Shown: piece after piece, positions 1 to 45,774 of the stretch | Layout: each line of letters begins with the position of its first letter | How positions within the stretch are numbered: the stretch's first letter is position 1 | DNA from: Acidobacteriota bacterium | Lineage (GTDB): Bacteria > Acidobacteriota > Terriglobia > Acidiferrales > UBA7541 | Length of the DNA stretch: 45,774 nt | Assembly (NCBI GenBank): GCA_021812285.1 | Contig: JAKAOH010000010.1 | Location: forward strand, 1-45,774 | Direction: 5' to 3' | Program-made: the position numbers and the translations under genes | Notes under the pieces: model-generated | What the model saw: the letters and a program-made list of their open reading frames with translations, nothing else | Databases searched by the model: none | Told to the model about the DNA's origin: nothing

Positions 1-261
1 ATAGACGACCGTGAAATCGGCGGGCGGCTGGCCCTCGCGATGCGTACGAACGCGCTCGTCGATAGCGGTGAGGTCGTAGAGCATGCGATAGGGGCGGCTG
101 ATTTCGGATTTGAGGAAACGCATTGCGGCAAGGAGCGTCCCGCGGCCGATCCAGGCGGTGGGGATGCCATCGGCAGACGGCTGAGCGGAAACGGCGTCGG
201 GGCCGAATTTTTGTTTAAGCTCGTCGAGCACCGAGAGAGTGGTTGCAGCGGGAGCCGACAT
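1..261 (-). CDS. nuoC: NADH-quinone oxidoreductase subunit C (or fused C/D), N-terminal part, cut by window edge
   Basis: The first 87 codons are visible, starting at ATG 261-259 with a GAGG-containing stretch just upstream. The reading frame contains the stretch FLKSEI..PYRMLYDLTAIDERVR and ends in DFTVVY at the edge, which matches the start of the 30-kDa NuoC domain (the MLxDLTAxD segment is characteristic). NuoC is a hydrophilic subunit of the peripheral arm of respiratory complex I. It starts only 2 bases after the nuoB stop, so the two are translationally linked in the order nuoA-nuoB-nuoC. Whether it is a separate NuoC or a NuoCD fusion cannot be decided because the rest lies outside the window. 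Confidence 0.85.
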   Translation of the reverse strand, partial: MSAPAATTLSVLDELKQKFGPDAVSAQPSADGIPTAWIGRGTLLAAMRFLKSEISRPYRMLYDLTAIDERVRTHREGQPPADFTVVY

Positions 262-263
262 CC

Positions 264-902
264 TCAAACCTCGTCAATCGTGCGGAGCGTGGTCGCCTTC
301 ACCCGCTCGTCATTTTTGAGATCGCGCATCGAGGGGCGCACGCCCTTGTCCACGCCCTCGGGACCAACCACCCAGGTGAGCGGACGATTTTCGTTTCCAA
401 CGGCTTCGCGCAGGAGCATCAGTCCTTCCATGAACGCGACAGGGCTGGGCGGGCAGCCGGGAACGTAGACGTCGACGGGCAGGATTTTATCCACGCCCTG
501 AACGACGCTGTAAATGTCGTACATTCCACCGGAATTCGCGCAGGATCCCATCGAAATCACCCAGCGCGGGGCCATCATTTGTTCGTAGAGCCAGCGAATG
601 ATGGGCGCCATTTTCAGGAACGGGGTTCCTGCGATGACCATCAGATCGGCTTCGCGCGGGGTACCGCGCAGGACTTCGGCGCCGAACCGCGAGATATCGT
701 ATTTGCTGGTGATGCTGGTGGCCATTTCGACGAAACAGCAGGAGAGCCCGAACATGAAGGGCCAGACGGAATTTTTGCGGCCCCAGGCGATCAGATCCTC
801 GAGACGCGCGAAGAGGATCTGGCGGCGCAACTCGTCGTAAGCCGTCGGAGCCTTCTGCATCACCGGCAGTTCCTTGGTTCCCTGACTTGTCCACCAACGC
901 AT
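264..902 (-). CDS. nuoB: NADH-quinone oxidoreductase subunit B
   Basis: A protein of 212 residues, within the usual range for NuoB, which carries the terminal 4Fe-4S cluster N2 that passes electrons to quinone in complex I. The four expected ligands are visible: adjacent Cys55 and Cys56 in [10 protein letters not shown], Cys121 in [10 protein letters not shown] and Cys150 in [10 protein letters not shown]. The conserved [17 protein letters not shown] segment is intact. A GGAG sequence precedes the chosen ATG; Met15 is a possible alternative start. It lies 16 bases after nuoA and 2 bases before nuoC on the same strand, so it is co-transcribed with them. Confidence 0.95.
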
Positions 903-918
903 CGCCCGCTCCGTTCCT

Positions 919-1305
919 TTACCGATCTTTTCTGCGCGTGTCCGGGGCCCAATCGAGCGCGCCTAGACGCCAGAGGTAGACCAGAGCCGCCATCAGCACC
1001 ACGATGAAGACCAGCGCCTCGGCGTAGCCGAGCCAACCGAGATCCCGCGCGGCAACCGCCCAGGTGTAGAGGAAGACCGATTCGAGGTCGAATACCACGA
1101 AGAACATCGCCATCATGTAAAACTTGATCGAGAAGCGAACGCGCGCGGTGCCTTCGGAGAGGATGCCGCCTTCATAGGGCTGATCGGTGAAGCGTTCGTG
1201 GTGCCGCTCGCCGAGCAGCGCGGAAAGGCCGATCATGGAACCGGCGATGACGAGTACGAGAAACGCGTAGAGCGCAACAGCCCAGAGATTCGACGTCGTT
1301 GCCAT
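919..1305 (-). CDS. nuoA: NADH-quinone oxidoreductase subunit A
   Basis: A 128-residue membrane protein with three hydrophobic helices: near residues 8-30, 62-82 (following the conserved [21 protein letters not shown] region) and 95-113. The motif [15 protein letters not shown] is the NuoA signature. NuoA is a membrane subunit of respiratory complex I near the quinone site. The reading frame stays open upstream of the chosen start, but ATG 1305 (MATTSNLW) is preceded by GGGAG and gives the normal family length, whereas the upstream extension is Arg-rich and unlike NuoA. First gene of the nuo operon; the candidate promoter at 1473-1499 lies upstream. Confidence 0.93.
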
Positions 1306-1431
1306 CACTCCCTGTTCCGTCTGGAATCCCACACGCGAAGCGACCCGAACCGCGGCCCGTTCGCGGTACTTGACCCCGGCACACACCGGCGAGTCTTTTA
1401 AAACTACGCCTCGGAGGTCCCAACGGCTGCT

Positions 1432-1451
1432 CCCTCCTCGCGCGAGGAGGG
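1432..1451. repeat. Perfect 20-base palindrome in the nuo leader
   Basis: The arms CCCTCCTCGC and GCGAGGAGGG are exact reverse complements with no loop. It lies between the proposed nuo promoter and nuoA, inside the transcribed leader. No T-run follows on the minus strand, so it is not a standard terminator. It could be an operator or an RNA hairpin. Confidence 0.6.
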
Positions 1452-1472
1452 TCACTGCCGAAGCAGCCCGCC

Positions 1473-1499
1473 ATTATACATCGAATCGCTTTTTGACAA
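1473..1499 (-). promoter_or_regulatory. Candidate sigma-70 promoter of the nuo operon
   Basis: On the minus strand there is TTGTCA (1499-1494) and a perfect TATAAT (1478-1473) separated by 15 bases, slightly short of the optimal 17. It would start a transcript about 160 bases upstream of nuoA. The perfect -10 box is striking in this GC-rich sequence. Confidence 0.5.
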
Positions 1500-1568
1500 A
1501 TTCCCGGGACGAACTTTTCCACAGAGACGGCGGCTGGGCGCGAATTCCACGCGGCCGCGCGCGGCGAT

Positions 1569-1976
1569 TCAGCGCGCGGGGGAACGCTTCGGCGCGGGCC
1601 TGGCTTTGGCAGCGGGCGCGGCGCGCGGCGAAAGACGCTTTTCGAGATACGTTTGCAGGATTTTCGCGGAATTGCGCTCGGGGTCGCGAGCGCTGTAGAT
1701 GAGCGTGAGCGTGCCGCGGCGCGCCGCATCGAGAAGAGGGCGGCAGGCATCGGGATGGGCGTCGAGTTCGCGAAGGTAGCGGCGCTGGAATTCCAGCCAT
1801 TTCGCGGGATCGTGGCTGAACCACTGGCGCAGCGCGGGACTGGGCGCGACGTCTTTCAGCCAGGCTTCCATGCGCAGCGCTTCTTTTTTGATGCCGCGCG
1901 GCCAAAGGCGCTCGACCAGAAAGCGCGGACCATCGGACGGCGATGCGGGCTCGTAAACGCGTTTCGTCTGAATCAT
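1569..1976 (-). CDS. DUF488 family protein (YeaO-like)
   Basis: A protein of 135 residues. The N-terminal half matches DUF488/YeaO-like proteins: the start MIQTKRVYEPASPSDG, then RFLVERLWPRGIKKE, then LKDVAPSPALRQWFSHDPAKW and a late LIYSARDPERNSAKIL segment. These are small cytoplasmic proteins of unknown biochemical role. The last 20 residues are a basic Ala/Pro/Lys/Arg tail not typical of the family. It lies 21 bases after the AhpD-like gene on the same strand, so the two are probably co-transcribed. A break of about 260 bases separates it from nuoA. Confidence 0.85.
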   Translation of the reverse strand: MIQTKRVYEPASPSDGPRFLVERLWPRGIKKEALRMEAWLKDVAPSPALRQWFSHDPAKWLEFQRRYLRELDAHPDACRPLLDAARRGTLTLIYSARDPERNSAKILQTYLEKRLSPRAAPAAKARPAPKRSPAR

Positions 1977-1997
1977 TGGCCCTCCTTTGGCGCGCGG

Positions 1998-2477
1998 TTA
2001 TGCCGAGGCGCTTTTGATCCTGGCGTAGCCTTCGGGAACGGCGCGGAAAGCGACGGCCAGGCGATTCCATACGTTGATCGTCGCGACGACCATCGTCAAG
2101 TTGACGAGCTCGGTTTCGTCGAATTCGGCGCGGGCTGCGTCGTAGGCGCTGTCGGGAACGTGGTCTTCGGCGAGAAGAGTGACTGCTTCGGTCCAGGCGA
2201 GCGCGGCGCGCTCGCGGCCGCTGAAAAACGGGCCTTCGCTCCAGGCGGCGACGGCGTCGACGCGCTCGTTCGGTTCGCCGAGTTCGCGCAGGCGGCGAGC
2301 GTGCATATCGACGCAAAAGGCGCAGCCATTGATTTGCGAAGCGCGCAACTTGACGAGTTCGATAAACCCGTCGTCGAAGCCGACCGAATGAATATAGCGT
2401 TCCAGGCCGATCACCGCTTCATAGGATTTTGGCGCAACATTTCGGACATCCACCCTGGGCTTCGTATTGGCGGGCAT
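1998..2477 (-). CDS. AhpD-like / carboxymuconolactone decarboxylase family protein
   Basis: A protein of 159 residues, counted from ATG 2477, which has GAGGAG five to six bases upstream; the frame is open further up but that extension looks non-coding. The AhpD catalytic pattern is complete: Glu40, eleven residues, then Cys52-Ala-Phe-Cys55 and His59 (GCAFCVDMH). This spacing equals the E/CxxC/H set of mycobacterial AhpD. In this family the CxxC pair acts as a thiol peroxidase or disulfide reductase in the cytoplasm. The substrate cannot be told from sequence. Neighbours are a RAM-domain protein upstream and the DUF488 protein downstream. Confidence 0.88.
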   Translation of the reverse strand: MPANTKPRVDVRNVAPKSYEAVIGLERYIHSVGFDDGFIELVKLRASQINGCAFCVDMHARRLRELGEPNERVDAVAAWSEGPFFSGRERAALAWTEAVTLLAEDHVPDSAYDAARAEFDETELVNLTMVVATINVWNRLAVAFRAVPEGYARIKSASA

Positions 2478-2626
2478 CGCTTCTCCTCGCTCGCGCGCGG
2501 CAGGATGCGCCGGCGCGTGCCTACGCATACCCAGATGCGCGGGACAGGCGCGGGGACGCACTTGGCCGCTGGCAAAGGAAGGAACATTTACCGCGGCCCG
2601 CCTGACGCGGGGCGCGGGATGCAAAA

Positions 2627-2854
2627 TCAGTCCATCGCGATGCGGGTGCTTGTGCGGGCGACTCCCTCGAGTTGCGGGAGTTTTTCGATGATGAGCCCGT
2701 TCAGCTCGTTGCCCGAAGGCACTTCCACGACCACATGGACGTCGGAATCTCCCCAACACGCATCGGCCATCTTCACCCCGGGAATGGCCAGAATTCTTTG
2801 GGCGAGATCGCGGGCTTTGCCGGAACCAACGGTGACCAGCACGTAGGCTCTCAT
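2627..2854 (-). CDS. Stand-alone Lrp/AsnC ligand-binding (RAM) domain protein
   Basis: A protein of 75 residues from ATG 2854, preceded by a GGGGAGAG sequence. It begins MRAYVLVTVGSGKARDLAQ and continues IPGVKMADACWGDSDVHVVVEV, typical of the alpha/beta RAM domain that binds amino acids in Lrp/AsnC regulators. No DNA-binding helix-turn-helix is present, so it is one of the small single-domain versions that oligomerise and may sense a ligand without binding DNA. It probably heads the transcription unit with the AhpD-like gene, although 149 bases separate them. Confidence 0.8.
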   Translation of the reverse strand: MRAYVLVTVGSGKARDLAQRILAIPGVKMADACWGDSDVHVVVEVPSGNELNGLIIEKLPQLEGVARTSTRIAMD

Positions 2855-2929
2855 GGCGGCTCTCCCCGTTTGGCTGGAAGCAGGATGCGAACTTGGCAAC
2901 AGAGTAGGCGCGTGCAAGGCGGCAGGCAA

Positions 2930-2997
2930 GAGAAATATCCTTTAGAAAATCCTTACGAATTCTTTGCGACTTCCTTAAGAAGGAAGAGGCATTCTAT
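2930..2997 (+). promoter_or_regulatory. AT-rich kdp control region with inverted repeat
   Basis: This stretch is much richer in A and T than its surroundings. It holds two ATCCTT direct repeats and a perfect inverted repeat CTTCCTT-AAG-AAGGAAG at 2970-2986, followed by ATTCTAT, a possible -10 region. It lies about 70 bases upstream of the first small gene of the kdp operon, where KdpE would be expected to bind. Assignment to KdpE is inference from position. Confidence 0.4.
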
Positions 2998-3062
2998 CAG
3001 CGGATTCCGGACGGCGAAGCCGCGGCCGGAGCCACATCGCGGAAAGGAGGCCGAGGGCCGGA

Positions 3063-3173
3063 ATGCTCGATCTGATTTTTCTTTTCGCGACCGCCGCGTT
3101 TTTCGCCGCAGCGATCCTCTACGTCTACGCGTGCGAGCGGCTACGACCGGGAGCGAGCCGTGAGCGCAGGTGA
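3063..3173 (+). CDS. Tiny single-helix membrane protein preceding kdpF
   Basis: A 36-residue reading frame starting at ATG 3063 with AAAGGAGG upstream. Residues 3-23 form one hydrophobic segment (LIFLFATAAFFAAAILYVYA), followed by a basic tail ending in RERR. It overlaps the GTG start of kdpF by 14 bases in another frame, so it is placed as the first gene of the kdp operon and is likely translationally coupled to kdpF. No function is recognised. From general memory, similar short hydrophobic ORFs occur ahead of kdpF in several phyla. A role as a small Kdp-associated subunit is inference. Confidence 0.6.
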   Translation: MLDLIFLFATAAFFAAAILYVYACERLRPGASRERR

Positions 3174-3249
3174 CTTGACCCTGCTGCTGATCTGCGCGGC
3201 GCTGCTCGGCTACCTGCTCTACGCCTTGCTCAAGGCGGAGGACTTTTAG
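3160..3249 (+). CDS. kdpF: Potassium-transporting ATPase KdpF subunit
   Basis: A 29-residue peptide starting at GTG 3160. It consists of one transmembrane helix and ends in GYLLYALLKAEDF, the recognisable KdpF signature (GYLLYALLxPExF). KdpF stabilises the KdpFABC potassium pump in the membrane. The stop lies two bases before the kdpA start. Confidence 0.9.
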   Translation: MSAGDLTLLLICAALLGYLLYALLKAEDF

Positions 3250-3251
3250 AG

Positions 3252-5024
3252 ATGACCGTGGGCGGCTGGTTCCAGATCGCGCTCTATCTGCTCGTGATTT
3301 TTTTGATCACGAAGCCCATGGGCGTTTTTCTGGCGAAGGTTTTCAGCCGCGAAAAGACGTTTCTCGATCCGGTGCTGCGGCCGGTGGAAAAAGCGGTGTA
3401 CCGGCTGTGCGGGGTGGACGAGAAGCGCGAAATGCGCTGGACGGAATACGCGGTGGCGATGCTGGCGTTCAGCGGCGTTTCGATGACGCTGCTGTATTTG
3501 ATCGAGCGGACGCAGAAGTGGCTGCCACTGAATCCACAGAAATTGCCGAACGTTCCTCCTTTTCTGGCTTTCGGGACCGCGGCGTCGTTCACGACCAATA
3601 CGAACTGGCAGGCGTACAACGGCGAGACGACGATGAGTTACCTGACGCAGATGGCCGGCCTCGCCTACCACAACTTCGTTTCCGCGGCCGTCGGGATCGT
3701 GCTGGCGATCGCGCTCGTTCGCGGGATCGCGCGGCGGGAGACGGACAAGCTGGGAAATTTCTGGGTGGACATGACGCGGTGCCTGCTCTGGGTGCTGCTG
3801 CCGGTGTGCCTGGTGGCGTCGCTGGTGCTGGTTTCGCAGGGCGTGATCCAGAATTTCCATCCCTACACCCAGGCACAGCTGATTTCGCCGCACTGGGTGC
3901 AAGCGCCCGGAGCTGACGGCAAACCCACCGTCGAGAAAATCGCCAGACAGGTGATTCCCGAAGGACCGGTTGCCTCGCAGGAAGCGATCAAGGAATTCGG
4001 CACGAACGGTGGAGGATTTTTTGGCGCGAACAGCGCGCATCCGTTCGAAAATCCGACGCCGTTTTCGAATTTCCTCGAACTGGCGCTGATTTTCGCGATT
4101 CCGTCCGGATTGACGTTCACGCTGGGACGAATGACCGGCTCCGAGCGCCATGGCTGGGCCGTTTGGACGGCGATGGCGTTTCTCTTTTTCGTCGGGGTGA
4201 CAGCGACGTATTGGGCCGAATCGCAGGGCAATCCGCTGTTTCACGGCGTGGACCAGCACGCGAGCGCGCTGCAACCGGGCGGAAACATGGAAGGCAAGGA
4301 AGCGCGCTTCGGCGACGCCGATTCCGTGCTCTTCGCGACGGTGACCACCGACGCGAGCTGCGGCGCGGTGAATTCGACGTTCGATTCCTACACGCCGCTG
4401 GGCGGCATGGTGCCGCTGGTGAACATCCTGCTGGGCGAGGTGGTGTTCGGCGGCGTGGGCGCGGGCCTCTACGGAATGATCGTATTCGTGATTCTGGCTG
4501 TCTTCATCGCCGGGCTGATGGTGGGGCGAACGCCGGAGTATCTGGGCAAGAAGATCGAAGCGTACGAAGTGAAGATGGCGATGCTGGCAATTCTGATCCT
4601 GACCGTCACGATTCTGGTGTTTTCGGCGATCGCGGTTACGCAACCGTTCGGGGTTTCCAGCATCACGAATCCCGGGCCGCACGGGCTGACGCAGGTTCTC
4701 TACGCATACGCATCCTCGGCGGGAAACAACGGATCGGCGTTCGCCGGCCTGAATGCGAATACGCCGTGGTACAACGCGAGCACGGCGCTCGCGCAGCTGC
4801 TGGGAAGGTTCTTCATGATCATTCCGATTCTGGCAATCGCGGGAAGCCTGGCGGGCAAAAAGACGGCTCCGGAATCGCAAGGCACGTTTCCGGTGACCGG
4901 GCCGCTCTTTTCAACGCTGCTGGTGGCGACGATCGTGATCGTCGGCGCGCTCACGTTTTTTCCCGCGCTGAGTCTGGGACCGATTCTCGAACACCTGATG
5001 ATGACGGCGGGAAAGATATTCTGA
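3252..5024 (+). CDS. kdpA: Potassium-transporting ATPase subunit A (KdpA)
   Basis: A 590-residue polytopic membrane protein, close to the usual length of about 560. KdpA forms the selective potassium channel of the KdpFABC pump and is related to the Trk/Ktr superfamily. Filter regions are visible: [13 protein letters not shown] near residue 120, [16 protein letters not shown] near 250, [16 protein letters not shown] near 375 and [12 protein letters not shown] near 495. GGAGG within the end of kdpF may serve as ribosome binding site. It is followed after 16 bases by kdpB. Confidence 0.97.
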
Positions 5025-5040
5025 GGCCCTGGTAAACGCA

Positions 5041-7080
5041 ATGGCGCGACGCACAGAACAACAACTCACCGACCGCAGGATCGTGACGCGGGCCATCGCA
5101 GACGCGTTTCGAAAGCTGCGGCCGCAAACGATTCTGAGAAATCCGGTGATGTTCGTGGTGGAAGTGGGCGCGGCGCTGACCACGATTCAGCTGGGTTGGA
5201 ACCTGCTGCACCACGGCGGCGAGATCGGCTTCGGCTTTCAAATCACGCTCTGGCTGTGGTTCACCGTGCTCTTCGCCAATTTCGCGGAAGCGATGGCGGA
5301 GGGCCGCGGCAAGGCGCAGGCGGAAACTCTGCGGAAAGCGAGAACGGAAACGCCAGCGCGGAGATTACGCGCGGATGGCAGCACGGAAATGGTGGTGAGC
5401 ACGGCGCTGCACGCGGGCGATGTGGTGATGGTTACGGCGGGCGAATTCATTCCGGGCGACGGCGAAGTGGTGGAAGGCGTGGCTTCGGTGGACGAATCGG
5501 CGATCACCGGCGAATCGGCGCCGGTGATTCGCGAAGCGGGCGGCGACCGTTCGGCGGTGACCGGGGGCACGCGAGTGCTTTCCGACGAAATTCGCGTGCA
5601 AATCACGTCGAATCCCGGCGAAACGTTCCTCGACCGGATGATCGGGCTGGTGGAAGGGGCGTCGCGAAAGAAAACGCCGAACGAAGTCGCGCTGAACATT
5701 TTGCTGGCGGGATTGACGATCATTTTCCTGCTGGCGGTGGTGACGCTCGAGCCATTCGCTGTTTACACGGGCGCGCCGCAGAACCTTTTCGTACTGATCT
5801 CCCTGCTCGTCTGCCTGATTCCGACGACGATCGGCGGCCTGCTTTCGGCGATCGGGATCGCCGGGATGGACCGGCTGATCCAGCGCAACGTGATCGCGCT
5901 GAGCGGGCGCGCGGTGGAAGCGGCAGGCGACGTGGACGTTCTGCTGCTGGACAAGACGGGAACGATCACGCTGGGCAACCGGCAGGCGACCGCTTTCTTT
6001 CCCTGCCCCGGCGTGGAGGAGATCGAACTGGCGCGGACGGCGCAGCTGGCTTCGCTCGCCGACGAGACGCCGGAGGGCCGCTCGATCGTCGTGCTGGCGA
6101 AGGAGAAATACGGGCTGCGCGGGCAGGAGCTGGCGCAGCACAATCCGACGTTCATTCCCTTTTCGGCGCAGACGCGGATGTCGGGCGTGGACCTGGACGC
6201 GCTGCAAATCCGCAAGGGCGCGCCGGACGCGATCGCGCGGCACGTGGCGGCACGCGGGAATCCGGTGCCCGAAGAGGCGCAGCGAGCGGTGCGCGACATC
6301 TCGAGCGAGGGAGGGACGCCGCTGCTGGTGGCCGCGGACGGGCGGCTGCTCGGCGCCGTGGCGCTGACCGACATCGTCAAGGGAGGCATTCACGAGCGTT
6401 TCGGGCAATTGCGGGCGATGGGCATCCGCACGGTGATGATCACCGGCGACAATCCGCTCACCGCCGCGTTCATCGCGCGGCAAGCCGGCGTGGACGATTT
6501 TCTGGCCGAAGCAAAACCGGAAGACAAAATGAGGCTGATCCGCAACGAACAGGCGAAAGGGAAACTGGTGGCGATGACCGGCGACGGCACGAACGACGCG
6601 CCGGCGCTGGCGCAAGCGGACGTCGGCGTGGCGATGAACACAGGCACGCAAGCGGCCAAGGAAGCGGGCAACATGGTGGACCTCGACTCGAGTCCGACCA
6701 AGCTGATCGAGATCGTCGAAATCGGCAAGCAGTTGCTGATCACGCGCGGGGCGCTGACCACGTTTTCCGTGGCGAACGATGTGGCGAAATATTTCGCCAT
6801 CCTTCCGGCGATGTTCGCGGCTGCGTTTCCGCAGCTGGAGGTGCTGAACGTGATGCATCTGGCGAGCCCGGAATCGGCGGTGCTTTCGGCGGTGATTTTC
6901 AATGCGCTGATCATCGTGGCGCTGATTCCGCTGGCGCTGCGCGGCGTGCGCTACCGGCCGCTGGGCGCGGCGGCGCTGCTGAAGCGCAACCTGCTGATTT
7001 ACGGGCTGGGCGGCGTGGTGGCGCCGTTTGTGGGAATCAAGCTGATCGATCTGCTGCTGACGCACCTGAGAATCGTCTGA
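5041..7080 (+). CDS. kdpB: Potassium-transporting ATPase subunit B (KdpB)
   Basis: A 679-residue P-type ATPase, the catalytic subunit of the Kdp pump. It has the TGES actuator motif at residues 156-159, the phosphorylation site DKTGT with Asp304, the [14 protein letters not shown] region and the hinge motif [12 protein letters not shown]. Ser159 within TGES corresponds to the serine whose phosphorylation switches the pump off in E. coli (established for that protein). Length and order of domains are normal. It is followed after 9 bases by kdpC. Confidence 0.98.
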
Positions 7081-7089
7081 GAGGCGAAG

Positions 7090-7743
7090 GTGAAAAAGAC
7101 ACTGCTGGTTGCCGTGCGGTTCACGCTGGTCACCACGGTGATCTGCGGGCTGCTGTATCCGGTCGGCGTCACGGCGCTGGCGCATCTGCTGTTTCCGCGG
7201 CGGGCGAGCGGGCAACTCGTCGAGCGCGACGGCAAAGTGATCGGGTCGCGAATCATCGGCCAGGAATTCAGCGGCCCGGCGTATTTTCATTCGCGGCCTT
7301 CGGCGGCGGGAACGGGCTACGACCCGCTCGACAGCGGAGGGTCGAATCTCGGGCCGACGAACCGCGCATTGATCGACCGCGTGGAAGCGGACGCAAGGAA
7401 GCTGCACGAGGAGAATCCCGATGCGCCGATTCCTTCGGAACTGGTGACCGCTTCGGCGTCGGGGCTCGACCCGGACATTTCTCCCGCCGGGGCTCTCTTT
7501 CAGGCGCCGATGGTGGCGCGGGCGCGCGGGGTGAGCGAGCAAGAGATCATCGCGCTGATTCACAAGCAGACGCGCGGACGCCAGTTCGGTTTTCTGGGCG
7601 AACCGCGGGTGAACGTGCTGGAACTGAATCTGGCGCTCGACCGGCTCTATCCGCTGGGCGCGAAAGTCAAGGCTTCGTCTTCCTCTGCGCCACACGGGAC
7701 GGAGCGGGGAGCTCGAAGCGATAGCCAATCCAAGGCTCGGTGA
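7090..7743 (+). CDS. kdpC: Potassium-transporting ATPase subunit C (KdpC), extended C-terminus
   Basis: A 217-residue protein starting at GTG 7090 with GAGGCGAAGG just upstream. One N-terminal transmembrane helix (residues 8-30) is followed by the KdpC features IGQEFSGPAYFHSRPSA, SGGSNLGPTN, SASGLDPDISPAGA and GEPRVNVLELNLALD. The family normally ends near that last motif. Here about 30 extra Ser/Arg-rich residues follow, and this tail is encoded by DNA that is antisense to the 3' end of kdpE (77-base overlap). KdpC assists ATP binding by KdpB. Last gene of the kdpFABC operon. Confidence 0.95.
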   Translation: MKKTLLVAVRFTLVTTVICGLLYPVGVTALAHLLFPRRASGQLVERDGKVIGSRIIGQEFSGPAYFHSRPSAAGTGYDPLDSGGSNLGPTNRALIDRVEADARKLHEENPDAPIPSELVTASASGLDPDISPAGALFQAPMVARARGVSEQEIIALIHKQTRGRQFGFLGEPRVNVLELNLALDRLYPLGAKVKASSSSAPHGTERGARSDSQSKAR

Positions 7744-8386
7744 GAATGTAGCGGGGATGGCGAGGATCGGGCTCGACTTTTTTGCGCAGCTGATTGATGA
7801 AGACGCGCAGATATTCAGTTTCCTCGCCGTAATCCGGGCCCCAGACCGATTGCAGCAGCCGGCGATGCGGCAGGGCCTTGCCCGCGCTCGAAACCAGAAG
7901 CCGCAGAAGATCGAATTCCTTGGGCGTCAGGCGCACCGGCTGGCCGCGCACCGTCACTTTGCGGCTTTCGAAATCGATGCGTAAATCCGGAGTTTCCACC
8001 GGCCGGGGCGATTTCGCCCGGGCGAGGCGCCGGAGCGCGGCGCGGACGCGCGCCAGAAGCTCCTCGATCCCGAACGGCTTGACGACGTAATCATCGGCGC
8101 CGGCGTCGAGAGCGCGCACCTTGTCGGACTCGGTATTGCGCACGGTGAGCATGATGATGGGCAAATCGGAGCGCTCGCGGATTTCGCGACAGGCGGCGAA
8201 ACCGCCCATGCCGGGCATGTTCACGTCGAGCAGAAGCAGATCCGGACCGGCGGCGGCCACCTGCTCGACCGCCGCTTCACCGCTTTCCGCTTCCAGAATC
8301 TGGTAGCCGCGGCTGGTGAGCGCGGTGCGCAAGACACGGCGGATTTGCGGCTCGTCGTCCACGACCAGAATCCTGGCGGGGATCAT
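7667..8386 (-). CDS. kdpE: KDP operon response regulator KdpE
   Basis: An OmpR-family regulator of 239 residues. The receiver domain has acidic residues Asp10/Asp11, phospho-acceptor Asp54 (LLLLDVNMPGMGG), Thr81 and Lys103 (DDYVVKPFG). The C-terminal winged helix ends in RYILTEPWIGYRF. It starts with ATGA overlapping the stop of the histidine kinase gene, so the two are translationally coupled. It converges on kdpFABC, its expected target, and overlaps the end of kdpC by 77 bases. Phosphorylated KdpE activates kdpFABC under potassium limitation in characterised bacteria. Confidence 0.95.
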   Translation of the reverse strand: MIPARILVVDDEPQIRRVLRTALTSRGYQILEAESGEAAVEQVAAAGPDLLLLDVNMPGMGGFAACREIRERSDLPIIMLTVRNTESDKVRALDAGADDYVVKPFGIEELLARVRAALRRLARAKSPRPVETPDLRIDFESRKVTVRGQPVRLTPKEFDLLRLLVSSAGKALPHRRLLQSVWGPDYGEETEYLRVFINQLRKKVEPDPRHPRYILTEPWIGYRFELPAPSRVAQRKTKP

Positions 8387-9855
8387 GACGGGTGACGCTC
8401 GCGTACAGCGGGAACGGCGGGCAGGCTGAAGGTGAAGACCGAGCCGTGGCCGAGTTGGCTGACGACGCCGATCGTGCCGCCGTGCACCTCGATGATGGCC
8501 TTGGCGATGGGAAGGCCCATGCCGGTGCCCTGCACCTGGTAGCGCTGATTTTTGCCGCGATAAAATTTGTCGAAAATCAAGCCAAGCTCGAGGTCCTCGA
8601 TACCGGCGCCTTCGTCGGCGACGCTGGTGAGCACGAAATTGCCGCTTGCTTCGGCGCTGACGGTGATCGGGCGGCCGGCCGCCGAATAGGCGTGGGCGTT
8701 GAGCAGAAGCTGCGCGAGAGCGTTCTGCACGCGGCCGATATCGGCGCGCACCCATGGAAGATTATCGGGGATTTTGACGATCACCTGGCGGTTGCCGAGC
8801 ACGCTCCTGGTCTGTTCGAGCGCGGCAACGACGATGGAGCCGATCGGCTGCGGCTTCAGATCGAGTTCGAATTCGCCGCCCTCGAGGCGCGCCATTTCGG
8901 CCGCGTCTTCGACGAGACCGTTCAGCCGATTCGTTTCCTCGTCGATGACGGCGAGCAGGTCGTGCCGCTGCGCCGAATCGAGGTTGGCATCGGAGAGCAG
9001 GCTGCTGACGGATGCTTTGATCGAAGTGAGCGGGGTGCGGAAATCGTGGGTGACGGAATCGAGCAGGGCTGATTTCAGGCGCTCTCCCTCCTGCGCCGCT
9101 TCGGTTTTGCCGAGTTGCTCGATGGCGCGGGCGCGTTCGATGGCGATCGCCACCACACTTCCCAGCGCCTCGAGCGACGGCCGGGAAAGCACCTGGCCGG
9201 AAATTCCCAGGCTGCCCACCACGCGCACGCCCAGCCGGACCGGAACGAAACAGAGGCTGCGATCGGGATCGATCTGCAAGTCCTCGCGGGCGACGACGGC
9301 TTTCAGCCGCTCGGCGTCAAGTTGCGGGATGTCGAGACCGGAGCGATAAATTTTTTCCTTTTCCGCGAGGAACAGCGCGGCGGCGCCGACTTCGAAGGAG
9401 TCCACGATCTGGCGCGGCAGGGCGTTCAGGAGTTCGATCACGTTGCCCGCGCGGAGCAGTTTCTGGCTGAAATCGTACAGCCGCTCGACTTCGCGCCTTC
9501 GGCGGTCGGCTTCCTCGGCCTGGCGGCGCTCCCGCGCGGATTGATGGCCGCCGATCACCGCCGTTACCAGAAAAACGAAAAGTGTTACCCAGTTCCGGGG
9601 ATCGGAAATGGTCAATTCGCCGACCGGGGGCAAAAAGAAGTAATTGAAGGCGAGAACTCCGCCCAGCGACATCACGGTGGAAACGACGATTCCCCAAGCT
9701 GTGGAAACGATCAGAATGGCGAGCAGCAGGAGCAGGGCGAACGTGGTGGCGTTGGCGTGGAAGACGCGGGTACAGACGAGCGTGATGGCGCCGACAATGC
9801 CGAGCGCGAACACGCACCGGAGCAGACGACTGGAAAGCAGGGCACTCACGGGCAT
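8383..9855 (-). CDS. KdpD C-terminal part as a separate histidine kinase (DUF4118-GAF-HisKA-HATPase)
   Basis: A 490-residue membrane kinase equal to the C-terminal half of KdpD. Residues 10-105 hold four hydrophobic helices with the FNYFFLPPVGELTISDPRNW signature of the KdpD transmembrane domain (DUF4118). A GAF-like domain spans roughly 130-245. The phospho-acceptor is His270 in SVTHDFRTPLTSIK, followed by the ATP-binding N box (LLLNAHAYS), DEGAGI and GTGMGLPIAKAI. The N-terminal KdpD and Usp domains are absent here and are encoded divergently from 9895. Its stop overlaps the kdpE start (ATGA). Start codons of the two KdpD parts are 39 bases apart. Confidence 0.92.
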   Translation of the reverse strand: MPVSALLSSRLLRCVFALGIVGAITLVCTRVFHANATTFALLLLLAILIVSTAWGIVVSTVMSLGGVLAFNYFFLPPVGELTISDPRNWVTLFVFLVTAVIGGHQSARERRQAEEADRRRREVERLYDFSQKLLRAGNVIELLNALPRQIVDSFEVGAAALFLAEKEKIYRSGLDIPQLDAERLKAVVAREDLQIDPDRSLCFVPVRLGVRVVGSLGISGQVLSRPSLEALGSVVAIAIERARAIEQLGKTEAAQEGERLKSALLDSVTHDFRTPLTSIKASVSSLLSDANLDSAQRHDLLAVIDEETNRLNGLVEDAAEMARLEGGEFELDLKPQPIGSIVVAALEQTRSVLGNRQVIVKIPDNLPWVRADIGRVQNALAQLLLNAHAYSAAGRPITVSAEASGNFVLTSVADEGAGIEDLELGLIFDKFYRGKNQRYQVQGTGMGLPIAKAIIEVHGGTIGVVSQLGHGSVFTFSLPAVPAVRERHPS

Positions 9856-9894
9856 ATTCTAGCCCAGACCGGCCGCCGCGCCGACCGGACGACC

Positions 9895-11019
9895 ATGCCC
9901 AAGACGCCCGAACAATGGCTGGAAGTGGCCTCGCCGCCCAAGCGGACGCGAGGCGCGCTGAAGCTTTTTTTGGGGTACGCGCCGGGCGTCGGAAAAACCT
10001 ACACGATGCTGAGCGAGGCCATCCGCCGGCACGGGTACGGCGAAGACGTGGTGATCGGGGTGGTGGAAACACACGGGCGCAAAGCGATCGCGGAGCTGGC
10101 GACGCAACTGGAGACGGTTCCGCGGCGGAAACTCGAATATAAAGGGACGCCTTTCGAGGAAATGGACGTGGATGCGGTGCGCGAACGGCGCCCGCGCGTG
10201 GCCGTAGTGGACGAACTGGCGCACACGAACATTCCCGGCAGCAAGCACCGGAAGCGGTACGAGGACGTGCTCGATCTGCTGGCGGCGGGAATCGACGTGC
10301 TCGCGACGGTGAACGTGCAGCACCTGGAAAGCATCGCTCCCACCGTTCGCACCATTACCGGGGTCCACGTGCGCGAAACCGTGCCCGATTGGGTGGTGCG
10401 CACGGCCGACGAAACCGTGATGATCGACCTGACGCCCGAAGCGCTGCAAAACCGGATGCGGCGTGGCGCCGTCTATCCCTCCGAACGCGTGGAGCAGGCG
10501 CTGAAGAATTTCTTCCGGCGCGGAAACCTGATCGCGCTGCGCGAGCTGGCGCTGCGGCAAGTGGCCGAGCAGGTGGACCGGACGCTGGAATCCTACATGG
10601 AGCAGAAGGACATCCAGGCGCTGTGGCCGGTGCGGGAGAAGATCGCCGTCTGCATCAGCTCGAACCCGAAGAGCCAGTTTCTGATCGCGCGCGCCGCGCG
10701 GATGGCTCGCCGGATGGACGCCGAACTGTACGCCGTGTACGTGGACGCGGGACAGGATACAAGCGACCGGGACGAGAAAACGCGCGACGCGAACCTGCAA
10801 TTCGCCGAGAGCCTCGGCGCGACAACGATTCGGTTGAAAGGGGCCGACGTGGCCAGGGAAGTGGCGAATTTCGCCCGGGAACGGCACATCACGCAGGTCA
10901 TTTTCGGGCGCACGGCGGTGGATGGCTGGAAGAAAGTTCTTTACATGCGGAATATCAGCCGACTGCTGCGCGAGGCGCCGGCGGTGGACGTCCACATCGT
11001 GACGCAGGAACCCGACTAA
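9895..11019 (+). CDS. KdpD N-terminal part as a separate protein (KdpD sensor domain plus Usp domain)
   Basis: A 374-residue soluble protein equal to the N-terminal half of KdpD. Residues 20-230 are the KdpD domain, with a Walker A motif GYAPGVGKT (27-35) and Walker B VAVVDELAHTN (102 onward), plus IDVLATVNVQHLES. A universal-stress-protein-like domain follows from about 248 (KIAVCISSNPKSQFLIARAARMA). There are no transmembrane helices and no kinase domain. In E. coli these domains sit in one chain with the kinase; here they are on the opposite strand from it, so the split is a gene rearrangement, not a frameshift. The frame is open far upstream, but ATG 9895 gives the expected N-terminus. 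No clear Shine-Dalgarno sequence is seen. Confidence 0.9.
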   Translation: MPKTPEQWLEVASPPKRTRGALKLFLGYAPGVGKTYTMLSEAIRRHGYGEDVVIGVVETHGRKAIAELATQLETVPRRKLEYKGTPFEEMDVDAVRERRPRVAVVDELAHTNIPGSKHRKRYEDVLDLLAAGIDVLATVNVQHLESIAPTVRTITGVHVRETVPDWVVRTADETVMIDLTPEALQNRMRRGAVYPSERVEQALKNFFRRGNLIALRELALRQVAEQVDRTLESYMEQKDIQALWPVREKIAVCISSNPKSQFLIARAARMARRMDAELYAVYVDAGQDTSDRDEKTRDANLQFAESLGATTIRLKGADVAREVANFARERHITQVIFGRTAVDGWKKVLYMRNISRLLREAPAVDVHIVTQEPD

Positions 11020-11026
11020 AAACGAA

Positions 11027-11057
11027 GCGGGCGCCCCGTATCGTTTGGAGCGCCCGC
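11027..11057. terminator. GC-rich hairpin between convergent genes
   Basis: Arms GCGGGCGC (11027-11034) and GCGCCCGC (11050-11057) form an 8-pair stem just after the KdpD N-part stop and before the end of the DUF4382 gene on the other strand. No T-run follows on either strand, so factor-independent termination is uncertain. Confidence 0.4.
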
Positions 11058-11086
11058 CGGACCAACCGGATTCCTTGGACCGTCGC

Positions 11087-12625
11087 CTACTTGCAATTCG
11101 AGAAGGTTATGTTCGCCGTGGGAACCGTTGTTGCCGCACCGGCCGTCACGGTCTGCGGTTGGGTGAAGAACGTATTGCACGTGTGCATCGGGCTGTCGCC
11201 GACCGACCCGTTCCCTTCGATTACGAACTGCCCTGTCGAAGGGGTAGTCGAGGTGAACGTGGGCACCGATGTCCAGTTGATCGTCGTTCCTGAGGTGGGA
11301 TACATCCCCACCAACGGGCTCGTCGCCGGGGTGTTCAGCGTCAAGGTTCCTGAGGTTGGTGTTGTGACGGTGCAAGAGCCGCTCGCGCAGGAGATCACCG
11401 CTGACACTCCGGTCGACCCAGCAAGTGGCGGAACGATGAACTCGTAACCGCTGCTAGCGGCAGTGAGCTGAAGCGGGAACAGGTCCACGTTCACGGTGAA
11501 GGACGACGACGTTGTACTCGTGCTCGCCGCAGGAGTGAGACTCAACACGCCCGGCGCGGTTATCGACCCTCCTTGCGCGATAATCGGCACCGTCAGCTTT
11601 GTGCCGTTCGGCACTTCCTCGACGATCGTCGTTCCGGCCGTGGACGCCGTCCCTGTCCCCGGCGCGTTCGCAACCACGTCGAGGCCGGCACTCTCCGGGC
11701 TGACAGGGCAGAAATAGAAGTTGCCGTTGGTGTCGGTGATTGCCGTGTCGTAGACCGTGTCCGTATTCACGCCGTTCGTCGTGTCAGACGGCCCTCCTGG
11801 GAGCTCCAGATTGACCGTAGCGCCTGGAACCGCGCTTCCAGAAGTGATGCTGATGGGCGAGGCCGAGGCAATCGTCCCGGAAACAACGTTTCCGCTGATC
11901 CCGGAGGTGTTCGGGCTCACCTGCGACGCAGTCAGCGTCGGCTTCAGCATGTAGTCATTATTGGCCGGAATGAAGACGAGGGACGCGCATGTATTGAAGT
12001 TGATGTTGAGGTCCACCGTCTTGCCGGCAGCGACGTTGATCGGTCCGCCCAAAATCTGACCCGGGGGAATCTTGAGGCCCGTCTGATCCTGGCTGTTGAG
12101 CTGGAGCTGATACCAGGTACCACTGGAATCCTCGACGCAGTCTACCGTGCCGCTGCTGAGGCCGCCGTTGAGAGCGCAGTTATTGCTGGAGCTGCTCAGC
12201 CCAGTGCTGCTGCCGTTGTCGGCCAGCATCAGCCGGATTTGTTCGTAACTGCCCACAGGCAAACTTTGCGTCGAGCCGAGTTGCTTTAACAAGCATTCGA
12301 CCGGCTGCTGGGAGCCGCTTGCGGAAAGATTCAGCAAATCCAGCTGGACTGGGCTGTTCAGACTGAGTTGGGTGGTCAGGTTCTGCCAGCCAGGACTGTT
12401 TGGGGAAGCCGTGGCGCTCATGTTGGCTTCGACGCCGGTAATTGTGACGTAGACGTGGTCGAATTGTGCGGTACAGCTTGGCGGGTCGCTGATGGTGACG
12501 CTTGCCGCGCCCATGCCGGGAGCCGCGGTGTTACTCGAACAACGGACGAGAACGAACGTACCCAGAAAAATCAGGGCGAACATGCCGAGCGTCGCGACGC
12601 CCTTCCGCCAGTTGCGTCCTTCCAT
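11087..12625 (-). CDS. DUF4382 domain-containing exported protein
   Basis: A 512-residue protein with an N-terminal hydrophobic segment (about residues 12-28) ending in RCSSN. The Cys suggests a lipoprotein, but Arg directly before it does not fit a standard lipobox. After it comes a DUF4382-like domain (ASVTISDPPSC...FDHVYVTITGVEAN, then QLDLLNLSA, LPVGSYEQIRLML and a metal-independent immunoglobulin-like region). The remainder is Ser/Thr/Gly-rich with carboxypeptidase-regulatory-like segments (GATVNLELPGG...DTNGNFYFCPV). Such proteins are common cell-envelope proteins of acidobacteria, with no known biochemical role. GAGGTG precedes the ATG. Its own promoter lies at 12741-12769. Confidence 0.8.
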   Translation of the reverse strand: MEGRNWRKGVATLGMFALIFLGTFVLVRCSSNTAAPGMGAASVTISDPPSCTAQFDHVYVTITGVEANMSATASPNSPGWQNLTTQLSLNSPVQLDLLNLSASGSQQPVECLLKQLGSTQSLPVGSYEQIRLMLADNGSSTGLSSSSNNCALNGGLSSGTVDCVEDSSGTWYQLQLNSQDQTGLKIPPGQILGGPINVAAGKTVDLNINFNTCASLVFIPANNDYMLKPTLTASQVSPNTSGISGNVVSGTIASASPISITSGSAVPGATVNLELPGGPSDTTNGVNTDTVYDTAITDTNGNFYFCPVSPESAGLDVVANAPGTGTASTAGTTIVEEVPNGTKLTVPIIAQGGSITAPGVLSLTPAASTSTTSSSFTVNVDLFPLQLTAASSGYEFIVPPLAGSTGVSAVISCASGSCTVTTPTSGTLTLNTPATSPLVGMYPTSGTTINWTSVPTFTSTTPSTGQFVIEGNGSVGDSPMHTCNTFFTQPQTVTAGAATTVPTANITFSNCK

Positions 12626-12740
12626 GGAGGTTCACCTCACAAGAAAATTTCGTCTTCTGGAAAACTTTAATAAAGCCCAAGGGCGCTTTCGAGGCCCGGC
12701 TACGTGAGCCCCTCCCACGTACTCACACTAGGAGTCCCGG

Positions 12741-12769
12741 AGTGTAAACAGGGGTTGCCTTTTGGACAA
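12741..12769 (-). promoter_or_regulatory. Candidate promoter of the DUF4382 gene
   Basis: TTGTCC (12769-12764), 17 bases, TACACT (12746-12741) on the minus strand. The predicted leader is about 110 bases and can form a small hairpin from TACGTG and CACGTA arms. Confidence 0.5.
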
Positions 12770-13019
12770 GGGGAAGGGGGCGACGAAACAGATCGAAAGA
12801 GTCAATCCCTTTAGGTGACGCAGGCAGAATTACTTCGCTGTAGTTCTAGAACCGCATCCAAGGTAGCGGCGCGAGGACGGTTGCGAAGGGAATCGGAAAA
12901 GGGCAAACGAGAAGCGACGTGGACCGAATGCCACGGATTCGGCCAAGCGGCGCCGCGAAAAGACGGGCACACCCTAACGGCGCGTCAGATTCGAAGCCGG
13001 ACGACGGAGAACTTCCTGG
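12770..13019. other. Intergenic stretch without a convincing gene
   Basis: The only long frame here, on the plus strand, encodes an Arg-rich composition typical of non-coding GC-rich DNA. A hairpin at 12920-12945 (TGGACCGAAT against ATTCGGCCA with one bulged base) has a TTTGCCCTTTT stretch after it on the minus strand and could end the transcript from the promoter at 13295-13323. A short palindrome GTTCTAGAAC lies at 12843-12852. Confidence 0.5.
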
Positions 13020-13148
13020 CTACTGTCCAGAAAAGCCGGCGTTACGATAAGAGCCGTTGGTTTCCGTGGCGGACGTGCGCTTGGCACGCAGCCAACCGAA
13101 CACACCACCAGCAACAAGCAAAACTACAATCACCGCGAGGAACGCCAT
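13020..13148 (-). CDS. Possible small single-helix membrane protein
   Basis: From ATG 13148 the frame encodes 42 residues, with one clear hydrophobic helix (MAFLAVIVVLLVAGGVFGW) followed by positive residues RAKR and a polar tail. GGGAG lies 11 bases upstream, which is too far to be strong. The frame continues upstream to a TTG at 13232, where it reads GGAAFAQQKNSISGVYGN. This might be part of the protein or the remnant of a longer one. The near-consensus promoter at 13295-13323 points at it. No family recognised; it could also be non-coding. Confidence 0.3.
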   Translation of the reverse strand: MAFLAVIVVLLVAGGVFGWLRAKRTSATETNGSYRNAGFSGQ

Positions 13149-13294
13149 GTTCCCGTACACTCCCGAAATGGAGTTTTTCTGTTGCGCGAACGCCGCGCCG
13201 CCGGAGAAACCGCGAGGACCTCGGACGAACAACGGGTTCGAAACGAGCCCGGGGAAGGAATACTGAGGGAGCCTAGCCCCATTGACCCAACAAA

Positions 13295-13323
13295 ATTTTA
13301 GAGGCGCGTTCCCGGCTTGTCAA
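13295..13323 (-). promoter_or_regulatory. Near-consensus sigma-70 promoter
   Basis: TTGACA (13323-13318), exactly 17 bases, TAAAAT (13300-13295) on the minus strand. It is among the best promoter matches in the window. It lies after the alpha/beta hydrolase stop and drives only the short stretch to about 12.9 kb, which holds the possible small protein at 13020-13148. Confidence 0.65.
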
Positions 13324-13408
13324 CGCAAGAAACGCGCGCGAGGCAAGTTAGGAAAGATACCTTTGGAACTTCCCATGGCTACCACGGAGAGCGATTGCCG
13401 ATGCGTTT

Positions 13409-14533
13409 TCAGCGGCGGCTTTCGCGCAGCAGCTCAGCCAGATACTGCTTCCAGACGGCGGGGCGGCTGTGGGTGAGATGGCCGCGAGTCTCGTTCGTGA
13501 TGGGCAGAAGAACGAAACGGCCCCGCTTCACTTTGCGGATTTCCCGCTGGGCGATGCCGAGTTCGGGCGGATTCACCTGGTCGTCGGCGGAATTGATGGC
13601 CATGACCCAGGCGCGGATTTCGCCCAAGCGCGGCGCGGGATCGTAGTGGCGCGAAGAATTCCATTGATAGAGCATATCGTCGGCGTCGGCGTGGGCGAGT
13701 TCGCGCTGCATGAACTGGCGGGCGTAACGCGCGGCGGCCTGGCGAGTGGGGTAAATCCGCTGCTCGTGGAGCGGGCTGCTGATGAGGAAAAAGAGCAAGC
13801 CCATGGCGCCGCGAAGGCCGGATTCAGGTTCCTTCGTATAGTCGCCGTTGTCCCAGGCGGGATCGCTGCGAATATCGTCCATGATCATTTGGCGAACGAT
13901 CCAGTTGCGGCCGGCGATGGGAACAGGAAGACAGGCGAGCGGCAGCGCGGCGTCCATGAAGCGCGGATAATCCTCGGCCCACATCCAGGTGTGCATGCAG
14001 CCCATCGAAGTGCCGCCGACCAGGCGCAGATGATTCACGCCGAGGCCGCGCGTGACGAGCAGATGCTCGGCGCGGACCATATCGGCGTAGTCGTAGCGCG
14101 GGAAATTCATGCGCAGACCGTCGCTCGGTTTGCTGGAGTGGCCGTGGCCGATATCGTCGGGAAGGATGATGAAATAGCGGCGGGCATCGAGCAGTTCGCC
14201 GGGACCGAAAAGGACGCCGGCGAATTGCGGCATCAAAAAGCCGCGGCCCGAGCCGCCGGTGCCGTGAAGAAAGAGGACGGCGTTGGTCACCTGGCCCGAG
14301 GAGTTGCGGCGCGGACGGCCGAGCGTGGTGTAGTGGAGGCGAAGGCTCGGCAGCGTTTGGCCGTTGTGGAAACGGAAATCCTTGACCACGTAATTGCCTT
14401 CGGAGGGATGGAGCGCGGCGGCGATTTGCGCGTAGCGGCGCGCGGCGCTTGCCTGACCGCCGGCATGCGCGGCGGACGCGGCTCCGGCGAGAAAAGCAAA
14501 GGCGGTCAGAACGGCGATCGAAATTCGGCGCAT
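13409..14533 (-). CDS. Secreted alpha/beta hydrolase of the MetX (homoserine O-acyltransferase)-like family
   Basis: A 374-residue protein with a signal peptide (residues 1-24, ending AAHAG). The fold motifs match MetX-like hydrolases: LRLHYTTLGRP near 65-75, LFLHGTGGSGRGF with the oxyanion region near 90, nucleophile Ser176 in GGTSMGCMH, Asp317 or Asp318 in INSADDQVNPPE and a late His (352 or 355) in ETRGHLTHSRP. True MetX enzymes of methionine synthesis are cytoplasmic. The signal peptide argues for an exported hydrolase or acyltransferase with an unknown substrate. AGGAGGG sits nine bases before the ATG. It stands alone, upstream insulated by two terminators. Confidence 0.85.
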   Translation of the reverse strand: MRRISIAVLTAFAFLAGAASAAHAGGQASAARRYAQIAAALHPSEGNYVVKDFRFHNGQTLPSLRLHYTTLGRPRRNSSGQVTNAVLFLHGTGGSGRGFLMPQFAGVLFGPGELLDARRYFIILPDDIGHGHSSKPSDGLRMNFPRYDYADMVRAEHLLVTRGLGVNHLRLVGGTSMGCMHTWMWAEDYPRFMDAALPLACLPVPIAGRNWIVRQMIMDDIRSDPAWDNGDYTKEPESGLRGAMGLLFFLISSPLHEQRIYPTRQAAARYARQFMQRELAHADADDMLYQWNSSRHYDPAPRLGEIRAWVMAINSADDQVNPPELGIAQREIRKVKRGRFVLLPITNETRGHLTHSRPAVWKQYLAELLRESRR

Positions 14534-14642
14534 TGCGATTTCCCTCCTGGTGGGATGGCGGCGACTCTAACACGAAAGCGGCGGGCGAGGGAAAACGAAC
14601 GCCTGGGAAAATACGCGCGGGAGAAAAGGGGAAAAACTCGGG

Positions 14643-14686
14643 TGAAAAGAAACGCCCCGCCGCCGGCTGCGCCGGAAGCGGGGCGT
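14643..14686 (-). terminator. Second of two tandem factor-independent terminators
   Basis: On the minus strand arms ACGCCCCGC and GCGGGGCGT (9 pairs), with an inner CCGGC/GCCGG stem, are followed by TTTCTTTTC. It lies directly after the terminator at 14691-14720. Confidence 0.7.
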
Positions 14687-14690
14687 CAAG

Positions 14691-14720
14691 AAAAAACCGA
14701 AACCCAAGCAGGTTTCGGTT
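14691..14720 (-). terminator. Factor-independent terminator of the Lys-rich protein gene
   Basis: A perfect 10-pair stem, AACCGAAACC against GGTTTCGGTT, with a 6-base loop, followed by a T-run on the minus strand. The stem begins at the last base of the stop codon. Confidence 0.9.
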
Positions 14721-14941
14721 TAGCTCTTCTTCTTGGCTTCCTTTTTGCCCATCTTCTTGCCCTTGGCCGCGCCCTTCTTCTTGGCCCACTTCTTGGCTTT
14801 CTTGGCCTTCTTCTTGCTGTGCTTCGAAGCAAGAGCGGCAACCGTGTTCGGCTGGGCGACAGCCGCGGGAGTCCGGGCAAAGCCGGCCACCGGCGCGACC
14901 ATCAACAGAGCCGCGAGTACAGCAATCAAGCGCAAACGCAT
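14720..14941 (-). CDS. Small exported lysine-rich protein
   Basis: A 73-residue protein from ATG 14941, with GGAGGGG nine bases upstream; the open frame upstream lacks this support. Residues 1-22 form a signal peptide ending PVAGFA. The mature part starts RTPAAVAQPNTVAA and ends in a strongly basic tail of Lys/Ala repeats (KKKAKKAKKWAKKKGAAKGKKMGKKEAKKKS read in pieces as KKKAKKAKKW, AKKKGAAKG and KKMGKKEAKKKS). The tail resembles histone H1-like or nucleoid protein tails, but the signal peptide places it outside the cytoplasm, where it might bind nucleic acid, lipopolysaccharide or other polyanions. No family recognised. It is closed by two terminators, suggesting high expression. Confidence 0.75.
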   Translation of the reverse strand: MRLRLIAVLAALLMVAPVAGFARTPAAVAQPNTVAALASKHSKKKAKKAKKWAKKKGAAKGKKMGKKEAKKKS

Positions 14942-15089
14942 GTTAAGTTCCCCTCCGGCAAAGATACAAACGGTGACATCGTACCATGGGACGCCGGGCC
15001 AAAGGAAAGGGTTGTACCGGCCAAGGGTAGCGTGCTCGGTAGTCGGCATTGCCTCGCGGAGGAGTTCCCTTCCCGCACAGGCGGGGCAG

Positions 15090-15125
15090 AAAAAAGCCGG
15101 CCCGGCGGACTGGCCGCCGGGCCGG
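15090..15125 (-). terminator. Factor-independent terminator of the TonB-dependent receptor gene
   Basis: On the minus strand a 12-pair stem CCGGCCCGGCGG / CCGCCGGGCCGG with a 5-base loop is followed by CTTTTTTC. It lies 30 bases after the receptor stop codon. Confidence 0.9.
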
Positions 15126-15155
15126 GAAGGTGAAAAACCGGAGATTCGGCCGGTT

Positions 15156-18100
15156 TTAGAACTGGTAGTGCAGAGCGAACTGCATGATGCGCGGCTCGGT
15201 GAGCAACCGGGTGTAATTGCCGAAGGTTGCCGTACCGAGGTCGAGTTCGTTGTTCACGCTGACGACGTCGAAGCGCTTCAGGTTCATCACGTTGAAGACG
15301 TTCCAACTGAACTGCAGCGTGTTGCTCTCCGCGAAAGGCATATGCCAGGTCTTGGCCAAGCCCATATCCAGGCCGGCATAGCCGTCGCCGCGGATGGCAT
15401 TGCGGACTCCCGAGGTGCCGGGAAGCGCGTAGGTGAATCCGTTATAAGCCTGGCAGGGATTCACGAACATGTTGAAGCCGCCGTTCTGCACGCAGGAGTT
15501 GGTGTTGGTCACGGGAAAGCTGTTTGTGCCGGTGTTGATGGCCTGTCCGGTCAGCAACGCATTTCCGCTCAGTTCCCAGTCGGTAGACCAGTTAAAGCCG
15601 GAGCTGCTGTTGGTGGGGAAGCCGGAGGTCCAGCGACCGATGCCCGAAAGCTGCCAGCCGCCGATAACAGCGTCGATTCCCCGACCGACATTGCGGCCGA
15701 ATGCCTGGCCGCGACCGAAGGGAAGTTCCCAGACCCAGTTGAAGTTGATTTGGTGGCGGAGGTCGAAATCGCTGGGACCATAGAGCTGATACGGCATCCA
15801 GGCGTTGATGATCTGGCTGAGTCCAGCGCCGATGCCGCCCTGGCCAACGCTCTCCGCATCGGAGCCGACGTCGAGCGACTTCGAGTAGGTGTAATTGAAG
15901 TCGAAGAGCAGGCCCTGGGACATGTGCTTGGTCAGCGTGACCTGCAAGGCGTTGTAGTTCGAAAAACCGACCGAGCGCCAGCCGTAGAGCGAGGAATACT
16001 GCTGGTTGTAGAAGGCGTAGGGGCCGAGCTTCGTGTAGTAAAAGTTGCTCGGAGCGCCATTCGAATATTGGGTGCCCGGGATGCCGTAGAGGTCGAGGTA
16101 GAACAGACCCGTCGTTTCGTTATAGAGCGTGCACTGGAAGAGCTGGTAAGCGGCAACCATGGGGTCGCTCGTCGGACCGCCATTGTTGCATCCGAACCCG
16201 TAGCTCGGGTCGTTGACGTTGTACTGGTCGCCCGGAGCAAGCGGCGCCATCATGTCGTACCAATATTGCGCCGTCGGCCCGACCATAGAGGCAGTTATAG
16301 TCTGGGGAGTGACGCCCTGGCGCGCCAGCTCCGAGAATTGCCGTGCGGCCTGGAAATAGGTGATTCCAGTCGCTGTATCCGTCAGGTTGTACGGCGTCGC
16401 CATATCTTCCTGGACGAGCAAGCGGTGGGCCAGCGAGCCGACGTAGGACAAGCTGAGCGCCATATTGCCCGGCAACTGACGATCGACCGAGAAGTCGAGC
16501 GCGTAGGAATAAGGCGTGCGGATGCCGCTATCCAGACCGTAAGCGATGGCGAAGGCGGCCGGGCCGGACGACGGGAAGGTTTCCGGGAACTGGGCCGGCG
16601 GAGGCGTGCTGTAAATCTGTACGCCGTTGTTATCGGTGGTGGGGATCGCATTCATGCTTGTGAGCCGCGGCGTCGAGTAGACGGTTTCAAACCCGGCAGC
16701 ATTGCTTAGTGTCGTCGCAAGCCCAAAGGCGCCATTCTGATCGAACGCGAGTGCGAGCGCCGGGCCGAAGTGGTCGTAATACATGCCGGCGCCGGCGCGG
16801 ATCACCGTCTTATCGCCGTTGCCGAAAATCCGCCGTAGGAAACCGCCGTGGGGACGAGGAGTCCACGCGATACCAATGCGAGGAGCGAAATTGCGCGTCT
16901 GCCACGGATAGTAGCCGGGCTTGCCGTAGAAGGGTCCGGCCTGCTGGTAGGAGATCAGAGGGTCCATGCTCGACGGCAGACCTTGCATCGAGGCCACGTT
17001 GCGCTGGTTCATCCACTGGCCGAGCGGGAAGGTGGGCGCGACTTCCTGGCCGTTGGTTTCACCGATCGGTCCCATGAGCGACCAGCGGATGCCATAACTG
17101 ATGGTGACGTTGGAAAGCGCCTGCCAGGTGTCCGAGAAGTAGAGGTCGTAATCGTCCATGGCGTAATTGCGCGGGACGGCGGCGCCCTGCGCGAGTGCGG
17201 TTCCAGTGCCGTTGGGATTCAGATGGTAGTTGTAGGTCGCGTCGACTTCCGTGACCATACCCATCAGACCGACAAGCGGGAAATCGTAGCCGTTCACGAA
17301 ACCGGAACTGACAGCCGGGAAACCGCTGTAGGCGGGATCGAGCGGACCGCCGGAACCAGCAATGTGAGTCGGCGTCATCCAGTCGCCGTTGGTTACGCCG
17401 TCGCTATAGGAATTGGCGTCGCTGATGCTGCCACGCCGAATCAGGTCAACATTCAAGCCAAACGCGAAGCTGTGCGCACCGTGGGTCCAGCTGACATTGT
17501 CAATGATGTTGTAATCGGGCACGGTGAAGTACGTGCTGCGGTTGATGCCCTGGCTGAGTTCGCGGATGATGATCCAGGGCTGGGTGGTATTGCCCGAAGC
17601 ACCGACACTCTGGTACGTGTAACCGAAGCGCAAGCTATTGACCCAGTGCGGCCCGAAGATGCCGGTGTAGCCGGCGACGAAGCCCTTGTTCAGATCCTTC
17701 TCCGAGCTTTGCGGAATCCCGCCGAGCAGATATCCCGAGGGCAAAAACGCCGCGTTGTTCAGCGTATCGTCCTCGCCGCTGCCGCGAATGAAGAGGGTGT
17801 GATTGCCATTCTGCGTCAGTTTGTAATCCAGCCGGCCGATCAGCCAGTTGTAATGGCGGCTTTCCGGGGCGGCCCAGCGGAATCCCTGGAAATTCAAGCT
17901 ATCGCCGACGCTGTTGTCATTCGGTACCGGGTACTCGTTGAAATACTTGAGGACGGCTTGGCTAGGGCCGATGGCGAGCGGGTCCATCTGTGTCAGATCG
18001 CTCGCCGTCAGTGCGTAGGTGCCGGGAGTTACCGTGTAACTTTTGCCGCTGATGCCCTGGACCGTTCCGCCTGGGCACTGGCTCGTGTCCTGACAGAAAT

Positions 18101-19118
18101 ACTGCAGGATGCCGTCACGCAGCGCCATGGAAGGAATCGTGGCGACGGAACTGCTGGCCTGCGCGACGCGACGGCCCTCGTAATTGAAGAAGAAGAAGAA
18201 ACGATTCTTCATGAGCGGGCCGCCGAGAGATCCGCCGAAGATGTTGCGGACCAGGTGAAGCGGGGTGTTCGACAAGCCGGAACTGGCTTCGGAAGTCTTG
18301 TTAAAGAAATCGTTGGCCTCACCGATGCCGGAGCGATTGTATTCGTAGAGCGAACCGTGGAACTGGTTGGTGCCGCTCTTGGTGACGAGCTCGATCTGGC
18401 CACCGGAGGCGCGTCCTTCCTTGGCGCCGTAGTTGGAGGTGGTGACGCGGAATTCCTCGACCGAAGCAGTCGTCACGGGAAGAACGGTTGTGAAAGGCGA
18501 GCCGGAAAACTGGTCGTTAACGTCGACGCCATCGAGGGTGATGTTGTTCTGGTCGCTGCGCTCACCGTTCACCGAGCCGCTGCGCGTGTCGAAGGCATAG
18601 AGGTCGCTGCGAGGACTCGTGTAGACGACGCCGGGCTGTAGAGTAAGGAGATTGGGAATATTGGCCTTGTTCAGGGGGAGCTGCTCGATCTGCTGGGAGC
18701 CCATCGTTTCGCCAATGCTGGCGTTGGTGGTGTTAAGGAGTGGAGCCTCGCCGCTCACGGAAACGACCTGGCTGACGGTGCCGACTTTCATCGGCACGTT
18801 GAGCGTAGCCGGCAGCGCCACGCGCAGGACCAAGCCGGAATGGACGTACTTCTGGAAGCCAGGAACTTCAATGGAAATCGTGTAAGTGCCGGGAAGTAGT
18901 TGCGGGAACGTGTAGGTTCCATCGGCTGCCGTGGTCGTCGCACGCGTGTAGCCTGTCGCCGGGTTGTCGAGAGTGACTTTTGCGCCGGGAATGGCGGCGC
19001 CGGAAGGGTCGGTTACCGAGCCCCGTAAAGACGTGGTTGCTTGGCCCCACGCCGTGACCGCCCAAAAGAAAAATGCGAACACACAAAGCCATCCAGGAAT
19101 AAACCGATTGCGCCCCAC
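15156..19118 (-). CDS. Oar-like TonB-dependent receptor with N-terminal carboxypeptidase-regulatory domain
   Basis: A 1320-residue outer-membrane protein. The start is GTG 19118, because AGGAGG lies six bases upstream; an upstream ATG at 19190 lacks a ribosome site. A signal peptide (to about residue 25, TAWGQA) leads into a carboxypeptidase-regulatory-like domain (LRGSVTDPSGAAIPGAKVTLDNPATGY...). A plug domain follows (IEQLPLNKANIPNLLTLQPGV, NNITLDGVDVND), and then a long beta-barrel ends in the terminal aromatic FALHYQF. Acidobacteria carry many such receptors, thought to import large organic molecules such as glycan or peptide fragments. The substrate here is unknown. A promoter is seen at 19210-19239 and a terminator follows the gene. 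Confidence 0.93.
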   Translation of the reverse strand: MGRNRFIPGWLCVFAFFFWAVTAWGQATTSLRGSVTDPSGAAIPGAKVTLDNPATGYTRATTTAADGTYTFPQLLPGTYTISIEVPGFQKYVHSGLVLRVALPATLNVPMKVGTVSQVVSVSGEAPLLNTTNASIGETMGSQQIEQLPLNKANIPNLLTLQPGVVYTSPRSDLYAFDTRSGSVNGERSDQNNITLDGVDVNDQFSGSPFTTVLPVTTASVEEFRVTTSNYGAKEGRASGGQIELVTKSGTNQFHGSLYEYNRSGIGEANDFFNKTSEASSGLSNTPLHLVRNIFGGSLGGPLMKNRFFFFFNYEGRRVAQASSSVATIPSMALRDGILQYFCQDTSQCPGGTVQGISGKSYTVTPGTYALTASDLTQMDPLAIGPSQAVLKYFNEYPVPNDNSVGDSLNFQGFRWAAPESRHYNWLIGRLDYKLTQNGNHTLFIRGSGEDDTLNNAAFLPSGYLLGGIPQSSEKDLNKGFVAGYTGIFGPHWVNSLRFGYTYQSVGASGNTTQPWIIIRELSQGINRSTYFTVPDYNIIDNVSWTHGAHSFAFGLNVDLIRRGSISDANSYSDGVTNGDWMTPTHIAGSGGPLDPAYSGFPAVSSGFVNGYDFPLVGLMGMVTEVDATYNYHLNPNGTGTALAQGAAVPRNYAMDDYDLYFSDTWQALSNVTISYGIRWSLMGPIGETNGQEVAPTFPLGQWMNQRNVASMQGLPSSMDPLISYQQAGPFYGKPGYYPWQTRNFAPRIGIAWTPRPHGGFLRRIFGNGDKTVIRAGAGMYYDHFGPALALAFDQNGAFGLATTLSNAAGFETVYSTPRLTSMNAIPTTDNNGVQIYSTPPPAQFPETFPSSGPAAFAIAYGLDSGIRTPYSYALDFSVDRQLPGNMALSLSYVGSLAHRLLVQEDMATPYNLTDTATGITYFQAARQFSELARQGVTPQTITASMVGPTAQYWYDMMAPLAPGDQYNVNDPSYGFGCNNGGPTSDPMVAAYQLFQCTLYNETTGLFYLDLYGIPGTQYSNGAPSNFYYTKLGPYAFYNQQYSSLYGWRSVGFSNYNALQVTLTKHMSQGLLFDFNYTYSKSLDVGSDAESVGQGGIGAGLSQIINAWMPYQLYGPSDFDLRHQINFNWVWELPFGRGQAFGRNVGRGIDAVIGGWQLSGIGRWTSGFPTNSSSGFNWSTDWELSGNALLTGQAINTGTNSFPVTNTNSCVQNGGFNMFVNPCQAYNGFTYALPGTSGVRNAIRGDGYAGLDMGLAKTWHMPFAESNTLQFSWNVFNVMNLKRFDVVSVNNELDLGTATFGNYTRLLTEPRIMQFALHYQF

Positions 19119-19209
19119 AATCCACCTCCTGGTATTTCCGCCCCGCCGGGCAAAGAGGAACGCGTGCCCGTGCGCTCCCCCCGAATGCACCCAGCGACGA
19201 ATCTACAGC

Positions 19210-19239
19210 AATTTAGTAGACCTCATTAGGCAATGTCAA
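19210..19239 (-). promoter_or_regulatory. Candidate sigma-70 promoter of the TonB-dependent receptor
   Basis: TTGACA (19239-19234) then 18 bases and TAAATT (19215-19210), or 17 bases and CTAAAT, on the minus strand. It gives a leader of about 90 bases. Confidence 0.6.
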
Positions 19240-19308
19240 GGCAAGGTTTGCGAAGGCGAAACCCCGCCGGATCCGGGTCAAAAGCCTGCCGCAGGAGGGT
19301 GCTATCGG

Positions 19309-20097
19309 TCAGGCGCCCGCATGTTGTTTCGGTCCGAAGGCGAGGCTCGCGACGAAAATCAATGCGGCAACGATGACGATCATCGGTCCCAAGCCGAGCG
19401 AGGGAAACAGACGCCGGCCCAGAAAATACCCGAGCAGGACCGCCAGCACGCTGGCCGCCGAAGAGGCGAGGAGGAAATGCGAAAGGCTGTTGGCGAATCG
19501 CCGGCCAATCGCCGCGGGCAGAATCACCAGGGCGCTGGCGAGCAGAGCGCCCATGAACTGGAGTCCCACCAGGATGGTGAGGCTGAAAATCAGAAGGAAA
19601 TAGAGTTCGAGGCGGCTGAGGCTGACGCCAACCGACGACGCCAGCTCGGGGGAAAGCAGGCTGAGCACCAGGGCGTCGCGGAAACGGAAGAGGAACAAAG
19701 CGATCGCGATTACCGCGGCGGCACCGAGCAGGAAACTCGGAAGCGAAAGCGGCTGGAATTTGCCGAAAAGGGCTTCGAGCAGGTCCTCGCGAGGGGTGAC
19801 GAGCGCGCCCAGCGCCAGGCCCGCGGCGAAAACCACGCCGATCGTAACGTCGGCGGCCAAGCCCGTCCGCTGCTCGAGATGCCAGACGAGCAGCGTGCCG
19901 ATAAGGAGCGACGCGGCCCCGCCCACCAGCGGATTCACGTGAATCAACAGGGCCAGGCCGAGTCCGGGCAGAGCCAGGTGGGAGAGAACGTCGCTCGCCA
20001 GCAACATGCGCTTGCTGAGGGCGAAGCTGCCGACCAGGCCGGCGGCCACGGCAAAGAGCAGCGCGAGCGCCAAGGCGTAAAATTCGCCCGCCGTCAC
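19309..20097 (-). CDS. Metal ABC transporter permease (ZnuB/MntB-type)
   Basis: A 262-residue polytopic membrane protein with about eight hydrophobic helices. It has the ABC-3 family pattern: GSFALSKRMLLASDVLSHLALPGLGLALL near the start, GALVTPREDLLEALFGK mid-chain and LQFMGALLASALVILPAAIGRRF, the conserved permease loop. The family moves zinc, manganese or iron across the inner membrane. The start is GTG 20097, overlapping the ATPase stop by four bases (GTGA), so translation is coupled; the frame upstream lies within the ATPase gene. No periplasmic binding protein or Fur-type regulator is next to it, so the metal cannot be assigned. Confidence 0.88.
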   Translation of the reverse strand: MTAGEFYALALALLFAVAAGLVGSFALSKRMLLASDVLSHLALPGLGLALLIHVNPLVGGAASLLIGTLLVWHLEQRTGLAADVTIGVVFAAGLALGALVTPREDLLEALFGKFQPLSLPSFLLGAAAVIAIALFLFRFRDALVLSLLSPELASSVGVSLSRLELYFLLIFSLTILVGLQFMGALLASALVILPAAIGRRFANSLSHFLLASSAASVLAVLLGYFLGRRLFPSLGLGPMIVIVAALIFVASLAFGPKQHAGA

Positions 20098-20801
20098 CTT
20101 CCGTGCTCCTCGTGATGGGCGTAGAACTTGGCGGGAGCACCGTAGAGAGCTTCGAGCGCCGTGGGAGTGAGGATCTCCTTGGGAGGGCCCGAACAGGTGA
20201 GGCCGCGGCTGAGGCAAAGCACAGTGGTGGCGTAGCGGAAGACCACGCTCAGATCGTGCGAAACGAGAATGACGGTCATTGAGCGCTCGGCCTGGAGGCG
20301 GTGAAGCAGGTCGTAGACGCGCTCCTCGGAAAGCTCGTCGAGGCTGGCGGTGGGCTCGTCGAAAAGGAGCACGTTCGGTTGGCCGAGCAGAGCGAAGGCG
20401 ATCAGGAGCTTTTGAAACTGGCCGCCGGAGAGAATTCCCACGGCAGAGTCCAGCAACTCCTCGCCGAGACCGGCTGTTTCGGCGGCTATCGCGACTTCGC
20501 CGGGCCCCAGGCGCAGGATGCGCGCCTTCGCTTCGAGCGCTTCACGCACGCGCAGCGGCAGGCCGCGGTCGGGCGCGATTTTCTGCGGGACGTACCCGGC
20601 CTGCGTGCCGGGCGCCCAGGCGATGACGCCGGTGGAAGGAATCAGGCGCAGGAGCGATTTCAGCAACACCGTTTTGCCGGAACCGTTGGGGCCGATGACG
20701 GCCATCACCTCGCCCGCGTGCAGGTCGAAGCCGAGATTTTCGAGCACGGTGCGACGGCCGAAGCGCACGGTGAGATTCTGCACGTGGAGCAGTGTCGCCA
20801 T
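20094..20801 (-). CDS. Metal ABC transporter ATP-binding protein (ZnuC/MntA-type)
   Basis: A 235-residue ABC ATPase with Walker A GPNGSGKT (37-44), Q-loop Gln73 (GYVPQK), signature LSGGQ (124-128), Walker B VLLFDEPTAS with Asp148/Glu149, and switch His182. The GYVPQ motif and small size fit metal transporters of the ZnuC/MntA group. It energises the permease encoded immediately downstream, with which it overlaps by four bases. No solute-binding protein is found in the window. Confidence 0.9.
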   Translation of the reverse strand: MATLLHVQNLTVRFGRRTVLENLGFDLHAGEVMAVIGPNGSGKTVLLKSLLRLIPSTGVIAWAPGTQAGYVPQKIAPDRGLPLRVREALEAKARILRLGPGEVAIAAETAGLGEELLDSAVGILSGGQFQKLLIAFALLGQPNVLLFDEPTASLDELSEERVYDLLHRLQAERSMTVILVSHDLSVVFRYATTVLCLSRGLTCSGPPKEILTPTALEALYGAPAKFYAHHEEHGR

Positions 20802-21072
20802 TCCGAAATTCCCGTTGATTCCCTTCCCTGTGCCGCGAGGCCGCAGACTGCCGACAGCCGGGTTTTCATCCTACCACGCTCCCGGCGGCGAAAAACGCTA
20901 ACGGCCCACAGCAGGGCGGCAAAAGCAGACGGACAGAGCCGGGGAACGCAAGACCGCCAACGGATTCGCGACAGGAATCCGTGGCGCGAGCAGTATCGGA
21001 AAATGGAAAGCGAGATGGGCGTCCAGAAGCGACGCCGGCCGTAGCCACACCGCTAACGGCCCGTTCGATCCG
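20802..21072. other. Intergenic stretch, no gene seen
   Basis: Frames here are short or Arg/Pro-rich. A 12-base direct repeat CGCTAACGGCCC occurs twice (near 20895 and 21051). Otherwise nothing supportable was found. Confidence 0.6.
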
Positions 21073-21131
21073 GAAATGAAAACCGCCGCGCAAGGCCGCG
21101 CCGGCTTGCCGATGGCCTGACGGCGCGGCGG
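21073..21131 (-). terminator. Possible terminator of the 84-residue protein gene
   Basis: On the minus strand arms CCGCCGCGC and GCGCGGCGG enclose a loop with its own GC hairpin, followed by TTTTCATTT. The long loop makes it uncertain. Confidence 0.4.
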
Positions 21132-21153
21132 CGTTCCGGCAGCGCTCAAACGG

Positions 21154-21408
21154 CTACAATCGGGCCAGACAACGTTTGCCGCACGTCACCGGTCCCGGCC
21201 CCAGCAAGTCGCATTGGACGATGTCGCTGGTGCGGAGAGTTCCAAAACCCATTTCGCTCCGCACCGCCACAACATGCGTCGGAATGTGCTGCTCGGGGCA
21301 GAAAACCGGGCGGCGAGCCCGGCCCGGCCCCCACCTCCAGATGGTGAAGGCCGCAACAGCCCAGGCGATTACGACAACGAAACCGGCGAGCCAAACCCAG
21401 TCGCTCAT
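21154..21408 (-). CDS. Small single-helix membrane protein with a four-cysteine cytoplasmic tail
   Basis: An 84-residue protein from ATG 21408 with GGAGG seven bases upstream. Residues 4-25 form one transmembrane helix (VWLAGFVVVIAWAVAAFTIW), followed by basic residues. The rest has four Cys: FCPEQ near 37, IVQCDL near 67 and the pair CGKRC near 76-80. The last part reads FGTLRTSDIVQCDL and GPGPVTCGKRCL, which looks like a conserved zinc- or heme-independent metal-binding module, but no named family is recognised. It is divergent from mscL. Confidence 0.65.
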   Translation of the reverse strand: MSDWVWLAGFVVVIAWAVAAFTIWRWGPGRARRPVFCPEQHIPTHVVAVRSEMGFGTLRTSDIVQCDLLGPGPVTCGKRCLARL

Positions 21409-21518
21409 GTCCGGTCCTCCTCGCATCCGTTAGGCACATTTTCTCGCAAAAACGGTTCGCGGGGGTAAAGTTTCGCTGACCGCAGGGGAGAAGCAGGCGA
21501 TTGCCTGTGGGTAGAGCC

Positions 21519-21547
21519 TTGACATTCGGCGCGAGCGACCCTAGTCT
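21519..21547 (+). promoter_or_regulatory. Candidate sigma-70 promoter of mscL
   Basis: TTGACA (21519-21524), 17 bases, TAGTCT (21542-21547), with the mscL start 58 bases further down. Confidence 0.6.
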
Positions 21548-21605
21548 CCAGGCCAGGTCCGCGGGAAACGCGTCCCGATCCGCAAGAGTTCACAAGGAGG
21601 AAGAA

Positions 21606-22007
21606 ATGGCCGGAGGATTCAGGCAATTTCTGCTGCGAGGAAACGTGGTGGACATGGCGGTGGGCGTGGTGATTGGAGCCGCGTTCGCGACGCTGGTGAG
21701 CGGGTTCACGAAAGACCTTTTGACGCCGTCCATCGCGGCGATTTTCAAGCAGCCGGATTTTTCCAAGTTTTCGTTCACGATCAACAACAGCAAATTCCTC
21801 TACGGCGACTTCGTCAATGCGATCATTTCGTTCCTGATCGTCGCGGCGGTGGTCTACTACTTCGTGGTGGTGCCGATGAACGCGCTGGTGGCGCGCGCGA
21901 AGAAGGAACCGCCCGCCGATCCGACGACGCGGCAGTGCCCGGAATGCCTGAGCGAGATTCCGATCCAGGCGAAACGCTGCGCGCATTGCACGTCGGCGAT
22001 CGCATAG
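21606..22007 (+). CDS. mscL: Large-conductance mechanosensitive channel MscL with C-terminal zinc ribbon
   Basis: A 133-residue protein from ATG 21606 with a strong AAGGAGGAAG site; the upstream frame extension is not supported. It starts FRQFLLRGNVVDMAVGVVIGAAF, the MscL signature and first helix, followed by a periplasmic loop and a second helix (residues 71-92). MscL opens under membrane tension to release solutes during hypo-osmotic shock. Residues 111-128 (CPECLSEIPIQAKRCAHC, in CxxC...CxxC form) make a zinc ribbon that E. coli MscL lacks. Such a tail could modulate gating or bind a partner; this is inference. Confidence 0.95.
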   Translation: MAGGFRQFLLRGNVVDMAVGVVIGAAFATLVSGFTKDLLTPSIAAIFKQPDFSKFSFTINNSKFLYGDFVNAIISFLIVAAVVYYFVVVPMNALVARAKKEPPADPTTRQCPECLSEIPIQAKRCAHCTSAIA

Positions 22008-22041
22008 CCGCGGAGCCGTAGCGCAGGCGGGCGCGAAGCCG

Positions 22042-22386
22042 TCAATCCTTGCGCACAACCCACTTGATGCCGATATTCAGAATGCTCAGCATCAGCGCAC
22101 CCCAGAAGGCGGCCCAGAATCCCTGCACGTAAAAGCCGGGAACGAAAAACGAGGCGAGCTCGAGCAGGGCGGCGTTGATGAGCAGCAACAGCAGGCCGAA
22201 CGAGAGAATGATGAACGGGAAAGTGATGACCTTGAGCACTAGCCCGAGCGTCGCGTTCGCGAGGCCGATCACGAGCGCCGCGAGAAGCGCGGTGAGGAAA
22301 CTGCGCACGGCGATGCCCGGCACGACGTGCGCGACGAGAAGCACCGCCAGCGCCGATAGAACCCATCGCGCTACCAGCCGGCCCAT
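22042..22386 (-). CDS. YvlD-like membrane protein (phage holin family 4, PF04020 type)
   Basis: A 114-residue protein with four hydrophobic helices. The pattern VPGIAVRSFLTALLAALVIGLANATLG, then TFPFIILSFGLLLLLINAALL and VQGFWAAFWGALMLSILN matches the YvlD/PF04020 family. Despite the holin name, these chromosomal proteins are usually unrelated to phage and have been linked to envelope stress in some bacteria. It lies 30 bases after the amino-acid permease on the same strand and converges on mscL. Confidence 0.85.
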   Translation of the reverse strand: MGRLVARWVLSALAVLLVAHVVPGIAVRSFLTALLAALVIGLANATLGLVLKVITFPFIILSFGLLLLLINAALLELASFFVPGFYVQGFWAAFWGALMLSILNIGIKWVVRKD

Positions 22387-22416
22387 GCGTCCCTCCGGCA
22401 GCCTTTCGCGCTTCCG

Positions 22417-23958
22417 CTACTGCCTGAGCCCGCCGGCGACGTCGGCACTTGCCCTTTGCAGCGCCTGCTGCACCTTGCTGTGTTTGCGGCCGTAGGCGAA
22501 GTAGACCACCAGACCGATCGCCAGCCAGATCAGGAACGCCACTTTCGTGAGCGTGTGCAGGAACAGAATCAGTCCGAGCGCGATCACCATGCCCAGAATC
22601 GGCACGATCGGCACGAACGGCGTCTTAAACGGCCGCTTCAAGTTCGGCTCGCGCACCCGCATGACCCATACGCCGCCGCAGACGATGACGAATGCGGTGA
22701 GCGTGCCGATGTTGGTCAACTCGGCCAGGCGGGAAACGGCGAACGAGGCGGCCAGAACCGCGACCACGGTGCCCACCAGGATGGTGGAAATAAACGGCGT
22801 GCGGAAACGCTGGTGGATTTTGGAAGCCCACTTCCAGAGCAAACCGTCGTGGGACATCGTGAAGAAAATCCGCGACTGGCCTAGGAGCATGACGAGCATC
22901 GTCGAGGTCAATCCGCCGATCGCGCCGATCTTCACGAGGACACTGCCCCACACGACTCCGGTGCGGTCGACACCGAGCGCGACGGGATCGGGAACATTCA
23001 GCTGGCTGTACGGCATGAGGCCGGTGAGCAGCCAGCCGACCAGGATGTAGAGGATCGTGCAGATGACCAGCGAGCCGAGAATGCCGATGGGCATATCGCG
23101 CTGCGGCTTTTTGGCCTCCTGCGCCGCGGTGGAAACGGCGTCGAAGCCGATATACGCGAAAAAGATGAACGCGGCGCCGCGGAAAACGCCTTTCCAGCCG
23201 AAGGGCAGGAAGGGATGCCAGTTTTGAATCGCCACCTGCCAGTGGGACTTCGAGAGGAAAATCGCAGCGAGGCCGATGAAGACCAGCAGCACGGAAACCT
23301 TGATCACGACAATCGCCGTGTTGACGTTGGCCGATTCCTGAATGCCAATCACCAGGATCGCGGTCACCAGGAGAATGCCGATGAAGGCGACGGCGTTGAA
23401 ATGAGCGATCACGTGGGGAAGCGCGGCCGCGGTGGCTTGCACCTTTGCCGGCAGGCTGGTGAGCGGCTGCCAGTGGTCTTGATAGTTGACCATTTCCGTG
23501 CCGGGCGACGCGGTCCAGGCGGCAGGCAGGGAGATGCCGAAATCCTGCAAGAAGCTATTGACGTAGCCGGACCAGCCAACGGCGACGGTGGCGGCGCCAA
23601 AGGCGTATTCGAGAATCAGCGCCCAGCCGATGATCCACGCGACGATTTCGCCCAGCGCGGTGTAGCCGTAGCTGTAGGCGCTGCCAGCGATGGGGATCAG
23701 CGCGGCGAATTCGGCGTAGCAGAGGCCGGCGAAGGCGCTGGCGATCGCGGCGACCACGAACGAGAGCACGACGGCCGGACCGGCGTAGAGAGCGGCGGCC
23801 GGGCCGGTGAGCACGAAAATGCCAGTGCCGATGATCGCGCCGATGCCGAGCGTGATCAGGTTGAACGGGCCGAGGGCGCGCTTGAGACCGCTGCTTTCGC
23901 CTTCGGATTCCTTCAGCAGGTCCTTCAGATCTTTTCTCGCGAACAGGTTAAAGCTCAT
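22417..23958 (-). CDS. APC-superfamily amino-acid permease (cationic amino-acid transporter type)
   Basis: A 513-residue protein with about twelve to fourteen transmembrane helices. The N-terminus KRALGPFNLITLGIGAIIGTGIFVLTG is the APC signature, followed by FAGLCYAEFAALIPIAGSAYSY and a conserved AFIFFAYIGFDAVSTAAQEAKKPQRDMPIGI. This arrangement is that of YfnA-like or CAT-type permeases, which import amino acids with protons. The exact substrate cannot be read. GAGGAA precedes the ATG. Probably co-transcribed with the YvlD-like gene. Confidence 0.92.
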   Translation of the reverse strand: MSFNLFARKDLKDLLKESEGESSGLKRALGPFNLITLGIGAIIGTGIFVLTGPAAALYAGPAVVLSFVVAAIASAFAGLCYAEFAALIPIAGSAYSYGYTALGEIVAWIIGWALILEYAFGAATVAVGWSGYVNSFLQDFGISLPAAWTASPGTEMVNYQDHWQPLTSLPAKVQATAAALPHVIAHFNAVAFIGILLVTAILVIGIQESANVNTAIVVIKVSVLLVFIGLAAIFLSKSHWQVAIQNWHPFLPFGWKGVFRGAAFIFFAYIGFDAVSTAAQEAKKPQRDMPIGILGSLVICTILYILVGWLLTGLMPYSQLNVPDPVALGVDRTGVVWGSVLVKIGAIGGLTSTMLVMLLGQSRIFFTMSHDGLLWKWASKIHQRFRTPFISTILVGTVVAVLAASFAVSRLAELTNIGTLTAFVIVCGGVWVMRVREPNLKRPFKTPFVPIVPILGMVIALGLILFLHTLTKVAFLIWLAIGLVVYFAYGRKHSKVQQALQRASADVAGGLRQ

Positions 23959-24045
23959 CGCAGGTTCCTCATCGGAAGCGGTGGCCTCCTACGAACGATT
24001 CGCTTTGCGGAAGCGGCGTCCCCTTGCGAAAATGGCCGATTCCGC

Positions 24046-24073
24046 TTGTGCTGCCGCCCGGGGCCTGTATATC
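24046..24073 (+). promoter_or_regulatory. Candidate promoter of the bio operon
   Basis: TTGTGC (24046-24051), 16 bases, TATATC (24068-24073), preceded by TG. The bioB start lies 43 bases downstream. No complete BirA operator was seen. Confidence 0.35.
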
Positions 24074-24115
24074 TTAACCATCGAGCGGCAGCAAGCGTAG
24101 CGAGGTTTCGGAAGC

Positions 24116-25147
24116 GTGTCCACCACCTTCTTTGAAAAAACGACGACCGGGCTCCGGTACGACTGGACCCGTGAGGAAATACGAGGCATCTACCAGCAGC
24201 CATTGCTGGACCTGCTCCACCAAGCGCAGCAGACGCACCGGGCTCATCACCCGCCCAATCGCATCCAGACGTGCTGGCTGGTCTCCATCAAGACCGGGGC
24301 GTGCCCGGAGGACTGCGGCTATTGCCCGCAAAGCGCGCACCACAACACAGGCCTGCCGCGGCAGGAATTGATGGACCCGCAGGAGACGATCGCGCAGGCC
24401 CGCCGGGCGAAAGCGAACGGAGCGACGCGATTCTGCATGGGCGCGGCGTGGCGGCAGGCGCCCGAGGGGCGAGAGTTCGAAGCAGTGCTCGAAATGGTGC
24501 GCGGCGTGGCGGCGCTCGAGATGGAAGTCTGCTGCACGCTGGGCATGCTGACGGAAAACCAGGCGCAGCGGCTGAAGGAAGCGGGCCTCACGGCCTACAA
24601 CCATAACCTCGATACCTCGCCTGAGTTCTACGGCAACATCATCACCACGCGCGTTTACGAGGACCGGCTGCGCACGCTCGACTCGGTGAGGCGAGCGGGA
24701 ATCACCGTTTGCTCGGGCGGAATTCTGGGCATGGGCGAAAAAGAAGAGGACCGGATCGGGCTGCTCGAGCAACTGGCGACGCTGCGGCCACATCCGGAAA
24801 GCGTGCCGGTGAACATGCTGGTGCGCGTGGAAGGCACGCCACTCGCGTCGCAACCCGATCTGGATCCGCTGGTGATGGTGCGCACCATCGCGACGGCGCG
24901 CATCCTGATGCCGCGCTCGATGGTTCGCCTGGCCGCCGGACGCAAACAGATGACGCGCGAGGCCTCGGCGCTCTGCTTCCTGGCGGGCGCGAATTCGATT
25001 TTCGTCGGCGAACGGCTGCTGACGACTCCGAATCCGCTGCCCGACGAAGACCAGATGCTATTCCGCGACCTGGGGCTCGAACCGCTCGAAGAGCCGGCGA
25101 CGCGACGCGGGGACGGCGCCGGACCTGCCGCGGCACATGGCGAGTAA
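24116..25147 (+). CDS. bioB: Biotin synthase
   Basis: A 343-residue radical SAM enzyme starting at GTG 24116. It inserts sulfur into dethiobiotin to form biotin. The radical SAM cluster motif is Cys63-x3-Cys67-x2-Cys70 ([13 protein letters not shown]). Ligands of the second, sacrificial 2Fe-2S cluster are visible in [18 protein letters not shown] and ITVCSGGI, with a conserved Arg in [20 protein letters not shown] and [14 protein letters not shown] are family-specific. The C-terminus has an extra Ala/Gly-rich tail. It overlaps bioF by 11 bases. Confidence 0.97.
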
Positions 25148-26321
25148 CGAAAGGCCGCTGCGGGAACGGATTGCCCGCGAACTGAGGGAACGTCGCGAGA
25201 ACGGCCTGCTCCGCACGCTCGACCTGCCAGGCGGAATTTCGCTCTATTCAAACGACTATCTGGCGCTGGCCTCGGATCCGCGGCTGCGCGAGGAGACGAT
25301 TCGCGCTATTCGCGAGACGGGCCGCGTGGGGTCGGGCGGCTCGCGGCTTCTCGGTGGAAATTCCGAGGATTGGGAACGCGCGGAAATGGAATTCGCGGCG
25401 TTCGCGGGAACCGAAGCAGCGATCTATTTCTCCTCGGGATACGCGGCGAACGTCGGTCTGCTCTCGGCCGTGGCGCGGCCGGATGACATTGTTTTTTCCG
25501 ACAGCCTGAATCACGCCAGCCTGATTGACGGCATCCGGCTTTCCGGCGCGCGGAAAGTCATCTATCCGCACGGGGATTTTGCGCGGCTCGAAGAGGAACT
25601 CGATCGGCACCGCAACGAGCGGGGCGCGAAATTCATCGTCACGGAAACCCTGTTCAGCATGGAAGGCGATTTCGCGCCGCTCGGCGAACTGGCGGCGCTG
25701 GGGCGGCGCCATGGCGCGGAACTCATCGTGGACGAAGCGCACGCGGTGGGCGTTTGGGGGCCGCAAGGACGAGGACTTGCCGCCGCGGCGGAGATCGAGA
25801 AGGAAGCGCTGGCCGTGGTGCACACGTGCGGGAAGGCGCTCGGAAGCGCCGGCGCTTTCGTCTGCTCCAGCCGCGTTTTGAAGGAATATCTGGTGAATCG
25901 TGCGCGCACGTTTGTTTTCAGCACCGCGCCTCCGCCGTATCTGGCGGGGCAGATTCGCGCGGCCGTGCGCCTGGCGCGCGGCATGGATGCCGAACGCGCG
26001 CGCCTGGCCGAATTGGCGCGCACGCTGCGCGAGGAATTGCGCGGCCAAGGATTTTCCGCCGGCGCGGGAGCGTCGCAAATCGTGCCGGTCATCGCGGAAA
26101 CGAACGAACGGGCGCTCGCGTGGGCGGAAATCTTGCAGGAAGAAGGATTCGCCGTTCGCGCGATTCGGCCGCCCACCGTGCCTGAAGGAACGGCGCGGCT
26201 GCGATTCTCGCTCACCGTGGCCATCACGCGCGACGAGATCGAGCGCCTCGTCGAAGCTTGCGTGAAGGCACGACGGCGCACGAATTCAGGGTCCGCGCGC
26301 TCGATGGCAAGCCGCGGATAA
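25137..26321 (+). CDS. bioF: 8-amino-7-oxononanoate synthase
   Basis: A 394-residue PLP enzyme of the alpha-oxoamine synthase family, which joins pimeloyl-ACP (or -CoA) with alanine in biotin synthesis. Features are [16 protein letters not shown] at the start, [51 protein letters not shown] and the PLP lysine Lys233 in [11 protein letters not shown]. Length is normal apart from a 12-residue Ser/Arg-rich tail. It starts within the last codons of bioB. Confidence 0.96.
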
Positions 26322-26619
26322 TTTTTATTGAGCCTCGCGGCGTGAGGGAGTACTACCGCGCTCAGCAGCCGGGCCCCCAAAAACGGCCTGCAAGGGCTTT
26401 CCGCTCAATCCGGTCCTATAGGTACAAGGACTTTTCCGCCCAGGAATTGTTAACGAATCAGGAAATTTTTTGACAAACAGGCAATAAGCAAACCCTTATT
26501 AACATAGCTTGTAAGTATTGACAGCAGAGCGACTTAGAGGAAGACTGCTGCAATCGACTCACGCGCGGGGACGGCGACACGAGCTGCCGCTATGTGGCGT
26601 GCTCGGGGGAGAAATTCTA
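26322..26619 (+). promoter_or_regulatory. AT-rich control region inside the bio cluster
   Basis: The 298 bases between bioF and the next gene hold an AT-rich island at about 26445-26525, with TTGACA at 26470-26475 and again at 26518-26523. TTGTTAACG at 26447-26455 and TTTTGACAA at 26468-26476 resemble the two halves of a BirA operator but are only 12 bases apart, less than the known spacing. A matching -10 box is not clear. This suggests an internal promoter for the downstream genes. Confidence 0.4.
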
Positions 26620-27384
26620 ATGGCAACGCAAGGCGAAGTGACGAAAAAACAAGGCGGCTGGTTTTCCGGCTCTCTGACATCATTGAACGTCAGGCCCGAG
26701 AACCCTCGGGCAACGGCTGCACCCTCGCCGAAACCGGAGCAAACCGATTCGGCGACGGAACCGACACCAGCGCCGCAGGCCACGGCTCGTTACCTGACCA
26801 CGAGCGGCATTTTTGAAAGACCGCCCCGGCCGCCAGCATGGAAGGAAGAAGACATGCTTGGGATCGCGCCCGCGCCCGCACCGGCATCGGAGCCGTCGCG
26901 GTTGGTGAATGAATTCCGGTCGTCGCTGATCGAGGCCCGGACTATAGCGGAAGAGGACAGGCCGCGGAAAAGCCGAAAAGGAATCATCGTGGTTGCTGTA
27001 TTGGGCATTCTTCTGGCGGGTACCGCCGCTGCCGTCTATTTGAACCATCCGAAAAAATCCGTGGCGGAGATTCACACGACGAAGGCCTGGGTCGCAAGTA
27101 AATGGAAGGCGGGGATCGCCGAGATTTCCAGCGTTTTTCATTCGCAGGGGAGCGCTCGATCCCGTCTGGAACCGAGCGGCCGGCGCCCATTGAGCCCGCT
27201 TTTGCGAGGGCGGCGATCGGCGAGCCTCGGCGCGGTGCCGACAAGCCTGTGGGAAACGCAGTCGAGTGGAAACGCCGACCACCTCGGTTTCGAGACCACC
27301 GATCCCTTTGGCCGGCACTGGGTGCCCTCGCCGACGGGCCAGCAAGTTGGGCCAACGAATCATCTGGGCACGGTGCTGAAGTAA
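26620..27384 (+). CDS. Unknown single-pass membrane protein between bioF and bioD
   Basis: A 254-residue protein from ATG 26620, preceded by GGGGGAGA. A longer version from TTG 26518 is possible but begins with an Arg-rich stretch and lacks support. Residues 1-125 are Pro/Ala/Glu-rich and probably disordered cytoplasmic sequence. A helix at about 127-148 (GIIVVAVLGILLAGTAAAVYL, preceded by RKSRK) crosses the membrane. The outer part is Ser/Gly/Pro-rich with Trp residues. No family or enzymatic motif is recognised. It lies on the same strand as the biotin genes, but a link to biotin is not shown by its sequence. Confidence 0.6.
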   Translation: MATQGEVTKKQGGWFSGSLTSLNVRPENPRATAAPSPKPEQTDSATEPTPAPQATARYLTTSGIFERPPRPPAWKEEDMLGIAPAPAPASEPSRLVNEFRSSLIEARTIAEEDRPRKSRKGIIVVAVLGILLAGTAAAVYLNHPKKSVAEIHTTKAWVASKWKAGIAEISSVFHSQGSARSRLEPSGRRPLSPLLRGRRSASLGAVPTSLWETQSSGNADHLGFETTDPFGRHWVPSPTGQQVGPTNHLGTVLK

Positions 27385-27605
27385 TCAGGACCCCGCGCGG
27401 GAGCGCCCTGCGCTTAGAGTTCGCCGCCGCGTTCCCGGAAAGAAACGGGCGCACGGCGATCTCAGCTTCCTCCTCGAAGTCTTTCCTTGCGTGCGCCGCA
27501 CGCGAATCGCTCATTCCCCTCGCGCGAGTAACGTAGAATGCCTGAATGCGGACTGAGTTTCGCATGGAGTGACCGCGAATTCGGCAGGGCAAGGGCGAAA
27601 CGGGA

Positions 27606-28235
27606 ATGGAAGGCTTTTTCGTTACCGGGACGGATACGAACGTTGGGAAGACGGTGCTGTCGGCGCTGCTCGTGGCGGCGCTCGACGCGGTGTATTGGAA
27701 ACCGATTCAGACCGGCGCCGGGGAAGGCACCGACCGCGAAACGGTGATGCAGTTGGCCGGAATCGCGCCGGAGCGGACACGGGACGAATCGTATCGGTTC
27801 GATCCACCGGTTTCGCCGCATCTGGCGGCGCGATGGGCGGGCGCGAGCGTCGCGCTTGAGAACATTCGACGGCCTAATCTTCCACCCGGGACGCCGCTGG
27901 TGGCGGAAGGCGCGGGCGGCGCGATGGTCCCGATCAACGAGACGCAGTTCATGACGGACTTGATGCGCCATCTTGGATTGCCTGTGGTCGTCGCGGCGCG
28001 GAGCACGCTTGGGACCATCAATCACACGCTGTTGACGCTCGCGCAGCTCGATCGCGAGGGAATCGAAGCGCGTGGCGTGGTATTGATTGGCCCCGAAAAC
28101 AGCGACAACCGGGAGGCGATCGAGCGGTACGGAGGGCATCGGGTGGTTGGCGCGATACCATGGCTCGACGCCATCAACCGCGAAACATTGATTGCGGTGT
28201 TTCGCGAAAAATTCGATATGCAGGCGTTCCAATGA
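27606..28235 (+). CDS. bioD: Dethiobiotin synthetase
   Basis: A 209-residue ATP-dependent carboxylase that closes the ureido ring of dethiobiotin. Walker A is GTDTNVGKT at residues 8-16; further motifs are YWKPIQTGAGEGTD, FDPPVSPHLAA, LVAEGAGGAMVPI and LGTINHTLLTL, all typical of BioD. The stop overlaps the bioA start (ATGA). Confidence 0.96.
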   Translation: MEGFFVTGTDTNVGKTVLSALLVAALDAVYWKPIQTGAGEGTDRETVMQLAGIAPERTRDESYRFDPPVSPHLAARWAGASVALENIRRPNLPPGTPLVAEGAGGAMVPINETQFMTDLMRHLGLPVVVAARSTLGTINHTLLTLAQLDREGIEARGVVLIGPENSDNREAIERYGGHRVVGAIPWLDAINRETLIAVFREKFDMQAFQ

Positions 28236-29542
28236 GCGAGCTCTGGCTTCCTTTTTATCAGCCGGCGCAGGATCCCGCGCCGCTGCGCATCGCGCGCGGC
28301 GAGGGCGCTTACCTTTTCACCGAAGACGGCCGGCGGCTGGTGGACGCGATTTCGTCGTGGTGGACGAACCTGCACGGGCACAACCATCCGAAGATCATGG
28401 CGGCGATTCGCGAGCAGACCGAACGGCTGGATCACGTCCTGCTCGCCGGATTCACGCACGAGCCGGCCGAACGCCTCGCACAAGGCCTGGGGCGCGTGCT
28501 GCCGAAGAATTTGACGCGCATCTTTTTTTCCGACGACGGCTCGACCGCGGTGGAAGTGGCGTTGAAAATGGCGGCGCAATACTGGCGGAACATCGGACGG
28601 CCGGAAAAACGGCGGATCGTCGCGCTCGAAAACGGCTATCACGGGGATACGGTGGGCGCGATGTCGGTGGGGGACGATTCCGTTTTCACCGAAGCGTTCG
28701 GCTCGATGCTGTTTCCCGTGGAGCGGGCGCACAGCGCGTATTGCTACCGCTGCCCAGTCGGGAAAACGCGCGACGCGTGCCGAATCGATTGCGCCGATCA
28801 TCTCGAGGAGATTCTGGAACGCGGCCGCGGGGAAATCGCCGCCGTGATTCTGGAGCCTCTGGTGCAGGGCGCGAGCGGAATGATCGTGCATCCGGTGGAA
28901 TTTCTGCGGCGGGCGCGCGAAGCATGTTCGCGGCACGATGCGCTTTTGATTGCGGATGAAGTTTTCACCGGATTCGGGCGCACCGGGAAAATGTTCGCGT
29001 GCGAAGTCGCCGGGTTCGAGCCCGATTTGATGTGCCTTTCGAAAGGAATCACCGGCGGGGCGATGGCGCTGGGCGCGACGGCGGCGACAGAACGGATTTA
29101 CGAGGCGTTTCTGGGAGCGGGTCCCGATCGCACGTTTTATCACGGGCATTCGTTCACCGGGAATCCCATTGCGTGCGCCGCGGCGAATGCGAGCCTGGAG
29201 ATTTTCCGGACGGAACCGGTTTTCGAGCGAATCGCCGCGATCACCGCGATTCACCAGGAGCGGCTTGCCGCGCTGCGCGCGCATCCTGCCGTCGGCGATA
29301 CGCGGCAGATTGGCACGATCGCGGCCGTGGAAATCGCCGCGGAAGACGCTGGCTATACGTCGGCCGTGAAGACGGACCTATATCCTTTTTTTCTGGAGCG
29401 TGGAATCTTACTGCGACCGCTAGGCAACGTGATTTACGCCGTGCCGCCGTACGTCATTTCGCCGGAGGAGTTGCACTGCGTTTGGGACGCGATCGGCGAA
29501 GCGATCCATTTCGCCAGAGCGCGAGCAACAGCGAGCGGCTAG
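28232..29542 (+). CDS. bioA: Adenosylmethionine-8-amino-7-oxononanoate aminotransferase
   Basis: A 436-residue class III PLP aminotransferase that makes 7,8-diaminopelargonic acid, the step between BioF and BioD. Motifs are ISSWWTNLHGHNHP near 40, FSDDGSTAVEVALKMA, ENGYHGDTVGAMSVG, LIADEVFTGFGRTGKMFA and the PLP lysine Lys271 in CLSKGITGG (E. coli uses Lys274). The ATG overlaps the bioD stop by four bases; the open frame further up belongs to the bioD region. Last gene of the bio cluster. Confidence 0.96.
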   Translation: MSELWLPFYQPAQDPAPLRIARGEGAYLFTEDGRRLVDAISSWWTNLHGHNHPKIMAAIREQTERLDHVLLAGFTHEPAERLAQGLGRVLPKNLTRIFFSDDGSTAVEVALKMAAQYWRNIGRPEKRRIVALENGYHGDTVGAMSVGDDSVFTEAFGSMLFPVERAHSAYCYRCPVGKTRDACRIDCADHLEEILERGRGEIAAVILEPLVQGASGMIVHPVEFLRRAREACSRHDALLIADEVFTGFGRTGKMFACEVAGFEPDLMCLSKGITGGAMALGATAATERIYEAFLGAGPDRTFYHGHSFTGNPIACAAANASLEIFRTEPVFERIAAITAIHQERLAALRAHPAVGDTRQIGTIAAVEIAAEDAGYTSAVKTDLYPFFLERGILLRPLGNVIYAVPPYVISPEELHCVWDAIGEAIHFARARATASG

Positions 29543-29630
29543 AGAGATAGGCATAGGGGCGAATCGCGCAACGGTGGCTGGGGGCGCGGACGGCAGTTTA
29601 GGGAAACGCGCGCGAGGAAAACAAACGGAT

Positions 29631-29975
29631 TCAGAGGGCGGCTTCGGCGGCGGAGGAGGAGGGGAAAATGTCGAAGACGGGCTCGACGCCGGTGATTTTC
29701 AGCACGGTAGACACACGGGAATTCAAACCGGCTAGTGCGAGATGCCGCCCGGAGCGGCGGCAGGAAACGCAGGCGTGCACGAGCGCGCCAACACCCATCG
29801 AATCGAGATAGGGCACGCCGGTCAAATCGAGGATCACAACTTTTGCCTGGGAGGGGCGCACGGCGCGAACGAACGTTTGGGTGGTGCTTGACGTGAGCGG
29901 CCCGGTTACCACAAACACCTGCTGACCGTCGCGCGCGCCTTCGCGTTCTGTAATGGAAAACGGCTGCACGCTCAT
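29631..29975 (-). CDS. STAS-domain protein, anti-sigma factor antagonist type
   Basis: A 114-residue protein made of one STAS domain (SpoIIAA/RsbV-like). The conserved segment is VVILDLTGVPYLDSMGVGALVHA, with Ser59 as the likely phospho-acceptor. Such proteins bind anti-sigma factor kinases in partner-switching systems. No RsbW-like kinase or sigma factor is adjacent, so its partner is elsewhere. The ATG at 29975 gives the expected start, but no clear Shine-Dalgarno sequence precedes it. It converges on bioA and is divergent from the MerR gene. Confidence 0.85.
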   Translation of the reverse strand: MSVQPFSITEREGARDGQQVFVVTGPLTSSTTQTFVRAVRPSQAKVVILDLTGVPYLDSMGVGALVHACVSCRRSGRHLALAGLNSRVSTVLKITGVEPVFDIFPSSSAAEAAL

Positions 29976-30167
29976 GGCAGGTGATTCTACGTGAGCCGAC
30001 GTGCAGCGGCAAATCGGAACTTTGCGCGCGGAGGCGGGTTCGGGGACGCAAGGACCGGAGGAAGGGTAGACTGGAATTGAGCGACGGCGGCCGAGCCGAA
30101 GCGTCCATTTCTCTTCAAGCGAGCGGGAGTGGGCCGGAAGGCATGCGACAGGACCGCCAAAAATGTG

Positions 30168-30198
30168 TTGCAAGCTGACGCTAGGGCAAGGTTTAGCT
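30168..30198 (+). promoter_or_regulatory. Candidate MerR-type promoter with 19-base spacer
   Basis: TTGCAA (30168-30173) and TTAGCT (30193-30198) are 19 bases apart, the elongated spacing typical of promoters activated by MerR-family regulators. Partly symmetrical arms AAGCTGA and TTAGCTT flank the spacer. It lies 18 bases upstream of the MerR gene, implying autoregulation. Confidence 0.45.
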
Positions 30199-30216
30199 TC
30201 GGAGCGAGGCAATGCG

Positions 30217-30807
30217 ATGGCGAACAGATTCACCGTAACCGCGCTGGCGCGGCGCACGGGCGTCAGTTCGAAGGCGATCCGCTACTGGGAAAGCCTGGGG
30301 CTGCTGCCGCGCGCCGAGCGCACACACACTGGTTACCGCGTGTTTCCGCCGGAAACCGACGAATACCTGCGCTTTATCCGCAAATCGAAAGCGATCGGGC
30401 TTTCGCTGCGGGAGATGCGCGAGGTGCTCCGGCTGGCGCGCGCGGGGCGCTGCCCGTGCGAAGAAGTGGTGCGCTGGACCGAAATGCGAACGCGGGAACT
30501 CGAAAACGAGATTCGGCTGCTTTCGCAAACCGTGACCAGACTCCGCCGCAGCACGCGCCAGTGGCGCCGGCAATGCTGCGCGCCGGGCGAGTGCGGCGAA
30601 ATCTGCACGCTCATCGAACATCTGCCTGAATTCGCACCCTCACAAGGAGGAAATCGCAATGAGAAAATGGTGGACTGTTGTGACGACGGCGGTTGCTGCG
30701 ATGGCGCTCACAGCGCTCCCAGTGTTGGCGCAAACGGCCGCGACCTGCTGCCCGAAGTGCCCGCACTGCCCCTGCCACTAAGGGGCAAGCAACAAGGCAA
30801 GCGATAG
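30217..30807 (+). CDS. MerR-family metal-responsive regulator with extended C-terminus
   Basis: A 196-residue protein from ATG 30217. The N-terminal MerR helix-turn-helix is clear (FTVTALARRTGVSSKAIRYWESLGLL, then GYRVFPPETDEYLRFI), followed by a dimerisation helix. Candidate metal ligands are Cys79 and Cys81 (GRCPCEE), Cys120/Cys121, Cys126 and Cys130 (RQCCAPGECGEIC), an arrangement like that of zinc, lead or mercury sensors such as ZntR and MerR. Such regulators normally end near residue 140. Here the frame runs on for over 50 residues through another Cys-rich stretch (DCCDDGGCCDG), and this extra part is overlapped in another frame by a small gene at 30659. The real stop could be changed by a sequencing error. 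Confidence 0.88.
   Translation: MANRFTVTALARRTGVSSKAIRYWESLGLLPRAERTHTGYRVFPPETDEYLRFIRKSKAIGLSLREMREVLRLARAGRCPCEEVVRWTEMRTRELENEIRLLSQTVTRLRRSTRQWRRQCCAPGECGEICTLIEHLPEFAPSQGGNRNEKMVDCCDDGGCCDGAHSAPSVGANGRDLLPEVPALPLPLRGKQQGKR
30659..30781 (+). CDS. Exported 40-residue cysteine-rich peptide nested in the MerR gene
   Basis: From ATG 30659, preceded by a strong CACAAGGAGG site eight bases away, the frame encodes 40 residues ending at TAA. Residues 1-24 form a signal peptide: basic MRKWW, a hydrophobic core, then LPVLA before the cleavage point at Gln25. The mature peptide is QTAATCCPKCPHCPCH, with five Cys and two His in eleven residues, a composition strongly suggesting a metal-binding metallothionein-like or carrier peptide in the periplasm. 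The gene lies wholly within the MerR frame but in a different frame. Co-transcription with the metal sensor suggests a metal-handling role; this is inference. Confidence 0.65.
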   Translation: MRKWWTVVTTAVAAMALTALPVLAQTAATCCPKCPHCPCH

Positions 30808-30830
30808 GGGCGGGCTCGAACCCGCCCCTA
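30805..30830. repeat. Perfect palindromic hairpin, REP-like
   Basis: Arms TAGGGGCGGG (30805-30814) and CCCGCCCCTA (30821-30830) with a 6-base CTCGAA loop. It covers the end of the MerR frame and the stop of the selenoprotein on the other strand. No T-run follows, so it may act as a bidirectional terminator or be one copy of a dispersed palindromic repeat. Confidence 0.6.
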
Positions 30831-31484
30831 CGAATGCGCCATCGCACGGCGCAGCGCCGCGAGAGTTTCCAAAGGATCGGGACGCACGGTGTAATCGGGA
30901 TCGAAAGCGGCGTCGCGGACGACGCCGGCGGGATCAATAACGAAACGCGCGGGCATGGGAAGCTGCCACGAGGAATCGCCGTTGTAGCGCGGCAGATCAA
31001 TTTTCATCAGCGTGTAGACTTCCTTGAGGTCGGCGGGAATATCGAAGACCAGGCCGAACTGGCGCGCGACGCGGTTTTCCGGATCGCCGAGCAGATCGAA
31101 CGTGACGCCGTTTTTCTCCTGGCTGTGGCGCAGGTAGGGCTCGGATTGCGGGGAAATCGCGACAAGCGTCGCGCCGAGCGAATCGAACTGCGGTTTTGCC
31201 GCTTCCAGAGCTGCCAGCTCCAGGTTGCAGTAGGGTCACCAGACGCCGCGATAGAAATTGACGACGAGCGGCCCGCGAGCGAGCAGGTCGCGCGAAGTGC
31301 GGCGCTCACCCTGCGTATTCAAGAGGTCGAATTCCGGCGCGCGGGCGCCCGGCTTCACAACGCGCCGGGCGATGCCCGAATCGCGGAGATCGTCGGTGGC
31401 GCGATGCATGATGCGCACCCAATCGGGATTTCGTTTCGCCTCGCGCTCAGTGCGAAGCGCGGCCAAATCCTCGCGCAAACCCAT
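30828..31484 (-). CDS. AhpC/TSA peroxiredoxin-like selenoprotein, with in-frame TGA read as selenocysteine
   Basis: Read through TGA 31238-31236, the frame encodes 218 residues. The first 82 end in GPLVVNFYRGVW; the TGA is codon 83; then follows PYCNLELAALEAAKPQFDSLG and a full thioredoxin-fold domain (LVAISPQSEPYLRHS, FDLLGDPENRVARQFGLVF, LPMPARFVIDPAGVVRDAAF) to a TAG stop. In homologues this place reads FYRGxWCPYCNLEL, so the TGA replaces the catalytic Cys, giving a U83-P-Y-C86 redox centre. No other interruption occurs. A SECIS-like hairpin follows at 31205-31223. AAAGGAGG precedes the ATG. Likely a peroxidase or thiol-disulfide oxidoreductase in the cytoplasm. Standard gene callers would report only the first 82 residues or a late start. 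Confidence 0.88.
31205..31223 (-). promoter_or_regulatory. Bacterial SECIS-like hairpin
   Basis: In the mRNA, arms CUGGAGCU and AGCUCUGG pair over 8 positions (two G-U pairs) around an apical GGC loop. The loop begins 21 bases after the UGA, within the 16-37 base window of bacterial SECIS elements, and starts with G as required for SelB recognition. Confidence 0.75.
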
Positions 31485-31657
31485 CGTTTCGCCTCCTTTG
31501 GCAGCGCGCCGGGGAAACTCCGGCCGCGGCGAACCAAACCAGCATAGCGAAAACGGCGCGGTTCGCGCGAGCTTCGCCGCGCCACGCGGCTCGCCGGTGG
31601 TGTAGAATCCCGGCGATGTTTCGGAAGCTGCGAGTGTGCAACCGGGAGGGGGCTGAG

Positions 31658-33142
31658 ATGAACGCGCGACGCGGATTGGGGATTTGCGCGACGGGAGCAG
31701 CCATAGCGGCGCTCTTTCTGTCGGGGGCGTGGGCGCAGACGCCGCAAAAAACGAAGCAACCGGCTAAAATCACGCCGGGAAACAATCAGGGCATGAAATG
31801 CACGATCGCCAACGGGTTCACGCTGGCTTCGGTGGGCGACCTGATTTTGAACCAGCCGACATCGAACCTGGCCGATCCGCGATTTCAGGCGGCGATCCAT
31901 GTGATCCAGCACGCCGACGCGGGCTTCGGCAATTTCGAAGGGTCGGCGTTCGATATCCGGACGTTCAAAGGCTATCCGGCGGCGGAAAACGGCGGGGCAT
32001 GGCTGATCGATTCGCCGCTGGTGCCGGCGGATATCAAGCGGATGGGCATCGACATCGTTTCGCGGGCGAACAATCACGCGACCGATTGGGGCATCCAGGG
32101 AATGGAAGCGACCAGCCGGCTGCTGACCAAGGCGGGAGTGGTCTATGCGGGCGAGGGCAAGAATCTGAGTGCGGCGCAAGCGGCGCATTTCCTGGCAACG
32201 CCGGAGGGTCGCGTGGGGATCGTTTCGATCGCGTCCTCGTTCACGCCGATGTCGCGCGCGATGGATGCGTTGGGCGCGGCGCCGGGGCGGCCGGGAGTGG
32301 ACGGGCTGCGAACGACGGCGTACATCGTGGTGCCGAAGGGCGTTTTCGACCAGGTGCGGTCGCTCTATCAGGAAATTTACGACGAGATGCCGAAAGCCGA
32401 ACAGGAACAGACGCCCAAAGAAAAGAATCCGAACGTGGTGAACCTGTTCGGGCAGCGATTCAAACTGGGCGAAAAGCCGGGCATTTCGTTCAAGATGAAC
32501 GAATCGGACGTGAAGGGGATTCTGAAGGCGATCCGGCAGGGCAAGGAAAATTCCGATTTCGTGATCGCGACGATCCACACGCACGAGCCGGGAAACTGGA
32601 GCGACGTTCCTCCCGATTTTCTGCCGAAGCTGGCGCATGAAGCGATCGACGCCGGCGCCGACGAATTCATCGGCCACGGGCCGCACCAACTGCGCGGAAT
32701 CGAAATCTACAAGGGCAAGCCGATTTTCTATTCGATGGGAAATTTCTTTTTCGAGTCGTCGATGGAATCGCCGGTGGGGATGGATGAATACGAGGAGTGG
32801 CACCTGAATCCCGCCACGACGACCGACGAGGAGCAGAACGCGGCGCTCGACAAGAAATGGTTCACCGGGCGGCGGTGGTACGAGAGCGTCGTCGCAGTGA
32901 GCCGGTTCGAAAACGGCAAAGTGGCGGAAATCCGGCTGTATCCGGTAACGCTGGGCGCGATGCGCCGCGCTGCCGACCGCGGCGTGCCGAAAATGGCTTC
33001 GCCGGCCGAAGCGCACCGCATTCTGGCGCGGCTCCAGCGGCTTTCGGCTCCTTACGGCACGAAAATCACGATCGAAGGAACGATCGGCATCATCCGGCCG
33101 ACGGCGAGCCAGGAAAGCGGAACGCCTTCGGACGAGAACTGA
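31658..33142 (+). CDS. CapA-family (poly-gamma-glutamate synthesis type) metallophosphatase-like protein, exported
   Basis: A 494-residue protein from ATG 31658 with GGGAGGGGG upstream. Residues 1-26 form a signal peptide (ending SGAWAQ). The CapA-type fold is indicated by TLASVGDLILNQP, FGNFEGSAFDIR, VSRANNHATDWGIQGMEAT, FVIATIHTHEPGNW, ADEFIGHGPHQLRGIEIYKG and IFYSMGNFFFE, all metal-site motifs of this family. CapA proteins take part in polyglutamate capsule formation in Bacillus, but most homologues have unknown roles. No capB or capC is nearby. It lies 80 bases upstream of the penicillin-acylase gene. Confidence 0.88.
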   Translation: MNARRGLGICATGAAIAALFLSGAWAQTPQKTKQPAKITPGNNQGMKCTIANGFTLASVGDLILNQPTSNLADPRFQAAIHVIQHADAGFGNFEGSAFDIRTFKGYPAAENGGAWLIDSPLVPADIKRMGIDIVSRANNHATDWGIQGMEATSRLLTKAGVVYAGEGKNLSAAQAAHFLATPEGRVGIVSIASSFTPMSRAMDALGAAPGRPGVDGLRTTAYIVVPKGVFDQVRSLYQEIYDEMPKAEQEQTPKEKNPNVVNLFGQRFKLGEKPGISFKMNESDVKGILKAIRQGKENSDFVIATIHTHEPGNWSDVPPDFLPKLAHEAIDAGADEFIGHGPHQLRGIEIYKGKPIFYSMGNFFFESSMESPVGMDEYEEWHLNPATTTDEEQNAALDKKWFTGRRWYESVVAVSRFENGKVAEIRLYPVTLGAMRRAADRGVPKMASPAEAHRILARLQRLSAPYGTKITIEGTIGIIRPTASQESGTPSDEN

Positions 33143-33221
33143 TCGCAGAGTGCGGCCGCGCCGGACGTCCAGGAATCGCGTTCGCGAAAAACACGGCACG
33201 ATGGAAAGAGCGGAGGTGGTG

Positions 33222-35615
33222 ATGAAACGGAGATCATCGCTGCTGGTCGTGATCCTGATGGGAGTCCTGTGCGCGAGCGGCGAGGCGCTGGCGCCGCAAC
33301 AGACGCGGCTCGCGACCCAGGCGCGGGCCACGCTTTCCACCTTGCAAGGCACGCTGAAATTGCCGGGCTTGCGCGCACCCGTCACCGTAATTCGCGACCG
33401 GTGGGGCGTGCCGCACATTTACGCGCAGAACGAGCACGACCTGTTTTTCGCGCAAGGGTACGTGGCCGCGCAAGACCGGCTGTTTCAAATGGAATTGTGG
33501 AAACGGTCCGGGCAGGGACGCCTGGCGGAAATCCTCGGTCCATCCGCGTTGCCGCGCGATGTTTACGCGCGGCTGCTCGAGTATCGCGGGAACATGCAGG
33601 CGGAATACGCCAGCTATTCTCCCGATACTCACCGCATCCTGGAGGCTTTCACCGCGGGCATCAACGCCTACATCGCTCGCCGGATGGCGCCCGGCGGAAA
33701 AGGATTGCCGATCGAATTTCGCATCGCCGGATTCAAACCCGAGCCGTGGCGGCCGCGGGACTGCCTGAACCGGATGGCGGCGTTTTCGATGATGAACAAC
33801 GCCATCGGCGAATTGCAGCACGCGGAGGCGGTCGCGAAGCTGGGCGTCGCGCGCGCCGACAAACTGTTCGATCTCGACCCACACGTCGAATTCGATCCCG
33901 CGCCGGGCGTGGATTACGCCGGACTATCGCCGAAATTGCTGACCGGACTCGTCGGCACCGACACGCGAATCGGTTTCCCACGGGACACGCTCGAAGGCAG
34001 CAACGATTGGGCGGTTTCCGGCAAGATGACGACGACCGGGATGCCGCTGCTCGCGAACGATCCGCACCGCGTGCTGGCCGAGCCGTCGCTGCGGTACATG
34101 GTGCAACTGGTCGCGCCGGGTTGGGACGTGGAGGGCGCGGGCGAGCCGGCGTTGCCCGGCGTCGCCGTGGGCCACAACCGGCACATCGCGTGGGGATTCA
34201 CGATTTTCGGCGAGGATCAGGAAGATTTCTACGTCGAGCAGCTGAATCCGCGCGATCCGCTGGAATACAAAACACCCAGCGGCTGGGCGCGAATGAAAGT
34301 GATTCGCACGACGTTTCACGTGCGCGGGCGGCCGGACGTGACGATGGATTTGAAATTCACGCGGCACGGACCGGTGCTGTGGTCCGACGGGCATCGCGCG
34401 CTCGCTTTGCGCTGGATCGGCGCCGAGCCGGGCACGGCCGGATATCTGGGAGCGCTCGCCGTGGATCGCGCGGAGAATTGGGCACAGTTTGAGGCGGCGA
34501 CGGCGCGATGGAAAGTGCCTTCGGAAAATCTGGTGTACGCCGATACGAAGGGCAATATCGGCATGTACTCCGTGGGGCTCGCGCCGATCCGGAAAAACTG
34601 GACGGGATTGCTGCCCGTGCCCGGCGACGGCAAATATGAATGGGCAGGATTCGTGCCCGATTCCGAATTGCCGCACAGCTTCAATGGCGAGTGCCATTGG
34701 TGCCTGCGGCCGGCGTTGCATTACACCGCTTCCGCGAATCAGCGAATGATTCCGGAAAATTATCCGTACAAGATCGGATTCCTCTGGGCGCCAGGATCTC
34801 GCTATCGGCGGATCCTGCAGGTGCTGGGGCGGGACTGGAAGAGCGGCCGGAAAGTCAGCGTCGCGGACATGGAGAATTTGCAGAACGACCAGGTCTCGCT
34901 TCCCGCGCGCGCGCTGCTGCCGATGCTGCGGCGCGCGATTGGGCCAAATCCCACGCCAGCGCAAAAATTGCTCGCCGGGTGGAATGGCGTGGTCAATACG
35001 GGCGCGGCGCCGGCGTTATTCGAGCTGTGGTTGCGCGGCTTGACACGAGTGGTGCGATTGCGCGTGGTACCGGGAGCAGATGAAGTGCCTGCCGCATGGC
35101 CGTCGCCACTTTTGCTGAAATATTTGTCGCATCCAACCGCGGCTGTTTTTGGAGCCAATCCCGTCGAAGGGCGCAATCGCGTGATGCTCCAGGCGCTGCG
35201 GGCTGCCCAAGAGAAGCTCGAACGGCTGCAAGGCCCTAATCCGGCGAAATGGTCCTGGGGCGAATTGCACACACTGACGTTTCGCAATCCTCTCGACGCG
35301 CTGCCCGGCTCGCGGGCGCTGCTGGATGAGGGACCCATTCCGCGACCGGGGGACGATTACACGATTGACGCGCAGTATTTCAACGGCCCGGGGCCGTTCC
35401 GCGTGCTGGCAGGATCGAGTTACAAGGAAATTTTCAGTCTGGCGAATTGGGACGGGTCCGTGGCAATCAACGTCCCAGGGCAAAGCGGGCAGCCGGCGAG
35501 CCCCGATTACCGCAATCTGCTGCCGCTGTGGCGCACGGGGCGATATTTTCCGCTCGCGTTTTCGAAAAAGGCGGTGGGAAAGGCCGCCGCGCAAAAACTC
35601 GTCCTTGAGCCGTAG
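33222..35615 (+). CDS. Penicillin acylase family protein (Ntn hydrolase)
   Basis: A 797-residue exported protein from ATG 33222, with GGAGG five bases upstream; an ATG at 33201 is less well placed. A signal peptide covers about residues 1-24. The alpha chain region has VTVIRDRWGVPHIYAQNEHDLFFAQGYVAAQDRLFQME. The autocatalytic nucleophile is Ser260 in EGSNDWAVSGKM, the start of the beta chain, followed by LLANDPHR and later GNIGMYSVG. The family hydrolyses amides such as penicillins, acyl-homoserine lactones or aculeacin; the substrate here is unknown. Quorum quenching or cell-wall amide recycling are possible. Length is normal for the family. Confidence 0.94.
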   Translation: MKRRSSLLVVILMGVLCASGEALAPQQTRLATQARATLSTLQGTLKLPGLRAPVTVIRDRWGVPHIYAQNEHDLFFAQGYVAAQDRLFQMELWKRSGQGRLAEILGPSALPRDVYARLLEYRGNMQAEYASYSPDTHRILEAFTAGINAYIARRMAPGGKGLPIEFRIAGFKPEPWRPRDCLNRMAAFSMMNNAIGELQHAEAVAKLGVARADKLFDLDPHVEFDPAPGVDYAGLSPKLLTGLVGTDTRIGFPRDTLEGSNDWAVSGKMTTTGMPLLANDPHRVLAEPSLRYMVQLVAPGWDVEGAGEPALPGVAVGHNRHIAWGFTIFGEDQEDFYVEQLNPRDPLEYKTPSGWARMKVIRTTFHVRGRPDVTMDLKFTRHGPVLWSDGHRALALRWIGAEPGTAGYLGALAVDRAENWAQFEAATARWKVPSENLVYADTKGNIGMYSVGLAPIRKNWTGLLPVPGDGKYEWAGFVPDSELPHSFNGECHWCLRPALHYTASANQRMIPENYPYKIGFLWAPGSRYRRILQVLGRDWKSGRKVSVADMENLQNDQVSLPARALLPMLRRAIGPNPTPAQKLLAGWNGVVNTGAAPALFELWLRGLTRVVRLRVVPGADEVPAAWPSPLLLKYLSHPTAAVFGANPVEGRNRVMLQALRAAQEKLERLQGPNPAKWSWGELHTLTFRNPLDALPGSRALLDEGPIPRPGDDYTIDAQYFNGPGPFRVLAGSSYKEIFSLANWDGSVAINVPGQSGQPASPDYRNLLPLWRTGRYFPLAFSKKAVGKAAAQKLVLEP

Positions 35616-35625
35616 GCCAGTCCGC

Positions 35626-35646
35626 GCACCCTTCGCCTGAGGGTGC
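35626..35646. terminator. Hairpin between convergent genes
   Basis: Arms GCACCCT and AGGGTGC with a 7-base loop, lying 11 bases after the penicillin-acylase stop and next to the stop of the gene on the other strand. No T-run. Confidence 0.35.
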
Positions 35647-35649
35647 CGG

Positions 35650-36411
35650 CTATTTCTCCCGTGCTACTGGGATTTTCAAAATCACGTCGTAGTGACCAGC
35701 GGGATTTTCGTAGGAACTGATCGCGGCGGGAATCGCCGGATTCGCGGACTCGATTTTGCCGACGGCCGTGAAAAATTGATCGATGCCGTCGGGAGACGTG
35801 CTGATGAACTCGTAGTCGAGCGTGCCGGAAGAGCCGGGAGTGTGCACGAGCGGGGTCAAGAGCTGATAGCCGGCCACTTCTCCGCTTGCCACCATTTTAT
35901 CGAGCTCGGGCCGCACGTAAATGCCGAAGAGATGGCTCCAGGGGCCGACGCCGCCGCGTTTCAGCGTGAAATGGCCAAACCACATGTAGGCGTTGTGATA
36001 GACGCCGGGATGGCCGCCGTACATGGTGGATTGATATAGCTCGTCCATGTGGCGCGTATCGGCGAGCACTGGACTCGACGCGGCAGAAGCGCTGAGCGCA
36101 TTGAGAGCGCGCAAAATATTCCCGACGCTCGAAGCCTGGAACCAGGTGCAATGCGTGAAACCATCCACGCTGTGCAGTTCGTAGATGCACGTGCCGTAGC
36201 CGGTCAGCGTGCCGGCATCCACGAGCTTGTCAAAGGCGGATTGCTCGCTCTCCAGGAAAGTTTCCATCGCGCCCCAGTGGGCACGCGGCACTCCCCAGAA
36301 AGAAACGTAGGTGTAGACCGTCGGCTGAGGCGTTTCTTGCGCGCGAGCGGGCGTGGCGGCGAAGAGCGACAGGCAGAATAGAGTCGCGAAGACGGTCAGC
36401 GCATTTCTCAT
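35650..36411 (-). CDS. Secreted protein of unknown function
   Basis: A 253-residue protein with a signal peptide (residues 1-24, PARAQ). The mature part contains VYTYVSFWGVPRAHWGAMETFLESEQSAFDKLVDAGTLTGYG and later DKMVASGEVAGYQLLTPLV, with a central YGGHPGVYHNAYMWFGHFTLK region. The alternation suggests two related alpha-beta sandwich repeats, perhaps dimeric alpha/beta barrel-like, but no family is recognised. It stands alone between convergent penicillin acylase and the ADOP permease region, 108 bases after the latter's stop. Confidence 0.7.
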   Translation of the reverse strand: MRNALTVFATLFCLSLFAATPARAQETPQPTVYTYVSFWGVPRAHWGAMETFLESEQSAFDKLVDAGTLTGYGTCIYELHSVDGFTHCTWFQASSVGNILRALNALSASAASSPVLADTRHMDELYQSTMYGGHPGVYHNAYMWFGHFTLKRGGVGPWSHLFGIYVRPELDKMVASGEVAGYQLLTPLVHTPGSSGTLDYEFISTSPDGIDQFFTAVGKIESANPAIPAAISSYENPAGHYDVILKIPVAREK

Positions 36412-36518
36412 TTTCCCCTCCAGGACAGCCGGAAGAAACCAAGTGTGGGTATGTTACGCGCCGCCACGAGGTGGGTCAATAAAGTTGCGCTGTAAGGTTG
36501 CGCTGTGCGTCGCAGGGG

Positions 36519-39182
36519 TTACTCGTTGCGAAGAACGCTCATGGGATCGGTGCGCGCCGCCCTTTTCGCAGGGACGTAGCAAGCGGCCAAAGCGACGGCG
36601 ACCAGCAAAAACGCCGCGCCGGCGAATGTGCCCGGATCGGTCGGAGTAACGCCAAAGAGCAGGCTGCGCAAGAACCGTGTGAGAGCGAGGGCGCCGCACA
36701 GCCCGATCGCGATCCCCGCCAAGGTCAACAACAGCCCTTGGCGGAGCATCAGGAGCAAAATATCGCTCGGGCCGGCTCCCAGCGCCGTTCGAACGCCGAT
36801 TTCGTGGCGACGCTGGTTCGCCGCGTATTGCAGAACGCCGTAGATTCCACCCAGCGCCAGCACCAACCCCAGTCCGCCGAAGACGCCGAGAAGCAGCGTA
36901 CGGAAACGAGGATTGGCCACAGCCTCGGAAACAATCTCGTCGCCGGTTTCGAGATCGCTGACGGGAGCCTCCTTGTCCACCGTCCAAACCTGCCGGCGAA
37001 TGAAAGGAAAAATCACGGCGGGCTTGGCTGCCGTGCGAACCAGCAAAGTTGCCGATGGAAAGACCTTAAAGGGGTGGGCCTGGTCGAACGGGAGATACAG
37101 CTCGGGTTTCGGCTGGGAAGAGGGGCTGATGTCGCGAGCATCGTTGGTTTCCCCGACAATTGTCGCCCAGCCGGGCTGGGAACTCACGTGGATGAGCTTT
37201 CCCAGAGCGTCCCCGGAAAAATAGCGACGAGCAAGGGCGCGGCTCACGATCGCGACGGGCCCTGCCCCGGCCGTATCCTGACTGGTGAATGCACGGCCGC
37301 GCAGGATTTCGATGCCCATGGTCTGGAAATAGCCCGGCGAAACCTCGACGTATTCCGCGCTAGGTTCCTGCCAATCGAACTTCGGCTTCGGCTGGCCCTC
37401 GACGGAAAACGAGTAGGTAGCGAGCCCCGACATCGGCGTCATGCTGGAAAGAGCTACGCTTTCGACGCCTGGAAGTGAGGCAACTCGCCGGGCGATCTGG
37501 CTGAACGCGGCACGGCAAGGTGCCGCGTGCCCACAAACGGAGCGGCTGAGGTCAACGCCCATCGTCAGCAGACGATCGGTCCGGAACCCAAGCGGGGTGC
37601 TAGTGAGCTTTCGGAAACTGCGGATCGTCAAAGCCGAAGCGATGAGCAAAAGGAAGGCGAGGGCGACTTCAGTTACGACCAGCGCCCCGCGCAACCAGCC
37701 CGCCCTCCGGCCTTCGATTGCCGGTCGCCCGGCGGAACGGCCCTCCCTGAGCGCCTCGTCCAGCTGCTCCCGCGAAATCCGCAGCGAAGGAACGATCCCA
37801 AACAAGACAGCCGAAAATAGCGATAGGCCGAATGCGTAGCCAAAAACAGCCAGATCGAGCTGAACCTGATTTACCCGCGGGGTATACGGAGGAGCGATCG
37901 CGCGCAGCACGCTAACGCCCCAAACGCCCAGCGCGAGGCCCAGCGCTCCGCCCGCCAAGCCGAGCAGAATGCACTCCACTAGGAATTGCCGGAAGAGGCG
38001 GAAGCGTGTAGCGCCAATTGCTTCCCGGATGGCGGCCTCTTTCCTCCGCGCCCACGCCCTGCCCAAAACCAGATTACTCACGTTGGCGCACGCGATGAGC
38101 AGAACGAGGCTGACCGCAGCGAGGAGCACGAGCAGCCCTGCTCGCGCCCGCTTCACGATGGAATCCTGCAGCCGCTCCGCGCTCATGACCCAGCCCTTGT
38201 CCGTTGTCGGGTACTCCTCGGCTAGCAGCGCGCTCAACGCCCGCAAATGCGCGTTGGCTCGGCTGAGCGTCACACCCGGCTTCAACCGGGCGATAATGCC
38301 GTGATCGCGCCAGCCTCGGGCCGTCCTTTCCACCACAGGAGGGACGAGGGGCGCCCAGACGCGTCGTATCCGGGCCTGAGCTCCGTGGGAATCGAATTCG
38401 GGAGGCATCACTCCGATCACCTCGGATGGCTTGCCGCCGAGCGTAATTGCCTTGCCTAGGATCGCGGTGTTGGCGTCGAAATGGCTGCGCCACAGACCGT
38501 AGCTGATAACCACAACCCGGTCGCGCCCCGTGTGGCAATCCGAGGGCAGAATCGGCCTGCCAATAACGGGCTTCATGCCGAACGTAGAGAAATAGTCACC
38601 GGTGACCTTCGTTGCGAGCAGTTCCTCGGGAGCGCCAGATCCCGTAAGCCGAAGCGGCCATTCGTTCCAAGCGGCGATCTGCTGGAAGTCGTTGCTGCGC
38701 GAGCGAATGGCCTCGAATTCAGGGTACGAGAGAAAAAAGCCGCTTGATCCCTGGGGCGTGAACGCGCCGGTAATTGTTACGAGCCGGCCCGAATGCGGAT
38801 AGTCGAGCGGCTTGAGTAGGATCCCATACACCGCGCTGAAAATTGCGGTATTTGCGCCGATCCCGAGTGCGAGCGTCAAAACGACCACGGCGGTGAATCC
38901 GGGGGATTTGCGCAGCATGCGCGCGCCGTAGCGGATGTCCTGCCAAAGCGAGTCGATCGCGCGCTCCCAACCCGCTTCGCGAATCTGCTCCTTCACCGCC
39001 TCGGCGCTGCCCATTTCCACACGCGCAGCGCGAAAAGCCTCTTCGCGGCTCATTCCCGAGCGCATCTTCTCCTCGGCTGAGGCTTCGAGGTACGCCCGGA
39101 GTTCTTCGTCCATTTCGCGCTCGGCTTCGCGCTTGCGGAACAGCGTCCGAAGGCCGGCCAACGCATTGCGAAGAACTGGCAT
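36519..39182 (-). CDS. ADOP-type (acidobacterial duplicated orphan permease) MacB-like permease
   Basis: An 887-residue membrane protein. Residues 1-70 form an acidic/basic cytoplasmic prefix (REMDEELRAYLEASAEEKMRSGMSREEAF) found in this group. A first transmembrane helix (VVLTLALGIGANTAIFSAVYG) leads into a MacB-like periplasmic domain. A FtsX-type block of three helices follows near 365-470 with ACANVSNLVLGRAWARRKEAAIREAIGA. A second periplasmic domain and FtsX block end the protein (GIYGVLQYAANQRRHEIGVRTALGA). There is no ATPase subunit nearby, which is why the family is called orphan. Co-transcribed with the PadR gene, 10 bases upstream. Confidence 0.93.
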   Translation of the reverse strand: MPVLRNALAGLRTLFRKREAEREMDEELRAYLEASAEEKMRSGMSREEAFRAARVEMGSAEAVKEQIREAGWERAIDSLWQDIRYGARMLRKSPGFTAVVVLTLALGIGANTAIFSAVYGILLKPLDYPHSGRLVTITGAFTPQGSSGFFLSYPEFEAIRSRSNDFQQIAAWNEWPLRLTGSGAPEELLATKVTGDYFSTFGMKPVIGRPILPSDCHTGRDRVVVISYGLWRSHFDANTAILGKAITLGGKPSEVIGVMPPEFDSHGAQARIRRVWAPLVPPVVERTARGWRDHGIIARLKPGVTLSRANAHLRALSALLAEEYPTTDKGWVMSAERLQDSIVKRARAGLLVLLAAVSLVLLIACANVSNLVLGRAWARRKEAAIREAIGATRFRLFRQFLVECILLGLAGGALGLALGVWGVSVLRAIAPPYTPRVNQVQLDLAVFGYAFGLSLFSAVLFGIVPSLRISREQLDEALREGRSAGRPAIEGRRAGWLRGALVVTEVALAFLLLIASALTIRSFRKLTSTPLGFRTDRLLTMGVDLSRSVCGHAAPCRAAFSQIARRVASLPGVESVALSSMTPMSGLATYSFSVEGQPKPKFDWQEPSAEYVEVSPGYFQTMGIEILRGRAFTSQDTAGAGPVAIVSRALARRYFSGDALGKLIHVSSQPGWATIVGETNDARDISPSSQPKPELYLPFDQAHPFKVFPSATLLVRTAAKPAVIFPFIRRQVWTVDKEAPVSDLETGDEIVSEAVANPRFRTLLLGVFGGLGLVLALGGIYGVLQYAANQRRHEIGVRTALGAGPSDILLLMLRQGLLLTLAGIAIGLCGALALTRFLRSLLFGVTPTDPGTFAGAAFLLVAVALAACYVPAKRAARTDPMSVLRNE

Positions 39183-39192
39183 GACCTCTCCC

Positions 39193-39534
39193 CTACGTGG
39201 CTTCCAGAATCCGGGCGATTGCCGCGATCTGCTTGCTCCACTCCCGCGTTTCGCTCTTCAGCGCTTTCCGGCCGCGCTCGGTCAGCAGGTAGTACTTCGC
39301 GCGGCGGTTGTTTTCGGTCGAGCGCCATTCGCCGCGGAGTAGGCCGGAACGCTCCAGGCGGCGAAAGGCGGGAAACAGCGAGCCGGGATTCACGCGAAAA
39401 ACGCCGCGGCTCATCTGCTCGATGCGGAGCGCGATGCCGTAGCCGTGCAGCGGCTCGAGATCGATCGTTTTCAGGATCAGCATGTCCAGCGTGCCCTGAA
39501 CCAAGCTGGCCGATTTTTCCGGCATGGGCGCCAC
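39193..39534 (-). CDS. PadR-family transcriptional regulator
   Basis: A 113-residue winged-helix protein. It shows the PadR pattern LVQGTLDMLILKTIDLEPLHGYGIALRI, then VFRVNPGSLFPAFRRLERSGLLRGEW, then RRAKYYLLTERGRKAL. It belongs to the small acidobacterial PadR group that pairs with ADOP permeases, and its stop is 10 bases before the permease start. It likely represses its own operon through the palindrome at 39572-39588. Confidence 0.93.
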   Translation of the reverse strand: MAPMPEKSASLVQGTLDMLILKTIDLEPLHGYGIALRIEQMSRGVFRVNPGSLFPAFRRLERSGLLRGEWRSTENNRRAKYYLLTERGRKALKSETREWSKQIAAIARILEAT

Positions 39535-39557
39535 GCTCCTCTAGGCAATCAAGAGGA

Positions 39558-39588
39558 ATCCTACGCCGCTTCTCTCGATTGTCAAGAG
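39558..39588 (-). promoter_or_regulatory. Promoter of the PadR-permease operon with overlapping palindromic operator
   Basis: TTGACA (39585-39580), 16 bases, TAGGAT (39563-39558) on the minus strand. A near-perfect inverted repeat CTCTCGA-TTG-TCAAGAG (plus strand, 39572-39588) covers the -35 box, and a related TCCTCTTGA half-site lies just downstream of the -10 box. This layout fits autorepression by PadR. Confidence 0.55.
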
Positions 39589-39633
39589 GAAAGAGGCGGC
39601 AAGCCGCCAGCGTCCGCGGGCGCGGAGAAGAAG

Positions 39634-40776
39634 TCAGAGGTGGCCATCGTCTTCGCGGGAACCGTGCGATGCAATCGCCCGGCACCGCTCGGCCGATTCT
39701 TTCCATGCGCTGGTTTGCCAGTTGTCGGAACGATGCGGCTCGGGCGTCCAGGGCGGCAGTGGAAGACGGAAATAGGACGCCAGCGAAGAGATGTAGGGTT
39801 CGTAGAGACGACGCAATTCCGTCAGGCGCTGCTCGGCGGTTTCCGGCTCGCGCAGGCGCAAGCCGGAGGTTTCGAGATGGCGGACGAGCGCGGCGAAGCG
39901 TTCCGGCGGAAGACGATCGGCCGAGGGCCGACGCGGAGGAATGCTGAAAACCTGGGAGAGATCGACGACAGCGTGGCGAGCGATGGCAAACGTCAATTCG
40001 GCCTGGCGCTCGCAAGCGCCTTCGAGGCCGACGCGGACGATCGCGCAGGTATCGAGAATCGCCGCTAGCGCCGCGATCCAGGATTGATTGCTGTGCTGCG
40101 AACGGTAGTAGCCGATGATCGGATAGGAGATGTGGCTTTCGAGCAGTTCGGCCGACCAGCGTTCCCATTCGCGCAGCAGTTCGTAAAGCGCCTGCTGGCC
40201 GTGAGAATCAGCGTGGCGGCGCAGCAATTCGCCGGCGGAGGGCGGCGAACCGGCGCGCGCGTCGAGCAGCGATACGGCCACTTCGCGCCGCGAGAAGGAC
40301 TGGTAGATCACCGGGCCGTAGCCAATGACGAGAGCCAAAAAACCGAGGCCGGTGCCGGCTTCCGCGACGGTGATGAATTTGCCGAAATGCGTGAGCGGTA
40401 CGACGTCGCCCAGGCCGAGCGTAAAGAGCGTGGTGCCGCTGTAATAAAACGCGTGCATCAGGCGTATCGGCTGGCCCGCGGCGCCGCTGATTCCCGCAAC
40501 CCACTCGATGAGGCCGAAACCCACCACCAGACCCACCGCCCAAAGCGCCAGCAGCATGAGGAGCGAAAGCGGGCCGAAATAACTGAGAAACGCTTCGCGG
40601 CGGCGCGCGGGCAGCAACTTCGCCACCCAATTCCAAGGACGCCAGGTGGTGCGATAGAAAAACCTTGTAAACCGGAATCGGCGAGCAACGCGGCGCGGCA
40701 GCACGATCGAATCGAAGGCGTCGCGCAGCACCATTACGATCAGGGAAAGCCCCACGATGATGGCCAGCGCCTTCAT
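39634..40776 (-). CDS. Two-helix potassium channel family protein
   Basis: A 380-residue membrane protein. Helices lie near residues 3-16, 66-90 and 133-158. Between the last two is a pore loop, YYSGTTLFTLGLGDVVP, with filter TLGLGD at residues 119-124. The filter differs from the canonical TVGYGD at two positions (Leu for Val and Leu for Tyr), so potassium selectivity is probable but not certain. The long C-terminal part (about 215 residues) is soluble and lacks a recognisable RCK/TrkA nucleotide-binding motif. It stands alone, upstream of the PadR operon on the same strand. Confidence 0.82.
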   Translation of the reverse strand: MKALAIIVGLSLIVMVLRDAFDSIVLPRRVARRFRFTRFFYRTTWRPWNWVAKLLPARRREAFLSYFGPLSLLMLLALWAVGLVVGFGLIEWVAGISGAAGQPIRLMHAFYYSGTTLFTLGLGDVVPLTHFGKFITVAEAGTGLGFLALVIGYGPVIYQSFSRREVAVSLLDARAGSPPSAGELLRRHADSHGQQALYELLREWERWSAELLESHISYPIIGYYRSQHSNQSWIAALAAILDTCAIVRVGLEGACERQAELTFAIARHAVVDLSQVFSIPPRRPSADRLPPERFAALVRHLETSGLRLREPETAEQRLTELRRLYEPYISSLASYFRLPLPPWTPEPHRSDNWQTSAWKESAERCRAIASHGSREDDGHL

Positions 40777-41070
40777 GCCAGATCGCCTCGCAGACGTTTG
40801 CCGTACCCCGGGCCGGCGGCGAAAGGGCGATTTCGCTCTCAGGGACCGGAGTGACCGCTCCTGCTTAGATGAGCGAAGCCCGCGCGCGACTCTCCATGGC
40901 CAGCTTTGACGGCTAAGCGCGGGAAACTCGCCGCACTATAGAATCGCGGGCCGGACAAGGCAACCGGGAAATTGCCGTGCCCAGCCATTGGGCATGGGGA
41001 TTATCTCTTGCGGCGGAACGGCGCTTGTGTTTATATCGGCCGCAACCTAAGCTGCGTTGCGGAGGCGAGG
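40777..41070 (+). promoter_or_regulatory. Intergenic control region between divergent genes
   Basis: This stretch holds a strong -10-like TATAGA at 40937-40942 without a well-spaced -35 box (TTGACG at 40906 is 25 bases away) and a small hairpin TGCCCA/TGGGCA at 40978-40994. It probably contains promoters for the channel gene and the 41.1-45.8 kb operon. Confidence 0.35.
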
Positions 41071-42012
41071 ATGGCGACGATGGATCTGCGCCCGATGACG
41101 CTCGGCGAGGTGCTCGACCGCACGTTCACGGTCTATAAGGAAAATTTCTGGCTGTTCGCGGGAATTATCGGCATTCCGTATCTGGTGGTGGTGGCCTTCA
41201 GCTGGGTGTACGGCCAGTTTCTCACTTCGGCCACGCCCGCTCCCTCGCCCGGCGTGACGATGACGCCGGCGGCGATGGGCCAGCTTTTGGGCGAAACGCT
41301 GGTGAGCGGTGGATTGCTGATGATCGTTTTTCTGCTGGTGCTGGCCGCGGCGCAGGCGGCGACGGTGGCGGCGGTCTCCGATTTGTATCTGGGGCGAGCG
41401 GCGGCCATCGGACAATCGTACCGGCAGGTTCGCGGACGGTTTCTGACGGTGCTCCTGGCGATGATTCTGACGATGGTCATTTCGGTGTTTGCCGCCGCGG
41501 CGCCGATGTTACTGGGCGGGGCCTTGCTGGCTGTGTTCGCCCGCTCGCCGCTGGCGATACTGGCTGTTTTGTTCATGTTCTTCGGCACGCTCGCGGTCGC
41601 AATCGGGATGTATTGCCGGATGGCGCTGGCGGTGCCGGCGGCGACGCTCGAGCCGGTGGGAGCCGGCGGCGCGATATCGAGAAGTTTCGAATTGACGAAA
41701 GGGAACGCGCTGGAAGTGTTTGCGGTGCTGGTGCTGATGATTTTCCTGGAAATCGTCGCGGTGGTGATTTTCCAGGCGCCGTTCCTTTTCGCGATGGGGT
41801 CGCTGACGAAACCGCACGCGCTGCCGTTGTGGCTGGGGATACTGCAAAGCCTGGCGAGTTGGGTGTCGGGCGTGCTGGTGGCGCCGATCGGCACGATCGC
41901 ATTTTCGCTGATCTATTACAACCAGCGGGTGCGGAAAGAGGCGTTCGACCTGGAAAAGCTGATGGCTGCTTTGGAACCCGGCCAAACGCCGTCATCGCCG
42001 AGCGCGGCCTGA
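41071..42012 (+). CDS. Polytopic membrane protein at the head of the MoxR/DUF58 operon
   Basis: A 313-residue protein from ATG 41071 with GGAGGCGAGG upstream; the frame open above it begins in sequence without a ribosome site. It starts MDLRPMTLGEVLDRTFTVYKENFWLFAGI, a signature found in membrane proteins related to the glycerophosphodiester phosphodiesterase membrane domain. Six to seven hydrophobic segments follow, many Ala/Val/Leu-rich. A conserved PVGAGGAISRSFELTKGN lies near 200. No catalytic motif is seen. It is 19 bases upstream of the DUF4129 gene, so it shares its operon. Confidence 0.75.
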   Translation: MATMDLRPMTLGEVLDRTFTVYKENFWLFAGIIGIPYLVVVAFSWVYGQFLTSATPAPSPGVTMTPAAMGQLLGETLVSGGLLMIVFLLVLAAAQAATVAAVSDLYLGRAAAIGQSYRQVRGRFLTVLLAMILTMVISVFAAAAPMLLGGALLAVFARSPLAILAVLFMFFGTLAVAIGMYCRMALAVPAATLEPVGAGGAISRSFELTKGNALEVFAVLVLMIFLEIVAVVIFQAPFLFAMGSLTKPHALPLWLGILQSLASWVSGVLVAPIGTIAFSLIYYNQRVRKEAFDLEKLMAALEPGQTPSSPSAA

Positions 42013-42031
42013 GTTCGCTATTCTTGGGCCG

Positions 42032-43108
42032 ATGACGAGGCCGCTTTCATCGAAGTGGCTGGCGACGGTTTACGCGCTGGCGTGGGTTCTCTGCTGCCAG
42101 CCATGCGCCGCCGTTGCGCCACGTGGGCCACAGCCTGCCGCGCAAATTCCGGCAAAAATCGAGACGGCGGGTTCGAGTGCTGATCGCGCGAGCGCGTCCG
42201 GCGACACGCTCGCCGGCTATCGCACCGCGCTTGCTCGCTGCACGAGCGAAATCACCGCCTTGCAGCAGCGCCCCGGCGGCATCTCCGCTTTCCTCCATTC
42301 CCTTCCCGATGCGTGGACGGTTGACGCGCAAGGCAGAACGTTTACCGTTTCCACAGCGTGGCTGCGCACCGCGCTCGAAACGCTGCGAAAGAAACCGAAC
42401 GACGCGGAGCTTTGGCGGCAGATCCAGGAACGGCTGGTATTTCTCGATCGGCAGGCGGCGGGACTTGAGGCTCGGGCCGGCGAGCCGCGGACGGGCGAGG
42501 CGCGCGCGCAATTGAAAGAGATTTTTGCGCGGCGGGAATTCAAAGGGCTCGCGGGGCCGGGCGCGCTGGCGCTGTGGTGGCGGAAAGTGACCGGATGGAT
42601 CGGCGAACGAATTGAAGCATTTCTCGCGCGGCTGCACATCGGCCAGAAAACGGGGAATGTGTTCGCCTACACGGTGATCGGGCTGGCGCTGGTGCTGTTG
42701 ACGCTGTGGCTCTGGCGATTGCTGGCGAGCCGGTCGCGAAGCCTGGAACTGGAAGCCGAAGCGCCCGGGCCGGCGCTGGACATGCGGGCGTGGCTGGGCG
42801 AAGCGAGCGCGGCAGCCGAGCGCGGCGAATACCGCGAAGCGATTCATTGCGCGTATTGGGCCGCCGTCGAACGGCTGGTAATGCTGGGCGCGCTGCCGAA
42901 GGACAGGTCGCGAACGCCGCGGGAACTCGAGCGGCTGGGCGAAACGAAACTCGCGGCGGGAGGAACGTTTCGCACGCTTTCGCGCCGATTCGAGCGCGTC
43001 TGGTACGGGACGCGAGCGGCTTCGGCGGAGGATTGGGCGAGCACGAAAACAGAACTGGAAGAGATGGGATGCCTACAGCTTTCGAGCGCGAAGACCGAAA
43101 ACTACTGA
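42032..43108 (+). CDS. DUF4129 domain protein
   Basis: A 358-residue protein with a signal peptide (about residues 1-28), a periplasmic helical region, one transmembrane helix at about 214-233 (YTVIGLALVLLTLWLWRLLA) and a C-terminal cytoplasmic DUF4129 domain (AAERGEYREAIHCAYWAAVERL...RTPRELERLG...LSRRFERVWYG). DUF4129 proteins regularly accompany MoxR ATPases and DUF58 proteins. It overlaps the next gene by 40 bases. Confidence 0.85.
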   Translation: MTRPLSSKWLATVYALAWVLCCQPCAAVAPRGPQPAAQIPAKIETAGSSADRASASGDTLAGYRTALARCTSEITALQQRPGGISAFLHSLPDAWTVDAQGRTFTVSTAWLRTALETLRKKPNDAELWRQIQERLVFLDRQAAGLEARAGEPRTGEARAQLKEIFARREFKGLAGPGALALWWRKVTGWIGERIEAFLARLHIGQKTGNVFAYTVIGLALVLLTLWLWRLLASRSRSLELEAEAPGPALDMRAWLGEASAAAERGEYREAIHCAYWAAVERLVMLGALPKDRSRTPRELERLGETKLAAGGTFRTLSRRFERVWYGTRAASAEDWASTKTELEEMGCLQLSSAKTENY

Positions 43109-44253
43109 TCGGCGCGGGCGTGCTGATGGTGGCGCTGGTGGCGCTGGCGGCCGTGCTGGGACCGGCGCAGGTTACCGGACCCGCCACGGTGCCGTCGAGC
43201 TATTCGCCGGCGTGGGGCGGCGCGAAAGCGGCGTATCTGTTGCTCGAAAAGCTTGGATATCGCGTGGAGCGTTGGACGAAACCGGCGAAGGACCTGACCG
43301 GAGACGGCGCCGGAAAATTGCTCGTACTGGCCGATCCAACGTCGGCGCCGAACGGAGAAGATGAGGCGGCGATTCACCGGTTCCTCGAAGCCGGCGGACG
43401 CGTGCTGGCCACAGGACCCGCGGCGGCGCTGTTTCTTCCGGGTGCGGCTCCGTTCACCGGCGGCTACCCGTGGCAAGAGGCGAAGCCATTCGCGCCGCTC
43501 GTGCCTTCGCAGTTGGGGCGCGGCGTGCGCGAAATCGAAATGGTTGGGCCGAAAAAATGGGAGCCGAAAGCGGTGAATCAGGTTCCGGTGTATGGCGACT
43601 CGCAAACGGCGGCGGTGCTGAGCTGGCCGGTGGGCAAAGGCGAAGTGATCTGGTGGGCGGAGGCGTCGCCGCTGACGAACGGAGGGATCCGGCAGAGAGA
43701 CAATCTGGCGTTTTTTCTGAATTCAGCGGGCGGAGCGGGAACGCGAGTGCTTTGGGACGAGTATTATCATGGCGTGCGAGCGTCGCTGTGGTCGTATTTC
43801 GCACAGACACCGGCGCCGTGGGCGCTCGCGCAATTCGGCCTGATTTTTCTGGCGCTGCTCTTCACCTTTTCACGCCGGCAGGCGCCGGCGCGCGCGCCGG
43901 CCGAGGTTTCGCGCCTGGCGCCGCTGGAATTCGTGGACACGCTCGGCGACCTCTATTTTTCGGCGAACGCGGCGCCGGCGGCGGTGAGCATCGCTCTGGG
44001 GCGATTGCTGTTTCTGCTGGTGCGGCAACTGGGTCTGGGCTCAAACGCGAGCGCGCGGGAAATCAGCCGCGCGGCGGGCGGACGAATGGGATGGGACGAA
44101 GCGGCGCTGGCCGATCTGTTCGCTCGCGGCGAGCGCGCTTCGCGGAGCCTCAGCCTGGCTCATGCCGACGCGCTGGCGTTGGTACGGGAAATTCACGACT
44201 GGATCACCCGGCTCGAAGCCGGATCCGCGGAAGGACGAAAGGCGGCAAGATGA
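43069..44253 (+). CDS. DUF4350 domain protein
   Basis: A 394-residue protein from ATG 43069. One helix near residues 13-32 is followed by a DUF4350-like region: SSYSPAWGGAKAAYLLLEKLGYRVERW, LLVLADPTSAP and FLEAGGRVLATGP. A second helix lies near 255-270 (FGLIFLALLFTFSRRQ), and the C-terminus holds a helical cytoplasmic part (LEFVDTLGDLYFSANAAPAAV). Its stop overlaps the MoxR start (ATGA). The domain resembles the GATase-like fold of ABC-linked gliding proteins. The exact function is unknown. Confidence 0.85.
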   Translation: MPTAFEREDRKLLIGAGVLMVALVALAAVLGPAQVTGPATVPSSYSPAWGGAKAAYLLLEKLGYRVERWTKPAKDLTGDGAGKLLVLADPTSAPNGEDEAAIHRFLEAGGRVLATGPAAALFLPGAAPFTGGYPWQEAKPFAPLVPSQLGRGVREIEMVGPKKWEPKAVNQVPVYGDSQTAAVLSWPVGKGEVIWWAEASPLTNGGIRQRDNLAFFLNSAGGAGTRVLWDEYYHGVRASLWSYFAQTPAPWALAQFGLIFLALLFTFSRRQAPARAPAEVSRLAPLEFVDTLGDLYFSANAAPAAVSIALGRLLFLLVRQLGLGSNASAREISRAAGGRMGWDEAALADLFARGERASRSLSLAHADALALVREIHDWITRLEAGSAEGRKAAR

Positions 44254-45200
44254 CGAACAAAGCGGCGCAAGTGGCCGGGCACGTCCGGCAGGAAATGAGC
44301 AAGGTGATCGTCGGCCAGCGCGAGGCGGTGGACGAACTGCTGCTGGTGTTGCTGGCGGGCGGCCACGCGCTGGTGGAAGGCGTTCCTGGCCTGGGAAAGA
44401 CACTGGCGGTAAAAGCGATGGCGCACCTGTTCCAGCTCCAGTTTCAGCGCGTGCAATGCACGCCGGACCTGATGCCGGCGGACGTGCTCGGCGCGAACGT
44501 TTTCGAGATGGGAAGCGGCAAATTCCACCTGCATCGCGGCCCGATTTTCACCGACCTCTTGTTGGTGGACGAAATCAACCGCACCCCGCCGCGAACGCAA
44601 TCGGCGCTGCTCGAAGCGATGGAAGAGCGGCAAGTGACGATTGACGGCTCGACGCAGGCGCTCTCGAACTATTTTTCCGTTTTCGCCACGGAGAATCCGG
44701 TGGAATTCGAAGGGACGTACCCGCTGCCCGAAGCCCAGCTGGACCGGTTTCTGGTGAAAATCCGGATCGGCTATCCCGAGCCGGAACAGGAATCCGAAAT
44801 TCTGCAGAAATTCCAGGAGGGATTCAACCCGCACGCGCTCGACCGGGCAGGGCTCGCGCCGCTGGCGCCGGAAGCGCTGCGCGAGGCGCGCGAGGAAATC
44901 CAGGCGGTGAGGATCGAACCTTCACTCTATCCCTACATCGTGCAGATCGTCGCGCGCACGCGCAGCTGGCCCGCGGTGAGCCTGGGCGCGAGCCCGCGCG
45001 CCACGGTGAACCTGATGCAATTCGCCAAAGCGACGGCGGCGATCGAAGACCGCGACTTCGTGATTCCCGACGACGTGAAAAACAGCGCAGCTCCGGTGCT
45101 GCGGCACCGGCTGATCCTGAAACCGGAAGCCGACCTGGAAGGCGTGACGCCGGAACAGGTGGTACGCGACGTGGTCGCGTCGGTGGAAGTTCCACAATAG
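44250..45200 (+). CDS. MoxR-family AAA+ ATPase
   Basis: A 316-residue ATPase with Walker A GVPGLGKT (44-51), Walker B LLLVDEINR (Asp107, Glu108), ATENPVEFEGTYPLPEAQLDRF (sensor 1 and arginine finger region) and GASPRATVNLMQFAKA (sensor 2). MoxR proteins act as chaperones that assemble metal- or protein-containing complexes, usually with a DUF58 and VWA-type partner. The start overlaps the DUF4350 stop by four bases, and the DUF58 gene follows after 7 bases. Confidence 0.96.
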   Translation: MTNKAAQVAGHVRQEMSKVIVGQREAVDELLLVLLAGGHALVEGVPGLGKTLAVKAMAHLFQLQFQRVQCTPDLMPADVLGANVFEMGSGKFHLHRGPIFTDLLLVDEINRTPPRTQSALLEAMEERQVTIDGSTQALSNYFSVFATENPVEFEGTYPLPEAQLDRFLVKIRIGYPEPEQESEILQKFQEGFNPHALDRAGLAPLAPEALREAREEIQAVRIEPSLYPYIVQIVARTRSWPAVSLGASPRATVNLMQFAKATAAIEDRDFVIPDDVKNSAAPVLRHRLILKPEADLEGVTPEQVVRDVVASVEVPQ

Positions 45201-45207
45201 CCGGAAA

Positions 45208-45774
45208 TGACCCAGCGCCTGATTCCCGCAACCGTCCACGCGACGGCGGAGCCTTCCGGCCGCGCACCGTTCGCCTTTGGCCGGCGTTTTTTCCTCGCGC
45301 TGGCGGTAGGACTGGTGTGGATCGGGCCGGCGTGGTGGAACGCGCGGTATCTGTGGGGCATGGCGGCGTGGGATCTGCTGGTGCTGGCGGCGTGGGCGTG
45401 GGATTTGGCGCGCCTGCCGCAGCCACGGGAACTCGACGCGGCGAGAATTTGGGACTCGGCGGTTTCGCTGGGAGCGGAAAGCCGCGTGAGCATCGAGATC
45501 AACAATCGCGGCAAGAGCGCCGTACTCGCGAGCGTCCGCGATGATTCCGCACGGACGCTGCGGCCGGAAGCTTCCCTGCTTGAAATGGCCGTGAAACCGG
45601 GCGCGAGCGCCCGCGCAAGCTATGCGATTCGGCCCGAGGAACGCGGAGATACGCGCCTGGGCGATATTTTTCTACGCTACCGAAGTCCGTGGCAACTGGC
45701 CGAGCGTTGGGCAATGGCGCGCGCCTCGCAAACCATTCGCGTCTATCCCGATCTCGAAGAGGCGAAGCGCGCTC
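45208..45774 (+). CDS. DUF58 domain protein, N-terminal part, cut by window edge
   Basis: The first 189 codons are visible from ATG 45208, with no stop before the edge. Two hydrophobic helices lie near residues 30-46 and 52-68 (FFLALAVGLVWIGPAWW, WGMAAWDLLVLAAWAW). After them comes the N-terminal part typical of DUF58 proteins: SLGAESRVSIEINNRGKSAVLASVRDD, then RPEERGDTRLGDIFLRYRSPWQLAERW and IRVYPDLEEAKR. The VWA-like DUF58 core would follow outside the window. It is the usual MoxR partner and lies 7 bases after moxR. Confidence 0.88.

Follow-up and report, generated by a model that had tools for sequence, protein, structure and literature searches.

Peroxiredoxin-like (Prx-like) selenoproteins with selenocysteine (Sec) in a UxxC motif are known from studies of the Sargasso Sea and of Geobacter (PMC1088965, PMC1794560). 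They were also tallied in the GOS data (PMC2398784), and a 2026 review lists them as 'predicted with high confidence' (PMC13188914). The initial annotation of the locus studied here had likewise called Prx-like proteins an established class of bacterial selenoproteins. Table 1 of the same review also gives a UxxS form, the cd02970 peroxiredoxin-like selenoprotein (PMC13188914). For the Acidobacteriota, four selenoproteins in three families have been reported (PMC1794560), along with three selenoprotein genes in Occallatibacter riparius (PMC12013277). Here, we examine a Prx-like gene in a 45,774-nucleotide stretch of an Acidobacteriota genome (the window, meaning the whole stretch that was analysed). 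The gene is new; the category to which we assign it, Prx-like (UxxC) selenoproteins, has been known since 2005.

The predicted protein shares with the Prx-like thiol:disulfide oxidoreductase selenoproteins (PF00578, UxxC) an AhpC/TSA domain, Sec in place of Cys as the first residue of UxxC, and a bacterial SECIS directly 3' of the UGA. Relative to the described UxxC proteins, including WP_010940744.1 and all compared by description only, this Acidobacteriota lineage has a W-U-P-Y-C-N-x-E-L site, a helical N-terminal extension and a frozen SECIS core of its own. The cd02970 protein is likewise a peroxiredoxin-like AhpC/TSA protein with Sec at motif position one, but is set apart by its motif, UxxS rather than UxxC. 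Selenocysteine peroxiredoxins (PF00578, TxxU; PrxU, NF040737) also have the AhpC/TSA fold, and the source genome encodes two genes of the TxGU type, but the Sec of PrxU replaces the peroxidatic Cys, which corresponds to the C86 position here, and not the first CxxC residue. Finally, homologues from Bradyrhizobium, Burkholderiaceae, Pseudomonas and cyanobacteria share 42-52% identity along almost their whole length and have the same motif (WCPYCNLEL), but carry Cys for Sec and are without the SECIS core. The gene and its ten relatives add a well-supported selenoprotein to the Acidobacteriota, for which we found few selenoproteins in the literature. With 11 Sec versions, 107 Cys versions and a frozen SECIS core, the set is a handy system for studying what SelB requires of its hairpin, and also suits asking why Sec takes the place of the N-terminal Cys in CxxC.

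A Prx-like gene with one in-frame TGA

The gene occupies 30828..31484 on the minus strand and runs from ATG to TAG, encoding 218 residues including U83. Translation of 31484-30828 on the minus strand gives a single internal stop, TGA at codon 83 (31236..31238, minus), with 82 residues before it and 135 after, exactly the single interruption and both counts given by the initial annotation. The TGA is predicted to encode Sec as the first residue of U-P-Y-C within W-U-P-Y-C (local context GVW-U-PYCNLELAALEAAKPQF); by alignment, the second redox residue of the UxxC motif is C86 (TGC, 31227..31229, minus). A strong Shine-Dalgarno sequence, AAAGGAGG (31492..31499, minus), lies 7 nt upstream of the ATG, and purine-rich sites resembling it also precede the orthologues. 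The read-through protein matches PF00578 (AhpC-TSA) with 96.7 bits (1.2e-27; gathering cut-off 26) over residues 46-191, so that the domain spans the TGA. Together with the terminal TAG, this match bears out the earlier description of an intact frame with a conserved domain and a normal stop. There is no disabling change besides the TGA, which stands alone at the Cys column with frame and domain intact on either side, arguing for Sec decoding. The AlphaFold model points the same way: it is confident (mean pLDDT 96.3) and has Bcp, AhpE and ResA among its closest solved folds, the best matches being the Bcp and AhpE peroxidases. Annotation software that takes TGA for a stop would output an 82-residue fragment.

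The TGA is found at the identical codon in 5/5 genomes of the genus, source genome included, with the other four orthologues 70-90% identical in amino acids to the window protein. One of these four is also found as MAG contig JAKASX010000015.1. Wider searches recovered six further TGA genes, 40-52% identical and spread over four families of the phylum. Three belong to the same family (two genes in G238, one in G183), while G289, G311 and G580, from other families, contribute one each. Such conservation, across five genomes of a genus and six distant genes, supports Sec decoding. We compared this Sec set of 11 genes in 10 genomes with 109 other non-redundant homologues, in which codon 83 is TGC or TGT in 107 and GAC (Asp) in two; U83 thus aligns with Cys in 107 homologues, confirming that the TGA sits at the Cys column. 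The two Asp homologues, L067 (G180) and L069 (G098), read R-G-R-W-D-P-Y-C and keep the second Cys. C86 is invariant in a 37-row alignment.

The codons 3' of the TGA are under purifying selection. In comparisons across the five genomes of the genus, the sequence before the TGA has dN/dS of 0.19-0.58 and the sequence after it 0.16-0.38; the similarity of the two ranges indicates that the part after the TGA is translated and constrained, evolving as coding sequence.

A SECIS-like hairpin and the selenocysteine machinery

Folding and conservation identify a bacterial SECIS-like hairpin at 31205..31223 (minus), CUGGAGCU-GGC-AGCUCUGG. In the folded RNA, an 8-bp stem carries an apical GGC loop that begins 20 nt past the UGA. 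The published bSECIS model has a UGA-to-loop distance of 16-37 nt (PMC13188914), and the window hairpin, with its GG apical loop at +20 nt, fits that range. A core, GGAGCUGGNNGCUC, with the GG loop 20 nt past the UGA, occurs in the hairpins of all 11 Sec genes. The core GGAGCTGGNNGCTC is found at the same position in 11/11 Sec genes, even where protein identity has fallen to 40%, and in 0/107 Cys genes, a contrast that argues for Sec decoding although the Sec sequences are related to one another; among Cys genes that encode the identical E-L-x-A-L residues, the count is 0/59. The conserved degenerate codons beneath the hairpin are identical at 6/6 within the genus, versus 37/109 elsewhere, and when the window was compared at the nucleotide level with the distant locus in G183, only the 68 bases around the UGA and the hairpin were recovered. 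When the same peptide was recoded synonymously, ~10% of recodings gave an equally good hairpin, so the argument from the hairpin leans on its conservation instead. Mean folding energies (-13.6 kcal/mol for Sec contexts, -11.5 for Cys contexts) are uninformative taken alone, and no Rfam family reached its gathering score anywhere in the window.

The initial annotation had named absence of the sel genes as grounds for giving up its reading. Instead, the source genome has a tRNA-Sec (67.4 bits, cut-off 47; called tRNA-SeC with anticodon TCA by ARAGORN), SelA (565 bits, cut-off 268), SelB (368 bits, cut-off 242) and SelD (361 bits, cut-off 125), and its SelD gene has one in-frame TGA of its own, in an A-G-U context. 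The presence of all four in the same genome, with SelD itself interrupted in this way, favours Sec decoding. So does the distribution of SelA, which is above cut-off in 10/10 genomes with the TGA form versus 10/28 with the Cys or Asp form (38 genomes; hypergeometric count ~4e-4, which is not a proper probability, as five of the ten genomes are one genus). Other TGA-containing redox genes of the same genome bear hairpins with GG-type apical loops, which also supports Sec decoding.

We considered whether the TGA might be a true stop, in a gene that is being lost. A TGA within a frame is formally a stop, and most genomes of the family are without a close homologue of the gene (8/89 have one). Against a nonsense mutation, 11 genes from 10 genomes share the TGA at this codon, the sequence downstream is under purifying selection, nothing else in the gene is disabled and the Sec machinery is complete. 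We therefore rejected a pseudogene, on the shared TGA, the downstream constraint and the machinery, as extremely improbable; the recurrence of the codon and the selection beyond it likewise uphold the earlier view that the TGA is no random nonsense mutation. A sequencing or assembly error that converted TGC or TGT to TGA might be suspected in a fragmented source assembly (282 contigs, 91% complete), but further assembled genomes show the same codon, contig JAKASX010000015.1 among them, and the distant Sec genes share both TGA and hairpin. With the same TGA in sister genomes and distant genes, we rejected such an error, the chance of which is negligible.

Decoding of TGA as Trp or Cys occurs in other lineages, and homologues have Cys at the aligned position, as might be expected if the codon were read through or reassigned to an amino acid other than Sec. 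In this clade, however, TGA acts as a stop, and several orthologues end in it; a tRNA-Sec with a UCA anticodon is present with SelA, SelB and SelD; and a position-specific hairpin goes with the TGA. On these grounds, we rejected reassignment as very unlikely. We conclude from the sequence evidence that the TGA at codon 83 is almost certainly decoded as Sec, and the proposal that the gene encodes a selenoprotein, made initially from the letters of the window, now has behind it a Cys-aligned TGA, a full set of Sec machinery genes and a SECIS-like hairpin present in 11/11 Sec genes. Given the gene, machinery genes, hairpin and conservation observed, we infer that SelB would recognise the GG-loop hairpin 20 nt past the UGA and bring Sec-tRNA(UCA) to the ribosome at UGA codon 83.

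Redox site and history of the Sec form

The initial annotation had placed the TGA at 'the catalytic cysteine'. It is indeed a redox-motif position, but U83 is the first residue of UxxC, and in alignments the equivalent of the peroxidatic Cys is C86. Profile alignments with 2ywn, 5epf and 2cx3 put C86 on the peroxidatic Cys of the Bcp/AhpE-type TxxC and U83 on its Thr, and the TxxU peroxiredoxins of the same genome align with Thr at 83 and Sec at 86. Aligned with ResA, U83 corresponds to the leading Cys of CxxC. The PxxxT(S)xxC signature of true peroxiredoxins is absent from NFYRGVWUPYC: compared with 2ywn, 5epf and the TxxU genes of the same genome, U83 stands in place of the Thr, and there is no Pro four residues ahead of it. 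Scores against the NCBIfam models NF040769 (36.3, cut-off 120) and NF040737 (22.6, cut-off 270) place the protein outside the SelL-related and PrxU families. The positions of U83 on Thr and of C86 on the peroxidatic Cys thus indicate a UxxC Prx-like enzyme rather than a PxxxTxxU peroxiredoxin. As the predicted protein combines an AhpC/TSA domain with UxxC (U83-P-Y-C86), the criterion for Prx-like UxxC selenoproteins, we suggest that it is best called a Prx-like (UxxC) selenoprotein.

The product would be a redox enzyme with a thioredoxin fold and a W-U-P-Y-C site. Judging from family and motif, U83, the N-terminal residue of UxxC, most likely makes the attack on the substrate, a peroxide or a disulfide; C86 may resolve the intermediate as a selenenylsulfide, and a thioredoxin-type reductant may then open it. 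We would give this sequence of steps an even chance of being correct in its details. The selenoprotein could also be a thiol:disulfide oxidoreductase of the ResA/TlpA kind and not a peroxidase, a plausible reading to which we assign somewhat less than an even chance. The CxxC-type motif, the presence of ResA among the closest solved sequences and folds, and the lack of PxxxTxxC, with U83 in the Thr position, speak for an oxidoreductase, whereas the Pfam match is to AhpC-TSA and the best folds are the Bcp and AhpE peroxidases. ResA/TlpA proteins are extracytoplasmic, but the N-terminus here has no apparent signal peptide or membrane anchor, as judged by eye.

In a 68-row tree, which involves long branches, the Sec genes are scattered over several positions close to Cys genes, with four changes between the forms, two of them forced by the starred branches. 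A single Sec clade is without support in this tree, yet an AU test does not reject it (p = 0.158). Sec may be ancestral in the Acidobacteriota Prx-like group, with one old Sec gene repeatedly lost or reverted to Cys, whether or not SelA was lost too; we hold this view tentatively and think it rather unlikely. If true, the SECIS core (GGAGCUGGNNGCUC) would have changed hardly at all as the protein diverged to ~40% identity, making this a case of a SECIS sequence outlasting the protein sequence around it.

Neighbouring genes and other selenoprotein candidates

Beside the selenoprotein gene lies an apparent biotin synthesis cluster (24116-29539, plus strand) with BioB-like (radical SAM and BATS domains), BioF-like, BioD-like (AAA_26) and BioA-like genes; a BioA-like gene is also adjacent in G001 (L013). 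It is followed by a MerR-family regulator (30163-30807, plus), conserved in L152 and L154, whose C-terminal part is rich in Cys (CPCEE, CCAPGEC, CCDDGGCC). The end of the MerR ORF is overlapped, in a different frame, by an ORF convergent with the Prx-like gene and encoding a tiny, secreted-looking Cys/His-rich peptide, MRKWWTVVTTAVAAMALTALPVLAQTAATCCPKCPHCPCH (30659-30781, plus), preceded by AAGGAGG; similar peptides occur in L152, L153 and L154. On the other side, divergent from the selenoprotein gene, are a PGA_cap capsule-type protein (31616-33139, plus) and a penicillin amidase family protein (33150-35612, plus; 705 bits).

Further selenoprotein candidates were seen. In G004, 2.7 kb from the orthologue L011, the likely Sec gene L014 (G004:C111:8136-8462) encodes an AhpC/TSA domain and a weakly DsbD_N-like C-terminal part, with a W-U-P-F-C motif and the hairpin GCAGCU-GGUCG-AGCUGC; we saw no orthologue of this gene in the window. 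The source genome itself likely encodes Sec forms of two classical peroxiredoxins and of a deiodinase-like protein. The two peroxiredoxin genes, L171 and L172 (G000:C21, G000:C28; relatives L018, L023, L024, L025 and L028), have TGA at the peroxidatic Cys position (FTEGU, TPGU). The FTEGU gene has the hairpin GGCAUAUCA-GGC-UGAUAUGCC, and in the FTxGU group a 9-bp hairpin with a GGC loop is nearly identical in five genomes. The candidate resembling iodothyronine deiodinases, L181 (G000:C5:5421-5855; PF00837, 127 bits), has the motif FGSYT-U-PPF and, 3' of its TGA, a perfect hairpin, GAGAUU-GGA-AAUCUC (GAGATT-GGA-AATCTC in DNA).
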